Shown: positions 1 through 64,000 of the stretch, piece by piece | How positions within the stretch are numbered: position 1 is the stretch's first letter | Layout: every line of letters starts with the position of its first letter | Assembly (NCBI RefSeq): GCF_009758015.1 | Contig: NZ_WSEL01000009.1 | Span: 1,599,501 to 1,663,500 of the forward strand | Direction of reading: 5' to 3' | Source of the DNA: Ramlibacter pinisoli | Lineage (GTDB): Bacteria; Pseudomonadota; Gammaproteobacteria; Burkholderiales; Burkholderiaceae_C | Length of the DNA: 64,000 bases | Made by a program: the position numbers and the translations under genes | Notes under the pieces: generated by a model | What the model saw: the letters and a program-made list of their open reading frames with translations, nothing else | Database searches by the model: none | Told to the model about the DNA's origin: nothing

Positions 1-604
1 CTGGATCTCGGTGGCCAACTCGCTCACCGTCGCCGCCCAGATGGCGCTGCCCGACTGGGTGCGCGCCCGCGGCATGTCGATCTACCAGATCTGCATCATG
101 GGCGCCACTGCCAGCGGCGCGGCGTTCTGGGGCCAGATCGCCACCGTCTTCAGCGTGCGCGACGCCCTCTCGGTGGCGGCCTTCAGCGGCGTGTTCCTGA
201 TGGTGGTGGCGCAGCGGCTGGTGGTCGACCGCGGCACCGAAGAGGACCTCACGCCCTCGCAGGTCATCCGCGTGCCCGACATCCCGCGCCCGCCCGAGTC
301 GGGCCGCATCCGGCTGTGCGTGGAATACCTCATCGATCCGGCCCAGAACCAGGCCTTCCTGGCCGTGATGCAGGAAAGCCGGCGCAGCCGCCTGCAGCAG
401 GGCGCGCTCGACTGGCAACTGCTGCACGACGTGTCGGACCCGACCCGCTACGTCGAGCAGGTCACAGACGAATCCTGGACCGAGCACCTGCGGCGCTTCG
501 ACCGCCTGACCGCGGCCGACGCCCTGCTGCGCGACCGCCGCCTGGCCTTCCACACCGGCGACGGCCCGCCGCGCGTGATGCGCTACGTCGTCATGCAGGA
601 CTGA
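1..604 (+). CDS. MFS transporter, C-terminal part (truncated by window start)
   Basis: The reading frame is open from base 2, so this is the 3' end of a longer gene. The visible ~200 residues hold the last membrane segments (a hydrophobic stretch ending near FLMVVAQRLVVD), followed by a soluble tail of about 100 residues starting near SGRIRLCVEYLID. A soluble tail resembling antibiotic-biosynthesis-monooxygenase folds after the last helix is typical of the MFS_3 / transmembrane secretion effector group. The protein probably exports a small molecule across the inner membrane; the substrate cannot be read from the sequence. The next gene begins 92 bases downstream with its own ribosome-binding site, so the two need not be one operon. 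Confidence 0.75.
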   Translation, partial: WISVANSLTVAAQMALPDWVRARGMSIYQICIMGATASGAAFWGQIATVFSVRDALSVAAFSGVFLMVVAQRLVVDRGTEEDLTPSQVIRVPDIPRPPESGRIRLCVEYLIDPAQNQAFLAVMQESRRSRLQQGALDWQLLHDVSDPTRYVEQVTDESWTEHLRRFDRLTAADALLRDRRLAFHTGDGPPRVMRYVVMQD

Positions 605-696
605 GTCCTGCCGCGCCGCGACCCAGCGGCGCCGCGCGGTCCCGGCTGCTGCCGCGCCGGCGCGCACACCCGATTCACAAGAAGGAGGAGTTTTCC

Positions 697-1809
697 ATGC
701 GTATTGCCTGCGTGCTTGCCGCCCTGGCGTTTCCCGTGCTCGCACACGCCCAGTCCGCCCCGGCCATCCGCGGCGCCGGCGCCACCTTTCCCGCCGAGGT
801 GTATGCCGCCTGGGGCTCGGGCTATGCCCGCGACAAGAAGGTGCCCCTGCAGTACCAGGCCGTCGGCTCGGGCGAAGGCGTCAAGCGCATCACCTCCCGC
901 CAAGTCGACTTCGGCGCCAGCGACGAACCGATGGCCGCGGCCGAGCTGCAGAAGAACAACCTGCTGCAGTTCCCGACCCTGGTCGGCGGCCTGGTGCCGG
1001 TCTACAACCTGCGAGGGGTCAAGCCGGGCGAGCTGCGCCTGAACGGCGCAGTGCTGGCGAAGATCTTCGCCGGCCGCATCAAGGCCTGGAACGACCCGGA
1101 ACTGGCCGCCCTCAACCGCGGCCTGGCCCTGCCGGCACGGCCCATCCACCGCGTGGTGCGCGAGGAGGCGTCGGGGTCGACCCGCACGCTGGTGCGCTAC
1201 CTGGCACGCCACGACGCCAGCTGGGAACCGCGCATCGCGCTCAAGGTCGACTGGGCCGGCGAAGCGCAGGCGGTGCGCGGCACCAAGGGAATGGCCGAGG
1301 CGGTGAAGGCCACCGAAGGCGCCATTGGCTACGTCTCCTACCAGGAAGTGGTGCGCCAGTCCCTGTCGGCCGCGCAACTGCAGAACCGCAGCGGCGCCTT
1401 CGTCCTGGCGGGCGAACGCAGCATCCAGGCGGCGGTGGCGGCCAGCGACCTGTCGCGCGGCGACGAGACGGCGAACCTGGTCGACGTGGCCGGCCCCGAG
1501 GCCTGGCCGCTGACCGAGACCACGTTCGTGCTGCTTCCCAAGACCGTCACCGACCCGGCCCAGGCCAAGCGCACGCTGAACTTCTTCTACTGGGTGTTCG
1601 CCCAGGGCGACCAGATGGCCTCGGACACCGGCTTCGTGGCACTGCCCACCCGCATCCAGGCACGGCTGCTCTCGCGCTTTCGCGAGATCACCGGTCCGGA
1701 CGGGCGTCCGATCGAATTCCTCGGCGCCCAGCCCTGGGCCACCGAGTACGCGTTCAACTGGTTTTCTTCGCGCCCAGCCGCGACTCGGTCCCGGCCAGCA
1801 GGCGCTTGA
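697..1809 (+). CDS. PstS-like phosphate ABC transporter substrate-binding protein
   Basis: Periplasmic binding protein of 370 residues. The ATG follows a near-perfect AAGGAGGAG and opens a signal peptide ([18 protein letters not shown], cleavage after AHA). The mature N-terminus has [16 protein letters not shown], followed by [13 protein letters not shown] and DFGASDEPM, and a later [10 protein letters not shown]; these are the phosphate-contacting signatures of PstS. The usual pstC, pstA and pstB genes are not adjacent, so it either feeds a permease encoded elsewhere or is an orphan or accessory phosphate binder. Its last 56 bases overlap the end of the convergent plsY gene. The reading frame extends upstream of this ATG, but the ribosome site and signal peptide fix the start. 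Confidence 0.88.
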
Positions 1810-2386
1810 TGTTCGCGCGGTGGCGCCAGGCCAGCAGCGCGGCCATGACGAACAGCGCCGCCGCGACCTCGGCCTCGGCGTACCAGGCGATGCCCTTGCC
1901 CATGAGGTAGTAGACGGGCGCGAACACGGCCGCCACCAGCGACGCCAGCGACGAGTAGCGGAAGAAGAACGCGACGATCAGCCAGGTCGCGGCGGTGGCC
2001 AGGCCCAGCGCCCAGTGGATGCCGAACACCGCGCCCAGGAAGGTGGCCACGCCCTTGCCGCCCTGGAAGCGGAAGAACACCGGGTAGAGGTGGCCGAGGA
2101 ACGCACCCAGCGCCACCAGGGCCACCGTGCCCTCGTCCAGCCCCCAGCGCTTGCCGACGGTGCGCACCAGCAGCACCGGCACCAGGCCCTTCATCGCGTC
2201 GAGCAGCAACGTGACGACGGCGGCGGCCTTGCTGCCGGAGCGCAGCACGTTGGTGGCGCCCGGGTTCTTGCTGCCGAAGGTGCGCGGGTCCGACAGGCCC
2301 ATGACGCGACTGACGATCACGGCAAAGGCCAGCGAGCCCAGCAGGTAGGCGGCCAGCGCGGCAATGGAGGGGTACAGCGAGCTCAT
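1754..2386 (-). CDS. plsY: Glycerol-3-phosphate acyltransferase PlsY
   Basis: Inner-membrane acyltransferase that transfers an acyl group from acyl phosphate to glycerol 3-phosphate, the first step of phospholipid synthesis. The 210-residue product has the family length and several hydrophobic helices. It carries the three conserved loops: [12 protein letters not shown] near residue 40, DAMKG near 65, and [21 protein letters not shown] near 100-120. The gene is third in a leftward run after the aldo/keto reductase and the YbaK-like gene, 40 bases behind the latter. Its 3' end overlaps the end of the convergent PstS-like gene by 56 bases, so the C-terminal tail ([10 protein letters not shown]) is encoded opposite another coding sequence. 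Confidence 0.95.
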
Positions 2387-2426
2387 CGGTCGACGATTCT
2401 GCCAGCGCCGGGCCCGGGTCGGCCGA

Positions 2427-2921
2427 TCAGGTCTCGTCGAGCGCGCAGCGCACCGGCCTGGCGTCCAGCAACTGCACGCAAACCTGCGGGTCGATGCCCA
2501 CCAGGTAGCCGCGCCGGCCGCCGTTGATGGCGATGCGCGGCAGCCCCAGGATGGTCTCCTCGACGTAGACCGGCATCGCCTTGCGGGTGCCGAACGGCGA
2601 GGTGCCCCCCACCAGGTAACCGCTGTGCCGGTTGGCGACCTCGGGCTTGCACGGCTCGACCGACTTGGCCCCGATCTGGCGCGCCAGGTTCTTGGTCGAG
2701 ACCTTGCGGTTGCCGTGCATCAGGACGATCAGCGGGCGGGCCTTCTCGTCCTCCATCACCAGCGTCTTGACCACGGTGAAGGGATCGAACCCCAGCACCC
2801 TGGCGCTGTGCTCGGCCCCGCCGTGCTCCAGGTACTCGTAGGGGTGCTCGGTGAACGGCACCCCGCGCGCCTTCAGCAGCGCCGTGGCCGGGGTCTCGCT
2901 CACGTGCTCCTTGCGGGCCAT
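2427..2921 (-). CDS. ybaK: YbaK/EbsC-type Cys-tRNA(Pro) deacylase
   Basis: Single-domain editing protein of 164 residues, the usual size of YbaK. The family hydrolyses Cys-tRNA(Pro) made in error by prolyl-tRNA synthetase. Visible hallmarks are the N-terminal [17 protein letters not shown], the conserved lysine in VVKTLVM, the stretch [19 protein letters not shown] and the Gly-rich VGGTSPFG. The gene begins 9 bases after the aldo/keto reductase stop and is followed by plsY, so the three are probably cotranscribed leftward. The assignment to the deacylase family is firm; the exact tRNA specificity is taken from the family. Confidence 0.9.
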
Positions 2922-2930
2922 GGTGCGCCT

Positions 2931-3992
2931 TCAGACGGCGGGGTCGCGGATCTCCCAGCGCACCTTGTCGATCTCGGCCAGCAGTTCCGGCGCCAGCGTG
3001 GTGCCCCAGGCGTCCAGGTCCTCGTCGAGCTGGGCCAGCGTGCGCACTCCGATGATGGTGCTGGCGACCTGCCACTTGGTGTAGCAGAAGGCCAGCGCCA
3101 TCCGGGTCGGCGTCAGGCCGTGGTCGCGCGCCAGCTGGTTGTAGCGGCGCGCGGCGGCCAGCGCCTCGGGCCGGCCCCAGCGCTGCTTGCGCACCGACTC
3201 GAACTTGCCGATGCGGGCGTCGCGCGGCGTGTCCGGGCCGTCGGTGCCGCACAGGTCGTACTTGCCGGTGAGCAGGCCGAAGGCCAGCGGCGAATACGCC
3301 AGCAGCGACACGTCCAGGCGGTGCATGGTCTCGTCCAGGCCGTTCTCCAGCCCGCGGCTGACCAGGCAGTAGACGTTCTGCACCGTTGCCACGCGCGGCA
3401 GGCCGTGCTGCTCGGCCAGGCGCACGAACTCGTGCACGCCGTACGGGGTCTCGTTCGACAGGCCGATGTGGCGGATCTTGCCGGCCTTGCGCAGCCGCTC
3501 GAAGGCTTCCAGCTGCTCGTGGATCGAGGTCTGGGTGCGCTCCTGCTGCGGGTCGTAGTACATGGAGCCGAACATCGGCACGTGGCGCTCGGGCCAGTGG
3601 ATCTGGTAGAGGTCGATGACGTCCGTCTGCAGCTGGCGCAGCGACTTCTCGCACGAGGCGACGATGTCGCTGGCCGTCATGCCGACGCCCTCGCGCACCC
3701 AGGGCATGCCGCGCGAGGGACCGGCCACCTTGGTGGCCAGCACCACCTTCTGACGCGCCGCCGGGTTCTTGCGGAACCAGTTGCCCAGGATGGTCTCGGT
3801 GGCGCCGAAGGTCTCGGCGCGGGTGGGCACCGAGTACATCTCGGCGGTGTCCAGGAAGTTGATGCCGCGTTCCAGCGCGCGGTCGAGGATGGCGTGGGAA
3901 TCGGCTTCGGACACCTGTTCACCGAAGGTCATGGTGCCCAGGCAGATGGGGGTGACGCGCAGGTCGCTGGCGCCGAGCGGGACGAGGTTCAT
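2931..3992 (-). CDS. NADP(H)-dependent aldo/keto reductase, Tas-like
   Basis: TIM-barrel oxidoreductase of 353 residues that reduces carbonyl compounds with NADPH. The catalytic tetrad is visible: Asp and Tyr in FLDTAEMYSVP (about residues 47-57), Lys in VLATKVAGPSRG (near 88) and His in LYQIHWPERH (near 132). The cofactor-binding C-terminal segment STIIGVRTLAQLDEDL is also present. Length and the insertion after the first helix (VPTRAETFGATETILGNW) match the Tas/YghZ-like group of the family. It is the first gene of a leftward run with ybaK and plsY. The physiological substrate is not evident. Confidence 0.88.
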   Translation of the reverse strand: MNLVPLGASDLRVTPICLGTMTFGEQVSEADSHAILDRALERGINFLDTAEMYSVPTRAETFGATETILGNWFRKNPAARQKVVLATKVAGPSRGMPWVREGVGMTASDIVASCEKSLRQLQTDVIDLYQIHWPERHVPMFGSMYYDPQQERTQTSIHEQLEAFERLRKAGKIRHIGLSNETPYGVHEFVRLAEQHGLPRVATVQNVYCLVSRGLENGLDETMHRLDVSLLAYSPLAFGLLTGKYDLCGTDGPDTPRDARIGKFESVRKQRWGRPEALAAARRYNQLARDHGLTPTRMALAFCYTKWQVASTIIGVRTLAQLDEDLDAWGTTLAPELLAEIDKVRWEIRDPAV

Positions 3993-4124
3993 GGAGGAAG
4001 ACTGGCAGGGCCGGAACGGCGAAGCTGCGCAGAATAAACCAACCCGCCGGCCCGCCGTCCCCGCCCTGCCCGAAGGCCCTTCCCCGGTGATCCTGCGCGG
4101 GCCGGGTCCGCCGCGGCCGAGGCC

Positions 4125-6044
4125 TCAGCCCGCAGCGCGCGCCCTTTCTTCCTCCTGCAGCCGCAGCACGCGGCGCTGCACCTTGCCGGTGGTGGTCATG
4201 GGCAGCGCCTCGATGAACTCGATCTCCTTCGGATACTCGTAGGGCGCCAGCTTGCCGCGCACGTGCTGCTGCAGTTCGGCCACCAGTTCGTCGCCCGGCC
4301 GATGGCCCGGCGCGAGGACGATGTAGGCCTTGACCAGCGCGCCGCGTTCGCGGTCCGGCTTGGGCACGACGGCGGCGTTGGCCACTGCCGGGTGCTTGAC
4401 CAGGCAGTTCTCGATCTCGCTCGGGCCGATGCGGTAGCCGGCGGCCTTGAACACGTCGTCGGCCCGGCCCTGGTACCACAGGTAGCCGTCGGCGTCGCGG
4501 GTGGCGAGGTCGCCGGTGCGGCACCAGTCGCCGGTCGACTTGCGGCGCGTGGCGGCCTCGTTGCGCCAGTAGCCGAGGAAGAAGATCGGATCGGGATCGC
4601 CGTGCACGTCGTAGCGGTTGACGGCCACGTCACCCGGCACGCCGACCGGGCATTCGTTGCCGTCGTCGTCGATGACGGCAACCCGGTGCCCGGGATAGGG
4701 CCGGCCCATGCTCCCCGGACGCGCCGGCCAGCCCACGGCGCCGGTGAAGGCCGTCAACCTGCCGCCGGGCCGCCCCAAGGCAGGTTGGGCCCCCTCGGGG
4801 GGCAGCGCACCACGCGAAGCGGGAAGCGTGGGGGCCCAGGTCATGCTGCAGTTGCCGACCACGTAGTTGATCTCGGTCTGGCCGAACATCTCGTTGACCG
4901 CCACGCCCAGCTGGTCGCGGCAGTAGGCGAACACCGCGTCGCCGACCGCCTCGCCGGCGCTCATGATGGCCTGCAGCTTCAGCCGGAACTGCCGCCGCGG
5001 CTCGGGATAGGCCTTCATCATGGCCTTGAGCGCCGTCGGGAACAGGAAGGTGTGCGTGACGCCGTGCTCCTGCAGCAGGGCGAAGGCGGTCTCGGGGGCG
5101 AAGCGTCCGTTGTAGGCGACGATGGGGCGGCCGAAGTAGAGGGACGGCAGCAGGGCGTCCATCAACCCTCCTGTCCACGCCCAGTCTGCCGGGGACCAGA
5201 ACACTGCCGTGTTCTGGTCGTCCCCGGCGCTGGGCGCTTGCCATGGCTTGACGCCCGCCCCCTCCCCTTCCCTGCCCCTCGCGGGGGAGGGTGTGACAGG
5301 CGTGGGGGTCCCATCGACGCGAGAGGCCGAGAGTGTTGGGTCGAAGCCGAACCAGTTCTGGCTGCAGACGAAGCCGGGCAGGTTGCCGATCAGCGCGCGG
5401 TGCGGGATGAGCGCGCCCTTGGGTGGGCCGGTTGTGCCGCTGGTGTAGATCAGGACGGCACCTTCGTCGGCCTGGGTGGGGACGGCGGCGAAGGTCGACG
5501 GCTGGCGCGCGAGTTCGCCCCCCCAGTCCAGGTCGGCCTGCAGGGCGGCGGCGTCCACGCCCACGATGGTGCGCAGCGCCGGGCAGTTCGCGCGCACGGC
5601 CAGGATGTTGGCGATGGAACTCTCGTCGACCAGCGCCACCACCGCCTCGCTGTCGCGCAGCCGGTAGTCCAGCGCCTCGGGGCCGAACAGCATCGACAAC
5701 GGCATGGCGATGGCGCCGAGTTGGAAGATCGCCATGTAGGCGATGGCGGTCTCGAAGCGCTGCGGCATCACCAGCGCGACGCGGTCGCCGCGCTGCACCC
5801 CGAGGCCGGCGAGCACGCGGCTGAGCCGGTTGGCCTGTGCCTGCAGCGCGCCGAACGTGAGCACGCGGCCGTTGCCGGCCGCCCCGTGGGCGCGGATCGC
5901 GATGCGGTCGGCGCCGTCCGGCCGCTCGGCCCAGCGCGTGCAGCACACCTGAGCGATGTTGAACTGCGCCGGCACCGACCAGCGGAACGCTGCATGCATG
6001 CTCGCGTGGTGGTCGGCGTTGTCGCTGCCTTGACTGACCGGCAT
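4125..6044 (-). CDS. Acyl-CoA synthetase (AMP-forming, AcsA-like) with two in-frame insertions
   Basis: ANL-superfamily enzyme that activates a carboxylate to acyl-AMP and then acyl-CoA. The P-loop-like motif is AVLIYTSGTTGPPKGAL, the A5 region is NEMFGQTEINYVVGN, the hinge is WCRTGDLATRDADGYLWYQG, and the catalytic lysine lies in TTTGKVQRRVLR at the C-terminus. The start is placed at the ATG preceded by AGGAGGGG rather than at the ATG 27 bases upstream; this gives 639 residues, longer than the roughly 540-570 usual for AcsA-like enzymes. The excess is two low-complexity, proline- and glycine-rich stretches whose DNA looks like intergenic palindromic repeats (see the repeat entries). The first sits before the conserved FWSPADWAWTGG, the second before the conserved PGSMGRPYPGH. 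Substrate chain length is unknown. Confidence 0.85.
   Translation of the reverse strand: MPVSQGSDNADHHASMHAAFRWSVPAQFNIAQVCCTRWAERPDGADRIAIRAHGAAGNGRVLTFGALQAQANRLSRVLAGLGVQRGDRVALVMPQRFETAIAYMAIFQLGAIAMPLSMLFGPEALDYRLRDSEAVVALVDESSIANILAVRANCPALRTIVGVDAAALQADLDWGGELARQPSTFAAVPTQADEGAVLIYTSGTTGPPKGALIPHRALIGNLPGFVCSQNWFGFDPTLSASRVDGTPTPVTPSPARGREGEGAGVKPWQAPSAGDDQNTAVFWSPADWAWTGGLMDALLPSLYFGRPIVAYNGRFAPETAFALLQEHGVTHTFLFPTALKAMMKAYPEPRRQFRLKLQAIMSAGEAVGDAVFAYCRDQLGVAVNEMFGQTEINYVVGNCSMTWAPTLPASRGALPPEGAQPALGRPGGRLTAFTGAVGWPARPGSMGRPYPGHRVAVIDDDGNECPVGVPGDVAVNRYDVHGDPDPIFFLGYWRNEAATRRKSTGDWCRTGDLATRDADGYLWYQGRADDVFKAAGYRIGPSEIENCLVKHPAVANAAVVPKPDRERGALVKAYIVLAPGHRPGDELVAELQQHVRGKLAPYEYPKEIEFIEALPMTTTGKVQRRVLRLQEEERARAAG
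4731..4838 (-). repeat. In-frame insertion of a Comamonadaceae-type intergenic repeat in the acyl-CoA synthetase
   Basis: This 108-base segment (36 codons) lies between two Trp codons exactly where related enzymes go straight from the NCS...W region to PGSMGRPYPGH. On the minus strand it contains CCCACGCTTCCCGCTTCGCG, then CCCCCCGAGGGGGCC, then CCTTGGGGCGGCCCGGCGGC. I recognise this arrangement as a very common intergenic repeat of Comamonadaceae genomes. Its length is a multiple of three and the frame stays open. The repeat identity is from memory and pattern, not from a search. Confidence 0.65.
5215..5340 (-). repeat. Second in-frame palindromic repeat insertion in the acyl-CoA synthetase
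   Basis: About 40 codons of proline-, serine- and glycine-rich sequence (TPTPVTPSPARGREGEGAG) interrupt the enzyme between SQNWFGFDP and VFWSPADWAW. The DNA holds the C-rich/G-rich block with CCCTCCCCCGCGAGGGGCAG typical of REP-like intergenic elements in Proteobacteria. At its edge is a strong inverted repeat (GACCAGAACAC, loop of 4, GTGTTCTGGTC, at about 5194-5219 on the plus strand). Boundaries are approximate because the native sequence is not available here. Confidence 0.55.
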
Positions 6045-6070
6045 GGGCTCCCCTCCTATGATCGGCCGCA

Positions 6071-6976
6071 ATGTACCAACCCCGACGTACGTCGCGCAGC
6101 GAGTTTGTCCCGATCCGCCACCTGCGCTACCACGTGCGGGTGTGGGGCGAGCCCCGGCCGGGCCAGGTGCCGCTGGTCCTGGTGCACGGCTGGATGGACG
6201 TGGCGGCGTCCTGGCAGTTCATGGTCGACGCCTTCGCGCAGGACCGGCACGTCATCGCACCCGACTGGCGCGGCTACGGCCTGACCGAGACGCCGGTCGT
6301 CGACAACTACTGGTTCCCCGACTACCTGGCCGACCTCGACTGGCTGCTGGACCACTATGCACCCGGCCAGGCGGTCGACCTGGCCGGGCACAGCATGGGC
6401 GGCAACATCGCCATGCTGTACGCGGGCGCCCGGCCGCAGCGCATCCGGCGGCTGGTCAACCTCGAGGGCTTCGGCATGCCCGCCACCCGCCCGGCGCAGG
6501 CGCCGGGGCGCTATGCCAGGTGGATGGACGAGCTGAAGGCGCTGCACCGCGGCGAGCTGGTGCTCAAGACCTACGACGACGCCGACGGCGTCGCGCGCCG
6601 GCTGATGAAGACCAACCGGCGCCTGTCCGCGGACAAGGCCGCCTGGCTGGCGCGCCACTGGGCCCGGCAGGGGGCCGACGGCCGTTGGCAGATCCTGGGC
6701 GACCCGGCCCACAAGATCACGAACGCCCAGCTGTTCCGGGTCGACGAGGTGCTCGAGCTGTACCGCCGCATCACCGGCCCGGTGCTGTGGGTCGAGGCCA
6801 GCGACGACAGCCTGTCGCAGTGGTGGGAGGGGCGCTTCACCCTGGCCGAATTCCACCAGCGGCTGGCGGCGGTGCCCGACCTGCGCAAGGCGGTGGTCCA
6901 GGACGCCGGCCACATGCTCCACCACGACCAGCCGCAGGCACTGGCCGCCGTGGTCGAGCCCTTCCTCGACGGCTGA
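6071..6976 (+). CDS. Alpha/beta hydrolase
   Basis: Soluble hydrolase of 301 residues. It has the oxyanion-hole signature LVLVHGWMDVAASW near residue 36-50, the nucleophile elbow DLAGHSMGGNIAM (Ser near residue 110) and a C-terminal catalytic His in QDAGHMLHHDQP. The cap region is rich in charged residues. It could act on an ester, an epoxide or a C-C bond; the substrate cannot be told from sequence. It is divergent from the acyl-CoA synthetase, with only 26 bases between the two start codons, so both promoters must sit within or very near coding sequence. No clear ribosome-binding site precedes this ATG. Confidence 0.8.
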   Translation: MYQPRRTSRSEFVPIRHLRYHVRVWGEPRPGQVPLVLVHGWMDVAASWQFMVDAFAQDRHVIAPDWRGYGLTETPVVDNYWFPDYLADLDWLLDHYAPGQAVDLAGHSMGGNIAMLYAGARPQRIRRLVNLEGFGMPATRPAQAPGRYARWMDELKALHRGELVLKTYDDADGVARRLMKTNRRLSADKAAWLARHWARQGADGRWQILGDPAHKITNAQLFRVDEVLELYRRITGPVLWVEASDDSLSQWWEGRFTLAEFHQRLAAVPDLRKAVVQDAGHMLHHDQPQALAAVVEPFLDG

Positions 6977-7078
6977 GCCAGGGCCGGAGCCACGGCTGAG
7001 CGTGACCCGTCCGCCGCGGGGGGCGGTGATTGTTCACGGAAATGCCGGGCGAAATGTCGGTCTGCGACAGGCGCTGGC

Positions 7079-7094
7079 GTAGGAGGCCTCCTAC
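7079..7094. promoter_or_regulatory. Perfect 16-base palindrome, candidate operator
   Basis: GTAGGAGGCCTCCTAC reads the same on both strands and lies 38 bases upstream of the Sel1-repeat gene start, inside a 156-base gap. A perfect 16-mer palindrome at this distance fits a repressor or activator site. I cannot name the binding protein. Confidence 0.4.
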
Positions 7095-7132
7095 CCATAG
7101 ACTCTCATCCGTAGTTAACAAGGGTGACTCGG

Positions 7133-8062
7133 ATGAGCAGGAAGTTCTGGTCGCTGCTGCTGGCAGCGATCCTCGCGCCTTGCGCCGCGCCTGCGATGGC
7201 CGCGGATGAGACGGAGCAGGGCCTGGCCACGCTGTGGGAAGTGCTGTGGCACCAGAGCGGCACGCCCACCCGCATCGTGCGCTGGGAGAACGAGATCCGC
7301 CTGCGCCTGACCGGCGTCGACCTGCCCCAGCACCGCGACTACATCCTCAACGCCCTGCGCACCGTCACCGACGAGGCCGGCGTGCGCCTGGTCGACGTCA
7401 CCGACCAGCCCAATGCCACCCAGCTGGCCAACCTCAAGGTCGAGGTCACGCCCGACACTGCCCTGGAGGACAACCAGCCCTGCGTCACCTACCTCGACTT
7501 CCGCAGCGAGGACAAGGTCGACACCGCCAGCATCCAGATGCGCAGCCGCGACGTGTACCGCTGCGCGTACCACGAGGGCATGCACCTGATGGGCGTGCGC
7601 GGCCATCCGGCCGGCAAGACCGTGCTGAGCTACTTCCCGGTCAAGGTCGACGGCCTGCTGCCGCTCGACCGGGTGATGCTGCGTGCCTGGTACTCGCCGC
7701 GCATGAAGGGCGGCATGACCCCCTTCGAGGCCCTGCCCGTGCTGGCCGACGAGCTCGTGGCCACCATGCCCGACAAGGCGACGGCCGCCCAGACCCGCGA
7801 CCGCTTCTTCGCCAGCACGATGGACCAGATGCAGGCCTACGCGGCCGGCAAGGGCGACATTCCGTCCATCGTCAAGCGCTCGGGCAAGTCGACCGACGAA
7901 GGCATCCGCCGCGGCCGCAGCGAGATGAGCTATTTCCTGGGTGTGGCGTACTTCGAGGGCACGACCGTGGCGGTCGACCAGAAGCAGGCGCTGTCCTGGT
8001 TCGAGCGCGCGGCCAGCGCCGGCAACCGCGGCGCGCAGGCCTGGCTGGGCAACCGCCGCTGA
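7133..8062 (+). CDS. Secreted Sel1-repeat protein with DUF2927-like region
   Basis: Exported protein of 309 residues. A signal peptide (MSRKFWSLLLAAILAPCAAPAMA) is followed by a central region with YHEGMHLMGVRGHP and VMLRAWYSPRMKGGMTP. This resembles the DUF2927 group of putative metal-dependent, protease-like proteins; the assignment is by resemblance only. The C-terminus has one Sel1-type helical repeat, MSYFLGVAYFEGTTVAVD followed by ALSWFERAASAGNRGAQAWLG. The ATG at 7133 has AAGGGTGA in front and is preferred over the in-frame GTG nine bases earlier. Sel1 repeats mediate protein-protein contacts, so an envelope or periplasmic role is likely. It stands alone, with the divergent-looking palindrome upstream. 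Confidence 0.75.
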   Translation: MSRKFWSLLLAAILAPCAAPAMAADETEQGLATLWEVLWHQSGTPTRIVRWENEIRLRLTGVDLPQHRDYILNALRTVTDEAGVRLVDVTDQPNATQLANLKVEVTPDTALEDNQPCVTYLDFRSEDKVDTASIQMRSRDVYRCAYHEGMHLMGVRGHPAGKTVLSYFPVKVDGLLPLDRVMLRAWYSPRMKGGMTPFEALPVLADELVATMPDKATAAQTRDRFFASTMDQMQAYAAGKGDIPSIVKRSGKSTDEGIRRGRSEMSYFLGVAYFEGTTVAVDQKQALSWFERAASAGNRGAQAWLGNRR

Positions 8063-8226
8063 GCCGGCACGGCCCCGCGGGGCCATGCCACGGATGAGCC
8101 TGGTGCGGCGGCGGCCGCGACCGACGGCGAACGCACGATCCTGGGGCGCAAACCCCACGCGGATGGGCCATTTCCGGCACACTTGCCGGCCGCCCGCGCA
8201 TCGACGGGCGCGTCCCCCGCCCCGCA

Positions 8227-11678
<3,452 letters not shown>

Positions 11679-11679
<1 letters not shown>

Positions 11680-12500
11680 TGGCGGGGCTGGCGGAGATCG
11701 AGATCCGCCTGCTGGCCGAGGCGGTCTTCCTGCGCTACGGCCATGACTTCCGCGACTACGCACCGGCGTCGCTCAAGCGGCGCGTGCTGCAGGCCCAGCA
11801 GAAGATGGGCCTGCCCTCGGTGTCGGCGCTGCAGGAACGCGTGCTGCACGACGCCGGCCAGTTCGCCGTGCTGCTGCAGTACCTCACGGTGCCGGTCAGC
11901 GGCATGTTCCGCGACCCGTCCTACTTCCTGGCGCTGCGGCGGCAGGTGGTGCCGGTGCTGCGCACCTACCCCTCGCTGAAGGTCTGGGTGGCCGGCTGCA
12001 GCACCGGCGAGGAGCCGTTCTCGCTGGCGATCGTGCTGGAGGAGGAAGGGCTGCTGGAGCGCACCATCCTCTACGCCACCGACATCAACCCCGCCTCGCT
12101 GGACAAGGCGCGCCAGGGCATCTTCGAGCTGGAGCGCATGCAGGCCTTCACGCGCGACTACCAGCGCGCCGGCGGCACCCGCAGCTTCGCCGACTACTAC
12201 ACCGCGGCCTATGGCGGCGCGCTGTTCGACCGGCGGCTGCGCGACCGGATCACGTTCGCCGACCACAGCCTGGCCACCGACGCCGTGTTCTCCGAGACCC
12301 AGCTCGTGTCGTGCCGCAACGTGCTGATCTACTTCAACCGGCGCCTGCAGGACCGGGCGCTGGGCCTGTTCCACGAGTCGCTGTCGCACCGCGGCTTCCT
12401 CGGCCTGGGCTCGAAGGAGACGCTGGACTTCTCGGCCTATGCGACGCGCTTCGAGCCGGTCAGCCGCCCGGAGCGCCTGTACCGGAGGGCGGGCCGGTGA
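11679..12500 (+). CDS. CheR-type protein-glutamate methyltransferase
   Basis: SAM-dependent methyltransferase of 273 residues, the normal CheR length. An N-terminal helical domain is followed by the SAM-binding motif VWVAGCSTGEEPFSLAI near residue 100-117, the ATDIN acidic loop, and the diagnostic LVSCRNVLIYFNRRLQ near 208-223. CheR methylates receptor glutamates in chemotaxis, but no methyl-accepting receptor, CheA, CheW or flagellar gene is nearby. Together with the adjacent CheB and two kinases it probably modifies a component of this signalling operon; similar clusters are known as CheR/CheB-containing sensory systems outside chemotaxis. It is coupled to the upstream kinase by an ATGA overlap and to CheB by a GTGA overlap. 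Confidence 0.9.
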
Positions 12501-13099
12501 CCGCACCCGCTGGCGCTCCCATGACGCGGAGGCGGCCCGAGCTCGTGGCCATCGGCACCTCGGCCGGCGGCATCGACGCGCTGTTCCAGCTGTTCGACGG
12601 CCTGCCGCCCTCGGACCACGCAGCGGTGGTGACGGTGCTGCACCTGCCGGAAGACCACGACAGCCAGCTGGTCGAGTTGTTCGCGCGGCGGCTGGGACGC
12701 GATCGCGTCCACGAAGCCCAGCCCGGTGCGCGGCTGGAGCCCGGGCGGCTCTACTTCGCACCCCCGGGCTACCATCTGCTGCTGGAAGCCGATCGCACCT
12801 TCTCCCTCAGCTGTGAGCCGCCAGCGCTGTTCTCGCGGCCTTCGATCGACGTGCTGCTGGAGTCCTGCGCCGATGCCCTCGGCCCGGCCGTGGCGGGAAT
12901 GCTCCTCACCGGCGCCAACGAGGACGGCGCGCGCGGGCTGGCCGCCATCGGCGCCCGGGGCGGCCTCACGGCCGCACAGGACCCCGCCGATGCCGCCTAC
13001 CCGACCATGCCCGCGGCTGCCATCGCAGCCGCCCCGCCGGACTTCGTGCTGCCCCTGCCCGACCTCCGAACCCTGCTCCACACCCTGCTGACCCGATGA
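12497..13099 (+). CDS. CheB-type methylesterase, catalytic domain only
   Basis: Methylesterase domain of 200 residues without the N-terminal receiver of classical CheB. The catalytic triad is visible: Ser in AIGTSAGG, His in VTVLHLPEDHDSQL and Asp in LTGANEDGARG. Lacking a receiver, its activity cannot be gated by its own phosphorylation; control probably comes from partners encoded in the same operon. The start is set at the GTG whose TG is shared with the CheR stop, because GGAGGG lies 7 bases upstream. An ATG at 12521 is the alternative and would shorten it by 8 residues. It overlaps the next gene by ATGA. Confidence 0.88.
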   Translation: MTAPAGAPMTRRRPELVAIGTSAGGIDALFQLFDGLPPSDHAAVVTVLHLPEDHDSQLVELFARRLGRDRVHEAQPGARLEPGRLYFAPPGYHLLLEADRTFSLSCEPPALFSRPSIDVLLESCADALGPAVAGMLLTGANEDGARGLAAIGARGGLTAAQDPADAAYPTMPAAAIAAAPPDFVLPLPDLRTLLHTLLTR

Positions 13100-14229
13100 G
13101 TCTGTCGACGGAAACCGATGTGAACGTGCTGCTGGTCGACGACCTGCAGGAGAACCTGGTCGCCCTGGAGGCCCTGATCCGCCAGCCGGGCCGGCGCATC
13201 CACACGGCGCGCTCGGGCGACGAGGCGCTGTCGCTGATGATCGAGCACCCGTTCGCGCTCGCCATCCTGGACGTGCAGATGCCGTCGATGAACGGCTTCG
13301 AGCTGGCCGAGCTGATGCGCGGCACCGAGCGCACGCGCGGCATCCCCATCGTGTTCGTCAGTGCGGCCGGCCGCGAGCAGAACTACGCCTTCCGCGGCTA
13401 CGAATCCGGCGCGGTCGACTTCCTCTACAAGCCGCTCGATCCCCACGCCGTGCGCAGCAAGGTCAACGTGTTCGTCGAGCTGTTCCGCCAGCGGCTGGAC
13501 CTGCTGCACATGCAGGGCGAGCTCGAGCGAGCGGTGCGCATGCGCGACGACTTCATGTCCATGGTCTCGCACGAGCTGCGCAACCCGCTCAACACCTTGT
13601 TCCTGCAGGCGCAGCTGCGCAAGCGCATGGCCGCGGCCGGCAGGTTGCCCGACGCGGCGGCATTCGGCCAGCTGGTGCAGCGGGACGAGCAGCAGATCCG
13701 CAGCATGATCCGGCTGCTGGACGACATCATCGACGTGTCGCGCTCGCGCACCGGCCAGCTGGCGATGTCGTACGCGCCGATGGACCTGGCCGCGCTGGCG
13801 CGCCGTGCCGTGGAGGCGATGGACGAGCCGGCGCGCGCCGCCGGCGTCGCGCTCAGCCTGGACGCGCCGGCCAGCATCCCCCTGGTCGGCGACGAGGTGC
13901 GGCTGGAGCAGGTCATCACCAACCTGCTGACCAACGCCCTGCGCTACGGCCGTTCGCGCCCGGTGGCGGTCACGCTGCGTGTCGACGGCGGCGAGGCGGC
14001 GCTGTCGGTGCGCGACCACGGCGACGGCATCGACCCGGCCGACCAGGAGCGCATCTTCGGCCAGTTCGAGCGCGCCGAGTCCGGCCGCGACGTGCCGGGC
14101 CTGGGCCTGGGGCTGTTCATCAGCCGGCAGATCGTGCTGGCGCACGGCGGCCGGCTGGAGGTGCACAGCACCCGCGGCGACGGCGCGGAGTTCATCATCC
14201 GGCTTCCCTCGCCGCCCGGCGGCGCATGA
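13096..14229 (+). CDS. Response-regulator/histidine-kinase hybrid (REC-HisKA-HATPase)
   Basis: Cytoplasmic protein of 377 residues with the receiver first and the kinase second. The receiver spans about 1-125 with acceptor Asp in [14 protein letters not shown] and Lys in FLYKPLDP. A short linker leads to HisKA with His in [12 protein letters not shown] and an HATPase with [10 protein letters not shown] and [14 protein letters not shown]. No membrane segment or sensor domain is present, so its input is most likely phosphotransfer from the upstream hybrid kinase. It is last in the operon, coupled to CheB by ATGA. No DNA-binding output domain is encoded anywhere in the operon. Confidence 0.9.
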
Positions 14230-14259
14230 GAAAATCGACGGTTTCCCCGAAAGCACACC

Positions 14260-15364
14260 ATGGACGCAGAACGCATCAACCTCATCGGCACCACCCTCGC
14301 GGACCTGCAGTCCAGGTGCGGTCAGCTTCGGGGGTATCTTTGACTACGATGCCAAGTCCGAACGCCTGAGGACCGTCACCGCCGCCCTCGAGGACCCGGC
14401 GGTCTGGAACGACCCGAAGAAGGCCCAGGAACTGGGCAAGGAAAAGAAGCAGCTCGATGGCGTCGTCATCGTGCTGCAGGACCTCGACCGTGAACTGGCC
14501 GACAACCTCGAGCTGTACGAGATGAGCAAGGAGGACGGCGACGAGGCCGGCCTGCAGACCATCGAGGCCGAGGCCGCCAAGCTCACCGCCATCGTCGAGG
14601 ACCTGGAGTTCCGGCGCATGTTCAACCAGGCGGCCGACCCCATGAACGCCTTCCTGGACATCCAGGCCGGCGCGGGCGGCACCGAGGCCTGCGACTGGGC
14701 CGGCATGCTGCTGCGCCAGTACCTGAAGTACGCCGAGCGCAAGGGCTTCAAGTCCAACGTCGAGGACGAGACCGCCGGCGACGTGGCCGGCATCAAGAGC
14801 GCCACCATCAAGGTCGAGGGCGAGTACGCCTACGGCCTGCTGCGCACCGAGACCGGCGTGCACCGGCTGGTGCGCAAGTCGCCGTTCGACTCCGCCGGCG
14901 GCCGCCACACCAGCTTCGCCAGCGTGTTCGTCTACCCCGAGATCGACGACTCGGTGGAGATCAACATCAACCCGGCCGACGTGCGGGTCGACACCTTCCG
15001 CGCCTCGGGCGCCGGCGGCCAGCACATCAACAAGACCGATTCGGCGGTGCGCCTGACCCACGTGCCCACCGGCATCGTGGTGCAGTGCCAGGACAGCCGC
15101 AGCCAGCACAGCAACCGAGACGTCGCCTGGCAGCGCCTGCGTTCGCGCCTGTACGACCACGAGATGCGCAAGCGCATGGAGGAGCAGCAGAAGCTGGAGG
15201 ACACCAAGACCGACGTCGGCTGGGGCCACCAGATCCGCAGCTACGTGCTGGACCAGAGCCGCATCAAGGACCTGCGCACCAACGTCGAGATCTCCAACAC
15301 GCAGAAGGTGCTGGACGGCGATCTCGACCCGTTCATCCAGGCATCGCTCAAGCAGGGCGTCTGA
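14260..15364 (+). CDS. prfB: Peptide chain release factor 2, expressed by programmed +1 frameshift
   Basis: Terminates translation at UGA and UAA. Translation starts at the ATG at 14260 and reads 27 codons to an in-frame TGA at 14341; a +1 shift on the preceding CTT codon continues at GAC (14342) to the stop at 15364, giving 367 residues. The specificity motif SPF ([11 protein letters not shown]) and the catalytic GGQ ([12 protein letters not shown]) are both present. Low RF2 slows reading of the TGA and favours the shift, so the gene regulates itself. The coding region should be annotated as joined segments 14260-14340 and 14342-15364. It lies 30 bases after the kinase operon. Confidence 0.97.
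14328..14344 (+). promoter_or_regulatory. Programmed +1 frameshift site of prfB
   Basis: The site reads CGGGGGTATCTTTGAC: an internal Shine-Dalgarno-like G-run, spacer TAT, slippery CTT, the TGA stop and a following C. This matches the conserved RF2 autoregulatory frameshift site of many bacteria. Confidence 0.95.
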
Positions 15365-15390
15365 AGCCGTCCCAACCGAACACTGTGACC

Positions 15391-18039
15391 ATGCGAGAAG
15401 GCCAATCCACCGTCGTCTACCGGGCCGATTACCAGGCGCCCGCGTACTGGATCGACACCGTCGAACTGTGCTTCGATCTCGACCCTGCCAAGACCCGGGT
15501 GCTCAACCGGATGACGGTGCGCCGCAACCCGGACGTGCAGCCGCAGCCGCTGCGCCTGGACGGCGACGAACTGGTGCTCTCGCGGGTGCTGGTCGACGGC
15601 CAGGGCACCTCGTTCAAGATGGAAGGCAGCCGGCTGGTGCTGGAGAACCTGCCGGCGGGCAACGAGCCGTTCAAGCTCGAGATCTTCACCACCTGCGCAC
15701 CGGCCAAGAACAGCAAGCTGATGGGCCTGTACGTCAGCAACGACTCGTTCTTCACCCAGTGCGAGGCCGAGGGCTTCCGCCGCATCACCTACTTCCTCGA
15801 CCGGCCCGACGTGATGGCCAGCTACACCGTGCTGCTGCGCGCCGACCGCCGCAAGTACCCGGTGCTGCTGTCCAACGGCAACCTGGTCGAGCAGGGCGAC
15901 CTGGGCGACGGCCGCCACTTCGCCAAGTGGGTCGACCCGTTCCGCAAGCCCTGCTACCTGTTCGCGCTGGTAGCCGGTCAGCTGGTGTGCCGCGAACAGC
16001 GCATCCGCTCGCGCACCGGGAAGGACCACCTGCTGCAGGTGTTCGTGCGTCCCGGCGACCTGGACAAGACCGAGCACGCGATGAACTCGCTGATGGCCTC
16101 GGTGGCCTGGGACGAGGCCCGCTTCGGCCTGCCGCTCGACCTCGAGCGCTTCATGATCGTCGCCACCAGCGACTTCAACATGGGCGCGATGGAGAACAAG
16201 GGCCTGAACATCTTCAACACGAAGTACGTTCTGGCCAGCCAGGCCACCGCGACCGACGTCGACTTCGGCAACATCGAGTCGGTGGTGGGACACGAGTACT
16301 TCCACAACTGGACCGGCAACCGGGTCACCTGCCGCGACTGGTTCCAGCTGTCGCTCAAGGAAGGCCTCACCGTCTTTCGCGACCAGGAGTTCAGCCAGGA
16401 CCTGGCCGGCGAGGCCTCGGCCCGCGCGGTCAAGCGCATCGAGGACGTGCGGGTGCTGCGCACCGCCCAGTTCCCCGAGGACGCCGGCCCGATGGCGCAC
16501 CCGGTGCGCCCCGACCAGTACCTGGAGATCAACAACTTCTACACCGTGACGGTGTACGAGAAGGGCGCCGAAGTCGTCCGCATGATGCAGACCCTGGTCG
16601 GCCGCGAGGGCTTCCGGCGCGGCATGGAGCTGTACTTCCAGCGCCACGACGGCCAGGCGGTCACCTGCGACGACTTCGCCCAGGCCATCGCCGACGCCAA
16701 CCCGCAGAGCCGGTTCGCCGGGCTGCTGCCGCAGTTCAAGCGCTGGTACAGCCAGGCCGGCACGCCCCGCGTCACGGCGCGCGCGAGCTGGGATGCCGCC
16801 AGCGGCACCTACGGCCTTGCGCTGTCGCAGAGCTGCCCGCCGACGCCGGGCCAGGGCGCCAAGGAACCGTTCGTGATCCCGATCGCCTGGGGCCTGCTGG
16901 ACGCCGGCGGCCGCGAGGTCGCCAGCGGCATGCACGTGCTCACGCAGGAGAGCGAGACGCTCACCGTGCCCGGCCTGCAGGGCGAGCCGGTGCCCTCCAT
17001 CCTGCGCGGGTTCACCGCGCCGGTGGTGCTGGACTTCGACTACACCGATGCCCAGCTGCTGACCCTGCTGGAGCACGACACCGATCCGTTCAACCGCTGG
17101 GAAGCGGCGCAGCGGCTGGCCGTCAACCGTGCGCTGGCCTGCATCGGCGACCCCGCCGGCGGCCCGCTGCGGCTCGACGCGCCCTACATCGAGGCCATGC
17201 GCAGCATCCTGCGCCACCCGACGCTCGATGCCGCCTTCAAGGAGCTGGTGCTCACGTTGCCCGCCGAGGCCTACATCGGCGAGCAGCTCGAGGTGGTCGA
17301 TCCGCAGCGGGTGCATGCGGTGCGCGAATCGATGCGCGAGCAGCTGGCCACCGCGCTGCTGGACGACTGGGCCTGGGCCTGGGACGCGCACCGCGAGAGC
17401 GGCGCCTACAGCCCCGACCCGGTGTCGTCGGGCCGGCGCGCCCTGGCCGGGCTGGCCCTCACCCACCTGTGCATCGCCGCGCGCCAGGCCGGCGACACGG
17501 TGTGGCCGGGCAAGGCCTACCAGCGCTTCAAGGACGCCTCCAACATGACCGACCGCTTCAACGCCCTGGCGGCGCTGGTGGTGGGCGGCCAGGACCTGGC
17601 GCGGCCGGCGCTGGAGCGCTTCCACGCGATGTTCCGCGACGAGGCCCTGGTGCTCGACAAGTGGTTCGCGCTGCAGGCCGGCGCGCCCGACCGCGGCGGC
17701 AACATCCTGCCGGCGGTGCGCCAGCTGATGCACCACCCGGACTTCAACATCCGCAACCCGAACCGCGCCCGCAGCCTGATCTTCAGCTACTGCAGCGCCA
17801 ACCCGGGCGCCTTCCACCGCCCCGACGCGGCCGGCTACGTGTTCTGGAGCGAGCGCGTCATGGAGCTGGACGGCCTGAACCCGCAGGTGGCGGCGCGGCT
17901 GGCGCGCGCGCTGGACCGCTGGCGCAAGCTGGCCGAGCCGATGCGCGGCGCCGCCCGCGAGGCCATCGCCCGCGTGGCCGCCAAGCCCGACCTGTCCAAC
18001 GACGTGCGCGAGGTGGTCACCCGCGCCCTCGCCGACTGA
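15391..18039 (+). CDS. pepN: Aminopeptidase N (M1 family)
   Basis: Zinc aminopeptidase of 882 residues that removes N-terminal residues from peptides in the cytoplasm. The exopeptidase motif [11 protein letters not shown] lies near residue 265. The zinc site is HEYFH (His301, Glu302, His305) with Glu324 after 18 residues in [13 protein letters not shown]. The length matches PepN of Proteobacteria, including the C-terminal helical superhelix. It starts 26 bases after prfB and is followed 20 bases on by fbp, so prfB-pepN-fbp may be cotranscribed. A GTG six bases upstream of the chosen ATG is possible. Confidence 0.95.
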
Positions 18040-18059
18040 CCGAACGCCCCAGGACCGAC

Positions 18060-19070
18060 ATGAGCAAGATCTCCCTCACCCGCTACCTCGTCGAGCAGCA
18101 ACGCGTCGACGGCCTCATCCCCTCGCAGCTGCGGCTGCTGCTCGAAGTCGTGGCCCGGGCCTGCAAGAGCATCAGCCACGCCGTCAACAAGGGCGCGCTG
18201 GGCGGCGTGCTCGGCTCGGCCGGCAGCGAGAACGTGCAGGGCGAGATGCAGAAGAAGCTGGACATCATCGCCAACGAGGTGCTGATCGAGGCCAACGAAT
18301 GGGGCGGCCACCTGGCCGGCATGGCCAGCGAGGAAATGGACGGCATCTACGTGGTGCCCAACCGCTACCCGCACGGCGAGTACCTGCTGCTGTTCGACCC
18401 GCTGGACGGCTCGTCCAACATCGACGTCAACGTGAGCATCGGCACCATCTTCAGCGTGCTGCGCATGCCCGAGGACGACCGCGGCGTGGACGAAGGCGAC
18501 TTCCTGCAGCCGGGCAACCGCCAGGTGGCGGCCGGCTACTGCGTGTACGGCCCGCAGACCACGCTGGTGCTGACGGTGGGCGACGGCGTCGCGATGTTCA
18601 CGCTCGACCGCGAGCAGGGCTCGTTCGTGCTCACCCAGGAGAACGTGCGCATCCCCGAGGACACGAAGGAATTCGCCATCAACATGTCGAACATGCGGCA
18701 CTGGGACGCCCCCGTGAAGCGCTACATCGACGAGTGCCTGGCCGGCAAGGAAGGCCCGCGCGGCAAGGACTTCAACATGCGCTGGGTCGCCTCCATGGTG
18801 GCCGACGTGCACCGCATCCTCACGCGCGGCGGCATCTTCATGTACCCCTGGGACAAGCGCGAGCCCGGGAAGCCGGGCAAGCTGCGCCTGATGTACGAGG
18901 CCAACCCCATGGGCTGGCTCGTCGAGCAGGCGGGCGGCGCCGCCACCAACGGCCACGAGCGGATCCTAGACATCCAGCCGACGAAGCTGCACGAGCGGGT
19001 GAGCGTGATCCTGGGGTCGAAGAACGAGGTCGAGCGGGTCACGTCGTACCACCGCGAAGCCAAGCAGTAG
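18060..19070 (+). CDS. fbp: Class I fructose-1,6-bisphosphatase
   Basis: Hydrolyses fructose 1,6-bisphosphate to fructose 6-phosphate in gluconeogenesis; 336 residues, normal for class I. The metal-binding signature [18 protein letters not shown] is near residue 115-132. The C-terminal signature [21 protein letters not shown] and an N-terminal TRYLVEQQ are also present. It starts 20 bases after pepN. In Burkholderiales that fix CO2 a second copy often sits in a cbb operon, but no Calvin-cycle gene is nearby here, so this is the housekeeping gluconeogenic copy. Confidence 0.96.
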
Positions 19071-19116
19071 GGCTAGACCGTCGCGCGGGAAATGAGGGGC
19101 GGTCTTCGCCCCTTCC

Positions 19117-19217
19117 CGTCATGCCGGGCTTGACCCGGCATCCATCTCCGGAACCAGGCCGCACCCGGTCCTCGCGCGCAAGATGGCTTGCGGGTCAAGC
19201 CCGCAAGGACGTGACGG
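19117..19217. repeat. Composite palindromic intergenic repeat after fbp
   Basis: Two hairpins lie in the gap between the convergent fbp and DUF1839 genes. The first is ATGCCGGG-CTTGA-CCCGGCAT at 19121-19141; the second is CTTGCGGG-TCAAG-CCCGCAAG at 19187-19207. The pair is bracketed by CGTCA and TGACG. The ATGCCGGG/CCCGGCAT unit is a widespread REP-like motif in Proteobacteria. It may also stop or stabilise the transcripts from both sides; neither hairpin has a following T-run. Confidence 0.7.
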
Positions 19218-19231
19218 GTTCATGTGTTCCT

Positions 19232-20212
19232 TCACCCCACCAGCGGCGCCAGCAGCGCCATCCCCTGCTCCCAGTCCGTGGCCATCCCCTGCAGCAGTTC
19301 GTCTGCCGCGAGCGGCCGGCCGGAATGGACGGCGCGCGCGCCCTTGAGGATCAGCGTCTTGTTGGCCTGCGCGATCGCCTCGAAGCAGGCGGCCGGATCG
19401 TCCAGTTCCGGGTAGCCCTGGGTGGCCATCCAGCGCAGGTGCGCGGCCAGCAGTTCGAAGGCAGCGCCGGCCTGCCGCACCGAGGCGAACGCCCACTGGT
19501 GGTAGTGCGCCAGGCCCTGCTCGCGCAGCGTCGGCAGGTCCTGCTCGAGGCGGGCGGCGAAGCGCGGGAACGGGTTGGTGCGCGGCCGCCACCCATGGTG
19601 GTCGCACAGCAGCTCGAACGCCAGGTCGGACAGGTCGGACGGCGTGCGCCGCACCAGCCGGTCGATGCGCACCACCTCGGCGAACAGCGGCAGGAAGGCC
19701 GGATCGGGCGCGGCGTCGAGCCGGAACAGCTGGCGGAAATCCTCGCCCTCCAGCTCGAAGTAGCCGGCGTTGTGGAAGTAGCCCAGGCGCTGGCGCGCGA
19801 GGTCGAGCTCCGCCATCAGGATGGTGGTCTTGGTGTGGGCGCGCCGGTAGTCGGTGCCGGCGGTGTCGGGCAGCCAGAACGCATCGGACTCGGTGGCGAT
19901 GAGCTTGCCGGCGGCCAGGTGCTCCTGGGCATGCTCGACGAGCGGGCGCCAGATGGTGAGCTCCTGCACGTCGACGCCGTACAGGCTGCGCAGCTCGGCT
20001 GCGGGCGGCTTGAAGAACGTCCACTGGTCGCCCTCGAAGTCGACCGCCAGCGTGAACGACAGCATCGCGAGCGGCTCCAGCCCCAGCGTGTGCAGGAACC
20101 CGATCCACAGGTCGGCGTAGCAGTTCTTCTCCGGCCAGGCCGCGGCATCGCCGTGCAGGCGGTGCCGGCGGTAGCTCTCCGGCACCAGGCCGGGCAAGGC
20201 GGCGAGGCTCAT
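19232..20212 (-). CDS. DUF1839 family protein
   Basis: Soluble protein of 326 residues with no signal peptide. It matches my recollection of the DUF1839 family: N-terminal PESYRRHRLHGDAAAWPEKNC, central FEGDQWTFFKPP and TDYRRAHTKTTI, and C-terminal ANKTLILKGARAVHSGR. Its biochemical role is unknown. Family members recur next to aminoacyl:carrier-protein ligases and carrier proteins, as here: it is the third gene of a leftward operon, 20 bases after the ligase. The close packing suggests it works on or with the aminoacylated carrier protein. That role is inference from context. Confidence 0.75.
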   Translation of the reverse strand: MSLAALPGLVPESYRRHRLHGDAAAWPEKNCYADLWIGFLHTLGLEPLAMLSFTLAVDFEGDQWTFFKPPAAELRSLYGVDVQELTIWRPLVEHAQEHLAAGKLIATESDAFWLPDTAGTDYRRAHTKTTILMAELDLARQRLGYFHNAGYFELEGEDFRQLFRLDAAPDPAFLPLFAEVVRIDRLVRRTPSDLSDLAFELLCDHHGWRPRTNPFPRFAARLEQDLPTLREQGLAHYHQWAFASVRQAGAAFELLAAHLRWMATQGYPELDDPAACFEAIAQANKTLILKGARAVHSGRPLAADELLQGMATDWEQGMALLAPLVG

Positions 20213-20232
20213 GGGACGGCTCCCGCTCGCAC

Positions 20233-21147
20233 TCAGGGCCACAGCTGCGCGCGCACGGTCTGCGGCCAGTCGGCCGGGTCGTAGCCGTGCGTCTTGATCA
20301 ATGCCAGCGTCACCCGCTCCAGGCCGAAGCCCAGGCAGGCCGTGTGCGCCACCGAACTGTCGGCATTGAGGATGCCGAACTTGCCGCTGAAGTGGTCCTG
20401 GTGCCAGTTGAACGAGCAGATGGCGGTGGGCTTCTCGCGCGAGATCACCGGGCACAGGATCTCGAATTTCAGCCGCTGGTCGACCTGGTTGGCGGCCATC
20501 ATCCGGCCGGCGCGGCCGAAGAACGGATCGGACGCGACGTCGCTGTCCACCGGCAGTTGCAGCCCGCGCAGCAGTTCCAGGCCGCGCTGCAGCCAGGCGT
20601 CGCGCCAGGCCACCACCTCGTCGGGCCGGCCGACCCGGATGTACTCGCGCATGCGGAAGTGCTGCAGCCGCGTGGGCTCGTCCGACGGCTCGTGGCGGAA
20701 CACCCAGTTCATCACCGTGACCAGCCGGCCGCCCGCCGGCAGCAGGCCGCTGAAGGTGGGATAGACGGGATAGCAGGCAGCCGGCGTCAGCATGACGTCG
20801 GTGGGGGCCAGCAGGTCCTCCCAGCGCTCGCCGGCATGCACGCGCGCCGACAGCTCGCGGGCCTGCTGGTCGCTGCCGCGGAAGCTGTGCACCGATCCCG
20901 CCAGCTGCGGGAAGTTGTCCATGTAGCCGACCTTCTCGATCAGGGCGCGCGCCAGGATGGGCGGGAACATCAGTTCCTGGGCGTTGTCCGGCGCGGCCGT
21001 GCGGGTGACGAGGTCGTCGAAGCGGCGCAGGATGTCCTCGAACACGGGGCCGCGGCCGTAGGCACCGGCGATGCCGGTGGGCACGATCAGGCCGTTCTCG
21101 ATCAGCGCTTCGGTGAAGCCGTGGATTTCGTAGGTGCGGATGTCCAT
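20233..21147 (-). CDS. Aminoacyl:carrier-protein ligase (SerRS-like class II synthetase homologue)
   Basis: The 304-residue product resembles the catalytic core of atypical seryl-tRNA synthetases but has no N-terminal tRNA-binding arm. It belongs with the Bradyrhizobium amino acid:[carrier protein] ligases, which activate glycine or alanine with ATP and load it on the phosphopantetheine arm of a small carrier protein. Class II motif 2 is WVFRHEPSDEPTRLQHFRMRE (about 148-168) and motif 3 is CLGFGLERVT (about 271-280). Candidate zinc ligands are Cys125, Glu168 and Cys271, the Cys-Glu-Cys set expected for this group. It directly abuts the dehydrogenase gene (TGA then ATG), and a dedicated carrier protein is encoded divergently. 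Amino acid specificity is unknown. Confidence 0.85.
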   Translation of the reverse strand: MDIRTYEIHGFTEALIENGLIVPTGIAGAYGRGPVFEDILRRFDDLVTRTAAPDNAQELMFPPILARALIEKVGYMDNFPQLAGSVHSFRGSDQQARELSARVHAGERWEDLLAPTDVMLTPAACYPVYPTFSGLLPAGGRLVTVMNWVFRHEPSDEPTRLQHFRMREYIRVGRPDEVVAWRDAWLQRGLELLRGLQLPVDSDVASDPFFGRAGRMMAANQVDQRLKFEILCPVISREKPTAICSFNWHQDHFSGKFGILNADSSVAHTACLGFGLERVTLALIKTHGYDPADWPQTVRAQLWP

Positions 21148-22320
21148 TCAGGCAGCGTCCTTGTAGACCAGGAGCATCGACGCGTTCTTGGCGGCGATGC
21201 GATCGTTGGAAATCATGAGCGAGCCCGACAGGGCGTCGCGGTAGTGCCGCCCCAGGGCGAAGGGGCTGTCGTTCTTGTAGCCGAGGATGCCGACGATCTG
21301 CAGCGCCTGGTGCACGATGCGCGGTGCCGCCTCGGAGCTGGCGATCTTGAGGTTGTTCAGCCGCAGGGCCCAGCCCATGCCCATCAGCTCCTCGCGGTCG
21401 TCGCCCAGCGCATCGAAGTCGCGTGCGGCCGACAGCCAGTTCTGCTTGAGGGCCTGCAGCTGCACCTGCAACTCGGCCAGGCGGGTGGCGGTGGGCGGCA
21501 CCGTGCCGGGCGTTTGCCGGGCCTGGCCGCGCACGAAGCTGGCGGCCTTGGCCACCGCGCCAGCCGCGATGCCCCACCACAGCGCCGACCACAGGATGTG
21601 CGAATACGGGACCATGGTCTGGGCCGAACAGTCGGCGAAGGCGCCGGGCACGATCTGCTCCACCGCGCCGCTCGAGCGCAACTGGAAGCCCGGACTGCAG
21701 GTACCGCGCATGCCCAGCGTGTCCCAGCTCGTCGTCTGGGTCAGCGTGCAGTCCTCGCGCCGCACCAGCACCAGCACCTGGTCGCTGCGGGCCGCCTCCT
21801 CGTCCTTGCGGCAGGTGACCAGGATGGCATCGGCATGCGCGCAGTAGGAGCCGGTGGTGGCGTCCTTGTCGAGCTGGAACCGGTCGCCGGCGCGGCGCAC
21901 TGCGCACACGCTGGAACGCGTGTCGCCGGACGGGCCGACCTCCGACGTCATCGAGGCCAGCAGATCCTGCCGGCGCACCAGGTCGCGCAGGTAGTCGCGC
22001 AGGTAGTCGCTGCCCATCCCGTGGCGCGCCAGGCAGGCGAGCTGGATGTAGTGCATGGCCAGCACCATGGCGCTGGATCCGCAGGCCTGGGCCAGCGCGG
22101 CACACAGCTGCGAGAGCTCCTGCACGTTGCAACCTGGCCCGCCGAGTTCACGCGGGACCGCGGCGGCCAGCACGTGGTCCTCTCGCAGCGCGGCCAGGGT
22201 CTCGATCGGAAAGCGCGCCCTGGCATCGACGTCCGGCGCCTGCGCCGCGGCCACGCCGGCCGCGACCTTGCGCACGGAATCGATGAGTTGCGGAAATCCC
22301 GTTGCGGTGTGCGAATCCAT
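21148..22320 (-). CDS. Acyl-CoA dehydrogenase-like flavoprotein
   Basis: The 390-residue product has the length and outline of the acyl-CoA dehydrogenase superfamily: a helical N-terminus with VPRELGGPGCNVQELSQLCAALAQ, a middle FAD region with LASMTSEVGPSGD and WDTLGMRGTCS, and a C-terminal bundle with QALQIVGILGYKNDSP. It is first in the leftward operon with the aminoacyl:carrier-protein ligase. Related enzymes oxidise aminoacyl groups tethered to carrier proteins (for example prolyl-S-carrier protein in pyrrole formation), so desaturation of the loaded amino acid is a reasonable hypothesis. The start is the ATG at 22320; the frame is open further upstream into the divergent gene. I could not single out the catalytic base. 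Confidence 0.8.
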   Translation of the reverse strand: MDSHTATGFPQLIDSVRKVAAGVAAAQAPDVDARARFPIETLAALREDHVLAAAVPRELGGPGCNVQELSQLCAALAQACGSSAMVLAMHYIQLACLARHGMGSDYLRDYLRDLVRRQDLLASMTSEVGPSGDTRSSVCAVRRAGDRFQLDKDATTGSYCAHADAILVTCRKDEEAARSDQVLVLVRREDCTLTQTTSWDTLGMRGTCSPGFQLRSSGAVEQIVPGAFADCSAQTMVPYSHILWSALWWGIAAGAVAKAASFVRGQARQTPGTVPPTATRLAELQVQLQALKQNWLSAARDFDALGDDREELMGMGWALRLNNLKIASSEAAPRIVHQALQIVGILGYKNDSPFALGRHYRDALSGSLMISNDRIAAKNASMLLVYKDAA

Positions 22321-22444
22321 GTCTTGCTCGTTCTCCCATGCATGAGAAGGTGTGAGCCACACTAGCATCGCCGTTCTCGTCCGTGGGGCGGAGAAGAGCC
22401 CGAAATTGCCGAGCAAGCACCTCATCCAGCCACTCGAACGAGCC
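22321..22444. promoter_or_regulatory. Divergent control region of the carrier-protein gene cluster
   Basis: This 124-base gap separates the two divergent operons and must hold both promoters. It contains two small symmetric elements: TTCTC...GAGAA around CATGCATG at 22331-22348, and GTGTG-AGC-CACAC at 22350-22362. These are possible operators for joint control. I see no convincing -35/-10 pair. Confidence 0.4.
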
Positions 22445-22861
22445 ATGTGGGCCACGTTGCCCGCCGTGGTCGGGCTCGGCATCGACCTCGTCCACATCCC
22501 GCGCATCGAAGAATCGCTGCGCGCGTTCGGCGACGCGTTCGCAACGCGGCTGTTCACCGAGCGCGAGCAGGCCGACGCGCGCGCCGTGCCGGGCCGCGAG
22601 GCGGAGGGCTTCGCGCTGCGCTTTGCCGTCAAGGAAGCAACCATCAAGGCGCTGTCGCTCAGCGACGATGGCGTGAACTGGCGCGAGATGGAGGTCGTTG
22701 CCGGCACCGGCGGCGCATGTCGCCTCGTCTTGCATGGCGTGGCACGCGACAAGGCGCGGGAACTAGGCGTTGCCAGGGCGCTAGTCTGTTGGAGCCATGA
22801 GGGCGCATACGCGATGGCGACGGTTGCGGCTGTGTCCGACACGGTCGGGTCAGGTCGCTGA
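22445..22861 (+). CDS. AcpS-type holo-[carrier protein] synthase
   Basis: Small 4'-phosphopantetheinyl transferase of about 138 residues that converts an apo carrier protein to its active form using CoA. The two AcpS signatures are present: GLGIDLVHIPRIEES near the N-terminus, with the Mg-binding Asp, and FAVKEATIKALS, with the catalytic Glu. FTEREQ between them is also typical. It sits 15 bases upstream of the carrier-protein gene, so it is probably a dedicated activator of that protein and not the housekeeping AcpS, which normally accompanies pdxJ. The ATG at 22445 fits family length; the frame stays open for 93 bases upstream without a better start. Confidence 0.88.
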   Translation: MWATLPAVVGLGIDLVHIPRIEESLRAFGDAFATRLFTEREQADARAVPGREAEGFALRFAVKEATIKALSLSDDGVNWREMEVVAGTGGACRLVLHGVARDKARELGVARALVCWSHEGAYAMATVAAVSDTVGSGR

Positions 22862-22876
22862 ACAGAATGCGACGCC

Positions 22877-23134
22877 ATGAGCACTCTGCTACAAGCTGAC
22901 ACCACCATCCGCCGCGTGCTGCGGGACCACGGGCGCCTGGGCGCCGACCCCGAACAGCTGGCCCCGGACGCCGACCTCTACCAGCACGGCATGACCTCGC
23001 ATGCGAGCGTGAACGTCATGCTCGCGCTCGAAGGCGAGTTCGACGTCGAGTTCCCCGACCACATGCTCAAGCGCAACGTGTTTCGCAGCATCGGCTCGAT
23101 CGAGCGTGCGCTGCAGGAGCTGATGGCGGACTGA
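22877..23134 (+). CDS. Acyl/aminoacyl carrier protein
   Basis: Carrier protein of 85 residues. The phosphopantetheine attachment serine is Ser41 in LYQHGMTSHASVNVML, where fatty-acid carriers have DSL; the TSHA version matches carriers served by aminoacyl:carrier-protein ligases. Helix II is followed by EGEFDVEFPDHML and a C-terminal helix, as expected for the four-helix fold. It lies between the dedicated AcpS-type gene and the family 2 glycosidase gene in one rightward operon, and opposite the ligase and dehydrogenase operon. Expected role: swinging-arm scaffold that holds the amino acid while it is modified. Confidence 0.9.
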   Translation: MSTLLQADTTIRRVLRDHGRLGADPEQLAPDADLYQHGMTSHASVNVMLALEGEFDVEFPDHMLKRNVFRSIGSIERALQELMAD

Positions 23135-23140
23135 GCCTCC

Positions 23141-25651
23141 ATGCCCATGGATGGCCTGCCGCGGCGCGGGGCGCTGCCCGCGCGCTGGCGCCTGTGCGCC
23201 ACCGAACCCGGCGCACCGGCGCCGGGGGAATCCGCCGACTGGGTGCCGCTCGAACGGCCCCTCACCGCAGCAGCGGCCTGGCGCGCTGCCGGCCGCTGGT
23301 CGCTCGATGGTTCACCGCACGACTTCGACGCCCAGGACTGGTGGTACGCCGCGCAGGTCGACGGCGCCGCACTGCAAGACATGGTGCTCGGCTTCGACGG
23401 GCTCGCCACCTTGGCCGAGGTGCGGCTCAACGGGCAGACGCTGCTGCACTCGGACTCGATGTTCCTCGCCCACCAGGCGCGGCCCGCAGCACTCGTGCAC
23501 GCAGGCGCGAACGAGCTGCTCATCCGCTTCGCCTCGGTACAGGCCGCCCTGCAGCAACGCCGGCCGCGGCCGCGCTGGCGCACGCCCATGGTGGCGCACC
23601 AGCAACTGCGCTGGATGCGCACCAGCTTGCTCGGCCGCACGCCGGGATGGTCCCCGCCGGCCGCCCCGGTTGGCCCCTGGCGCGACGTGTGGTGTTGCCC
23701 CGAGGACCAGGCCATCGCCTGGCGGCTGCAGCCGTCGCTGGTTGCGGGCCAGGGGCAGTGCGCGGTCGAGCTGCGCGCCCCGGCCGGCTGGGCGCGGGAT
23801 CTGGTCGAGGCGGAGTTCGTGCTGCGTGGCCCCGACGGCGCCGAGCAGGTGCGGCCGTTGGAGAGCCATGGCGGCGAACGCTACACCGCCCACGTGACGG
23901 TGGCACAGCCGGCACTGTGGTGGCCGCATACGCATGGCGAGCCCCTGCTCTCCACGGCGGCCCTGCGCACCCGGTCGCGCAGCGGCGCCGTTCGCACCCT
24001 TGGGCTGGGGACGGTCGGCTTTCGCCAGGTCGAGATCGATCGCACGGGCGACGGCTTCGCGCTGCGGGTGAACAGCGAGCGCATCTTCTGCCGCGGCGCC
24101 GGCTGGACGCCGCTCGATCCGGTCAGCCTGCGCTCCGGCGCCGCCGAATGTCGCGCCGCGGTCGGCCAGGTGCGCGACGCCGGCCTGAACATGCTGCGCC
24201 TGGCCGGCACGCTGCCGCCCGAGGAAGACCACTTCTACGACGCCTGCGACGCGCTCGGCGTGCTGGTGTGGCAGGACTTCCCGTTTGCCAGCATGGACTA
24301 CCCGTTCGACGATGCCGGCTTCGCGGACCTGGCGGCACGCGAGGCCGCCCAGCTCGCCGCGCGCCTCGGCCATCGCGCCTGCGTCGCGGTGCTGTGCGGC
24401 AACAGCGAAGTCGAACAGCAGGCGGCGATGTGGGGGGCGCCGCGCGAGCTGTGGCAGCCGGCGTTCTTCCACCGGCAGCTGCCGGCGCTGTGCGCGCAGC
24501 ACGCCCCCGCCACGCCGTACTGGCCCTCGAGCGCCCACGGCGGCGCCTTCCCGCACCAGGCCGACACCGGCACCACCTCGTACTACGGCGTCGGTGCCTA
24601 CGAGCGACCACTGGACGACGCGCGCCGCAGCGGCCTGCGCTTCGCCACCGAGTGCCTGGCCTTCGCCAACATCCCCGACGACGCGGCGCTGGCCCGCCTG
24701 CCCGGTGGCCTGGCCACGCGCGTGCACCACCCGCAGTGGAAGGCGCGCTCGCCGCGCGACTTGGGCGCCGGCTGGGACTTCGACGACGTGCGCGACCACT
24801 ACCTGCAGCGGCTGTTCGACGTCGATCCCGCCCGGCTGCGCCACCAGGACCACGACCGCTACCTGGCGCTGGGCCGGCTGGCGACCGCGGAGGCGATGGC
24901 GGCCGCGTTCGCCGAGTGGCGCCGGCCGGCATCGGGCTGCGCCGGCGCGCTGGTCCTGCAGCTGCGCGATCTCTGGGCCGGTGCCGGCTGGGGACTGCTC
25001 GACGAGCAAGGCGACCCCAAGGCCTGCTGGCATGCCGTGCGCCGCTGCCTGCAGCCGCTGGCCGTGTTCCTCACCGACGAGGGCGGCAACGGGCTCGCCG
25101 TGCACGTGGTCAACGACACGCCGCTGGAGCGTCGGCTGGTGCTGGAACTGTCGGCGTGGCGCGAGGGCGACGTGCAGGTGGCCCGGGCGGAGCGTCCCGT
25201 GGTGGCCACCGCGCGCGGCGGCTGCACCCTGAATGCGATCGAGGTGCTCGGCCAGTTCCTCGACCTCAACCACGCCTACCGCTTCGGCCCGCCGTCTTGC
25301 GAGGTGGTCAGTGCACGCCTGCTGGAGGACGGCCGGGAGGTCGCGACCGCCCTGCACTTCCCGCTCGGGCTGGCGCCGCTGGTGGCCACGCGTTCGCGCG
25401 ATCTCGGCCTGGCGGCCGCAGTCGACATCACCGGCGATGGTGAAGCGGTCGCCACGGTGCGCACCGGCCGGTGCGCGGTCGGCGTCCATCTCGACGTTCC
25501 CGGCTGGCAGGCGGCCGACGATCACTTTCACCTCGCACCCGGTGCCTCGCGCCAGGTCCACCTGCGCCGCACGGTGGCGGGGGCGGTGCTGGCCGGCCAG
25601 GTCCTTGCCCTGAATGCCGCTGCGGCGGTCCCGCTGGAGACGCAGCCATGA
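23141..25651 (+). CDS. Glycoside hydrolase family 2 protein, beta-mannosidase-like
   Basis: The 836-residue protein has the GH2 plan: an N-terminal jelly-roll domain (FDAQDWWYAAQVDG), an immunoglobulin-like domain, a TIM barrel and C-terminal beta domains. The predicted acid/base is Glu423 in CGNSEVEQQAAMWG and the nucleophile is Glu504 in RFATECLAFANIP; RGAGWTPLDP and VWQDFPFA are also conserved in beta-mannosidases. No signal peptide is seen, so it should be cytoplasmic. Its place in an operon with a carrier protein and AcpS is unusual. It may trim a sugar from an intermediate or act in an unrelated step; both are guesses. It starts 6 bases after the carrier-protein gene and overlaps the next gene by ATGA. 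A second ATG lies 6 bases in. Confidence 0.85.
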   Translation: MPMDGLPRRGALPARWRLCATEPGAPAPGESADWVPLERPLTAAAAWRAAGRWSLDGSPHDFDAQDWWYAAQVDGAALQDMVLGFDGLATLAEVRLNGQTLLHSDSMFLAHQARPAALVHAGANELLIRFASVQAALQQRRPRPRWRTPMVAHQQLRWMRTSLLGRTPGWSPPAAPVGPWRDVWCCPEDQAIAWRLQPSLVAGQGQCAVELRAPAGWARDLVEAEFVLRGPDGAEQVRPLESHGGERYTAHVTVAQPALWWPHTHGEPLLSTAALRTRSRSGAVRTLGLGTVGFRQVEIDRTGDGFALRVNSERIFCRGAGWTPLDPVSLRSGAAECRAAVGQVRDAGLNMLRLAGTLPPEEDHFYDACDALGVLVWQDFPFASMDYPFDDAGFADLAAREAAQLAARLGHRACVAVLCGNSEVEQQAAMWGAPRELWQPAFFHRQLPALCAQHAPATPYWPSSAHGGAFPHQADTGTTSYYGVGAYERPLDDARRSGLRFATECLAFANIPDDAALARLPGGLATRVHHPQWKARSPRDLGAGWDFDDVRDHYLQRLFDVDPARLRHQDHDRYLALGRLATAEAMAAAFAEWRRPASGCAGALVLQLRDLWAGAGWGLLDEQGDPKACWHAVRRCLQPLAVFLTDEGGNGLAVHVVNDTPLERRLVLELSAWREGDVQVARAERPVVATARGGCTLNAIEVLGQFLDLNHAYRFGPPSCEVVSARLLEDGREVATALHFPLGLAPLVATRSRDLGLAAAVDITGDGEAVATVRTGRCAVGVHLDVPGWQAADDHFHLAPGASRQVHLRRTVAGAVLAGQVLALNAAAAVPLETQP

Positions 25652-27453
25652 CCCACCCGACGCACGCCCATACCGACGCGGTGCCGCTGCATGTCGAGGC
25701 CGCCGGTGGCTGGTGCCTGGGCTGGTTCCATCCACCCCAGGCGCCGGCGCACGACATCGCCGTCGTGCTGTGCCCGCCCATCGGCCACGAGGCGGTCTGC
25801 AGCTATCCCACGCAGGTGCAGCTCGCCCGCTCGCTGGCGCAGGCCGGCCTGCCGGTGTTCCGGTTCGACTACCACGGCACCGGCGATTCGGCCGGCGACG
25901 ACAACGACCCCGGCCGCGTCGCGGCCTGGCTGGCCAGCGTCGAGGCAGCGGTCGCGCAGGCCCGTGCCTGTTCGGGCGCAGGGCGCATCGCGCTGCTGGG
26001 CATCCGGCTGGGCGCCACGCTGGCCGTCGCCGCCGCGGCCCGGCTCGGCGGTGTCGACCGGCTGCTGCTGTGGGCACCCTGCCCCAGCGGCAAGGCCTTC
26101 GTGCGCGAACTGCGCGCCGCCGGGGTGGTGGATGCCGACGGCGGCGTGCACGCCTTCGGCTACCGCTACACCGCCGCCACCGTGCAGGACCTGCTGGCCC
26201 TGGACGCAACCCGTCTGGACGCCGCGCCGGCACGCCAGGTGCTGGTGGTGGGCCGCGACGACATCCCGGGCGAGGGGCCGCTGCCCAAGGCGCTGCGCCA
26301 GCTCGGGATCGAGGTGACGGTCCAGGTCCTGCCGGGTTTTGCCGCCATGGTCGACGAGCCGCGCGCCGGCGTGCTCGCGCCCGAGACGCTGCGCACCGTG
26401 GCCGACTGGCTGGCTGCCGGCGTGCCGCTGCGCAGCGGCGACACCCCGCCCGGCCCGACCGTCCGGGCGCCCGACGGCATCACCGGTCCGGTGCGCGAGC
26501 GCCTGCTGCAACTGCGGCCGGGTCAGCCTCTGCACGGGGTGGTGGCGGAGCCGGTCGCAGGCGCGCCGCGCGACCGGTGCGGCCAGACGGCCATCGTGCT
26601 GCTCAACGTGGGCGGCAATCACCGCATCGGTCCGCACCGCTTCTACGTGACGGCGGCGCGAGCCCTGGCCGCGGCCGGCCACCGCGTGCTGCGCCTGGAC
26701 CTGCCCGGCATCGGCGACAGCCCGCCCCTGGCCGGACAGCCCTGGGCCAGCCTGTACGACAAGGACGCGGCAGCCGACGTGCGCGCCGCGCTGGACGCGC
26801 TGTCCCAGCGCGGCTGCCGCGAGTTCGTGCTGATGGGCATCTGCTCGGGCTCGTACGTCGCCTTCCAGACCGCTCTGGTCGATCCGCGGGTGGGCAGCGT
26901 GGTGCTGATGAACTCGCGCCTGCTGGAATGGACCCCCGGCCAGCCGGGCGACACCTGGCAGTCGTCGATGCAGAACTACGCCAAGTCCAGCAGCTGGTAC
27001 CGGCGAGCGCTGCTGCGGGCCGAGACCTGGCAGCGCCTGGTCCGCGGCGAGATCGACGTGCCGCTGATCGCGCGCCGCTTCCTCGCCCTGGCGGCGGCCC
27101 GCCTGCGGCGGCTGGTGGCGCCGGGCAGCGGCGGCAGCCTGACGGACCGGATGCGCCGCCTGTGCCGGCGCGGCTGCAGGGTGCTGATGCTGGTGTCGGA
27201 CGCCGACGACGGGCGCGACTACGTGGAGTTCCACTTCGGCGCCGGCGGCCACCGCCTGCGCGGCCAGCCGGGGTTCCGCATGGAGATCGTGCCGGACGCC
27301 GACCACACCTTCTCGCGCCCCGGCAACCAGCCGGGGGTGGTCGAGGCCCTGTTGCGCCACCTGGACCAGCGCACGGCCGCCGCGCCGGCCCCCGCCCCCG
27401 CTTCGGCCCGGGTGTCGGCGCCCGATCAGCTGGCGCTGCGACCGCCGCTATAA
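25648..27453 (+). CDS. Tandem alpha/beta hydrolase (two fused domains)
   Basis: The 601-residue product is two alpha/beta hydrolase domains in series. Domain 1 (about 1-270) has VVLCPPIGHEAVCSYP, FRFDYHGTGDSAG and an altered elbow ALLGIRLGATLA, where Arg replaces the usual Ser nucleophile. Domain 2 (about 300-590) has VLLNVGGNHRIGPHRFYV, RLDLPGIGDS, the elbow LMGICSGSYVAF with a Ser nucleophile, and a late His in PDADHTFS. Domain 1 may therefore be non-catalytic while domain 2 is active. Such hydrolases occur with carrier proteins in exosortase-A clusters; here one could release or transfer the carrier-bound product. It is last in the operon. Its TAA stop is part of the tRNA promoter. Confidence 0.83.
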   Translation: MTHPTHAHTDAVPLHVEAAGGWCLGWFHPPQAPAHDIAVVLCPPIGHEAVCSYPTQVQLARSLAQAGLPVFRFDYHGTGDSAGDDNDPGRVAAWLASVEAAVAQARACSGAGRIALLGIRLGATLAVAAAARLGGVDRLLLWAPCPSGKAFVRELRAAGVVDADGGVHAFGYRYTAATVQDLLALDATRLDAAPARQVLVVGRDDIPGEGPLPKALRQLGIEVTVQVLPGFAAMVDEPRAGVLAPETLRTVADWLAAGVPLRSGDTPPGPTVRAPDGITGPVRERLLQLRPGQPLHGVVAEPVAGAPRDRCGQTAIVLLNVGGNHRIGPHRFYVTAARALAAAGHRVLRLDLPGIGDSPPLAGQPWASLYDKDAAADVRAALDALSQRGCREFVLMGICSGSYVAFQTALVDPRVGSVVLMNSRLLEWTPGQPGDTWQSSMQNYAKSSSWYRRALLRAETWQRLVRGEIDVPLIARRFLALAAARLRRLVAPGSGGSLTDRMRRLCRRGCRVLMLVSDADDGRDYVEFHFGAGGHRLRGQPGFRMEIVPDADHTFSRPGNQPGVVEALLRHLDQRTAAAPAPAPASARVSAPDQLALRPPL

Positions 27454-27454
27454 T
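27449..27454 (+). promoter_or_regulatory. TATAAT -10 box of the tRNA-Thr gene
   Basis: A perfect TATAAT lies 13 bases before the tRNA and contains the TAA stop codon of the tandem hydrolase gene. No good -35 hexamer is seen at the usual spacing. Confidence 0.7.
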
Positions 27455-27466
27455 CGCGGGCTCCGT

Positions 27467-27542
27467 GCCGGAGTAGCTCAGTTGGTAGAGCAGCGCATTC
27501 GTAATGCGAAGGTCGGGGGTTCGATTCCTCTCTCCGGCACCA
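27467..27542 (+). tRNA. tRNA-Thr (anticodon CGT)
   Basis: A 76-base cloverleaf with encoded CCA. The acceptor stem GCCGGAG pairs with CTCCGGC, the D arm is GCTC/GAGC, the anticodon loop is TTCGTAA with anticodon CGT, and the T arm carries GGTTCGATTCC. The discriminator is A. The first anticodon-stem pair is G-A, the other four are Watson-Crick. It reads ACG threonine codons. Confidence 0.96.
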
Positions 27543-27552
27543 GATCACGCAA

Positions 27553-27589
27553 GGGCTTGCTGCTATGAAAATGGCAGCAGGCCCTTTTT
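27553..27589 (+). terminator. Rho-independent terminator after tRNA-Thr
   Basis: The stem GGGCTTGCTGC / GCAGCAGGCCC (one bulge) has a 10-base loop and is followed by TTTTT. It begins 11 bases after the tRNA and fits a terminator for it. Confidence 0.85.
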
Positions 27590-27673
27590 GCGTCCGGCCT
27601 GTCGCCGCCGTGGCGCCGCGGCGGGGGCCCATCCCCGGGGGTGACACCGGGCGGCCTCGCCAGCGCCCGCAGG

Positions 27674-28998
27674 CTAGGCGTCAGGCGCGATCTTTGCCGC
27701 GTCGCCGCGGAACGCGTACGCGAGCATCGGCGGCGCCGGACAATCCTGGTGCCGCAGGAAGACCCATTCAATGCGTTGAAGCGCTCGAACTCGGGGGCGA
27801 CCGCGGCCGCTACCTCGGCGGCCGCCATGTTCAGGGGGCGCCCCGCCTCCGTCCAGATCTGGGAGAGTGACCGCACGCCGTCGACCATCGCCAGGCAGGC
27901 CAGCGCGGCGGCCGATGGCTGGAGCCGGATCGTGTGGCGGGAGGAAAACTGCACCGTGACGGCTCCGCGCTCGCGCAAGCGCCCTGCGGTCTCGGCCGCC
28001 GTGGCGGTCAGGAAGTAGGGGACCATCTCCGGGTCCTGGAAGCTTGCCGCCGCACGCCCGGGACGCGCCGCATAGAAGCCGTGCGCATACATGTGGCCGT
28101 GCAGCAGTTCGCCGATGGCCTGGCGCTCGCGCCGTTCGCGCGGCATCAACTTCTGCCTGAGCTCCTCGCCCTCGAAGTAGATGTCCGGCTCGTACTCCAG
28201 CCGCAGCGTTTCGTGGAAGTTGGTGAAGTTCGCCACGGACAAGCCGGCGGCTTCCACGAACTGGTAGAGCTCGGGGACGGTGTACGCGCGGTCCTGCGCA
28301 TGCAGGAACGTATCCACGAGGTTTGCGTCATCCGCCATGGTGGCCTCGACCTTCTGGCGGCTCCGCCCTCGAAGCATGAGGTGTGCCGGCGACAGCGCGC
28401 GCACCGATTCCTTGAAGTTGGCGATCTGGTTGCGCAGGTCCGGCTCGCCCTTGTTGACCAGGCGCATGAGGTCCTGCATTGCATACACGTCGGCACGCCC
28501 ATAGCGGCCGTAGACCATCAGCCCCATGCCCCCGTCCTCGCCCAGCACCTCGGCCAGCGCGCGCAGGCCCGCATCGGGATCTGCCAGGTGGTGCAGGACA
28601 CCGAGGCAGGAGATGTAGTCGAAGCGGCCGATCCCCAGCCGGGGGGCGTCCAACAGGGAGCCATGGATCCAGCGCACGCGCGATTCCAGTCCCCTTGCGC
28701 TGGCCCTCTGGCGCGCGATGTCCAGGCTCGCCTCGCTGATGTCCAGGTAGACGATCTCGGCGTCGGAATCTTTCAGTTGCGCGGCCAGGAAAATCGCGGA
28801 GTCGCCCGTGCCGCCACCGGCAACCAGCGCCCGGAATCCCTTGCCGAGATCCCGCCGCCCGCCGAACACGTGGTGGTGAACCTTTCCGAGGATGTCGGTG
28901 CGCGTCAGGGGGAGACTGCCCGGACGTTCCGCGACCGGGTTGCGCGCCGGGAATGGGAACGCTTCGTAGAGGTTGCGTACCTTGGAGTTCTCCGCCAT
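27674..28998 (-). CDS. Class I SAM-dependent methyltransferase with an apparent C-terminal frameshift
   Basis: The N-terminal half is a Rossmann-type methyltransferase: VRNLYEAFPFPARNP, SAM motif FRALVAGGGTGDSAIFLA, acidic loop IVYLDISEASL and DYISCLGVLHHLADP. A C-terminal domain of ~200 residues follows. The frame is convincing to FERFNAL near 27775, then turns Arg-rich and runs through the tRNA terminator and antisense to tRNA-Thr, stopping at 27478. In the -1 frame, from the same point, it reads WVFLRHQDCPAPPMLAYAF and ends at a TAG at 27674. One missing base near 27765-27775 therefore best explains the sequence and gives about 441 residues. Sequencing error and real mutation cannot be told apart here. 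Substrate is unknown. Confidence 0.72.
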
Positions 28999-29182
28999 TG
29001 GTTCAGTCTAGCGAACACGCACGCGTAGCACATCAAGATCTTCCCGGAGCTGGATTCGCTCGAGCCTCGGCGCATGACGCCACCCTGCAGGCGCCGGCTC
29101 GAACTGATGCGTGCAAGTGCGCAGCCGCCATGGGACCATCGTCCCATCCCCCGGGCCCCGTGCTCATGCCTAGCATCCACGC

Positions 29183-30820
29183 ATGGCGCGTCCCCTGCAC
29201 CGACCCATGGCCTGGGCCGCGGTGTGGTCCAGGCTGGCCGGGCTGGTGCTCGCCGCCTGGCTGGCGCTGCTGCCCTGGGGGGCCATCGGCCAGATTCCTG
29301 GCACGCGGCCGGCGCCGAGCCAGCCAGCGGAGGCCCAGCAAGCCCGCGATCCGCTGGGCCGCGAGACGCCGCGCGGCAGCTTCACCCGTTTTTCGAGCGC
29401 CGCGAACAGCGGCAACTTCGGGCTGGGCGCGCGCTACCTGCAGCTGTCCGCCGCGCAGCGCGACAAGGGCGAGCTGCTGGCCAGGCAGCTGGGTGAGCTG
29501 ACCGACCGCTACTTCCTGGTTCCGCTCTCCACCATCAGCGACCGCCCCGAGGGCCGCATCAACGACGGCCTGCCGATCGACCGGGACCGCGTCGGCCCGA
29601 TGCGCATCGGCGGCGACGAGTTCTACCTGGAGTTGGTCAGGGTCCAGGATCCGGAGGGCCGCCTCGTCTGGCTGGTGTCCAGCCAGACGCTGGCGCGCGT
29701 GCCGCAGCTGCATGCCGACATGGACCGCTCCTGGGCCGAGCGGGTCCTGCCCGACGCCCTGTCGCACACCGTGGTGCTGGGTGCACCGCTTCCCCAGCTG
29801 GTGATCTGGGCCGCTTCGCTGGCGCTGCCGCTGCTGGTGGTCCCCGCATTGCTGTGGGCGCTTCGCGCATTGACGCGCGGACTCGCGCGCAAGCGGAGCC
29901 CGCTCTGGGCACAGTGGTATGTCGCAGCACGATGGCCCTTGGCCGTCGTCCTGGTCCTCCTGCTGCACACCGCCGCACTGCCGGCCTTCGGCAGCTCGCT
30001 CGCGTTCCGGGTCATCTACGTGCGCGTGATCGCCGCCCTGCTGGTGGCGGCGTTGGCCTGGACCTTGCATCGCAGTGCCCGGGTCCTGTTCGAGCGCGCC
30101 AGCGCACGGCTGCTGCAGGAAGGCCGCAGCGGGCCGCGTTCACTGCTGCTGCTGGGCGAGCGCCTGTTCATGGCCCTGCTGCTGGTGGCGGCCGTGCTGG
30201 GCATGCTGGCGGTCGCCGGGGTCCAGGTCACCGCGGCACTCGCCGGCCTGGGCATCGCGGGCATCGCCGTCGCCCTCGGCGCGCAGAAGACGGTCGAGAA
30301 CATCCTGGGCGGCCTGATGCTGCTGGCAGACCAGGCGATCGCGGTCGGCGACACCTGCCGCATCGGGGCCCACATGGGCGTGGTCGAGGACATCACGCTG
30401 CGATCGGTCCGCATCCGCACCTTCGAGCAGACCCTGCTGTCCATCCCGGCCGGCGTGCTGGCGCAGGACACCCTGGAGAACTTCGCCTCGCGCGGCAAGA
30501 TCCTGCTGCAGACCAGCGTGCGCCTGGCCTACGGGCCGACGGAGCACGAGCTGCGCACGCTGCTGGAGGAACTGCGCGGGCTGCTGGCGGGGCATCCGCG
30601 GATCGATCCGACCGGTGCGCGGGTGCGGCTCGCGGGCTTCGGCGTCCAGGGCATCGAAGTGGAACTGTTCGCCTACTTCCAGACCGCGGATGGGCTGGAA
30701 TTCCTGGCCTTGCGCGAGGAGCTGCTGCTGCAGGTGATGCGCGTGGTCCAGGCCCGGGGCGCCGTCTTCGCGCCAGCCTGGACGGTCCCCGGGGCGGCGG
30801 CAGCGGGCGCCACGGGGTGA
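29183..30820 (+). CDS. MscS-family mechanosensitive ion channel
   Basis: Inner-membrane channel protein of 545 residues that opens on membrane tension. A signal sequence (to about residue 36) precedes a periplasmic domain of ~170 residues. Several membrane helices follow from about 205, then the pore helix TM3 rich in Gly and Ala (LAGLGIAGIAVALGAQKTVEN) and the beta domain with VGDTCRIGAHMGVVEDITLRSV, both hallmarks of MscS. The C-terminal domain covers the last ~120 residues. The large periplasmic N-terminus resembles the longer MscS subtypes. It diverges from the methyltransferase across a 184-base gap. Confidence 0.9.
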   Translation: MARPLHRPMAWAAVWSRLAGLVLAAWLALLPWGAIGQIPGTRPAPSQPAEAQQARDPLGRETPRGSFTRFSSAANSGNFGLGARYLQLSAAQRDKGELLARQLGELTDRYFLVPLSTISDRPEGRINDGLPIDRDRVGPMRIGGDEFYLELVRVQDPEGRLVWLVSSQTLARVPQLHADMDRSWAERVLPDALSHTVVLGAPLPQLVIWAASLALPLLVVPALLWALRALTRGLARKRSPLWAQWYVAARWPLAVVLVLLLHTAALPAFGSSLAFRVIYVRVIAALLVAALAWTLHRSARVLFERASARLLQEGRSGPRSLLLLGERLFMALLLVAAVLGMLAVAGVQVTAALAGLGIAGIAVALGAQKTVENILGGLMLLADQAIAVGDTCRIGAHMGVVEDITLRSVRIRTFEQTLLSIPAGVLAQDTLENFASRGKILLQTSVRLAYGPTEHELRTLLEELRGLLAGHPRIDPTGARVRLAGFGVQGIEVELFAYFQTADGLEFLALREELLLQVMRVVQARGAVFAPAWTVPGAAAAGATG

Positions 30821-30975
30821 TGGGTTCCGGATGAGCCAGCCAGTCCGGCCCGCAGGGCCTTGCGCGACCGCAGTGCCGAAAAGGAGCACAGTTGCGCCAG
30901 GTCTCGTTCCTGACGGGGTGCGGCGGTTCCCCGGCAGTGCGTCGGCGTCCAACCGCCTTTGCAAGGGAGCATGCC

Positions 30976-32163
30976 ATGCAAGGCAGCATCGAGAAGCGCG
31001 CCTGGTGGGTCTTCGCAGCGGTTCTGCTGGCCGCGGCGGCAGCGGCCGCGGCTTGGTACGTCGGCCTGCCGGGCAGCTACGCGACCTATGAACTGCGTAC
31101 CCAGGACCCGGTTTCGGGGCTGATCGAAGGCTCGCCGGTCGAGTTCCACGGGGTCGAGGTGGGATCCGTCCACGAGGTGCGGCTGCTCGACGCGCGGACC
31201 GTGCAGGTGCTGCTGCACGTCAGGCGCGAGGCGCCGGTCACCAAGGCGACCGTGGCCACCATCTCGGGGCGCGGGCTGGCCACGCGCGGCTTCACCGGCT
31301 ACGTGTACGTGAGCCTGGAGGACAAGCCGGGGGGCGGGGCCGCCCTGGTGCGCCAGCCGGGCGAGTCCTACACCCGCATCCCGACGGCGCCGGTCGAGTC
31401 GGTCACGCTGGACACCTCGATCCACCAGTTGAACGAGAGCGTGCGCGGCGTCACGGCGATGCTCCAGGACACGCTGGACGCCGACACCATCCGGGCACTC
31501 AAGTCGACCGTCGCCAACCTCCAGCAGGTCAGCACCACCCTGGCCGCCGACCAGGCCAGGCTGCGTTCGACCCTCGCCAACATGGAACGCGCGTCGGCCC
31601 AGCTGCCGCCCCTGCTGCAGGCCGGCGGCGAGGTGGCGCGCGGGCTGCGCGACGGCGTACTGCCGCACGCAGAGAACACGCTGGCGCGCATCGACGGCGT
31701 GGCGCAGTCGGCGGCCGGCACCCTGCAGCAGGTCGATGCGGCCGGCAAGGCGCTGGCGCCGATGGCGCAGTCGGGCCAGGCGGCGCTGCGCACGATCGAC
31801 GGGCAGCTCCTGCCCCAGACCCGGCAGATGCTGGCGCGCATGAACGAGCTGCTGAGCAAGCTCGACGACACCGCCGACCGGGTGCGTGACAACCCCTCCG
31901 TGCTCGTCTGGGGCCCCCGCCCGCAGCCGGCCACCACCGGGCCGGAGCGCCCGGAGTCAGGGCAGCATGCGCAGGAGCGTGTCGTCGCGCCGCCGGAAGT
32001 GGTGGTCCAGCGCTGCCCCGGCATGCAGTGCAACCAGGCCGAGCAGGGCATTGGCCAGCCAGCGGTGCAGGACCTCCAGCGCCTCGAACAGGCGCGGCTG
32101 CAGGCCGATCAGGTGCGGAACGTTGAACCAGCCGAACACGGGCACGGGGTAACCGCCCGCTGA
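30976..32163 (+). CDS. MlaD/MCE-domain protein
   Basis: Anchored periplasmic lipid-transport-type protein of 395 residues as read. One N-terminal membrane helix (WWVFAAVLLAAAAAAAAWYVG) is followed by an MCE domain near 38-120 (TQDPVSGLIEGSPVEFHGVEVGSV; GLATRGFTGYVYVSLE) and a long helical, Ala- and Gln-rich region to about 320, as in MlaD- and PqiB-like proteins. The ATG at 30976 has GGGAG 7 bases upstream. The last ~70 residues are encoded opposite the cytochrome b561 gene, an overlap of 207 bases, and look unstructured, so the natural end may be nearer residue 325. No ABC permease or ATPase gene is adjacent. Confidence 0.82.
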   Translation: MQGSIEKRAWWVFAAVLLAAAAAAAAWYVGLPGSYATYELRTQDPVSGLIEGSPVEFHGVEVGSVHEVRLLDARTVQVLLHVRREAPVTKATVATISGRGLATRGFTGYVYVSLEDKPGGGAALVRQPGESYTRIPTAPVESVTLDTSIHQLNESVRGVTAMLQDTLDADTIRALKSTVANLQQVSTTLAADQARLRSTLANMERASAQLPPLLQAGGEVARGLRDGVLPHAENTLARIDGVAQSAAGTLQQVDAAGKALAPMAQSGQAALRTIDGQLLPQTRQMLARMNELLSKLDDTADRVRDNPSVLVWGPRPQPATTGPERPESGQHAQERVVAPPEVVVQRCPGMQCNQAEQGIGQPAVQDLQRLEQARLQADQVRNVEPAEHGHGVTAR

Positions 32164-32508
32164 CGACATCAGCCAGCCCGTCACGGGCAGCAGGACCATC
32201 AGCGCGTACAGGCACAGGTGCATCACGCGCGCCGCGAGTTGCTGCCAGGGGGGCAGCCCGCCCGGCAGCTCGGGCAACGGGTGCAGCGCACGCAGCGCGA
32301 TGCGCACCAGCACCAGGCCGAGCGCCACCATCCCCAGGCCCTTGTGCACCAGGATCAGTGTGATCTTGATCTGGTCGTGCCCGATGTCCGGCAGCGACAC
32401 CATGTACAGCCCCAGCACGACGAGCGACGCCAGCACCAGCGCCATGGCCCAGTGCAGGACCATGGCGAGGATCCCGTAACGCTGCGGACTGCTGGCCCAG
32501 GCGGACAT
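31957..32508 (-). CDS. Cytochrome b561 family protein
   Basis: Di-heme inner-membrane electron carrier of 183 residues, the normal length. Four hydrophobic helices are visible, with heme-ligand histidines in MVLHWAMALVL, LVHKGLGM, VMHLCLYALM and VLHRWLANALLGLVALHAG. The start at 32508 is chosen because the longer frame adds a charged leader with no family match, and AGGATGG precedes this ATG. It oxidises or reduces quinone in related proteins. Its 3' part overlaps the convergent MlaD-type reading frame. Confidence 0.88.
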   Translation of the reverse strand: MSAWASSPQRYGILAMVLHWAMALVLASLVVLGLYMVSLPDIGHDQIKITLILVHKGLGMVALGLVLVRIALRALHPLPELPGGLPPWQQLAARVMHLCLYALMVLLPVTGWLMSSAGGYPVPVFGWFNVPHLIGLQPRLFEALEVLHRWLANALLGLVALHAGAALDHHFRRRDDTLLRMLP

Positions 32509-32670
32509 GGCGCCATCCTGCCGAAAAAGCAGGCGGACCGCCACGGCAGGGGTCTCCCGCTCCAGCCCGCCGGTCACGGGGGCACCGCGCATCGGCGGGG
32601 TCGGCGCCGTCCCACGCCACGCTCATCCTGATCCGACGGACCGGCCGCGCTGGAGTGGTAGAACCGCGGC

Positions 32671-32988
32671 ATGGCGCTTTCCCCCCAATCCATTGCCAAG
32701 GCCGTGCGCAGCAAGGCCTCGCGCGCCCAGCGCAAGGTCCAGGAAGCCGAGCACGAACTGCATGCGGCCAACGCGACCCTGCTCGACGCGCTGCCGCGCC
32801 ACGACGAGCAGGCCATCGAGCACGCGGCACGCCGCACCGCGAAGGCCGAGTCGGCCGTGCACGCGGCGTCCGAGGAACTGGAAGTGGTGAGCCACCTGCT
32901 GAACGACACCACCTCCATGCTGGTGTCCCCGGCCGGCGCGTCCGGCGAGGGCTTGCGGTCCCTAGTCGAGCGGCTGCGCCAGGTCTAG
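32671..32988 (+). CDS. Hypothetical helical protein (105 aa)
   Basis: I do not recognise this protein. It is rich in Ala, Glu and Arg, with heptad-like spacing over most of its length (KAVRSKASRAQRKVQEAEHE; ARRTAKAESAVHAASEELE), so a coiled coil is likely. No signal peptide or membrane segment is seen. The ribosome-binding site is weak. It is followed 3 bases later by another small gene, and the two may be cotranscribed. Confidence 0.55.
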   Translation: MALSPQSIAKAVRSKASRAQRKVQEAEHELHAANATLLDALPRHDEQAIEHAARRTAKAESAVHAASEELEVVSHLLNDTTSMLVSPAGASGEGLRSLVERLRQV

Positions 32989-32991
32989 CCC

Positions 32992-33237
32992 TTGTCCGCC
33001 ACCGAGCCGTCGACGCCGTCGGATTTCGATTCCCTGCGCGGCCGGGAAGAAGACCTGCCGCTGGCCGCCTGGCGGCGCAGCATGCGGCGCCTGGCCGACC
33101 TGAAGGCCCTGCGCGAGAACATCCTGGCCGTGCCCGACGTGGCGGCCCGGCATCCGGAGATGCTGGAGGACCTGGCCCGCCTGATCGCGACCGAGGACGC
33201 GCGCGCCGCCCAGCTGGTCAAGCAGTTGAGCGGCTGA
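32992..33237 (+). CDS. Hypothetical small protein (81 aa, TTG start)
   Basis: I do not recognise this protein. It would start with TTG three bases after the preceding stop. The product is acidic at the N-terminus and helical throughout (LAAWRRSMRRLADLKALREN; HPEMLEDLARLIATEDARAA), resembling a small alpha-helical cytoplasmic protein. Codon use is like its neighbours, with a strong GC third position. Support is the open frame, the coupling to the gene before it and the plausible composition. Confidence 0.45.
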   Translation: MSATEPSTPSDFDSLRGREEDLPLAAWRRSMRRLADLKALRENILAVPDVAARHPEMLEDLARLIATEDARAAQLVKQLSG

Positions 33238-33399
33238 GACCGTCGACCGGCCCCTGTTCGCCTTGCGCCTGCCGCCTGCGCAGGCCATTCTTGGTGGCAC
33301 GACGATTTGCCACGATCGGACAGCCGCAGCACGGCGCCGCGGTGGCGACTGGCGAGGGATCTCCGATCCCCGCCCGCACGACAAGCTGGGGAGCGCGAC

Positions 33400-34275
33400 A
33401 TGACATCGACCACTGCCGGGCTTCCGCCCGTGGGGATCCGCTGGACCGTCGGCGACGTCAGCGATCGCGGCTTCGACGCGCTGCGCCTGTCGATCTGGGG
33501 CGCCTGGCACATCTTCGGGCTGCAGGCCTCGTACGTCGTCTGCGTCCACGCCATTTCGGTCGATGTCGCGCGCACGCGCACCGGCCCCGTCCCTCCCGAG
33601 CTCAGCTGGCACGACGCCACGCGCGACGTCCCGCCGTTCCTGCGCATGGTGCTGGGCAACGGCATGGCCGAGGGTGCCGGCTGGAAGCTCGCGCCGCTGC
33701 GCTACTTCCCCTTCCGGCATGAGCTCTCGCTCGACAACGACTGCATTCTCTGGTCGCTGCCGCCCAGCCTGCAGGACTGGTTAGCCCGGCCGGTCCGGCA
33801 TGCCGGCTGCGTGCTGGCCGAGGACGTGCAGCCCTGCTTCGGGGAGTTCGCTCCCGAATGTCCGCGGCGGGCACTGCACGCCGGGCTGCGCGCCTTGCCG
33901 CCGCGGTTCGACCCGGGGCCGCTGCTGCGCGAGGCCCTGGCGCGCCGCCAGCGCGATGTGTCGACGCCGCTGGCGTTCACCTGCGAACGCGACGAAGAGG
34001 GTTTGCAGGCCGCCGCGCTGTCGCTGGCCGGTCCCTTGCGCGTGGTGCCGCTGGAGGAAGTGACGGTCTGCTCGCCCTTCCCGCCGCACCTGCCGCACCT
34101 GGGCAGTTGCGGCGCGCAGCTCGTGGGCCTCAATGCGAGGTCGATCGACGGGGAGTCCTGCGGCCGGCCGGCCGATGCCTGCATGGCCGAGCACTGGGAG
34201 CGCCATGCAGGCGACCTGAAAGAGCGCACCGGCGCGCCGGCGCGCTTCGAGCTGGCCGGCCTGGCCTCGGTCTGA
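33400..34275 (+). CDS. Uncharacterised protein, possibly nucleotide-sugar transferase-like
   Basis: Soluble protein of 291 residues, family not recognised. The ATG at 33400 has GGGGAG upstream, and the frame before it is Arg-rich non-coding type. The layout is suggestive of a GT-A type glycosyltransferase fold: an N-terminal strand VGIRWTVGDVSDRGFDALRLS, a helix LRYFPFRHELSLDND, and an Asp-x-Asp-like motif (LDNDCILW) near residue 113. It also has many cysteines for a cytoplasmic protein. The glycosyltransferase reading is weak and based on one motif. It converges on the small gene at 34279 with 3 bases between the stops. Confidence 0.55.
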   Translation: MTSTTAGLPPVGIRWTVGDVSDRGFDALRLSIWGAWHIFGLQASYVVCVHAISVDVARTRTGPVPPELSWHDATRDVPPFLRMVLGNGMAEGAGWKLAPLRYFPFRHELSLDNDCILWSLPPSLQDWLARPVRHAGCVLAEDVQPCFGEFAPECPRRALHAGLRALPPRFDPGPLLREALARRQRDVSTPLAFTCERDEEGLQAAALSLAGPLRVVPLEEVTVCSPFPPHLPHLGSCGAQLVGLNARSIDGESCGRPADACMAEHWERHAGDLKERTGAPARFELAGLASV

Positions 34276-34278
34276 CGC

Positions 34279-34584
34279 TCAGGTCTTGGAGCGCGAACGG
34301 ACCGTCGAGAACAGCGGGACGTCGCCGCCGACCGAGCTGGGCATGGTCTTGCTGAAGTCTTCGATGCCCGGCTTGCGGACCTGCTTGGCGGCCGAGTAGA
34401 CGAATTCGATCAGGCGGCTGGCCTCGGCGCGCAACACCGTGGCTTCGGTCTCCCAGGTGAGGAAGGGCAGCGGCGCACTGCCGGCGACATAGGCCATGTA
34501 GGCGCTGACGACCTTTTCCTCGGCCTCCCGCGCGGCCGTGTCCGCCCGGTACCACGCGCGCATGCTGCGCTCGAAATCGTTCAC
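34279..34584 (-). CDS. Hypothetical protein (101 aa, GTG start)
   Basis: I do not recognise this protein. GGGGAG precedes the GTG at 34584 at good spacing, which sets the start; the frame remains open far upstream but only as the shadow of the response-regulator gene. The product is helical and charged (MRAWYRADTAAREAEEKVVS), with a central TWETEATVLRAEASRLIEFVYSAAKQV cut here into helices and a Ser-rich C-terminal tail. No signal or membrane segment is visible. The composition recalls phasin-like helical proteins, but I would not assign that. Confidence 0.55.
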   Translation of the reverse strand: MNDFERSMRAWYRADTAAREAEEKVVSAYMAYVAGSAPLPFLTWETEATVLRAEASRLIEFVYSAAKQVRKPGIEDFSKTMPSSVGGDVPLFSTVRSRSKT

Positions 34585-34744
34585 CTCGATCTCCCCTGTC
34601 GTCTTTTGTACTTGAGTATCCGAACATTCCAGCGGGCACGCCGCGCAAACGCACCGCAACCGATCCCGAGCGCAGCGCCGGATGCCGCGTCGCGCGACAA
34701 ATGTCGCATACCGCAGGCCCGATTGCCACAGGGCCCAGCGCGCC

Positions 34745-35827
34745 TCAGGAGCGCGGCCGGCGAAGTTCGACAGCCGTCCCCTCCGTCTCCGACAGCAGCG
34801 CCGTGCGGCCCGGGTCGCCCAGGTTGGGCGGCAGCTCGCCGGCCACCGCGGCCGTGACCGCCAGCTGCCAGCCCTGGGCGCGCGCCAACGCCTGCAAGGC
34901 CTGCGCGCGCTGGATCGTCGGCCCGGGCACCGGCGCGATGCCTGCATCGCCATGCAGGGGGTCGCGCAGGCGCACCAGCCCCGCCGGCCCGGTGTCCATG
35001 CCGATCGCCAGAGCCGCGCCGCTGGCACCCGTGGTGGCGGCGAGCACGTTGGCGATCGCGGTCTGCAGCCCGAACGCGGAGCGCAGCGGATTGGCCAGGC
35101 TCGAACGGCCCTGGGTGTCCGCGCGGTAGACGGCCAGGATGGCCTGGCCGTGCGGCAGCACGTGCACGGCGCCGAACAGGTACAGCGCGTCGCTGGCGGC
35201 CTGGTGCGCGCGTTGCAGCAACTCCGCGGCGTCCGGACGGCCGGCCGACTCGCGCTCGAGCAGGCTGAACAGGTCGGCCACCAGCACCACGGCGTTGTCG
35301 AACACGATCTCCTGGCCGGCCTCGACATCGACCTTCCACTTGGAGTTGAGCTCCTGCAGCAGCTGCGTCTCGTAGCGCGAGGCGAGCTGTTCGCGCTGGT
35401 GCGCCAGTGCCGCGTCCATGTCCTCCATCAGGCTGCCGGCAATGGCCTCGTACTGCGTGCGGCGGCGGCGCAGCAGGGCCTCGGCGGCCTCCACCAGTTC
35501 GCTGGGCCGGAACGGCTTGGGCAGGTAATCGTCGGCGCCCGCATTCATGCCCACCCGCACCTGCGCCCGCTCGGCCAGCGAGGTCAGCAGGATGACGGGG
35601 GTGGTGCAGATGGTCGGTTCCTTGCGGACCGCGGCCACCAGCTGGTAGCCATTCATCCCCGGCATGACCACGTCGCACACGATGAGTTCGGGTGCCTGCT
35701 CGCGGGCCAGCTGCAGGCCTTGCTGGCCGTCGGTCGCCTCGCGCACCGTGTGCCCTGCCTGCGCCAGCACCAGGGCGGCGAACGCACGCTGGTGTGGATC
35801 GTCCTCGATAAGCAGCACGGCGGCCAT
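34745..35827 (-). CDS. Response regulator with degenerate class III cyclase-like output domain
   Basis: The 360-residue product starts with a receiver domain (VLLIEDDPHQRAF; acceptor Asp52 in IVCDVVMPGMNGYQ; Lys in DDYLPKPF). A helical linker covers about 125-170. The C-terminal ~190 residues follow the strand pattern of adenylate/guanylate cyclases: NAVVLVADLFSLLERE where cyclases have a metal-binding FxDI, then GASGAALAIGMDTGPAGLVR and PGPTIQRAQALQALARAQGW, matching the ihtG...vGdtVN.AarLe region. Two metal Asp positions are not conserved, so catalysis is doubtful; it may bind a nucleotide or a partner instead. The start at 35827 is chosen over an ATG 15 codons upstream. It is not next to a kinase. 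Confidence 0.75.
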   Translation of the reverse strand: MAAVLLIEDDPHQRAFAALVLAQAGHTVREATDGQQGLQLAREQAPELIVCDVVMPGMNGYQLVAAVRKEPTICTTPVILLTSLAERAQVRVGMNAGADDYLPKPFRPSELVEAAEALLRRRRTQYEAIAGSLMEDMDAALAHQREQLASRYETQLLQELNSKWKVDVEAGQEIVFDNAVVLVADLFSLLERESAGRPDAAELLQRAHQAASDALYLFGAVHVLPHGQAILAVYRADTQGRSSLANPLRSAFGLQTAIANVLAATTGASGAALAIGMDTGPAGLVRLRDPLHGDAGIAPVPGPTIQRAQALQALARAQGWQLAVTAAVAGELPPNLGDPGRTALLSETEGTAVELRRPRS

Positions 35828-36013
35828 GTGCTTCGATGATACGTTGCACTCCGATGCCGTCAGTTGCAGCACAGATGCGCCGCCCGGGGTTAGGTATTTT
35901 GCTTAGACCGTTCGCCGTGTTTTCCTCATCCGTGGCAGCAACAAACAGACACACTGGTTGCATGTTGTGTGGGTGCAATCCTCGCATGAGGAGCAGTTCG
36001 GAGCAGGCAGTAC
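35828..36013. promoter_or_regulatory. Divergent intergenic region, locally AT-rich
   Basis: The gap between the response regulator and the 115-residue gene includes a stretch of unusually low GC for this genome (about 35888-35990; TAGGTATTTTGC, CAACAAACAGAC). It probably holds the promoters of both genes. I could not identify a specific -35/-10 pair. Confidence 0.4.
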
Positions 36014-36361
36014 ATGGCGCGGGTTGTTGAGAGACTGGCTGGCTGGGCCCGGTCGTCGTGGTCGGTGTTCGCCGAACTGCGCGGCAGCACCTTCGAGGAG
36101 ACCGCGCCCACGCCCGGCACCGAGGAACCGATCTACCGCCTGCGCGAGTGGCCCCGGTTGCCCGCCGCCCTGCGCACGGCCGACGTGTTGCGGCTGCTGT
36201 CGCTCATGAGCAACCGGCCGGTGAACCGCAGCTGGATGCTCCGGCACTCGCCGCTGAAGCCCGATCGCATAGAACGCCTGCTGCGCACCCTGACCGAGCA
36301 GGGGGCGCTGGACATCATCGATCCGTCCTGCTTCCCGGCGCAGGTCCCGGTCGCGCCCTGA
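36014..36361 (+). CDS. Hypothetical protein, possible winged helix (115 aa)
   Basis: I do not recognise the family. The C-terminal 70 residues read like a winged helix-turn-helix: LRTADVLRLLSLMSNRPVN, then RSWMLRHSPLKPDRIERLL as a turn and recognition helix, then RTLTEQGALDIID as a wing. The N-terminal 45 residues are variable and contain two Trp. GGAGCAGG precedes the ATG. It converges on the SapC gene with 3 bases between the stops. A DNA-binding or protein-interaction role is possible; both are inference. Confidence 0.55.
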   Translation: MARVVERLAGWARSSWSVFAELRGSTFEETAPTPGTEEPIYRLREWPRLPAALRTADVLRLLSLMSNRPVNRSWMLRHSPLKPDRIERLLRTLTEQGALDIIDPSCFPAQVPVAP

Positions 36362-36364
36362 GGC

Positions 36365-37117
36365 TCAGGCCGGCTTCGGGGCCGCCTGCACGGCGGCGCC
36401 GCCACGCTGGGCCATGCGGTCGACCAGCCGCTGCAGGTTCGACAACGACAGCAGGTGCATCGACACCAGGTGCAGCTCGCCGGCGCGGAACAGCGACAAC
36501 ACCGTGGCATCGGGCAGCGCCATCAGCTTCTTCTCGTCGACCACCATCAGGCCGGCCACGGTGAAGCTGCGGCCGTCCACCAGGTCGGCGCGGGCGCTCA
36601 TCTCGGTGAGCAGGCCGGCCTCCTCGAGCTTGCTGCAGAACGCCTGCGTGCGCACGTACTCGGCCTGGTAGCGCTGCAGGAACTCGAGCGCGTTCTGCAG
36701 GTACGGCGTGTTGTTTCCCTGGGCGTCGAACAGGGCGTCGCCCTCGCTGGTGTTGACGCCCTCGAAGCCCTCGTCGATGCACACGCCCATCTGCTGGCCC
36801 GGCAATTCCGCCAGCACGAACGGGTAGCGCCGCACGAAGGCCGGCACGTAGGTGGCCTTCCAGCGCTCCTGCTCGTCGATGAACAGGTTCTCGCCGCTGC
36901 GCAGCCCCAGCACCACCACCGGCGCCAGCTTGCCGCCGGACAGCCGCGTGAAGACGATCGCGTACTCCTTGCAGGCTTCGTTGAACTCCACGCCGGCCAG
37001 GTACAGCGAATTGGCCTTGCGCGCGAAGCTGAACCCGCTGGCCGCCCGGATGCGGCGGTCGCGGTGCTTCTCGCGATTGAGCAGCACGGGTTTCTCGTAC
37101 CAGGGCATCTGCGCCAT
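36365..37117 (-). CDS. SapC family protein
   Basis: The 250-residue protein matches the SapC family (named from a Campylobacter S-layer region). Recognisable stretches are MPWYEKPVLLNREKHRD, FNEACKEYAIVFTR, LGLRSGENLFIDEQERW, YVPAFVRRYPFVLAELP and LPDATVLSLFRAGELHLV. There is no signal peptide. Its biochemical function is not established. Of two ATGs at the end of the CNNM/CorC-type gene, the one at 37117 is preferred because AGGAGG lies 7 bases upstream; that ribosome site sits inside the stop region of the upstream gene, so translation is probably coupled. Confidence 0.85.
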   Translation of the reverse strand: MAQMPWYEKPVLLNREKHRDRRIRAASGFSFARKANSLYLAGVEFNEACKEYAIVFTRLSGGKLAPVVVLGLRSGENLFIDEQERWKATYVPAFVRRYPFVLAELPGQQMGVCIDEGFEGVNTSEGDALFDAQGNNTPYLQNALEFLQRYQAEYVRTQAFCSKLEEAGLLTEMSARADLVDGRSFTVAGLMVVDEKKLMALPDATVLSLFRAGELHLVSMHLLSLSNLQRLVDRMAQRGGAAVQAAPKPA

Positions 37118-37119
37118 CG

Positions 37120-38418
37120 TCATTCCTCCTGTGTTTCCATGGCCAGGCGGCTGGCCAGCACCTTGTCGATCCGCCGTCCGTCCAGGTCGACCACCTCGAA
37201 CAACCAGCCACCCGCCTCGATGCGTTCGCCCACGCCGGGCAGATGGCCGGACACTGCCAGCAGCAGGCCGGCGACCGTGTTGTAGCGGCCGCGGTCCTCC
37301 TCGGGCAGGTCGCGGATGTCCAACCGCTCCTTGAGCTCGGCCACCGGCATCAGGCCGTCGAGCAGCCAGCTGCCGTCGTCGCGCGGCGTGGCCCAGGGCT
37401 CGGTCTGCGCCTCGGGCCGCAGCTCGCCGGTGATGGCCTCGAGCATGTCGCGCGGCGTGAGCAGCCCCTGCACCACGCCGTACTCGTCGACCACGAACAC
37501 GACGCGGTGCGACTGGCGGCGGAACTGCTCCAGCAGCTCCATGCCGCTCAGGGTCTCGGGCACGAACGCCGCGGGAATCGCCTGCGCCGCGACCAGGCCC
37601 TCGTGGTCCCGGCCCAGGGCCAGCAGGCGGGCCACGCTCACCACCCCGAGCACGTCGTCGAGCGAGCCGCGGCACACCGGGTACCACGAGTGCGCGCCGC
37701 CCTCGCCGGCCAGGCGCAGGCCGTCGGCCACCGTGGTCGCGGCGTCCAGCCACTCGATGTCCGAGCGCGGCACCATCATCGACGTGAGCGGCCGGTCGTC
37801 CAGGCGGAACACGTTCTGCACCATGCGGTGCTCCTGCGCCTCGATCACGCCGGCGTCGACGCCCTCCTCCAGGCTGTGCGAGATCTCCTCCTGCGTCATG
37901 CCGCGCGACTGTGCGGTGTCGATGCGCATGAGCTTGAGCGTGGCCTGCGTGGTGGCCGACAGCAGCTTGACGAAGGGGCCGGCCGCCTTGGCCAGCCATG
38001 CCATGGGGCGCGACACGAGGCGCGCCACCGGCTCGGGGTAGAGCTGGCCGATGCGCTTGGGCACCAGCTCGCCGAAGATGATGGTGACGAACGTGATGAG
38101 CGCCACCACGATCGCGGTGGCGGCGACGCCCGCCACGCCCTCGGCCACGCCATAGGTCTGGAGCCAGGCCGCCAGCGAGGCGCTGAATGCGGCCTCGCCG
38201 ACGATGCCGTTCAGCACGCCGATCGAGGTGATGCCCACCTGCACGGTGGACAGGAACTGGGTCGGGTGCTCCAGCAGCCGCAGCGCCATGGCGGCACCGC
38301 TGTCACCGTCCTCGGCCATGGCCAGGAGGCGGGCCTTGCGGCTGGAGGCCAGGGCCAACTCGGACATCGCGAACACGCCGTTGAGCAAAGTCAACAGCGC
38401 GATCAACAAAAAATCCAT
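37120..38418 (-). CDS. CNNM/CorC-type membrane protein with CBS domains (hemolysin family)
   Basis: Membrane protein of 432 residues. The N-terminal CNNM (DUF21) domain covers about 1-190 with three to four helices (MDFLLIALLTLLNGVFAMSE; GITSIGVLNGIVGEAAFS; FVTIIFGELVPKRIG). A CBS pair follows (about 205-325; MVPRSDIEWLDA, GLLTPRDMLEAITGE), then a CorC_HlyC domain at the C-terminus (DDGSWLLDGLMPVAELKERL). Relatives affect magnesium or cobalt efflux. The start at 38418 fits the family; the longer frame overlaps apaH. Only 24 bases separate its start from that of the divergent apaH. SapC is coupled downstream. Confidence 0.9.
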   Translation of the reverse strand: MDFLLIALLTLLNGVFAMSELALASSRKARLLAMAEDGDSGAAMALRLLEHPTQFLSTVQVGITSIGVLNGIVGEAAFSASLAAWLQTYGVAEGVAGVAATAIVVALITFVTIIFGELVPKRIGQLYPEPVARLVSRPMAWLAKAAGPFVKLLSATTQATLKLMRIDTAQSRGMTQEEISHSLEEGVDAGVIEAQEHRMVQNVFRLDDRPLTSMMVPRSDIEWLDAATTVADGLRLAGEGGAHSWYPVCRGSLDDVLGVVSVARLLALGRDHEGLVAAQAIPAAFVPETLSGMELLEQFRRQSHRVVFVVDEYGVVQGLLTPRDMLEAITGELRPEAQTEPWATPRDDGSWLLDGLMPVAELKERLDIRDLPEEDRGRYNTVAGLLLAVSGHLPGVGERIEAGGWLFEVVDLDGRRIDKVLASRLAMETQEE

Positions 38419-38442
38419 GGCCCGCGGCGAGAATCCGACACG

Positions 38443-39276
38443 ATGGGACTGTATCTGATCGGGGATGTGCAGGGCTGCGACGAACCGCTGGGCCGCCTGC
38501 TGGATGCCGTGGCGTTCTCGCCCAGCCGCGACCACCTGGTGGTGCTGGGCGACCTCGTCAATCGCGGGCCCGACTCGCGCGGCGTGCTACGGCGGCTGGC
38601 GGCGCTGGACGGGGCGGCCACCTGCCTGCTGGGCAACCACGACCTGAGCCTGCTGGCCGTCGCCCACGGCGTGCGGCGGCCGCGCGCCGACGACACACTG
38701 GACGGGGTGCTGCAGGCGCCCGATCGCGCCGCGCTGCTCGACTGGCTGCGCCGGCAGCCGCTGGCCGTGCATGCGCATGGCCTGCTGATGGTGCATGCCG
38801 GCGTGCTGCCGCAATGGGACCTGGCACAGGTGCTGGCCCTGGCCGGCGAGGTGGAAGCGGTGCTGCGCGGCCCCGGCCTGGGCGCCTTCCTGGCGCAGAT
38901 GTACGGCAACCAGCCGGCGCAGTGGAGCGACACGCTGGCCGGCGCCGATCGCCTGCGGGTGGTGGTCAACGCGCTCACCCGCCTGCGCTTCTGCACCGTC
39001 GAGGGCGAACTGCTGCTGCAGGCGGGCGGCGGGCCCGAGCAGGCGCCGGCCGGCGGCATGCCCTGGTTCGACGTTCCGGGCCGGCGCACCGCGGGCACGC
39101 CGATGGCCTTCGGGCACTGGTCCCAGCTGGGCCTGCTGCTGCGCGACGACGCGATCGGGCTGGACACCGGCTGCGTGTGGGGCGGCTGCCTGAGCGCGCT
39201 GCGCTACGACGCGGCGAGCGGCGCGCGCGAGGTGATCCAGGTGGGCTGCCCGCAGGCGCAGCGCCCGGGCGACTGA
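38443..39276 (+). CDS. apaH: Symmetrical bis(5'-nucleosyl)-tetraphosphatase
   Basis: Hydrolyses Ap4A to two ADP and can remove Np4 caps from RNA; 277 residues. The metallophosphoesterase motifs are GDVQGC, LGDLVNRGPDSRG and GNHDLSL, followed by LMVHAGVLPQWD and GHWSQLGLL, all typical of ApaH. The gene is not with rsmA/pdxA as in enterobacteria. It is divergent from the CNNM/CorC-type gene with a 24-base gap and no obvious ribosome-binding site, so a leaderless or very short 5' region is possible. Its stop is one base from the end of the convergent rhlE gene. Confidence 0.93.
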   Translation: MGLYLIGDVQGCDEPLGRLLDAVAFSPSRDHLVVLGDLVNRGPDSRGVLRRLAALDGAATCLLGNHDLSLLAVAHGVRRPRADDTLDGVLQAPDRAALLDWLRRQPLAVHAHGLLMVHAGVLPQWDLAQVLALAGEVEAVLRGPGLGAFLAQMYGNQPAQWSDTLAGADRLRVVVNALTRLRFCTVEGELLLQAGGGPEQAPAGGMPWFDVPGRRTAGTPMAFGHWSQLGLLLRDDAIGLDTGCVWGGCLSALRYDAASGAREVIQVGCPQAQRPGD

Positions 39277-39277
39277 C

Positions 39278-40735
<1,458 letters not shown>

Positions 40736-40828
40736 GGGAACCCCGGATTGTCGCACCTGGACCGGGGATGCGTCCGGACCGGGGCTGGCGCCCACTTTCC
40801 GGGGCGCCGCAGCGCCCCGCCCACGTGC

Positions 40829-41713
40829 CTAGAGAGAAGCCGCGCGGAAGGTGTCGCAGCCCTTGATGTTGCCGCCCTGCCAGCCGGCCTGGAACCAGCG
40901 CTGGCGCTGGGCGCTGCTGCCGTGGGTGAAGCTCTCGGGCACGACGGCGCGGCCGGCCGAGCGCTGCAGCGTGTCGTCGCCGATCTTCTGGGCCGCATTG
41001 AGCGCCGCCTCGATGTCGCCCGGATCCAGCCATTGCTTGGATTGCTGCGACTGGCGGGCCCAGACGCCGGCGAAGCAATCTGCCTGCAGCTCCAGCCGCA
41101 CGCTCAGGGCGTTGCCCTGCTGCTGGCTGCCGCGCGAGCGCAGCTGGTCGACCCGGTCGGTGATGCCCAGCAAATGCTGCACGTGGTGGCCCACCTCGTG
41201 CGCGATGACGTAGGCCTGGGCGAACTCGCCGGGCGCCCCCAGCTGCTCGCGCAGCGTGCGGTAGAAGCCCAGGTCGATGTAGACCTTCTCGTCGGCCGGG
41301 CAGTAGAACGGGCCCATGGCCGACTGGCCGGCGCCGCACCCCGTGCGGATGGCGCCGTCGAACAGCGCCAGCTTGGGCTCGCGGTAGGTCGCGCCGCCCT
41401 GGGCGAACTGCTGCTTCCAGACCTCCTCGGTGTCGGCCAGCACGGTGGAGACGAAGCGGGCCGTGCGGTCCTGCGCCGGCGGCTGGTGGGCCGGCGCCTG
41501 CTGCGTCTGCGGCGCGGGACCGCCGCTCAGCAGGCTCAGGATGGTGAGCGGGTTGATGCCGAAGATGGCCCCGCCGACCAGGGCGATGACGATGGTGCCG
41601 ATGCCGATGCTGCGGCCGCCGATGCCGAAGCCGCCCAGGCCGCCGCCACCACCGCCGCCGTCTCCGCGGTAGTCCTCGACGTTGCTCGATTCGCGTTCGC
41701 CTTCCCAGCGCAT
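40829..41713 (-). CDS. ypfJ: YpfJ-type neutral zinc metallopeptidase family protein
   Basis: Membrane-anchored putative protease of 294 residues. A Gly-rich N-terminus (GDGGGGGGGLGGFGIGG) precedes one membrane helix (IGTIVIALVGGAIFG) and the zinc site HEVGHH (His172, Glu173, His176). Further conserved features are YCPADEKVYIDLGFY, LELQADCFAGVWA with a likely third ligand Glu, and the C-terminal GDDTLQRSAGR with FTHGSSAQRQRWFQAGW. These match YpfJ. The biological substrate is unknown. It diverges from the pyroglutamyl-peptidase gene with a 28-base gap. Confidence 0.9.
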   Translation of the reverse strand: MRWEGERESSNVEDYRGDGGGGGGGLGGFGIGGRSIGIGTIVIALVGGAIFGINPLTILSLLSGGPAPQTQQAPAHQPPAQDRTARFVSTVLADTEEVWKQQFAQGGATYREPKLALFDGAIRTGCGAGQSAMGPFYCPADEKVYIDLGFYRTLREQLGAPGEFAQAYVIAHEVGHHVQHLLGITDRVDQLRSRGSQQQGNALSVRLELQADCFAGVWARQSQQSKQWLDPGDIEAALNAAQKIGDDTLQRSAGRAVVPESFTHGSSAQRQRWFQAGWQGGNIKGCDTFRAASL

Positions 41714-41741
41714 GGTGCGGCTCCCTTGCTACAGTGGTCCG

Positions 41742-42413
41742 ATGCTAAGCCCTGCCGCCAAGCCGCCTGTCGGCCAAGCCCGCATCCTGGTCACGGGTTT
41801 CGACCCTTTCGGCGGCCAGCCGGTCAACCCCAGCTGGCTGGCGACCCAGACGCTCGACGGCGCCGAGATCGACGGGCACCGCGTGGTGGCGGCCCAGCTG
41901 CCGACCCGATTCGGGGATGCGCTGGCGACTCTGCAAGACCTGCTGGGCCAGCACCGGCCGGCCCTGGTGCTGTGCACCGGCCAGGCCGGCGGCCGGGCGG
42001 CCCTCTCGCTGGAGCGGGTGGCCATCAACATCGAGGACGCCCGCATCCCGGACAACGCCGGCCGGCAGCCGATCGACACACCGGTGATCGCGGACGGCCC
42101 GGCGGCCTACTTCACCACCCTGCCGATCAAGGCCATGCTGGCCGCACTGCTGGCCGAGGGCATCCGGGCCGACGTCTCGCAGACCGCCGGCACTTTCGTT
42201 TGCAACCATGTGTTCTACGGACTCATGCACCTGCTGGCCACCGACCGGCGCTGGAGCGGGGTGCGCGGCGGGATGGTGCACGTGCCCTGGCTGCCCCAGC
42301 AGGGCGCGCCCTCCATGACGCACGAGCAGGTGGTGCGCGGCCTGGAGGTCGCGTTGCAGTGCGCCTTGCGCACGCAGGTCGACGTCCGCCTGCAGGCCGG
42401 CGCGATCAGCTGA
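41742..42413 (+). CDS. pcp: Pyroglutamyl-peptidase I
   Basis: Cysteine peptidase of 223 residues (C15 family) that removes N-terminal pyroglutamate. The N-terminal ILVTGFDPFGGQPVNPSW is the family signature. The catalytic triad is Glu in LSLERVAINIEDARIPDN, Cys in AGTFVCNHVFYGLMH and His in GMVHVPWLPQQ. It starts 28 bases from the divergent YpfJ gene and is followed 55 bases later by the PHP-domain gene. The longer open frame upstream of 41742 runs into the YpfJ coding region and is not used. Confidence 0.93.
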   Translation: MLSPAAKPPVGQARILVTGFDPFGGQPVNPSWLATQTLDGAEIDGHRVVAAQLPTRFGDALATLQDLLGQHRPALVLCTGQAGGRAALSLERVAINIEDARIPDNAGRQPIDTPVIADGPAAYFTTLPIKAMLAALLAEGIRADVSQTAGTFVCNHVFYGLMHLLATDRRWSGVRGGMVHVPWLPQQGAPSMTHEQVVRGLEVALQCALRTQVDVRLQAGAIS

Positions 42414-42468
42414 CGACCGGCGCCGCGCGAGCGGCGGTCCCTGCCCGGCCGCGCCGTAAAATCGGGAC

Positions 42469-43320
42469 GTGGCCACCCTCAACGCCGACCTGCACTGCCA
42501 CTCCGTGGTGTCCGATGGCACCCTCACGCCCGAAGAGCTGGCCGCCCGGGCCAAGGCCAACGGCGTCGAGCTGTGGGCCCTGACCGACCACGACGAGATC
42601 GGCGGCCAGGCCAGGGCGCTGGCCGCGGCCCGTGCCAACGGCCTGCAGTACCTGACCGGCGTCGAGATCTCGGTCACCTTCGCCAACGAGACCGTGCACA
42701 TCGTCGGCCTGGGCTTCGATGCCGACGACCCGCGCATGCTCGAGGGGCTGGAAGCCACGCGCGGCGGCCGCGGCGGCCGGGCCCGCGAGATGGCCAGCCA
42801 GCTGGCCGCGGTGGGCATCCCGGGCGCCTACGAGGGCGCCCTGAAGTACGCCGGCAACCCCGAACTCATCTCGCGCACCCACTTCGCCCGCTTCCTGGTC
42901 GAGGTCGGCGCCTGCCGCGACACCGCCGAGGTCTTCCGCAAGTTCCTCACCGAGGGCAAGCCCGGCTACGTGCCGCACCGCTGGGCGTCGCTGAAGGACG
43001 CGGTGCAGTGGATCTCGCGCTCCGGCGGCGTGGCCGTCATCGCCCATCCGGCGCGCTACAAGTTCACGGCCAACGAGGAATACGCGCTGTTTTCGGAGTT
43101 CAAGGCCCATGGCGGTCGCGGGGTCGAGGTGGTCACCGGCAGCCACACCGCCGCCGAGGCCGTGCGTTACGCCGGCACGGCGCGGGAGTTCGGCCTGGCT
43201 GCCTCGCGCGGCAGCGACTTCCACAGCCCCGGCGAGAGCCACACCGACCTGGGCCAGCTGCCCTACCTGCCCGACGCGCTGACGCCGGTCTGGCATCTGC
43301 TGGCGGATCGCATCCGGTGA
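42469..43320 (+). CDS. PHP-domain 3',5'-nucleoside bisphosphate phosphatase
   Basis: Metal-dependent phosphatase of 283 residues in the YciV/TrpH (RnmAM) group. The metal ligands appear in ADLHCHSVVSDGTL, LTDHDEIGG, GVEISV and, late, ASRGSDFHSPGE. In relatives it cleaves 3',5'-bisphosphonucleotides and trims RNA 5' ends. The start is a GTG. It overlaps the transporter gene by GTGA and begins a rightward run of DMT transporter, YciO, site-2 protease and TrpS. The YciV-YciO-TrpS order recurs in many Gammaproteobacteria and Betaproteobacteria near trp genes. Confidence 0.88.
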   Translation: MATLNADLHCHSVVSDGTLTPEELAARAKANGVELWALTDHDEIGGQARALAAARANGLQYLTGVEISVTFANETVHIVGLGFDADDPRMLEGLEATRGGRGGRAREMASQLAAVGIPGAYEGALKYAGNPELISRTHFARFLVEVGACRDTAEVFRKFLTEGKPGYVPHRWASLKDAVQWISRSGGVAVIAHPARYKFTANEEYALFSEFKAHGGRGVEVVTGSHTAAEAVRYAGTAREFGLAASRGSDFHSPGESHTDLGQLPYLPDALTPVWHLLADRIR

Positions 43321-44234
43321 CCGGCCCCGGGGCGCCACGCCCGGCGCGCAACGAGCTGCTGGGCATCGGCCTCGTGCTGGCCGCATCGGCCTGCTTTTCC
43401 GCGCTGGACACCACCACCAAGGGCGTCAGCGCCTCCGTGCCCCTGCTGATGGCGCTGTGGTTCCGCTACGCCTTCCAGGCGCTCGCCACCACCGCCGTCG
43501 TCCTGCCCTGGCGCGGCACCGCGGCGCTGCGCACCCGCCACCTGCCGTTCCAGTGCCTGCGCGGCGTGCTGCTGCTCACCAGCAGCCTGCTGGCCTTCCT
43601 CAGCCTGCGCTACATGCCGGTCGGGGAGTTCACCGCCATCGTGATGATGGCGCCACTGGCGGTGACGCTGCTGGCGGCGACGGTGCTGAAGGAACATGTC
43701 TCGCGCCTGCGCTGGACCCTGGTGGCCGGCGGTTTCGCCGCCACCCTGGTCATCATCCGGCCGGGCGGCGAGTCGTTCAGCTGGGCCATGCTGCTGCCCC
43801 TGGGCCTGACGGTGACCAACGCCTGGTTCCAGGTGCTCACCAGCAAGATGGCGCGGACCGAGGACCCGGTCACCATGCACCTGTACACCGGCTGGGTGGG
43901 CACGCTGCTCGCATCGCTGGCGCTGCCGTTCGTGTGGACGCCGGTGCACGACCCGCTGCTCTGGGTCGGCCTGTGCTTCATGGGGCTGATGGGCACCGTC
44001 GGCCACTTCCTGCTGATCCTCGCCTACCGCAATGCGCCCGCCGCCACGCTCACGCCCTACCTGTATTCGCAGATCGGCTTCGCCATGCTGCTGGGCTGGC
44101 TGGTGTTCTCGCATGTCCCGGACGGCTGGTCGCTCCTGGGCATGGTGACCATCGCGATCTGCGGCGCGGCCGGCGCGTGGCTCACCGTGTTCGAATCGCG
44201 GTCGGCGGCGGCACCGCGCCCCGCGCGAGCCTGA
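43317..44234 (+). CDS. DMT-superfamily transporter (EamA domains)
   Basis: Ten-helix membrane transporter of 305 residues with two EamA repeats. The first covers about 14-145 (LGIGLVLAASACFSALDTTT; YMPVGEFTAIVMMAPLAVTL) and the second about 155-290 (LGLTVTNAWFQVLTSKMAR; YRNAPAATLTPYLYSQIGF). The start is a GTG overlapping the PHP stop. The substrate is not evident; family members export amino acids, nucleosides or other metabolites. The following gene begins 7 bases after the stop. Confidence 0.88.
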   Translation: MTGPGAPRPARNELLGIGLVLAASACFSALDTTTKGVSASVPLLMALWFRYAFQALATTAVVLPWRGTAALRTRHLPFQCLRGVLLLTSSLLAFLSLRYMPVGEFTAIVMMAPLAVTLLAATVLKEHVSRLRWTLVAGGFAATLVIIRPGGESFSWAMLLPLGLTVTNAWFQVLTSKMARTEDPVTMHLYTGWVGTLLASLALPFVWTPVHDPLLWVGLCFMGLMGTVGHFLLILAYRNAPAATLTPYLYSQIGFAMLLGWLVFSHVPDGWSLLGMVTIAICGAAGAWLTVFESRSAAAPRPARA

Positions 44235-44241
44235 GGCGGCC

Positions 44242-44877
44242 ATGGCGCAATATTTCGAGCTCCACCCCGACAACCCGCAGCCCCGCCTGCTGAAGCAGGC
44301 CGTGGCGCTGCTGGCGCAGGGCGGCGTGCTCGCGGTTCCCACCGACTCCAGCTACGCCCTGGCCTGCCAGCTGGACGACAAGGCCGCCGCCGACCGCCTG
44401 CGCCAGGTGCGCGGGGTCGACGAGAAGCACCACCTCACCCTGCTGTGCCGCGACCTGAGCGAGCTGTCCACGTACGCCCGCGTCGACAACCGCCAGTACC
44501 GGCTGCTCAAGCTCGCCACCCCGGGGCCGTTCGCATTCATCCTGGAGGCCACGCGCGAGGTGCCCCGGCGCCTGAGCCACCCGCAGCGCAAGACCATCGG
44601 CCTGCGCGTGCCCGACCACCCGGTGCTGCAGCAGCTGCTGGACCTGCACGGCGGCCCGCTGCTGGCCACCACGCTGATCCCGCGCGGCGAGGACGCTCCC
44701 CTGAACGACGCCCAGGAGATCCGCCAGCGCCTGCAGCACCAGATCGCCGGCGTGGTGGACGCCGGGGCCTGCCCGCTGCAGCCCACCACGGTGGTCGACC
44801 TGTCGCCCATGGGGACGGGCGGCGACCCGGTGATCACGCGCCTGGGGCGCGGCGACCCCGCCACCCTGGGGCTGTGA
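44242..44877 (+). CDS. YciO/Sua5/YrdC family protein
   Basis: RNA- and nucleotide-binding protein of 211 residues in the YrdC/YciO fold. Landmarks are AVPTDSSYALACQL, where Sua5 has PTDTVYGL, then KHHLTLLCRDLSELS, ATPGPFAFILEAT and KTIGLRVPDHPV. The sequence is nearer YciO than the threonylcarbamoyl-AMP synthase TsaC. YciO is reported to have weak or different activity, so t6A synthesis should not be assumed. It lies between the DMT transporter and the site-2 protease in one rightward run. Confidence 0.85.
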   Translation: MAQYFELHPDNPQPRLLKQAVALLAQGGVLAVPTDSSYALACQLDDKAAADRLRQVRGVDEKHHLTLLCRDLSELSTYARVDNRQYRLLKLATPGPFAFILEATREVPRRLSHPQRKTIGLRVPDHPVLQQLLDLHGGPLLATTLIPRGEDAPLNDAQEIRQRLQHQIAGVVDAGACPLQPTTVVDLSPMGTGGDPVITRLGRGDPATLGL

Positions 44878-44923
44878 ACGGAGGGCGCGGCGGCGCCCGG
44901 CGGCCCTCTGAGACAATCGACGG

Positions 44924-45589
44924 GTGAATATCGACTCCCTCATACAGACGGTCCTGATCTACGCCCTCCCGGTGCTGTTCGCGATCACGGTCCACGAGGC
45001 GGCGCACGGCTACGTGGCCCGCTACCTGGGTGACAACACGGCCTACGCCATGGGCCGCGTGACCCTCAACCCGATCAAGCACATCGACCCGGTCGGCACC
45101 ATCCTGATGCCGCTGGTGCTGTATTTCGCCACCTCCGGCGCCTTCCTCTTCGGCTACGCCAAGCCGGTGCCGGTGAATTTCGGCCAGCTGCGCCGGCCCA
45201 AGCGCGACATGGTGTGGGTGGCGCTGGCCGGCCCGGCCTCCAACTTCATCCAGGCCCTGCTGTGGGCCATCGTGTTCACGGTGCTGGCCGGCAGCGGCGT
45301 CACCGAGCGCTTCTTCATCGAGATGGCCAAGGCCGGCGTGCTGGTCAACCTGGTGATGTGGGCCTTCAACCTGTTCCCGCTGCCGCCGCTGGACGGCGGC
45401 CGCATCGTCGCCGGCCTGCTGCCGCGGCGCGCCGCCTGGAACTTCAGCCGCATCGAGCCGTGGGGCTTCTTCATCGTGATGGGCCTGGTGGTCGCCGGCA
45501 TCGTCGGCACCTGGTGGCTGCGGCCGCTCATCTCGGTGGGCTATACCGTGCTCGGCCTCCTGCTCACGCCGCTCACCGCGCTGTTCTGA
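44924..45589 (+). CDS. Site-2 protease family membrane protein
   Basis: Intramembrane zinc protease-like protein of 221 residues, almost entirely hydrophobic. The zinc motif HEAAH lies in AITVHEAAHGYVARYLG near residue 22. The second signature is FNLFPLPPLDGGRIVAGLLP near residue 150, supplying the third ligand Asp. FGYAKPVPVNFGQLRRPK between them is typical of the short M50 group. There is no PDZ domain, so it differs from RseP. The start is GTG. It ends 4 bases before trpS. The substrate is unknown. Confidence 0.9.
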   Translation: MNIDSLIQTVLIYALPVLFAITVHEAAHGYVARYLGDNTAYAMGRVTLNPIKHIDPVGTILMPLVLYFATSGAFLFGYAKPVPVNFGQLRRPKRDMVWVALAGPASNFIQALLWAIVFTVLAGSGVTERFFIEMAKAGVLVNLVMWAFNLFPLPPLDGGRIVAGLLPRRAAWNFSRIEPWGFFIVMGLVVAGIVGTWWLRPLISVGYTVLGLLLTPLTALF

Positions 45590-45593
45590 CGCC

Positions 45594-46880
45594 ATGACCG
45601 CACCGATCCGCTACCTCACCGGCATCACCACCACCGGCACGCCGCACCTGGGCAACTACGTCGGCGCCATCCGTCCCGCCGTGCAGGCCAGCCGCCGCCC
45701 GGGCACCGAGAACTTCTACTTCCTGGCCGACTACCACGCGCTGATCAAGTGCGACGAGCCGGCCCGCATCCAGCGCTCCACGCTGGAGATCGCCGCCTGC
45801 TGGCTGGCCGCCGGCCTCGACCCCGACCAGGTGTTCTTCTACCGCCAGTCCGACATCCCCGAGGTGACGGAGCTGACCTGGTTCCTCACCTGCGTCACCG
45901 GCAAGGGCCTGCTCAATCGCGCGCATGCCTACAAGGCCGCGATGGACCGCAACGCCGCGGCCGGCGCCGACCCGGACGCCGACGTCACGGCCGGCCTGTT
46001 CATGTATCCGGTGCTGATGGCGGCCGACATCATCCTGTTCAACGCCCACAAGATTCCCGTCGGGCGCGACCAGGTCCAGCACATCGAGATGGCGCGCGAC
46101 ATGGCGGCCAGCTTCAACCACCTGTACGGCGAGCACTTCGTGCTGCCGGAGGCGGCCGTCGACGACTCGGTGGCCCTGCTGCCGGGCCTGGACGGGCGCA
46201 AGATGAGCAAGAGCTACGACAACGTCATCGGCCTGTTCGCCCCGCGCGAGCAGGTCCGCAAGCAGATCTTCTCCATCGTCACCGACTCGCGCGCGCCCGG
46301 CGAGCCCAAGGACACCGAGGGCTCCGCCCTGTTCCAGATCTACCAGGCCTTCGCCGACGCCGAAGAGACCGCGCAGCTGCGCAAGGCCTACGCCGACGGC
46401 ATCGCCTGGGCCGACGCCAAGCAGGTGCTGTTCGAGCGCATCGACCGCGAGATCGCGCCCATGCGCGAGCGCTACGACGCCCTGGTGGCCGAGCCGGCGC
46501 AGTTGGAGGCCATCCTGCGTGCCGGCGCCGACAAGGCCCGCGGCCGCTCGGCACCGTTCCTGCAGCGCCTGCGCCACGCGGTCGGCCTGCGCAACCTGGC
46601 CGACCAGCCGCAAGCGGCCAGGTCCAAGGCCGGCAAGGCGGCGCTGCCCGCCTTCAAGCAGTACCGCGAGGCCGACGGCAAGCACTATTTCAAGCTGGTC
46701 GACGCCGCCGGCGCGCTGCTGCTGCAAAGCACCGGCTTCGAGGCGCCGCAGGAGGCCGGCCGGGCGGTCGCCCGCCTGAAGCAGCAGGGCTGGCCGGCAG
46801 GCGCCGAGACCGCCGCCCAGCCCGCACCGGGCATCGACGAAGCCACCATCCGCGCGGCCCTGGCGCAGCTCGCCGCATGA
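45594..46880 (+). CDS. trpS: Tryptophanyl-tRNA synthetase with C-terminal extension
   Basis: Charges tRNA-Trp. The class I signatures are TTGTPHLGNYVG (HIGH-like) near residue 13 and GRKMSKSYDN near 200. The catalytic core ends near residue 340, as in normal TrpS of ~335-350 residues. A further ~90 residues follow: a basic linker (QAARSKAGKAALPAFKQY), a segment with strands and a helix (YFKLVDAAGALLLQSTGFEA) resembling the YegP/DUF1508 fold, and a short helical tail (GIDEATIRAALAQL). The role of this tail is unknown. Four bases separate it from the protease gene. Confidence 0.95.
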   Translation: MTAPIRYLTGITTTGTPHLGNYVGAIRPAVQASRRPGTENFYFLADYHALIKCDEPARIQRSTLEIAACWLAAGLDPDQVFFYRQSDIPEVTELTWFLTCVTGKGLLNRAHAYKAAMDRNAAAGADPDADVTAGLFMYPVLMAADIILFNAHKIPVGRDQVQHIEMARDMAASFNHLYGEHFVLPEAAVDDSVALLPGLDGRKMSKSYDNVIGLFAPREQVRKQIFSIVTDSRAPGEPKDTEGSALFQIYQAFADAEETAQLRKAYADGIAWADAKQVLFERIDREIAPMRERYDALVAEPAQLEAILRAGADKARGRSAPFLQRLRHAVGLRNLADQPQAARSKAGKAALPAFKQYREADGKHYFKLVDAAGALLLQSTGFEAPQEAGRAVARLKQQGWPAGAETAAQPAPGIDEATIRAALAQLAA

Positions 46881-46930
46881 CCACCCCCGCATCCGCCGCC
46901 GCCGGCGGCCAAGGTATCCTTCCCGTTGCC

Positions 46931-47545
46931 ATGAAGCCCACCCCGAATCCCGCCACCCTGTACGTCATCGACGACCACCCGCTGATGCGCGAAGCGGTGG
47001 TGATGCTCCTGCGTCGCATGCGTCCGGGCGCCAACGTCATCGAACTCGATCGCATCGGCGGCATGGAGTCGTCGGTGCGCCAGCACGGCTTCCCGGACCT
47101 GATCTGCCTGGACCTCAAGCTGCCCGACACCACCGGCACCTCGGGCGTGCACGAGATGAAGAACCGCTTCGCCGACGCGCCGCTGGCGGTGCTGTCGGCG
47201 TCGCCCGCCGCCGATGCCGAGGAGGCCTGCATCGAGGCCGGCGCCGACATCTACATCGAGAAGTCGTCCGGCGCGCAGGAGATCGGCAACGCGCTGCGCG
47301 CCCTGCTCACCACCGATGGCAGCTTCGAGGAGCTGGCACCCACCGACAGCAAGCTGTCCAAGCGGCAGAACCAGCTCATCGTGATGCTCGACCGCGGCCT
47401 GTCCAACCGCGAGATCGCCGACGAACTGGGCATCAGCGAGCACACGGTGAAGGTGCACCTGTGGCGGCTGTTCCGCCGCCTGGGCGTCAAGAGCCGCACC
47501 CAGACCATCCACTACGCCCGCACCCACGGGCTACTGAGCCACTGA
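46931..47545 (+). CDS. LuxR-type response regulator
   Basis: Two-domain regulator of 204 residues. The receiver has LYVIDDHPLMREAV, acceptor Asp61 in LICLDLKLPDTTG and Lys in DIYIEKSSGA. The C-terminal LuxR/FixJ helix-turn-helix is LSNREIADELGISEHTVKVH followed by LWRLFRRLGVKSR. An earlier in-frame ATG at 46877 overlaps the trpS stop and would add 18 residues; the ATG at 46931 is preferred from the domain boundary, though neither has a strong ribosome site. It converges with the histidine kinase gene, overlapping it by 15 bases, and is probably that kinase's partner. Confidence 0.87.
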   Translation: MKPTPNPATLYVIDDHPLMREAVVMLLRRMRPGANVIELDRIGGMESSVRQHGFPDLICLDLKLPDTTGTSGVHEMKNRFADAPLAVLSASPAADAEEACIEAGADIYIEKSSGAQEIGNALRALLTTDGSFEELAPTDSKLSKRQNQLIVMLDRGLSNREIADELGISEHTVKVHLWRLFRRLGVKSRTQTIHYARTHGLLSH

Positions 47546-49015
47546 GGTCGCGGGCCGGGCGTCGCGCCCGGTGATGATGGGCGGCCCCAGCAGCACTTCC
47601 GGCCGGCCGTACTTGATGGTGTCGATCGACGAGGCCGCGCGCTGCGCAGCCTCGACCGGATCGGTGGGCCGCAGCAGCAGCCGGAACACGGTGCCGCGGC
47701 CGGGCCGCGAGGCCATGTGCAGGGGATGGCCCAGGATGTGCGCGAGCCGCGCCACGATGTACAGGCCCAGGCCGAACCCGTCGTCGGTGCCGGCGTGGCT
47801 GGGCACCTTGTAGAACTCCCGGAAGATCTCGCGCTGGTGCATGGGCGCGATGCCCACGCCGGTGTCCCAGACCTCGATGCGGGCGCCAGCGGGCGTCACG
47901 CGCGCGGCCACCAGCACGCCGCCGCGCTGGGTGTACTTCACCGCGTTGGAGATCAGGTTGCCCACCACCCGCTGCAGCAGGATGGGGTCGGACGCCACGC
48001 TGCCGGTCACCGAGTGGACGCGGAACTTCAGGCCCTTGGCTTCGGCCAGCGGGCGGTAGTGCAGTTCCAGGTCCTGCAGCAACTTGTCCAGCCGCAGGGT
48101 CTCGACGTGCAGCCGGATCTTGCCGGAGTCCAGCCGGGCCATGTCGAACAGCGAGTCGAACAGCGAGTTCACCGCCTTGGTCGACTCCACGATCTTGGGC
48201 GCCAGGTCGTGCACCAGCTCCGGTTCGCTGCCCAGCCAGTCGGCGTACAGGCCCAGCGCATGCACCGGCTGGCGGATGTCGTGGGCCGCGCTGGCCAGGA
48301 AGCGGTTCTTGACCTCCACCGCGTCGAGGGCGGCCTGGGTCTGGCGCGTCAGCGATTCGATCAGCTGGTTGTTGCGGTACTGCAGCTCGTAGTTCTTGCG
48401 CTGCGTCACGTGCTGGCGCAGGCCGGCCTGGCGCAGCACCTGCCAGAAGAGCATCAGCAGCAGCACCATCCACCAGTGGTAGGCCGGCCCGGTGAAGCGC
48501 AGGTCGAAGCCCATGCGCCAGACCATCACGCCCAGCGCGGTGGCCGCCAGGGCATCCAGGTAGGAGCGCATGGTGGCGAGGTGGCTGGAGAGGGTGTTGA
48601 TGGCGAACATCGACAGGCCCGAGAGCACCAGCCAGCACACGAACTGGTCCTCCAGCGAGGCGCGGTCGAAGAACAGCAGCGTGCTCAGGCCCCACATCGC
48701 GCCGGTGACCGGCCACACCAGTCCCCAGCGGCGCACGAAGGCCAGGTGCTCGTGCGGGCCGGCCGGCGCGACCTCGCGGGCATAGAGCCGCATGATGGCC
48801 AGGCGCACGGCGCCCACGGCGGTGGTCAGCACGGCCCATCCCAGCAGCGCCGGGCGCGGGACGTCCGGCCACAGCACGGCCAGCACCAGCGCGATCAGCA
48901 GCAGGCCCAGGATCCGGGTGGTGCGCTGGGTGCGCATCAGCCCGCGCACCAGCTCGCCCTCGACCCAGGCGGCCTCGTCGGCGGCGGGCTCGGCGGGGAT
49001 GGCGTGCGGCTTCAC
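47531..49015 (-). CDS. Membrane sensor histidine kinase
   Basis: Kinase of 494 residues. Six or so hydrophobic segments occupy about 30-195 (ILGLLLIALVLAVLW; ALLGWAVLTTAVGAVRLAI; MWGLSTLLFF) with no large periplasmic loop, so it senses within or at the membrane. A coiled linker leads to the HisKA box FLASAAHDIRQPVHALGLY (His near 245), then HATPase motifs VVGNLISNAVKYTQ and DDGFGLGLYIVARLA. The HDIRQP variant is common in kinases paired with LuxR-type regulators. The 3' end overlaps the convergent regulator gene, a tight tail-to-tail pair. Confidence 0.88.
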   Translation of the reverse strand: MKPHAIPAEPAADEAAWVEGELVRGLMRTQRTTRILGLLLIALVLAVLWPDVPRPALLGWAVLTTAVGAVRLAIMRLYAREVAPAGPHEHLAFVRRWGLVWPVTGAMWGLSTLLFFDRASLEDQFVCWLVLSGLSMFAINTLSSHLATMRSYLDALAATALGVMVWRMGFDLRFTGPAYHWWMVLLLMLFWQVLRQAGLRQHVTQRKNYELQYRNNQLIESLTRQTQAALDAVEVKNRFLASAAHDIRQPVHALGLYADWLGSEPELVHDLAPKIVESTKAVNSLFDSLFDMARLDSGKIRLHVETLRLDKLLQDLELHYRPLAEAKGLKFRVHSVTGSVASDPILLQRVVGNLISNAVKYTQRGGVLVAARVTPAGARIEVWDTGVGIAPMHQREIFREFYKVPSHAGTDDGFGLGLYIVARLAHILGHPLHMASRPGRGTVFRLLLRPTDPVEAAQRAASSIDTIKYGRPEVLLGPPIITGRDARPATSVAQ

Positions 49016-49058
49016 CCCCCGATTGTCACTTGGCCGCGCCGGGCCGCGGCCCCGGCCC

Positions 49059-50450
49059 TCAGTGGCGGCGCCGCTCGGCCGACGCGATCTTCAGCTGCTG
49101 GCGGTACTTGGTGACGGTGCGCCGCGCGACCTGCAGGCCCTGCACCGAGAGCTGGCGCGCGATCTCGACGTCCGACAGCGGCTGCGCCGGCGCCTCGGCG
49201 GCAATCAGTTCCTGCATCAGCCCCCGGATCGCGGTGGGCGAGCACTCGCCGCCGCTGGCCGTGGCCAGCCCGCGCGAGAAGAAGTACTTCAGCTCGAAGA
49301 CACCGCAGGGCGTGGCCATGAACTTGTTGTTGGTCACGCGCGAGACCGTGGACTCGTGCACGCCGACCTCCTGCGCGATCTCGCGCAAGGCCAGCGGCTT
49401 CATCGCCATCGCGCCGTAGGCCAGGAAGCGGTGCTGCCGCTTCAGGATGGCCTGCGCCACCGCCAGGATGGTGGAAAAGCGCTGCTCCACGTTGCGCACC
49501 GTCCAGCGCGCCTCCTGCAGGTGGGCCCCCAGTTCGGCATGCTCGGCGTTGCGATGGCGCCGGAACAGCTCCGCATAACCGCGGTTGAGCCGCACCCTGG
49601 GCACCACGGCTTCGTTCAGCACCGCGGTCCACTGCCCGCGCACCTTGTGCACCAGCACGTCGGGCGTGACGTACTGGGTCTGCGGCGTGCCGTGGCGCCA
49701 GCCCGGGCGGGGATCGAGCCGGCGCAACGCCACGCACGCCTCCTCGGCCTGCGCCAGCGTCGCGTCCAGCCGGCGGGCGACCGCCGCCACGTCGTGGTGG
49801 GCCAGGCACTGCACGCAGTCGCGCAGGATGCGGGCGGCCAGCGCCCGGCGCGGCGGCGGCTCGATCAGCGGCAGCTGCAGCCGCAGGCACTCGACCACGT
49901 CGCGGGCGGCGACGCCCGGTTCCAGCGACTGCACGCGGCACAGGGCGATGGCCAGTTCGTCGCTGTCGGCGGGCGGATCGAGCGGGACCAGGGTGCCGAT
50001 GTCGGCCAGCGGCGCGCGCAGGTAGCCGTCGTCGTCCAGGGACTCGATGACCGCCGCGGCCAGCGCCCAGTCGCGCTCGGGCAGGTTCAGCAGGTTGAGC
50101 TGGCCGGTCAGGTAGTCCGCGAGCGACGAAGGCGCGGCGAGCGTGTCGAACACCCCGTCGCCGTCGACCATGCGCGAGCGGGCGATGGGCTCGGCGCCCC
50201 AGGAACTGCCGTCGGCCGGCGGCGCCGCCGCGTCGTCGGGGGCCTCAGCGTCGGGCGCCGCGGCCACCAGCGGCAGGTCGGCCACCGGCGCCGTCTCGTC
50301 GGCTTCGAGGAAGGGATTGTTGTCGAGCGCGTCGCGCACCGCCTGCGCGAAATCGAGCGATGACATCTGCAGCAACCGCACCGCGCGCTGCAGGCGCGGC
50401 GAAAGCGTGGGCTGGAGGGTCGAGGTGACCTGCAAGCTCAGGGAATGCAA
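49059..50450 (-). CDS. rpoN: RNA polymerase sigma-54 factor (RpoN paralogue), probable TTG start
   Basis: Sigma factor of 463 residues that directs polymerase to -24/-12 promoters and needs an AAA+ activator. The activator-interacting N-terminus is SLQVTSTLQPTLSPRLQRAV, followed by an acidic linker, the core-binding domain, the HTH (LREIAQEVGVHESTVSRVT) and a C-terminal RpoN box ARRTVTKYR. The TTG at 50450 is chosen because AGGAG lies 6 bases upstream and the protein start then aligns with RpoN; the open frame extends ~80 codons upstream as Arg-rich noise. The usual lptB and hpf neighbours are absent. A hybrid kinase and an NtrC-type activator follow divergently, which suggests a second, specialised RpoN. 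Confidence 0.88.
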   Translation of the reverse strand: MHSLSLQVTSTLQPTLSPRLQRAVRLLQMSSLDFAQAVRDALDNNPFLEADETAPVADLPLVAAAPDAEAPDDAAAPPADGSSWGAEPIARSRMVDGDGVFDTLAAPSSLADYLTGQLNLLNLPERDWALAAAVIESLDDDGYLRAPLADIGTLVPLDPPADSDELAIALCRVQSLEPGVAARDVVECLRLQLPLIEPPPRRALAARILRDCVQCLAHHDVAAVARRLDATLAQAEEACVALRRLDPRPGWRHGTPQTQYVTPDVLVHKVRGQWTAVLNEAVVPRVRLNRGYAELFRRHRNAEHAELGAHLQEARWTVRNVEQRFSTILAVAQAILKRQHRFLAYGAMAMKPLALREIAQEVGVHESTVSRVTNNKFMATPCGVFELKYFFSRGLATASGGECSPTAIRGLMQELIAAEAPAQPLSDVEIARQLSVQGLQVARRTVTKYRQQLKIASAERRRH

Positions 50451-50758
50451 TCGGATCTCCTGGCGCGACGGGCGCGCATGCGACGCAGCCGCAAAGGCCG
50501 TGCCGGTCGCGCTGCGGGTTGCCGGGCGGTCACCATTGAGACCGTCCGTCACAACGGCAGCCGCCGCAGGCGCGGCGCAAGTCCGACGACCGTGGCGGAA
50601 AGGCGCCAGGTGGCCGTCGATCCTGCGGAATGCCAGCCGGACCGATCGGCACTGACGGCAGGACTTGCAGCAAGAACGGCCGAGCACAGCGCGGCCGTGG
50701 AAACAGGATGTTGCCCAGCCCCCCGCCCGAACTGAGCGGGGTCTACTCTTGCCAGGTC
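50451..50758. promoter_or_regulatory. Intergenic control region between rpoN and the hybrid kinase
   Basis: This 308-base gap separates the divergent rpoN and kinase genes and should contain both promoters. I looked for GG-N10-GC sigma-54 elements and saw no convincing match. No hairpin or small gene stands out; open frames here are Arg-rich and lack ribosome sites. An in-frame ATG at 50708 could extend the kinase slightly. Confidence 0.35.
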
Positions 50759-53404
50759 ATGCGGAACTCCGCCGCGCCGTCCGTGGATCCCCTGGCCGCG
50801 CCGCCGGAACGCTACCGCCTGCTCGCGCCGCTGCGGCGCTACCTGGTGAGCGTGGTGGTCCTGGCGCTGCTGCCGCTCGCGGCGCTGCTGGCCTGGCAGA
50901 TCGTGCGCACGGCAGGCGACGAACAGGCGCAGATCGAGGGCGACCTCGCGCGCTCGGCGGCCGCGTTCGCGGCAGCGGTGGACAGCGAGATCCTGGCCTC
51001 GCTCGACGCCCTCACCGCGCTGTCGCACGCCGAGGCCCTGCGCCGCGACCTGCCGGCGGCCTTCGAGCGCCTGCTGCGCACGCGCCCGCCGACGCGCCGC
51101 GACTGGCAGGGCGTCTTCCTGGTCGACCCGCGCGGCCGCTTGCTGCTGGATTCCGGCGCGAACCGCGCGCCGATTGCCGACGCGTTGCCGGCGCTGCGCC
51201 AACGGGTGCTGGAGACCAGCCAGCCCGCCGTGTCGTCGGTGCTGGAAGGACCTGGCCGCGAGCTCGTGCTGCTGGCCGTGCCGGTTGCCCTGGACGACCA
51301 GACCGGGGTGCTGGGCGCGCGCCTGCCGGCCGCCACCTGGCAGCGCCTGGCGGGGGCGGCGGGGCGGCCGGAAGGCGGGTACGCGGTGTTGCACGACGCC
51401 CGCCAGCGCGTCATCGCCACCAGCCTGCCCGGCCCGCTGAAGCCGGGCGCCCAGTTGCCGCCCGGCCCCGTCGCCGCCTCCCGCGGCCGCCCGTTCGGCG
51501 TCGAGCGCACGGCCGGCCTCGACGGCAGCGAGGTCTATGCGGCCTGGCAGGTGGTGCGGTCCGCGCCGGGCTGGGGGGTGCAGATCATGGTGCCGGCCGC
51601 CCCCATCGTGGCCGCCCGCCAGCGCACCGTGGCGACCGCGCTGGCGGCCGGCGCCGGCAGCCTGCTGCTAGGGGCCTTGCTGGCCTCGCTCGCCGCGCGC
51701 CGGGTCACCCGACCGCTCAGGACGCTGGCGGCCGAAGGCCATGCGGGGCTGCCGGGCCCCATCGAGGTGCAGGAGATCGCCATGCTGCGCGACGCCCTCC
51801 AGGCGGCCTCGCTCAGCGATGCCCGCTCGCGCCGGGCGCTGGAAGAGGACATCGCGAAGCGGCGCCGCATCGAGGACGAACTGCTCGAGGCCCACCAGGT
51901 GCTGCAGGAGCAGCAACGCCTGATCGAGCTGACCCAGGAGGCCGGGCGGGTGGGCTTTTGCCAGTACCGGTTCGACACCGGCGAGCTGTTCTGGACCCAG
52001 GGCCACTGCAAGCTGTTCGGGCTCGACGGGCTGGACGGTGACGGCCTGGCTGCCTGGCTCGACCGCATCGGACCGGAGGATCGCGAGCGCGTGCGCGGCC
52101 TGCTGGACACCGCCTGTGCCGAACGGCACGACGCGCTGACGGTCGAGTACGCGGTGCCGCAGCCGGACGACACCGCCCGCTGGCTGTCCAGCCGGCTGCA
52201 GTTCGAATACGACGACGCCGGTGCGCCGCTGCAGTTCGCGGGCGTCTCGGTCGACATGACCGACCAGCGCGAAGCCGAGCTGCAGCGCGAGGAGCTCACC
52301 CGGCGCGAGGTGACGGCCCGGCGCGACGCCGAGGCGGCCAGCCGCGCGAAGGATGAACTCCTGGCCATGCTGGGCCATGAGCTGCGCAACCCGCTGGGTG
52401 CGATCTCGGCCGCCGCCGACGTGCTCGAGGCCGCACCGCCGGCCAGCAACAGTGCCGGCGAGGCCCGCGCCATCATCGGCCGGCAGGCGCGCAACCTGGC
52501 CCACATGGTCCACGAGCTGCTCGACGTCGGCCGTGCGATCACCGGCCAGCTCACGCTGGCGCGCCGCCCGGTCAACCTGGCCAGCGTGCTGGACCGGCTG
52601 CGTGGCACCCTGCAGGTGACCGGCGAATCCGGGGCCCACGAGCTGCACCTGGATGCGCAGGATGTCTGGGTCCACGGCGACGCCGTGCGCCTCGAACAGG
52701 TGCTGTCCAACCTGCTCGGCAATGCCCTGAAGTACACGCCGGCCGGCCGCCGGATCGACGTGACGATCCGCGCCGAGGGCGCCACGGCCGTGATCGAGGT
52801 ACGGGACACCGGCAGCGGCATTGCGCCGGCACTGCTGCCGCGCGTGTTCGACCTCTTCGTCCAGGGCGAACGCCCGCTCGACCGGCGTGCCGGCGGCCTG
52901 GGCATCGGCCTCACGCTGGTGCGCCGCGTGGTGGAACTGCACGGCGGCACCGTCGCGGCCACCAGCTCGCCCGAGGGCACCTGCTTCACGCTGCGCCTGC
53001 CGGCCATCGACCCGCCGTTGCAGCCGGAGGGCGACACCCTGCCGCCGGGACGGCGGCGCCGGGTGCTGGTGATCGACGACAACGCCGACGTGCTGGCGGC
53101 ACTGCGCAGCAAGCTCGAGCTCGACGGCCACAGCGTGAGCACGGCCGCCGACGGCATCGACGGGCTCAACCGCCTGCTGCGCCAGCAGCCCGAGGTGTCC
53201 ATCGTCGACATCGGCCTGCCCGGCCTCACCGGCTACGAACTGGCCCGCCATGCGCGCGCCGCGGGCTATGCGGGCCGCATGATCGCGCTGTCGGGCTACG
53301 GGCAGGAGCGCGACATCCACGATGCCCTGGTGGCGGGCTTCGACGCCTACCTCGTCAAGCCGGTGGAACGGGGCGAGCTGCGCGCCAGCCTCCGCGCGGC
53401 CTGA
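50759..53404 (+). CDS. Hybrid sensor histidine kinase (periplasmic sensor-PAS-HisKA-HATPase-REC)
   Basis: Kinase of 881 residues. A first membrane helix lies near 25-47 (YLVSVVVLALLPLAALLAW). A Cache-like periplasmic sensor of ~220 residues follows (GVFLVDPRGRLLLDSGA), and a second helix near 285-305. Next are a PAS domain (VGFCQYRFDTGELFWTQGH), HisKA with LAMLGHELRNPLG, an HATPase with NLLGNALKYTP and GLGIGLTLVRRVV, and a C-terminal receiver (VLVIDDNADVL; acceptor Asp in SIVDIGLPGLTG). It lies between the divergent rpoN and the NtrC-type regulator, 145 bases before the latter, and is the obvious phosphodonor for that regulator. Confidence 0.88.
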   Translation: MRNSAAPSVDPLAAPPERYRLLAPLRRYLVSVVVLALLPLAALLAWQIVRTAGDEQAQIEGDLARSAAAFAAAVDSEILASLDALTALSHAEALRRDLPAAFERLLRTRPPTRRDWQGVFLVDPRGRLLLDSGANRAPIADALPALRQRVLETSQPAVSSVLEGPGRELVLLAVPVALDDQTGVLGARLPAATWQRLAGAAGRPEGGYAVLHDARQRVIATSLPGPLKPGAQLPPGPVAASRGRPFGVERTAGLDGSEVYAAWQVVRSAPGWGVQIMVPAAPIVAARQRTVATALAAGAGSLLLGALLASLAARRVTRPLRTLAAEGHAGLPGPIEVQEIAMLRDALQAASLSDARSRRALEEDIAKRRRIEDELLEAHQVLQEQQRLIELTQEAGRVGFCQYRFDTGELFWTQGHCKLFGLDGLDGDGLAAWLDRIGPEDRERVRGLLDTACAERHDALTVEYAVPQPDDTARWLSSRLQFEYDDAGAPLQFAGVSVDMTDQREAELQREELTRREVTARRDAEAASRAKDELLAMLGHELRNPLGAISAAADVLEAAPPASNSAGEARAIIGRQARNLAHMVHELLDVGRAITGQLTLARRPVNLASVLDRLRGTLQVTGESGAHELHLDAQDVWVHGDAVRLEQVLSNLLGNALKYTPAGRRIDVTIRAEGATAVIEVRDTGSGIAPALLPRVFDLFVQGERPLDRRAGGLGIGLTLVRRVVELHGGTVAATSSPEGTCFTLRLPAIDPPLQPEGDTLPPGRRRRVLVIDDNADVLAALRSKLELDGHSVSTAADGIDGLNRLLRQQPEVSIVDIGLPGLTGYELARHARAAGYAGRMIALSGYGQERDIHDALVAGFDAYLVKPVERGELRASLRAA

Positions 53405-53549
53405 CCGCTGGGCTTCAGTGCGAGGGAGCTGATCTTTCTTCCAACGCATGCGTGCGGTTACACCACCGCAGGCCCATGCGCGCGAATAATCAGCCCGGCA
53501 TTTGCCCGCCCGCAGGCGGGAGGGAAGCAGGGGGAGGTTCAGGATTCCC

Positions 53550-54935
53550 ATGGCCCACGCACTGATCGTCGAAGACGACGTCGACGCCGCACGCATGATG
53601 GCGCAGCTGGTCGCGGCCGAAGGGTTCTCTGCAGCCACCGCGCAGTCGCTGCGCGAGGCGCGCCGCCAGATGGCCATGCAGCAACCCGACGTGGTCCTGC
53701 TCGACCTGCAGCTGCCCGATGGCAACGGCATGGCCCTGCTCGACGACGCCGACCTGATGGGCAACTCCGAAGTCGTGCTCATGACCGGCCACGCTACCCT
53801 GGAGACCTCGATCCAGGCGCTGCGCTACGGTGCCGCCGACTACCTGGTCAAGCCGGTCAGTGCGCGCCAGCTGCAGGGCATCCTGTCGCGGGTGATGAAG
53901 CCCTCGGTGCTGCAGGACGAGGTGCGCACGCTGCACGACGACCTGCGGCGCACCGGCCGCTTCGGCCACCTGGTGGGCACCTCGCCGGCGATGGAGCTGG
54001 TCTACGAGCAGGTCGCCCGCGTGGCCGGGACCTCGGTCACCGTCTTCGTCACCGGCGAGAGCGGAACCGGCAAGGAACTGGTGGCGCGCACCGTGCACGA
54101 CCTGAGCCGCCGGCGCGCCAAGCCCTTCCTGGCCGTCAACTGCGGCGCCATCTCGCCCAACCTGATCGAGAGCGAGATCTTCGGCCACGAGAAGGGCAGC
54201 TTCACCGGCGCCGAGCGCCAGCACCAGGGCTTCTTCGAGCGCGCGCACGGCGGCACCCTGTTCCTGGACGAGATCACCGAGATGCCGCTGGAGCTGCAGG
54301 TCAAGCTGCTGCGGGTGCTGGAGACTGGCACCCTGATGCGGGTGGGCTCGACGACCCCCCAGGAGACCGACGTGCGCGTGGTCGCCGCAGCGAACCGCGA
54401 CCCGGCGCAGGCGGTGTCGCAGGGCCGCTTCCGCGAGGACCTGCTGTACCGCCTGAACGTCTTCCCGATCGAGCTGCCCCCATTGCGCGAGCGGCCCGAC
54501 GACCTGCCGCTGCTGGTCACGCACTTCCTGCACGACATCGGACAGCGCGAAGGCGCCACCAAGCGCGTGACCCAGGCAGCGCTGGACCGGCTGGCGCAGT
54601 ACCGCTGGCCGGGCAACGTGCGCGAGTTGCGCAACGTGCTGCAGCGCGCCTGGGTGATGACCAGCGGGCCCGAGATCACCGACCAGTGGCTGCCCCGGAA
54701 CGTGCCGCTCACGGCAGGCGTGGCGGTGCCGGCGGTGGCGGCCCCGGCCCCGGGAGCCGCCGCCCCGGGAGCCGCCACCATCGAGGTGACGGTGGGCACG
54801 ACGCTGGCGGCGGTGGAACGCCAGGTGATCCTGGCAACCCTGAACTACTACGGCCACCACAAGGAGCGCACCGCCGCGGCTCTCGGCGTGTCGCTCAAGA
54901 CCCTGTACAACCGGCTGAAGGACTACGGCCTCTAG
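53550..54935 (+). CDS. Sigma-54-dependent response regulator (NtrC family)
   Basis: Activator of 461 residues. The receiver has acceptor Asp52 (VVLLDLQLPDGNG) and Lys in DYLVKPVSA. The AAA+ domain spans about 140-375: Walker A TGESGTGKELVAR, the sigma-54-contacting loop GSFTGA (usual form GAFTGA), Walker B GGTLFLDEITEMP and RWPGNVRELRN. The C-terminus, after an Ala/Pro linker, is a Fis-type HTH (AALGVSLKTLYNRLKDYGL). Ser for Ala in the loop is tolerated in the family. Encoded next to a sigma-54 paralogue and a hybrid kinase, it probably forms one circuit with them. Confidence 0.93.
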   Translation: MAHALIVEDDVDAARMMAQLVAAEGFSAATAQSLREARRQMAMQQPDVVLLDLQLPDGNGMALLDDADLMGNSEVVLMTGHATLETSIQALRYGAADYLVKPVSARQLQGILSRVMKPSVLQDEVRTLHDDLRRTGRFGHLVGTSPAMELVYEQVARVAGTSVTVFVTGESGTGKELVARTVHDLSRRRAKPFLAVNCGAISPNLIESEIFGHEKGSFTGAERQHQGFFERAHGGTLFLDEITEMPLELQVKLLRVLETGTLMRVGSTTPQETDVRVVAAANRDPAQAVSQGRFREDLLYRLNVFPIELPPLRERPDDLPLLVTHFLHDIGQREGATKRVTQAALDRLAQYRWPGNVRELRNVLQRAWVMTSGPEITDQWLPRNVPLTAGVAVPAVAAPAPGAAAPGAATIEVTVGTTLAAVERQVILATLNYYGHHKERTAAALGVSLKTLYNRLKDYGL

Positions 54936-55117
54936 TGCGCGCGGACGCCACCGGACACCACCGGGTCCTTGCCGATCGCTTCTTTTTCATCCGGATGCAG
55001 ACCGCACAAGGTTTGGGCGCGCCTGCGGATGGGCACGCAGGCAGTGGGGCCGGGCACGCCCGTTGCCAATCTTCGGGCTCCGACAACGTTCATCCAACCG
55101 GAAAGGACAGGCATCCC

Positions 55118-55348
55118 ATGGCTTCGCAAGACTCCACCCCCCAGAAGCAGGACACCTCGGGCTCCGGCCCGCGTCGCAGCCTGCGTGGCTTCGCGGCGAT
55201 GGACCCGCAGCGCCAGCGCGAGATCGCCAGTCTCGGCGGACGTGCCGCCCACCAGAGCGGGCATGCCCACGAATTCACCACCGAGGAGGCCCGTGCCGCC
55301 GGCAAGAAGCGGCACGCGGCACGCAGTGGCGCCGACAGCCCGCGCTGA
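55118..55348 (+). CDS. KGG-type stress-induced small protein
   Basis: Hydrophilic protein of 76 residues, probably disordered. It carries KGG/con-10-like repeats: RGFAAMDPQRQREIASLGG and RAAHQSGHAHEFTTEEARAAG, followed by KKRHAAR. Family members (GsiB- and con-10-like) accumulate in starvation, osmotic or desiccation stress. AAAGGA precedes the ATG. A second protein of the same type is encoded at 57377 on the other side of ku, which suggests a stress-survival island. Confidence 0.82.
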   Translation: MASQDSTPQKQDTSGSGPRRSLRGFAAMDPQRQREIASLGGRAAHQSGHAHEFTTEEARAAGKKRHAARSGADSPR

Positions 55349-55455
55349 AGCCGGCCTCACCGTCGAGCTGTAGGACACGGCGGCGGTCGGCCACCCCTCC
55401 CCGCCGACACGGCGCTGCCTGCATCCGTTCCACGATATGGCGCAGGCAGGATCCG

Positions 55456-55761
55456 ATGACCACCGAGACCCACTCCGACCCGCTCGCCCCGTTGCACGAG
55501 GCGAGTCGGGCGCTGTGGCTCGCGACGCTGTCGCTGATGGCCGCGTTCATGCAGACGCAGGCGCCGGCGCACCGCGTGCTGATGGCGCGCCGCATCGCCC
55601 GCAACTTCGAGACGCTGCACCAGCAGGAATGCTTCTCGCCCGATTGCCGGCGGCGCTTCGCCCGCCTGGGCGCGCGCTGGCAGGCACAGGCCGACCGGCT
55701 GCACGCCGGTACCGCACCGTCGCGCTGGACCACGCTGCTGCACCGGCTCGGGCTACGGTGA
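55456..55761 (+). CDS. Hypothetical protein (101 aa)
   Basis: I do not recognise this protein. It has a hydrophobic middle (ALWLATLSLMAAFMQTQAP), then a helical region with AHRVLMARRIARNFETL and two cysteines (ECFSPDCRRRF) that might bind metal or form a disulfide. The C-terminus is basic and Trp-containing. AGGA precedes the ATG. It lies between the first KGG gene and ku, reading in the same direction. Its composition recalls small helical stress proteins, but no function can be assigned. Confidence 0.5.
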   Translation: MTTETHSDPLAPLHEASRALWLATLSLMAAFMQTQAPAHRVLMARRIARNFETLHQQECFSPDCRRRFARLGARWQAQADRLHAGTAPSRWTTLLHRLGLR

Positions 55762-55866
55762 GCGCGGCGCGACTGTGCGCACGCACCTACACCACGCGGC
55801 GCGTGGTGCCGACAAGCGCGCGGGCGCGCGAACTGCAGACTTCGCCTTCCACCTGAACCCCGCACG

Positions 55867-56799
55867 ATGGCGAAGACCAAAGGCATGGCCCCCACCTCCA
55901 CGCGCGCGCTGTGGAAGGGTGCCATCACGTTCGGCCTGGTCCACATCCCGATCGGCCTGTATTCCGCCACTGCGGAGAGCGGCGTCGACTTCGACTGGCT
56001 CGACCGCCGCACCATGGACCCGGTGGGCTACAAGCGCATCAACAAGAAGACCGGCAAGGACATCGACAAGGCCGACATCGTCAAGGGCGTGAAGTGGCAG
56101 GGCGACGAGTACGTCGTGGTCAGTGCGGAGGAGATCGCCAAGGCCTATCCGCGCACCACCCAGACGATCGAGATCGAGGCCTTCGTCGACGCCGACGAGG
56201 TGCCCTTCGTCTACCTCGAGCGGCCCTACTACGTCGGTCCCGTGAACAAGGGCGACAAGGTCTACGCGTTGCTGCGCGAGGCACTGAAGCAGACCAACAA
56301 GGTCGGGATCGCCAAGGTGGTGATCCAGACCAGGCAGCACCTGGCGGTGGTGATCCCGTGCGGGCCGGCGCTGGTGCTGAACCTGTTGCGCTGGGGCGGC
56401 GAGATCCGCTCCTGGGAGGACCTGCGGCTGCCGCCCGCGGACGCCAAGTCGGCGGGCGTCAAGGAAGCCGAACTGACCATGGCCAAGCAGCTGATCGAGG
56501 GCATGACGGCGCACTGGAGCGCCGACGATTTCCGCGATTCGTTCAAGGACGAGATCATGAAGCTGGTCGAGTCCAAGGCCAAGGCAGGTGACACGGCCGA
56601 GGTGACCAAGGTCGAGCCCGCCACGCCGGCCGGCGGCGCCGACGTCATCGATCTCACCGAACTGCTCAGGCGCAGCCTGCGGGGCGGCAAGGACGCCGCT
56701 GCGCCCGCACCGGCCGTGGCACGCAAGCCGGCCGCCCGCAAGACCGCCACCCCCAAGAAGGCGGCACCCGCCAAGTCGCGCGCCAAGCGCGCCGCCTGA
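55867..56799 (+). CDS. ku: Ku protein, non-homologous end joining
   Basis: Bacterial Ku of 310 residues that binds DNA ends as a homodimer and recruits LigD. The core beta-barrel domain (about 10-255) begins with LWKGAITFGLVHIPIGLYSA; FDWLDRRTMDPVGYKRINK, PFVYLERPYYVGP and RGG-like LLRWGGEIRS are characteristic. The C-terminal ~50 residues are a Lys/Ala/Pro-rich tail (ARKPAARKTATPKKAAPAK), a known feature that affects DNA binding. No ligD is in the window; it may be encoded elsewhere. The neighbours are small stress proteins, consistent with repair after desiccation or in stationary phase. Confidence 0.95.
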   Translation: MAKTKGMAPTSTRALWKGAITFGLVHIPIGLYSATAESGVDFDWLDRRTMDPVGYKRINKKTGKDIDKADIVKGVKWQGDEYVVVSAEEIAKAYPRTTQTIEIEAFVDADEVPFVYLERPYYVGPVNKGDKVYALLREALKQTNKVGIAKVVIQTRQHLAVVIPCGPALVLNLLRWGGEIRSWEDLRLPPADAKSAGVKEAELTMAKQLIEGMTAHWSADDFRDSFKDEIMKLVESKAKAGDTAEVTKVEPATPAGGADVIDLTELLRRSLRGGKDAAAPAPAVARKPAARKTATPKKAAPAKSRAKRAA

Positions 56800-56801
56800 C
56801 C

Positions 56802-57299
56802 GTGCAGCCCCTGCTCTACCACGCGCTCTGGGTTGCCGCGGCGCTGGCGCTGATCGCGCTGGCCAGCGCCCTGATCGCGCGCCGCCTGCGCTGGAGCGAC
56901 CTGCGCCGCGCCACGGCGGAGCAGGCGCTGGACGCGCTGGCACGCTATTCGGAGTGGCTCGCGCTGCAGCGCCGCACGGCGCTCTTCCAGGGCGACCGGG
57001 CGGCGGGGAGCTCTCCCTTGGCGGAGGTGCGCCGGGCCCAGCAGGCGTGCTTCCCCGAGCTGGCCGCCGCCCTGGTGCCCCTGCTGGAGGTGCATGCGCG
57101 CATCCTCGATTTCCTGTGGCAGCAGCAGCTGCTGCGCACCCGCGACCCCGAGGCCTGGCTGGAGTCGGACCACGACGCCCGCTTCATGGCCCTGTGGGCC
57201 GACCAGCGGCTGGCCGTGCACGGACTGGCCGAACGGCTGCGCCGGGCGGCCGGCGAGGGCCTGGTGGACGCGGAACCCGAGTCCGTCTTCCCGGCCTAG
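56802..57299 (+). CDS. Hypothetical membrane-anchored protein (165 aa, GTG start)
   Basis: I do not recognise the family. An N-terminal helix (LWVAAALALIALASALIARR) anchors the protein; the rest is a cytoplasmic helical domain (LARYSEWLALQRRTALFQG; AALVPLLEVHARILDFLW). The GTG start lies 2 bases after the ku stop, so it is probably cotranscribed and may be translationally coupled with ku. A role with Ku is possible only by proximity. Confidence 0.55.
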   Translation: MQPLLYHALWVAAALALIALASALIARRLRWSDLRRATAEQALDALARYSEWLALQRRTALFQGDRAAGSSPLAEVRRAQQACFPELAAALVPLLEVHARILDFLWQQQLLRTRDPEAWLESDHDARFMALWADQRLAVHGLAERLRRAAGEGLVDAEPESVFPA

Positions 57300-57311
57300 G
57301 GGTGCCCCATG

Positions 57312-57333
57312 AAAAAACCCCGGGAGACCGGGG
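57312..57333 (-). terminator. Rho-independent terminator of the leftward KGG gene
   Basis: On the minus strand the stem CCCCGG-TCTC-CCGGGG is followed by six T, 44 bases after the end of the gene at 57377. The stem would also halt the rightward transcript less efficiently, as no T-run follows on that side. Confidence 0.85.
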
Positions 57334-57376
57334 CTTCTGCTGTCTCGCGACCAGCGACCCAGGCGGGCCGCCGGGA

Positions 57377-57604
57377 TCAGGCGCTCGGGCCTTCGCTGGA
57401 CGGGGTGGAGCGGGCTTCGGCGGCGCGGCGGGTGCGCACCTCGACGCTGCGACGGGCAGCCGCCCGGGCCTCCTCGCGCGAGAACTGGTGGGCGCGGCCG
57501 GCTGCATGGGCAGTGCGGCCACCGAGGGCTGCCACCTGCTTCATCTTCTCGGCGTCGAGAAGGGCGAAACCGCGCTTGCGAGGGGTATCCGAAGGCTGGG
57601 TCAT
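57377..57604 (-). CDS. Second KGG-type stress-induced small protein
   Basis: Hydrophilic protein of 75 residues related to the one at 55118. The repeats are RKRGFALLDAEKMKQVAALGG and RTAHAAGRAHQFSREEARAA, split here at the glycine pair, followed by a basic tail. AGGAG lies 7 bases before the ATG at 57604. It is transcribed leftward from the region shared with the DksA-type gene and ends at a clear terminator. Function by family: protection in starvation or desiccation, mechanism unknown. Confidence 0.8.
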   Translation of the reverse strand: MTQPSDTPRKRGFALLDAEKMKQVAALGGRTAHAAGRAHQFSREEARAAARRSVEVRTRRAAEARSTPSSEGPSA

Positions 57605-57845
57605 GGTTGGCTCCTGGGTGAAGAAAAGAGGTACCCCATCCTTGGCCAAGCTCAGCGGGGGTCGTGTAGGACAAAGCCCCATGCGGTCGTCGGCAGCCGT
57701 CGCCAGGTCGTCGGAAGGCCCGCGCGGGCCGGCGGGAGTAAGTCCTTCGACTGATGAGCTCGTTCCGGCGACAGCCCCAGGGCCCTCGGTAACAACCCGG
57801 TACCTTGGTCTGCTGGCGGGGCGCCAAACGCGCAAGAATGGTCCG
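57605..57845. promoter_or_regulatory. Divergent intergenic region between the KGG gene and the DksA/TraR-type gene
   Basis: This 241-base gap holds the promoters of two divergent stress-type genes. Nothing else stands out: no tRNA, no hairpin with a T-run, no open frame with a ribosome site. Confidence 0.4.
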
Positions 57846-58250
57846 ATGGCCACTGTCCAGACCCCCTCGATCACCGACGCCCAGCGCGGTGAACTGCGCC
57901 AGTTGCTCGATCGGCGCGAGGCCGACCTGCGTGCCGGCATCCGCCTGCTGCGCGAGGCGCTGGCCGCCCCTGCCGGGGTGGCGGAGGTACGCGACTCGGT
58001 GGAGGACGGCGACGCGCGCGCCGCCTCCAGCACCGAGCTGACGCAGCTGCGCCGGCTGGAGGACGAACTGCACGCCGTGCTGCATGCCCGCGACCGCATG
58101 CGCAGCGGCGACTACGGGCGCTGCGAGGAGTGCGACGAGCCGATTCCCCTGGGCCGCCTGCAGGCCCGTCCGGAGGCCCGCCTGTGCCTGCAGCACGAGG
58201 AGGCCTGGGAGAAGGCGCACCCGCAGGGCGCGCCGGTGCAGGCTACTTGA
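57846..58250 (+). CDS. DksA/TraR-family protein with CCCH zinc finger
   Basis: RNA-polymerase secondary-channel type regulator of 134 residues. A helical hairpin (about 10-88; LRQLLDRREADLRAGIRLLR, LRRLEDELHAVLHARDRM) leads to a C-terminal zinc finger with Cys93, Cys96 and Cys114, but the fourth position is His117 (ARLCLQHEE), where DksA has Cys. The tip motif DxxDA of true DksA is not obvious. It is therefore a paralogue, probably stress-linked like its neighbours. Its last 8 bases overlap the end of the convergent TRAP binding-protein gene. Confidence 0.82.
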   Translation: MATVQTPSITDAQRGELRQLLDRREADLRAGIRLLREALAAPAGVAEVRDSVEDGDARAASSTELTQLRRLEDELHAVLHARDRMRSGDYGRCEECDEPIPLGRLQARPEARLCLQHEEAWEKAHPQGAPVQAT

Positions 58251-59223
58251 TCGCCTGGATGCGGTCGTACAGCTCGCGCGGCCACGGCGCGTCGGGCGCG
58301 GTCAGCGGTCCCTTCACCGCGGCGGCGAACGGCGCCCGGTCGACCTTGGCCACCGTCTTGCCCTTCTTCTCGAAGTCGGCCACCAGGCGCGTCTCGGCGT
58401 CGTAGATCTCCTGGCCGGCACGCGAGGACGCTTCCCAGAGCACCTCGTCGAACAGCTTGCGGTCCGCCGCATTCAGCTTGTTCCAGGTCGGCCCCGCCAC
58501 GATGGTGACCAGCGACTCGGTGATGTGGCCGGTGAGGGTGATGTACTTCTGGACCTCGTAGAACTTCTTGGCCTCGATGGTCGGCAGCGGGTTCTCCTGC
58601 GCGTCGACGGTACCGTTCTGCAGCGCCAGGTAGACCTCGGCGAACGCGATCGGCGTCGGGTTGGCGCCCACCGCCTTCGGGAACATCGTGAACAACGGCG
58701 CGTCCGGCACGCGCAGCTTCAGCCCCTTCATGTCCTCGGGCTTGGTGATGGGCTTGTTCGACGTCATGTGCCGCAGCCCGTAGTAGGTGTAGCCGGCGAT
58801 GTGCTGGCCGCCGGTCTTCTGGCCGTAGGCGGCCACGATGTCCTTGAACACCGGCCCGTTGCGGAACGCCTGCCAGTGCGCGTAGTCGCGGAACACGAAC
58901 GGCGCCGACGCGATCGACATCGGCGGGTAGGCGCGGCCGGCGAACGCCATGCCGGTGTAGATGATGTCCACCGTGCCCAGCGTGAGGCCCTGGTTGATCT
59001 CGGTCTCCTTGCCCAGCGACGAGGCCGGGAACACCTCGATCTCGTAGCGGCCGCCCGAGCGCTTCTTGATCTCCTCGCCCGCCCACACCGCCTGCTTGTG
59101 GTACGGCTCGGAGGTCTCGTAGACGTGCGCCCACTTCAGCTTGGTGGTCTGGGCGCCGGCCAGCGGCGCCGCCAGCGCGAAGGCCGCGAGCGCGGCAAGG
59201 CGGGTGAGGGTCCTGCGGTGCAT
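58243..59223 (-). CDS. TRAP transporter substrate-binding protein (DctP family), downstream copy
   Basis: Periplasmic binding protein of 326 residues with signal peptide (MHRRTLTRLAALAAFALAAPLAGAQ, quoted to the cleavage region). DctP features are KWAHVYETSEPYHKQAVWAG, FPASSLGKETEINQGLTLG, the conserved Arg in GLKLRVPDAPLF and NPLPTIEAKKFYEVQKYI. It probably binds an acidic sugar or related carboxylate through that Arg. It is the last gene of the operon, after dctM, separated from it by a 78-base gap with two strong inverted repeats. It is a diverged second binding protein for the same DctQM permease; substrate difference is inferred only. Confidence 0.9.
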   Translation of the reverse strand: MHRRTLTRLAALAAFALAAPLAGAQTTKLKWAHVYETSEPYHKQAVWAGEEIKKRSGGRYEIEVFPASSLGKETEINQGLTLGTVDIIYTGMAFAGRAYPPMSIASAPFVFRDYAHWQAFRNGPVFKDIVAAYGQKTGGQHIAGYTYYGLRHMTSNKPITKPEDMKGLKLRVPDAPLFTMFPKAVGANPTPIAFAEVYLALQNGTVDAQENPLPTIEAKKFYEVQKYITLTGHITESLVTIVAGPTWNKLNAADRKLFDEVLWEASSRAGQEIYDAETRLVADFEKKGKTVAKVDRAPFAAAVKGPLTAPDAPWPRELYDRIQAIK

Positions 59224-59243
59224 GGCTTGTCTCCTTTTGTTGC

Positions 59244-59259
59244 GGCCGGCGTGCCGGCC
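59244..59259. repeat. Inverted repeat between dctM and the downstream dctP (first)
   Basis: GGCCGGC-GT-GCCGGCC forms a compact GC hairpin in the 78-base gap. It lies 20 bases before the downstream binding-protein start on the minus strand. No T-run follows, so an mRNA-stabilising or processing role fits better than termination. Confidence 0.6.
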
Positions 59260-59272
59260 TGGGGCCAGGAAG

Positions 59273-59299
59273 CAGGACGCCCCCCGGGGGGGCGTCCTG
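59273..59299. repeat. Inverted repeat just after the dctM stop (second)
   Basis: CAGGACGCCCCCC is followed at once by its complement GGGGGGCGTCCTG with one extra G. It begins 2 bases after the dctM stop on the minus strand. Such a stem can slow exonucleases or partly terminate transcription and so set the ratio of permease to binding protein. Confidence 0.65.
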
Positions 59300-59301
59300 G
59301 A

Positions 59302-60594
59302 TCAGTGTCCGAGCACCACCGACGGCAGCCAGAGCGAGAAGGCCGGCACGTAGGTGACGATCAGCAGCGCGGCGATGAGGGCGCCGTAGAACGGCCAGAT
59401 GGTGCGCATGACGTAGCCCACCGAGACCCCGCCGATGGCGCAGCCGACGAACTGGGTCGTGCCCACCGGCGGCGTGTTCAGGCCGAGCGCGCAGTTGATC
59501 AGCAGCATCATGCCGAACTGCACCGAGCTCATGCCGTAGTGCTGGCAGATCGGCAGGAAGATCGGCGTGCACAGCAGGATGGTGGCCGCCATGTCCAGGA
59601 ACGTGCCCAGGATGAACAGAAACACGTTGACCAGCAGGAAGATCAGCCAGGGCTGGGTGGTGATCGAACCCAGCATCTTGCCGGTGAGGTCGGCCACGCC
59701 GTACAGGCTGATCAGGTAGCCGAAGGTCGACGAGATGCCGATCAGCAGCAGGATGACCCCGGTGGTCTTCACGGCCTTGGACGCCGCCTTGATGAACTGC
59801 TGGCGGCTGAGCGACCGGTACACGAACACCGTCAGCGCCAGCGCGTACAGCACCGCCACCGCCGCCGATTCGGTGGCGGTGAACACGCCCGACAGGATGC
59901 CGGCCAGGATCAGCACCACCACCAGCAGCCCCGGCAGGGCGGAGGCGAAGGCGCGGGCGACGGCATTCCAGCCCGGGAACTTGCCGGCCGGGTAGCCGCG
60001 CGAGACGGCCACCAGGTAGGCCGCCACCAGCATGCAGATGGTGAGCACGGCCGCGGGCATCAGGCCGGCCAGGATCAGCGCCGCGATGGACACCTTTCCG
60101 CCCGCCGCCAGCGTGTAGATGATCATGTTGTGGCTGGTGGGCATGAGGGCGCCGACCAGCGAGGCATGGGTCGTCACGTTGACGGCGTAGTCGGCGTGGT
60201 AGCCCTCCTTCTTCATCATCGGGATCATCACGGCGCCCATGGCCGAGACGTCCGCCACGGGCGAGCCCGAGACGCCGCCGAACAGCGTGCAGGCCACCAC
60301 GTTGGACATGCCCAGGCCGCCGCGCACGTGGCCGATCAGGCTCTTGGCGAAGTCGACGATGCGGTCGGCGATGCCGCCGTACAGCATCAGCTCGCCGGCG
60401 AAGATGAAGAACGGGATGGCCAGGAACGAGAACGCGCCCATGCCGGAGGTCATCTGCTGGAAGCCCACCGCCAGCGGCAGGCCCTCGTACAGCAGCGTGC
60501 CCAGGGCCGACAGGCCGATCGAGAAGGCGACCGGCACGCCCAGCAGCAGCAGCCCGAAGAAGCTGCCCGAGAGGATGAGGAGAGGGATCGTCAT
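59302..60594 (-). CDS. TRAP transporter large permease (DctM family)
   Basis: Membrane protein of 430 residues with about 12 helices, the sodium-coupled transport subunit. Landmarks are IPLLILSGSFFGLLLLGVPV at the start, FAGELMLYGGIADRIVDFAK, the loop GGVSGSPVADVSAMGAVMIP, ATESAAVAVLYAL and TPPVGTTQFVGCAIGG near the end. It overlaps dctQ by ATGA, showing translational coupling, and follows the order SBP-DctQ-DctM. Confidence 0.94.
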   Translation of the reverse strand: MTIPLLILSGSFFGLLLLGVPVAFSIGLSALGTLLYEGLPLAVGFQQMTSGMGAFSFLAIPFFIFAGELMLYGGIADRIVDFAKSLIGHVRGGLGMSNVVACTLFGGVSGSPVADVSAMGAVMIPMMKKEGYHADYAVNVTTHASLVGALMPTSHNMIIYTLAAGGKVSIAALILAGLMPAAVLTICMLVAAYLVAVSRGYPAGKFPGWNAVARAFASALPGLLVVVLILAGILSGVFTATESAAVAVLYALALTVFVYRSLSRQQFIKAASKAVKTTGVILLLIGISSTFGYLISLYGVADLTGKMLGSITTQPWLIFLLVNVFLFILGTFLDMAATILLCTPIFLPICQHYGMSSVQFGMMLLINCALGLNTPPVGTTQFVGCAIGGVSVGYVMRTIWPFYGALIAALLIVTYVPAFSLWLPSVVLGH

Positions 60595-61196
60595 TGCCAG
60601 GCAGGCTCCACTTCGCGGCCCTGTGCCAGGGCGATCAGGTGCTCGATCGAGAACAGCACCATGAGGGCGCCGCAGACGGCGGCCGGCACGTACTTCCAGC
60701 CTTCCGAGATGCCCAGCGTGGGCAGCCGGTAGGTCCACACCGAGTGGACCAGGTAGGCGCAGTTCCAGGCCATGGCCGCGCCGAAGATGAGGATCAGGGC
60801 CTGGATCAGGTATTCCATCTTCAGGCGCAGCGCCTCGGGCGCCAGCACCAGGAACGATTCGAGGCCGATGTGGCCGGCGTCGCGCACGCCCACGGCGGTG
60901 CCCAGCATGGTGACGTACAGCACCAGCAGCAGCGCCAGGCTCTCGGCCCAGGTGGGCGTGCTGTTCAGGACGTAGCGGCCGAAGACCTGCCAGGTGACTG
61001 CGCAGATCAGGGCCACGATGCCGGCGATGCCCAGCCACATGCAGCCGCGCGCAATGGCGCGGCACAGGCGCGTGTACCAGCTGGCCGGCGCGGCCGCCGG
61101 CACGCCTTCGGTGCCGGCGGCCTGCGCGGCCTGCGCCGCATCCAGCGGCAGCGGGGCCTTGCCATCGGCCGGGAGGGGCATCGCCTGCGAGCTCAC
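60591..61196 (-). CDS. TRAP transporter small permease (DctQ family)
   Basis: Membrane protein of 201 residues with four helices ([78 protein letters not shown]). [18 protein letters not shown] is the DctQ signature. The GTG at 61196 overlaps the stop of the preceding binding-protein gene (GTGA); an ATG five codons later is an alternative. The N-terminal ~35 residues are Pro- and Ala-rich and outside the family core. Confidence 0.9.
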
Positions 61197-62155
61197 TTGG
61201 TGTCCTGCACGCGCTTGATCATCGCCTTGAGCTTGGCGTCGGTGATGAACTTGTCGTACACCGGCTTCATGGCGTTCTGGAACGAGGCCTTGTCGACCTG
61301 GATGATCTCGGCGCCGCCGGCCTTGACGGTGGCCAGCGACTTCTCCTCGCGCTCGTCCCACAGCTTGCGCATGTAGGGCACCGACTCCTTGGCGGCCTGG
61401 CGGATCGCCTTCTGGTCATCCGGCGTCAGGGTGTCCCACACGCGCTTGGAGAACAGCAGCATCTCGGGGGCCATCGAGTGCTCGGTGACCGAGTAGTACT
61501 TGGCCACCTCGAAGTGGCGCGAGCTCTCGAACGAGGGGTAGTTGTTCTCGGCGCCGTCGACCAGGCCGGTCTTGAGCGCGGTGTAGACCTCGCCGAAGGG
61601 CATCGGGGTGGCGTTGGCTCCCATGGCCTCCAGCAGCGCGACCCACAGGTCGGACTGCTGCACGCGGATCTTCATGCCCTTGGCATCGGCCAGCGTCTTG
61701 ACCGGCTTCTTGGCCGTGTACAGGTTGCGCGCGCCGCTGTCGTAGTAGGCCAGGCCGACGAAGCCCTGCGGCGCGCAGGCCGCCAGGATCTCCTCGCCGA
61801 TCGCGCCGTCCAGCACCTGGCGCATGTGCGCCTTGCTGCGGAACAGGAACGGCATGGTGGGCACCTGCGTCTCGGGGCAGATGTTGTTCATCGGCGCGAT
61901 GTTCACGCGGGTCATCGCCAGCGCGCCGATCTTGGTCTGCTCGATGGTGTCCTTCTCGCTGCCCAGGGCGCTGTTGTTGAACACCTTGATGGTGTGCTTG
62001 CCGTTGGTCAGCGCCTTCAGGCGCTCGCCCATGAACTTCACCGCCTCGACGGTGGGATAGCCGTCCGGGTGGATGTCGGACGAACGGAATTCCGTGGCCT
62101 GGGCGCCGAGCGCCGTCAGGGCCAGGACGGCGGTGGCGAGCGTCTTGAGCTTCAT
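61193..62155 (-). CDS. TRAP transporter substrate-binding protein (DctP family), upstream copy
   Basis: Periplasmic binding protein of 320 residues with a signal peptide ([20 protein letters not shown]). DctP hallmarks are [38 protein letters not shown], the carboxylate-binding Arg in [12 protein letters not shown] and [25 protein letters not shown] precedes the ATG. It lies directly between the SMP-30 gene (ATGA overlap) and dctQ (GTGA overlap), so it is the primary binding protein, probably for glucuronate or galacturonate given the catabolic genes. Confidence 0.92.
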
Positions 62156-63066
62156 GCTGTCTCCTGGGTGGTGAAGTCTTGGGTGGGGAACACGGTGCAG
62201 GCCGGCTCGGCCAGGCCGCGCACGCCGGGGCGCAACGCGAACAGGCCGCCGGCGAGCGGCTGGTCGGCGAGGTCGCCGCCCGGCCGGATGGAAGTGACGA
62301 GCAGCAGGTCGAGCCCGGCGCCGCCGAAGGCGCACATGGCCGGCTTCTTCACCGGCACGGCCAGCGAGCGGTCGAGGCGGCCGTCGGGCGTGAAGCGATG
62401 CACCAGGCCGGCGTCGTTGCCGCAGATCCAGTAGCAGCCGTCGGCATCGACGGCCGCGCCGTCGGGGCGGCCCGGCAGCGGGCGCATGTCGACGAACGGC
62501 CGGCGGTTGCGCGGCGTGCCGCTGTCGGTGTCGTAGTCGTAGGCCCAGACCTGCTGCACCTGGGGGTGCGAATCGCTGAGGTACATGGTGCGGCCGTCCG
62601 GGCTGAAGGCCATGCCGTTCGGGGTGATGAAGCCCTGCTCCAGCGTCCGCAGGCCGCGGCCGTCCAGCGCGTAGAGCACGCCGTCGGGGCGCGCCAGGCC
62701 CATGTCCATCACCATGGTGCCGGCCAGCAGGCGGCCCTGGCGGTCGCAGCGGCCGTCGTTGAAGCGCATGCCGCCCGCCGCGTGCCGCACGGCCGCCAGC
62801 CGCGTCGCGGCGGCGGCCCCGCCGCCGGCCGGCAGCGTGAGCCGGAACACGCCGCTTTCCATCGCGGCGATCCAGCCGCCCTGGCCGTCGGCCGCGATGC
62901 AGCCGGCCATCTCGGGCAGGGTCCAGCGCGTGACGCTGCCGTCCTCGCGCCAGCGCAGCAGCAGCCGGTTGGGGATGTCGGACCAGTACAGCGCCTGCTC
63001 GGCCACCGACCACACCGGGCTCTCGCCGACCGCATTGCGGGCATCCAGCAGCAGCTCGGCGTCCAT
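62152..63066 (-). CDS. SMP-30/gluconolactonase family lactonase
   Basis: Six-bladed propeller lactonase of 304 residues that opens sugar-acid lactones. The metal ligands are the Glu in [10 protein letters not shown] near residue 16, Asn in [15 protein letters not shown] near 103, Asn in [14 protein letters not shown] and Asp in [14 protein letters not shown]. Uronate dehydrogenase, encoded immediately upstream, makes an aldaro-lactone, the expected substrate. It begins 8 bases after the dehydrogenase stop and overlaps dctP by ATGA. The specific lactone (galactaro- or glucaro-) is inference. Confidence 0.92.
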
Positions 63067-63074
63067 CGGTCGGC

Positions 63075-63887
63075 TCAGAGGGTTTCGAAGGGGCCGGCCT
63101 TGACGAAGCCGCCGCCCTGGAACTTGCCGCCCAGGTCGGACGGATCCAGCGCGGGCTGGGCCTCGACCTTGGCGCGGAACGGCTCCGAGCTGTCCTTGGG
63201 ACGGTAGCCGAGGTGGGCGGCCTTGGCGTTGTCCCACCACACCTCGCGGTTGGCCGACATGCCGTAGACGATGGTGTGGCCCAGCTCCGGCGCGAAGAGG
63301 CAGCAGCGCACCAGCTCGGTCAGGTCGTCGTAGCTGAGGAACGTGACCATCATCCGGCGGTCCTTCGGCTCGGCGAAGGACGAGCCGATGCGCACGCAGG
63401 CCGTCTCGATGCCGTAGCGGTCGAAGTAGAAGCGCGACAGGTCCTCGCCGAACGACTTGGACAGGCCGTAGTAGCTGTCGGGCCGGCGCGGCGCATCGGC
63501 GTCCAGCTGCAGGCCCTGCGGATGGAAGCCGATGACGTGGTTGGAGCTGGCGAACACCACGCGCTTGACGCCGTGGCGGCGGGCGCCCTCGTAGAGGTGG
63601 AACACGCCCTTGATGTTGGCCTCGACGATCTGCTCGAAGGCGTGCTCGGTCGAGATGCCGCCCAGGTGCACGATGGCGTCACAGCCCTGCACCAGCCGGT
63701 CGACCCCCGCCTTGTCGGCCAGGTCGCAGGGCACCACCTCCTCGCCGGCACGGGCCGGGGCCATCGGAGCGATGTCGGACACCCGCAGCACCTCGGCGAA
63801 GGCTGGCAGGCGGTCGCGCAGGACCAGGCCGAGGCCGCCGGCGGCGCCGGTGAGCAGGAGACGGTGGAAGCGCGCGTCGGTGGTCAT
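63075..63887 (-). CDS. udh: Uronate dehydrogenase
   Basis: NAD-dependent short-chain/extended-type dehydrogenase of 270 residues that oxidises galacturonate or glucuronate to the aldaro-lactone. It has the Rossmann motif [10 protein letters not shown], then [31 protein letters not shown] and the catalytic YxxxK (Tyr140, Lys144). The size and the SNHVIG / YYGLSK context fit uronate dehydrogenase better than sugar-nucleotide epimerases, which are ~50 residues longer. It is first in the operon and is preceded by a FadR/GntR-type operator. Confidence 0.88.
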
Positions 63888-63907
63888 GGCCTGAATTCAG
63901 ATGTCAG

Positions 63908-63918
63908 TTGTCGTACGA
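63908..63918. promoter_or_regulatory. FadR/GntR-type operator upstream of udh
   Basis: TTGTCGTACGA fits the FadR-subfamily consensus TnGTnnnACnA and sits in the larger perfect palindrome GTCGTACGAC. It lies 21 bases before the udh start and just downstream of a GATAAT -10 candidate, a position suited to repression. A second palindrome, CTGAATTCAG, is at 63891-63900. GntR-type hexuronate repressors commonly control such operons; the regulator itself is not in the window. Confidence 0.65.
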
Positions 63919-64000
63919 CTTCGGGGATTATCGTGACTCGCTCCCCGGGACATCTACGGGTAATCCCGGAGGTTGCGCTACCTTCCAAGCTCATCCATCT
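63919..64000. other. Upstream region of the uronate operon at the window end
   Basis: No gene is visible in the last ~80 bases apart from the promoter elements. The region is probably shared with a divergent gene beyond the window. Confidence 0.4.
63927..63932 (-). promoter_or_regulatory. Candidate -10 box of the uronate operon
   Basis: GATAAT on the minus strand, one mismatch from TATAAT, about 40 bases upstream of the udh start and adjacent to the operator. No good -35 hexamer is seen at 16-18 bases. Confidence 0.4.

Follow-up and report, generated by a model that had tools for sequence, protein, structure and literature searches.

A recurrent carrier-protein gene cluster of Ramlibacter pinisoli with a predicted role in joining an amino acid to a sugar

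Which product is assembled by the two divergent operons that lie side by side in a 64,000-nucleotide stretch of the Ramlibacter pinisoli genome (contig NZ_WSEL01000009.1, hereafter the window)? The question extends to the whole enzyme family, the product of seryl-tRNA-synthetase-derived carrier-protein ligases being named in no title or abstract opening that we found in the literature. By open reading frame and profile checks, we confirmed seven genes at positions 19232-27453. The minus strand encodes a DUF1839 protein of 326 aa (19232..20212; PF08893, E 1.5e-103), predicted to be a carrier-protein-dependent Cys amide synthase, a class II seryl-tRNA-synthetase-like amino acid--[carrier protein] ligase of 304 aa (20233..21147; NF005479) and an ACAD-fold flavoprotein (21148..22320; Pfam ACAD domains) whose nearest relative among solved proteins is DnmZ. 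The plus strand encodes an AcpS-type 4'-phosphopantetheinyl transferase of 138 aa (22445..22861; PF01648, E 2.8e-15; TIGR00556, 81.6 bits, cut-off 45.35), a dedicated carrier protein of 85 aa (22877..23134; PF00550, E 3.6e-8; NF005480, 100.6 bits, cut-off 72), a GH2 beta-mannosidase-like protein of 836 aa (23141..25651; PF22666, 65 bits, cut-off 27) and a tandem alpha/beta hydrolase-fold protein of 601 aa (25648..27453; TIGR03101/TIGR03100, below cut-off). The attachment serine of the carrier protein is Ser41 in GMTSHAS (TSHA site, codon 22997-22999). The intergenic region between the operons (22321..22444) measures 124 bases, a length that depends on the start codons chosen among the possible ones, and a consensus scan of 22200-22600 gave no scoring sigma-70-like promoter or terminator. 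Genes, gap and carrier site are all where the initial annotation had placed them. An Rfam search returned a tRNA as its sole match.

Named Alpha- and Betaproteobacteria have the same set of genes, so the R. pinisoli cluster is more than a product of chance. Carrier protein, flavoprotein, ligase, DUF1839 and GH2 form a core common to these loci, which makes GH2 part of the set, and the tandem alpha/beta 'hydrolase' often joins it. A neighbourhood survey upheld the proposal that the two operons belong together: in Azospirillum, carrier protein, flavoprotein, ligase, DUF1839, GH2 and tandem hydrolase form a single run, and the divergent layout of the window is kept in four Ramlibacter loci. DUF1839 is present in 16 of 398 genomes searched in the phylum, and a copy adjoins the ligase in every case (16/16). 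Of 25 genomes with DUF1839, 23 have a strong hydrolase-1-like match (E 2e-12 or lower), and in 20 it is no more than 25 kb from the ligase. A second branch of ligase loci (type II) is without DUF1839, and its fetched loci have neither GH2 nor the tandem hydrolase; there the strong hydrolase-1-like match occurs in 1/12 genomes and never within 25 kb of the ligase. No flavoprotein match was obtained at one locus from a metagenome-assembled genome (L055). Among plasmid records, DUF1839 occurs in 59 and the ligase in 93 (40 of each among the matches listed), and on Rhizobium plasmids copies of the cluster adjoin nif genes.

Much of the pathway was already predicted in 2010. As far as the accessible part of that paper goes, the ligase is described beside an ACP, a redox enzyme, a conserved uncharacterised protein (Atu2574), a glycosidase and liposaccharide genes, and a note in proofs predicts ligation of an amino acid to a sugar, with the conserved uncharacterised protein acting as amide ligase (PMC2922099). 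The suggestion that GH2 falls outside the described set is not supported, a glycosidase beside the ligase appearing in that text and GH2 being a core member here; the tandem hydrolase goes unnamed in the same part of the neighbourhood description. We found no experimental test of the 2010 prediction in the literature, and the parts of PMC12419801 and PMC11941606 available to us hold nothing on this cluster. A peptide-making pathway was considered and rejected, the seven proteins containing no NRPS or condensation domain and DUF1839 matching amide synthases.

The ligase passes its curated profile (NF005479, PRK07080; 407.9 bits, cut-off 357), matches the bll0957 structures with a best E of 6.8e-77 and shares 44.0% identity with bll0957 (277 positions). 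Bradyrhizobium ligases reportedly load glycine or alanine on a carrier protein, and the bll0957 system has such a carrier protein. A new result of our sequence comparison is that the solved bll0957 ligase is nearest to the branch in which none of the fetched loci has DUF1839, GH2 or the hydrolase, being 94.6-95.7% identical to three of its ligases. A search of this branch for a transferase that might stand in for DUF1839 turned up a neighbour of about 300 aa in 7/12 type II loci; Pfam matched neither of the two copies scanned at 1e-4. DltA-like adenylating ligases, separate from the class-II-type ligase, lie beside two loci (L020 and L056).

What the flavoprotein does to the tethered amino acid is a matter of two readings. 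It was initially described as acyl-CoA dehydrogenase-like; the ACAD fold bears this out, but the usual C-terminal dehydrogenase glutamate seems to be missing. The best of its 39 matches to solved proteins are DnmZ (E 2.6e-18), a nitrososynthase, 5gj7 and 5z8t, and 3mxl, named a nitrososynthase, is also among them. Dehydrogenation of the aminoacyl group to an imine or dehydroamino acid, as by prolyl-carrier-protein dehydrogenases, is compatible with our other readings but in our judgement less likely than not. It would suit the ACAD fold, the acyl-CoA dehydrogenase names of most of the 39 matches and of the best NCBIfam model (105.7 bits, cut-off 600), and a prolyl-PCP dehydrogenase model that matches weakly (33.1 bits, cut-off 650). 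The residues point both ways. At the expected C-terminal catalytic glutamate position of acyl-CoA dehydrogenases, reached by ungapped extension past the RDA motif, 38/38 flavoproteins have Ile or Val, which speaks against dehydrogenation, and three residues farther on 37/38 have an acid (Asp or Glu) and one has His, which speaks for it; this comparison covers the usual position, the alternative glutamate position of the isovaleryl-CoA type lying outside it. HMMER alignments to the dehydrogenases 2dvl and 7w0j end at RDA, just before the glutamate loop, whereas those to DnmZ and 5gj7/5z8t continue through the loop with no glutamate at that place, again to the disadvantage of dehydrogenation. 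What is new, judged from these alignments, is a flavoprotein that lies nearest DnmZ and seems to be devoid of the usual dehydrogenase glutamate, and oxygenation is the reading that we prefer. No flavin reductase is found within the window's cluster.

For the transfer step, the candidate is DUF1839. Its Cys31 (codon 20120-20122) is conserved in 30/31 sequences, and His126 and His147 in 31/31; a C(T/S)H triad has been reported for the family in the part of the source available (PMC10318531). The best fold matches of the DUF1839 model are CcbD, CtaG and AziU3, the fold agreeing along most of the chain at 9-14% sequence identity in the structure alignments; the model is weak (mean pLDDT 67, residues 84-178 below 50), none of its Foldseek matches is better than E 1e-3, and mostly helical models can reach such structure-match Z by chance. 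Sequence support for kinship to BtrH is weak: 1/28 members matched at E 0.15, and hhalign gave a probability of 16%, set beside 0.2% for one control profile. The BtrH_N profile was built from 7 of the 12 places found, with wrong or partial longest frames left out. PDB searches returned vinculins only with the profile of 28 DUF1839 sequences (best E 0.61) and thymidylate synthase only with a single sequence (E 0.92). Our new, tentative suggestion is that DUF1839, with a copy beside the ligase in all 16 genomes that have it, may share the fold of CcbD, CtaG and AziU3, which its model best resembles.

The tandem protein has features of its own. Its N half reads GIRLG, with Arg (18/24) or Gly (6/24) in place of a Ser nucleophile, and its C half keeps Cys399 (GICSG), Asp552 and His553 in 24/24. 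The term 'tandem hydrolase' is apt in that a hydrolase-2-like half is joined to a hydrolase-1-like half, but both fall under the curated cut-offs of exosortase A-associated hydrolases 1 and 2 (TIGR03100, 144.4 of 168.45 bits; TIGR03101, 106.9 of 202.75 bits). A fold search with its model (pLDDT 78.5) brought ordinary esterases, lipases and other alpha/beta hydrolases and was not decisive. In two loci a flippase domain is fused to the protein; this fusion, the first half without a Ser nucleophile and the conserved Cys of the second are a combination that is new here, as read from the sequences. The initial annotation saw a non-ribosomal pathway in which the tethered amino acid is oxidised by the flavoprotein and released or transferred by the tandem hydrolase; GH2 would be an accessory in this reading. 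Loading on the dedicated carrier protein followed by oxidation is retained in our model as a prediction, but the hydrolase as transfer enzyme we regard as improbable. The Cys with Asp-His in its C half is compatible with acyl transfer, and the strong hydrolase-1-like match follows the DUF1839 branch (23/25, against 1/12 in the other); however, DUF1839 is tied more tightly to the ligase and has the match to a carrier-dependent amide-synthase fold, and adjacent hydrolase-1-like matches also lie away from the ligase (genome G478 and contig C11 of genome G119). The transfer step would therefore fit a CcbD-like DUF1839 better.

GH2 matches solved beta-mannosidases (best 5n6u, E 3.3e-54), and its presumably catalytic Glu423 and Glu504 are present in 31/31 sequences and align with Glu of the beta-mannosidase 6bye; a crude check found no N-terminal hydrophobic stretch. 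Near the ligase, polysaccharide genes are commoner than expected, but not beside the window's own cluster, with markers picked after the neighbourhoods were seen and related genomes that are not independent. None of three markers (Poly_export, Bac_transf, Wzz) lies within 15 kb in 15/25 loci. In the type II branch, PF02563 or PF02397 occurs in 0/12 loci; with PF02706 added, 3/12, all one genus, have a marker, a Wzz gene within 15 kb. The matches to the three markers in R. pinisoli are all on contig C3, the cluster being on C9, and the window's cluster has neither a glycosyltransferase nor an export gene next to it, which counts against a surface polysaccharide. A small secreted metabolite, such as a lincosamide- or butirosin-like amino-sugar amide from which GH2 removes a protecting sugar and which the tandem hydrolase releases or matures, would agree with the isolation of this cluster, with runs free of an internal glycosyltransferase in Azospirillum, Mycetohabitans and Phyllobacterium, and with the closest DUF1839 folds, which are those of enzymes of small-molecule pathways. 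We nevertheless consider it unlikely, given the lack of an exporter or resistance gene in the window's cluster and, on the other side, the flippase-hydrolase fusion and the overrepresentation of polysaccharide genes around the ligase, which point to a surface glycan. The Sphaerotilus sheath was also considered as a target, S. hippei having the cluster (L058), and was rejected on the available part of PMC11087309, which gives only sugars for the sheath.

A model based on our data is that the cluster makes an aminoacylated sugar, with an amino sugar of a surface-polysaccharide precursor as the most likely acceptor, a reading to which we give an even chance. The gene identities, their conservation and linkage, the residues and the fold similarity are established, and the reactions are predicted only. 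AcpS, by its family, would arm the carrier protein at Ser41. The amino acid that the ligase would adenylate and load as a thioester is expected to be small, probably glycine or alanine as reported for its relatives. The flavoprotein, if it acts like its closest solved relative, may oxygenate the aminoacyl group on the carrier, perhaps on its nitrogen. DUF1839, from its fold, linkage and conserved Cys and His, would take the aminoacyl group onto its Cys and hand it to a sugar amino group in the manner of CcbD. This sugar would most likely belong to a surface-polysaccharide precursor that is cytosolic or lipid-linked. Before or during export, trimming or transfer on the glycan might fall to GH2 and the tandem hydrolase with its Cys. 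More speculatively, the product could be an N-oxidised amino acid (e.g. N-hydroxyglycine) amide-linked to an exopolysaccharide amino sugar by a CcbD-like DUF1839 and a Cys-nucleophile transferase fused in some bacteria to a Wzx-type flippase; Gram-negative bacteria would then have a counterpart to the D-alanylation of teichoic acid, with a polysaccharide substituent of a new kind. The CcbD match points to both a likely transfer enzyme and a type of acceptor, namely a sugar-borne amine. Should the acceptor be a polysaccharide, soil and plant-associated bacteria would have a new surface modification, also where copies adjoin nif genes on Rhizobium plasmids.

Among known systems, the StRS-based neighbourhood of 2010 has the same gene kinds and predicted chemistry as the window; its description, in the part accessible, is without the tandem Cys hydrolase, AcpS, the flippase fusion, the CcbD-like fold and the two branches (PMC2922099). 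Bradyrhizobium offers solved ligase structures and the same adjacency of ligase and ACAD-fold flavoprotein, bll0958 (acd) being listed beside bll0957 as an acyl-CoA dehydrogenase in the part of the source seen (PMC10888616), whereas its branch is without DUF1839, GH2 and the tandem hydrolase in the fetched loci. CcbD/LmbD, CtaG, AziU3 and BtrH seem to share with DUF1839 a carrier-protein-dependent Cys enzyme fold, and CcbD, in lincosamide synthesis, couples an amino acid held on a carrier to an amino sugar, but DUF1839 forms a separate Pfam family. Exosortase A-associated hydrolases 1 and 2 are each the best match of one half of the tandem protein, which differs in having both halves fused in one chain. 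In teichoic acid D-alanylation, an amino acid borne by a carrier protein likewise ends on a surface polymer; unlike that DltA/DltC system, the cluster described here uses a class-II tRNA-synthetase-like ligase.

The cluster lies on contig C9 of the 5.5 Mb Ramlibacter pinisoli genome. The minus strand encodes a DUF1839 protein at 19232-20212, the amino acid:carrier protein ligase at 20233-21147 and, at 21148-22320, a flavoprotein of ACAD fold. On the plus strand are an AcpS-type transferase (22445-22861) and the carrier protein (CP; 22877-23134), then a GH2 protein at 23141-25651 and, at 25648-27453, a tandem alpha/beta hydrolase-fold protein. The divergent gap of 124 bases holds in position and size, and the attachment serine of the carrier protein is Ser41, both as the initial annotation had it. 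A tRNA-Thr(CGT) gene (27467-27542) starts 14 bases past the last base of the tandem hydrolase gene. Among named genomes, the closest ligases are those of four Ramlibacter species (82-87% identity).

Ligases of this kind are sparsely distributed: they occur in 10/150 genomes of the same family (our genome counted in) and in 44/398 genomes of a phylum sample, 28 of which exceed the curated cut-off (NF005479, 357 bits). The surroundings of the 37 loci above the cut-off, the window's own among them, and of 13 out of 17 places beneath it were retrieved and compared by blastp to the proteins of the window, with the matches tallied by hand. Loci with DUF1839, which we call type I, number 25, counting L018, which holds only fragments of DUF1839; they include CP in 24, the flavoprotein in 24, a whole DUF1839 in 24 and AcpS in 8. 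A whole GH2 is present in 23/25 type I loci and the tandem hydrolase, inside the fetched stretch, in 16/25. In the other 12 loci, which we call type II, the window proteins gave zero matches for DUF1839, GH2 and hydrolase; ligase and flavoprotein were present in 12/12 and a CP match in 10/12. The 13 places below the cut-off matched the ligase alone. L018 (15456-18070) sits near a contig end and has the ligase and tandem hydrolase, GH2 and DUF1839 being short matches only. Two genomes carry a second DUF1839: G471 (L073, 15232-16452), about 5 kb from the first, and G398 (L105, contig C159).

AcpS and the divergent layout were found together in 9/9 named loci (L052 covers the stretch also fetched as L017). 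One of the nine, the MAG locus L055, gave no blastp match to the flavoprotein; around 9178-9980 it keeps AcpS, CP, GH2, hydrolase, ligase and DUF1839, so that either the redox step was lost or the assembly is at fault. Annotated plasmids, compared through gene tables that are incomplete, show the same picture as the fetched loci. In Azospirillum lipoferum and A. brasilense, CP, flavoprotein, ligase, DUF1839, GH2 and alpha/beta hydrolase form one run, as do the same six genes in Mycetohabitans; the Caballeronia table has five of the genes with the hydrolase not adjoining, that of Phyllobacterium five plus a convergent hydrolase, and that of Rhizobium binae four, DUF1839 last. The one-run form also occurs in the window's own family (L012). 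Among the loci compared, the divergent arrangement in two operons, including a separate AcpS gene, appeared only in the window's family or, going by record title, in Burkholderiales. On plasmids of the Phaseolus nodule isolates Rhizobium gallicum (L137, 10239-16411) and R. acidisoli (L139, 10246-13871), the cluster follows nifHDK...NX-fdxB, and the gene immediately before it bears the annotation 'exopolysaccharide production repressor protein'. On a Rhizobium sp. NLR16a plasmid (L101, 11191-13301), epmA and a lysine-2,3-aminomutase-like gene stand just upstream, with efp on the opposite strand.

The structurally characterized Bradyrhizobium ligase bll0957 shares 94.6-95.7% identity with three type II ligases and 61.6-71.0% with five others, versus 42.6-53.0% with the eleven type I ligases compared. 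A FastTree phylogeny of 44 ligases united its nine type II members in one clade (support 1.0); type I did not form a separate clade (node support 0.15), a weak hint that the additional genes may have been lost from type II. In PMC10888616, bll0958 is given as an acyl-CoA dehydrogenase. A protein of about 300 aa lies near the ligase in 7/12 type II loci (e.g. L074, 8485-9450; L084, 13532-14434); these two copies had no Pfam match at 1e-4, and the protein is a candidate acceptor enzyme of type II loci.

Three export/assembly families (PF02563, PF02397, PF02706), picked after the neighbourhoods were seen, served as polysaccharide markers. A marker lies within 15 kb of 10/25 type I ligases, where random placement expects at most 1.5 and 0/500,000 simulations reached 10, and near 3/12 type II ligases, all of one genus (P ~0.02); the non-independence of related genomes means that these figures overstate significance. 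Around L069 lie glycosyltransferases, a Wzy_C protein and Wzz/Wzc, and around L072 a flippase-type protein, Wzz and a glycosyltransferase. Beside the cluster, L020 (3117-8483) encodes WecG, a PgaB-like deacetylase, a DltA-like amino acid adenylating ligase and a HetI-type phosphopantetheinyl transferase, and L056 (16658-20206) the deacetylase and adenylating ligase; a small gene alongside looks carrier-protein-like by eye, though in L020 it matched no NCBIfam model at 1e-8. These two loci would combine two amino acid loading systems within one polysaccharide locus. The window has no polysaccharide neighbours of such kinds, and its genome's own markers are on a contig other than the cluster's.

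The best solved relative of the flavoprotein is DnmZ (E 2.6e-18); among the 39 solved hits one is named nitrososynthase and most acyl-CoA dehydrogenases. Dehydrogenases carry their catalytic Glu in the loop after the RDA motif. At that place 38/38 flavoproteins of both branches have Ile or Val, and 37/38 have an acid three residues further on; HMMER alignments to two dehydrogenases (2dvl, 7w0j) end ahead of this loop. No flavin reductase gene lies within the cluster. According to PMC6165268, group D monooxygenases have the same fold; some of them hydroxylate nitrogen, and some use carrier-bound substrates. This precedent, together with Ile/Val at the Glu place, makes oxygenation our first choice, as yet unproven.

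GH2 resembles beta-mannosidases (5n6u, E 3.3e-54), with Glu423 and Glu504 conserved in 31/31 sequences; since a crude check found no N-terminal hydrophobic stretch, it is probably cytosolic. In the tandem protein, a half resembling hydrolase 2, with Arg (18/24) or Gly (6/24) at the nucleophile position, is fused to a hydrolase-1-like half in which Cys399 in GxCxG and Asp552-His553 are found in 24/24. The GxCxG motif is reminiscent of PHA synthases. Strong hydrolase-1-like matches occur in 23/25 type I genomes, within 25 kb of the ligase in 20, and in 1/12 type II genomes, far from the ligase. In L061 a polysaccharide flippase-type domain (PF13440, E 5.3e-12) is N-terminal on the same tandem protein; L062 has a frame of similar length with a near-identical start.

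The pathway is real and conserved, and it had largely been predicted. Section 17 of PMC2922099 places this ligase together with genes for an ACP, a redox enzyme, a glycosidase, liposaccharide functions and Atu2574, a conserved protein then uncharacterised; from its description there, we infer that Atu2574 is a DUF1839 protein. The same section predicts an amino acid joined by an amide to a cell-surface sugar, its aminoacyl group probably oxygenated. As our reading is largely anticipated there, its novelty is lower. Our literature search of titles and abstract openings found no report of the product and no test of the pathway. Of the new points, the strongest is the predicted likeness of the DUF1839 fold to CcbD, the lincosamide enzyme that joins a carrier-bound amino acid to an amino sugar, together with the close dependence of DUF1839 on the ligase; the tandem protein with its Cys, and the fusion of that protein to a flippase domain, come next.
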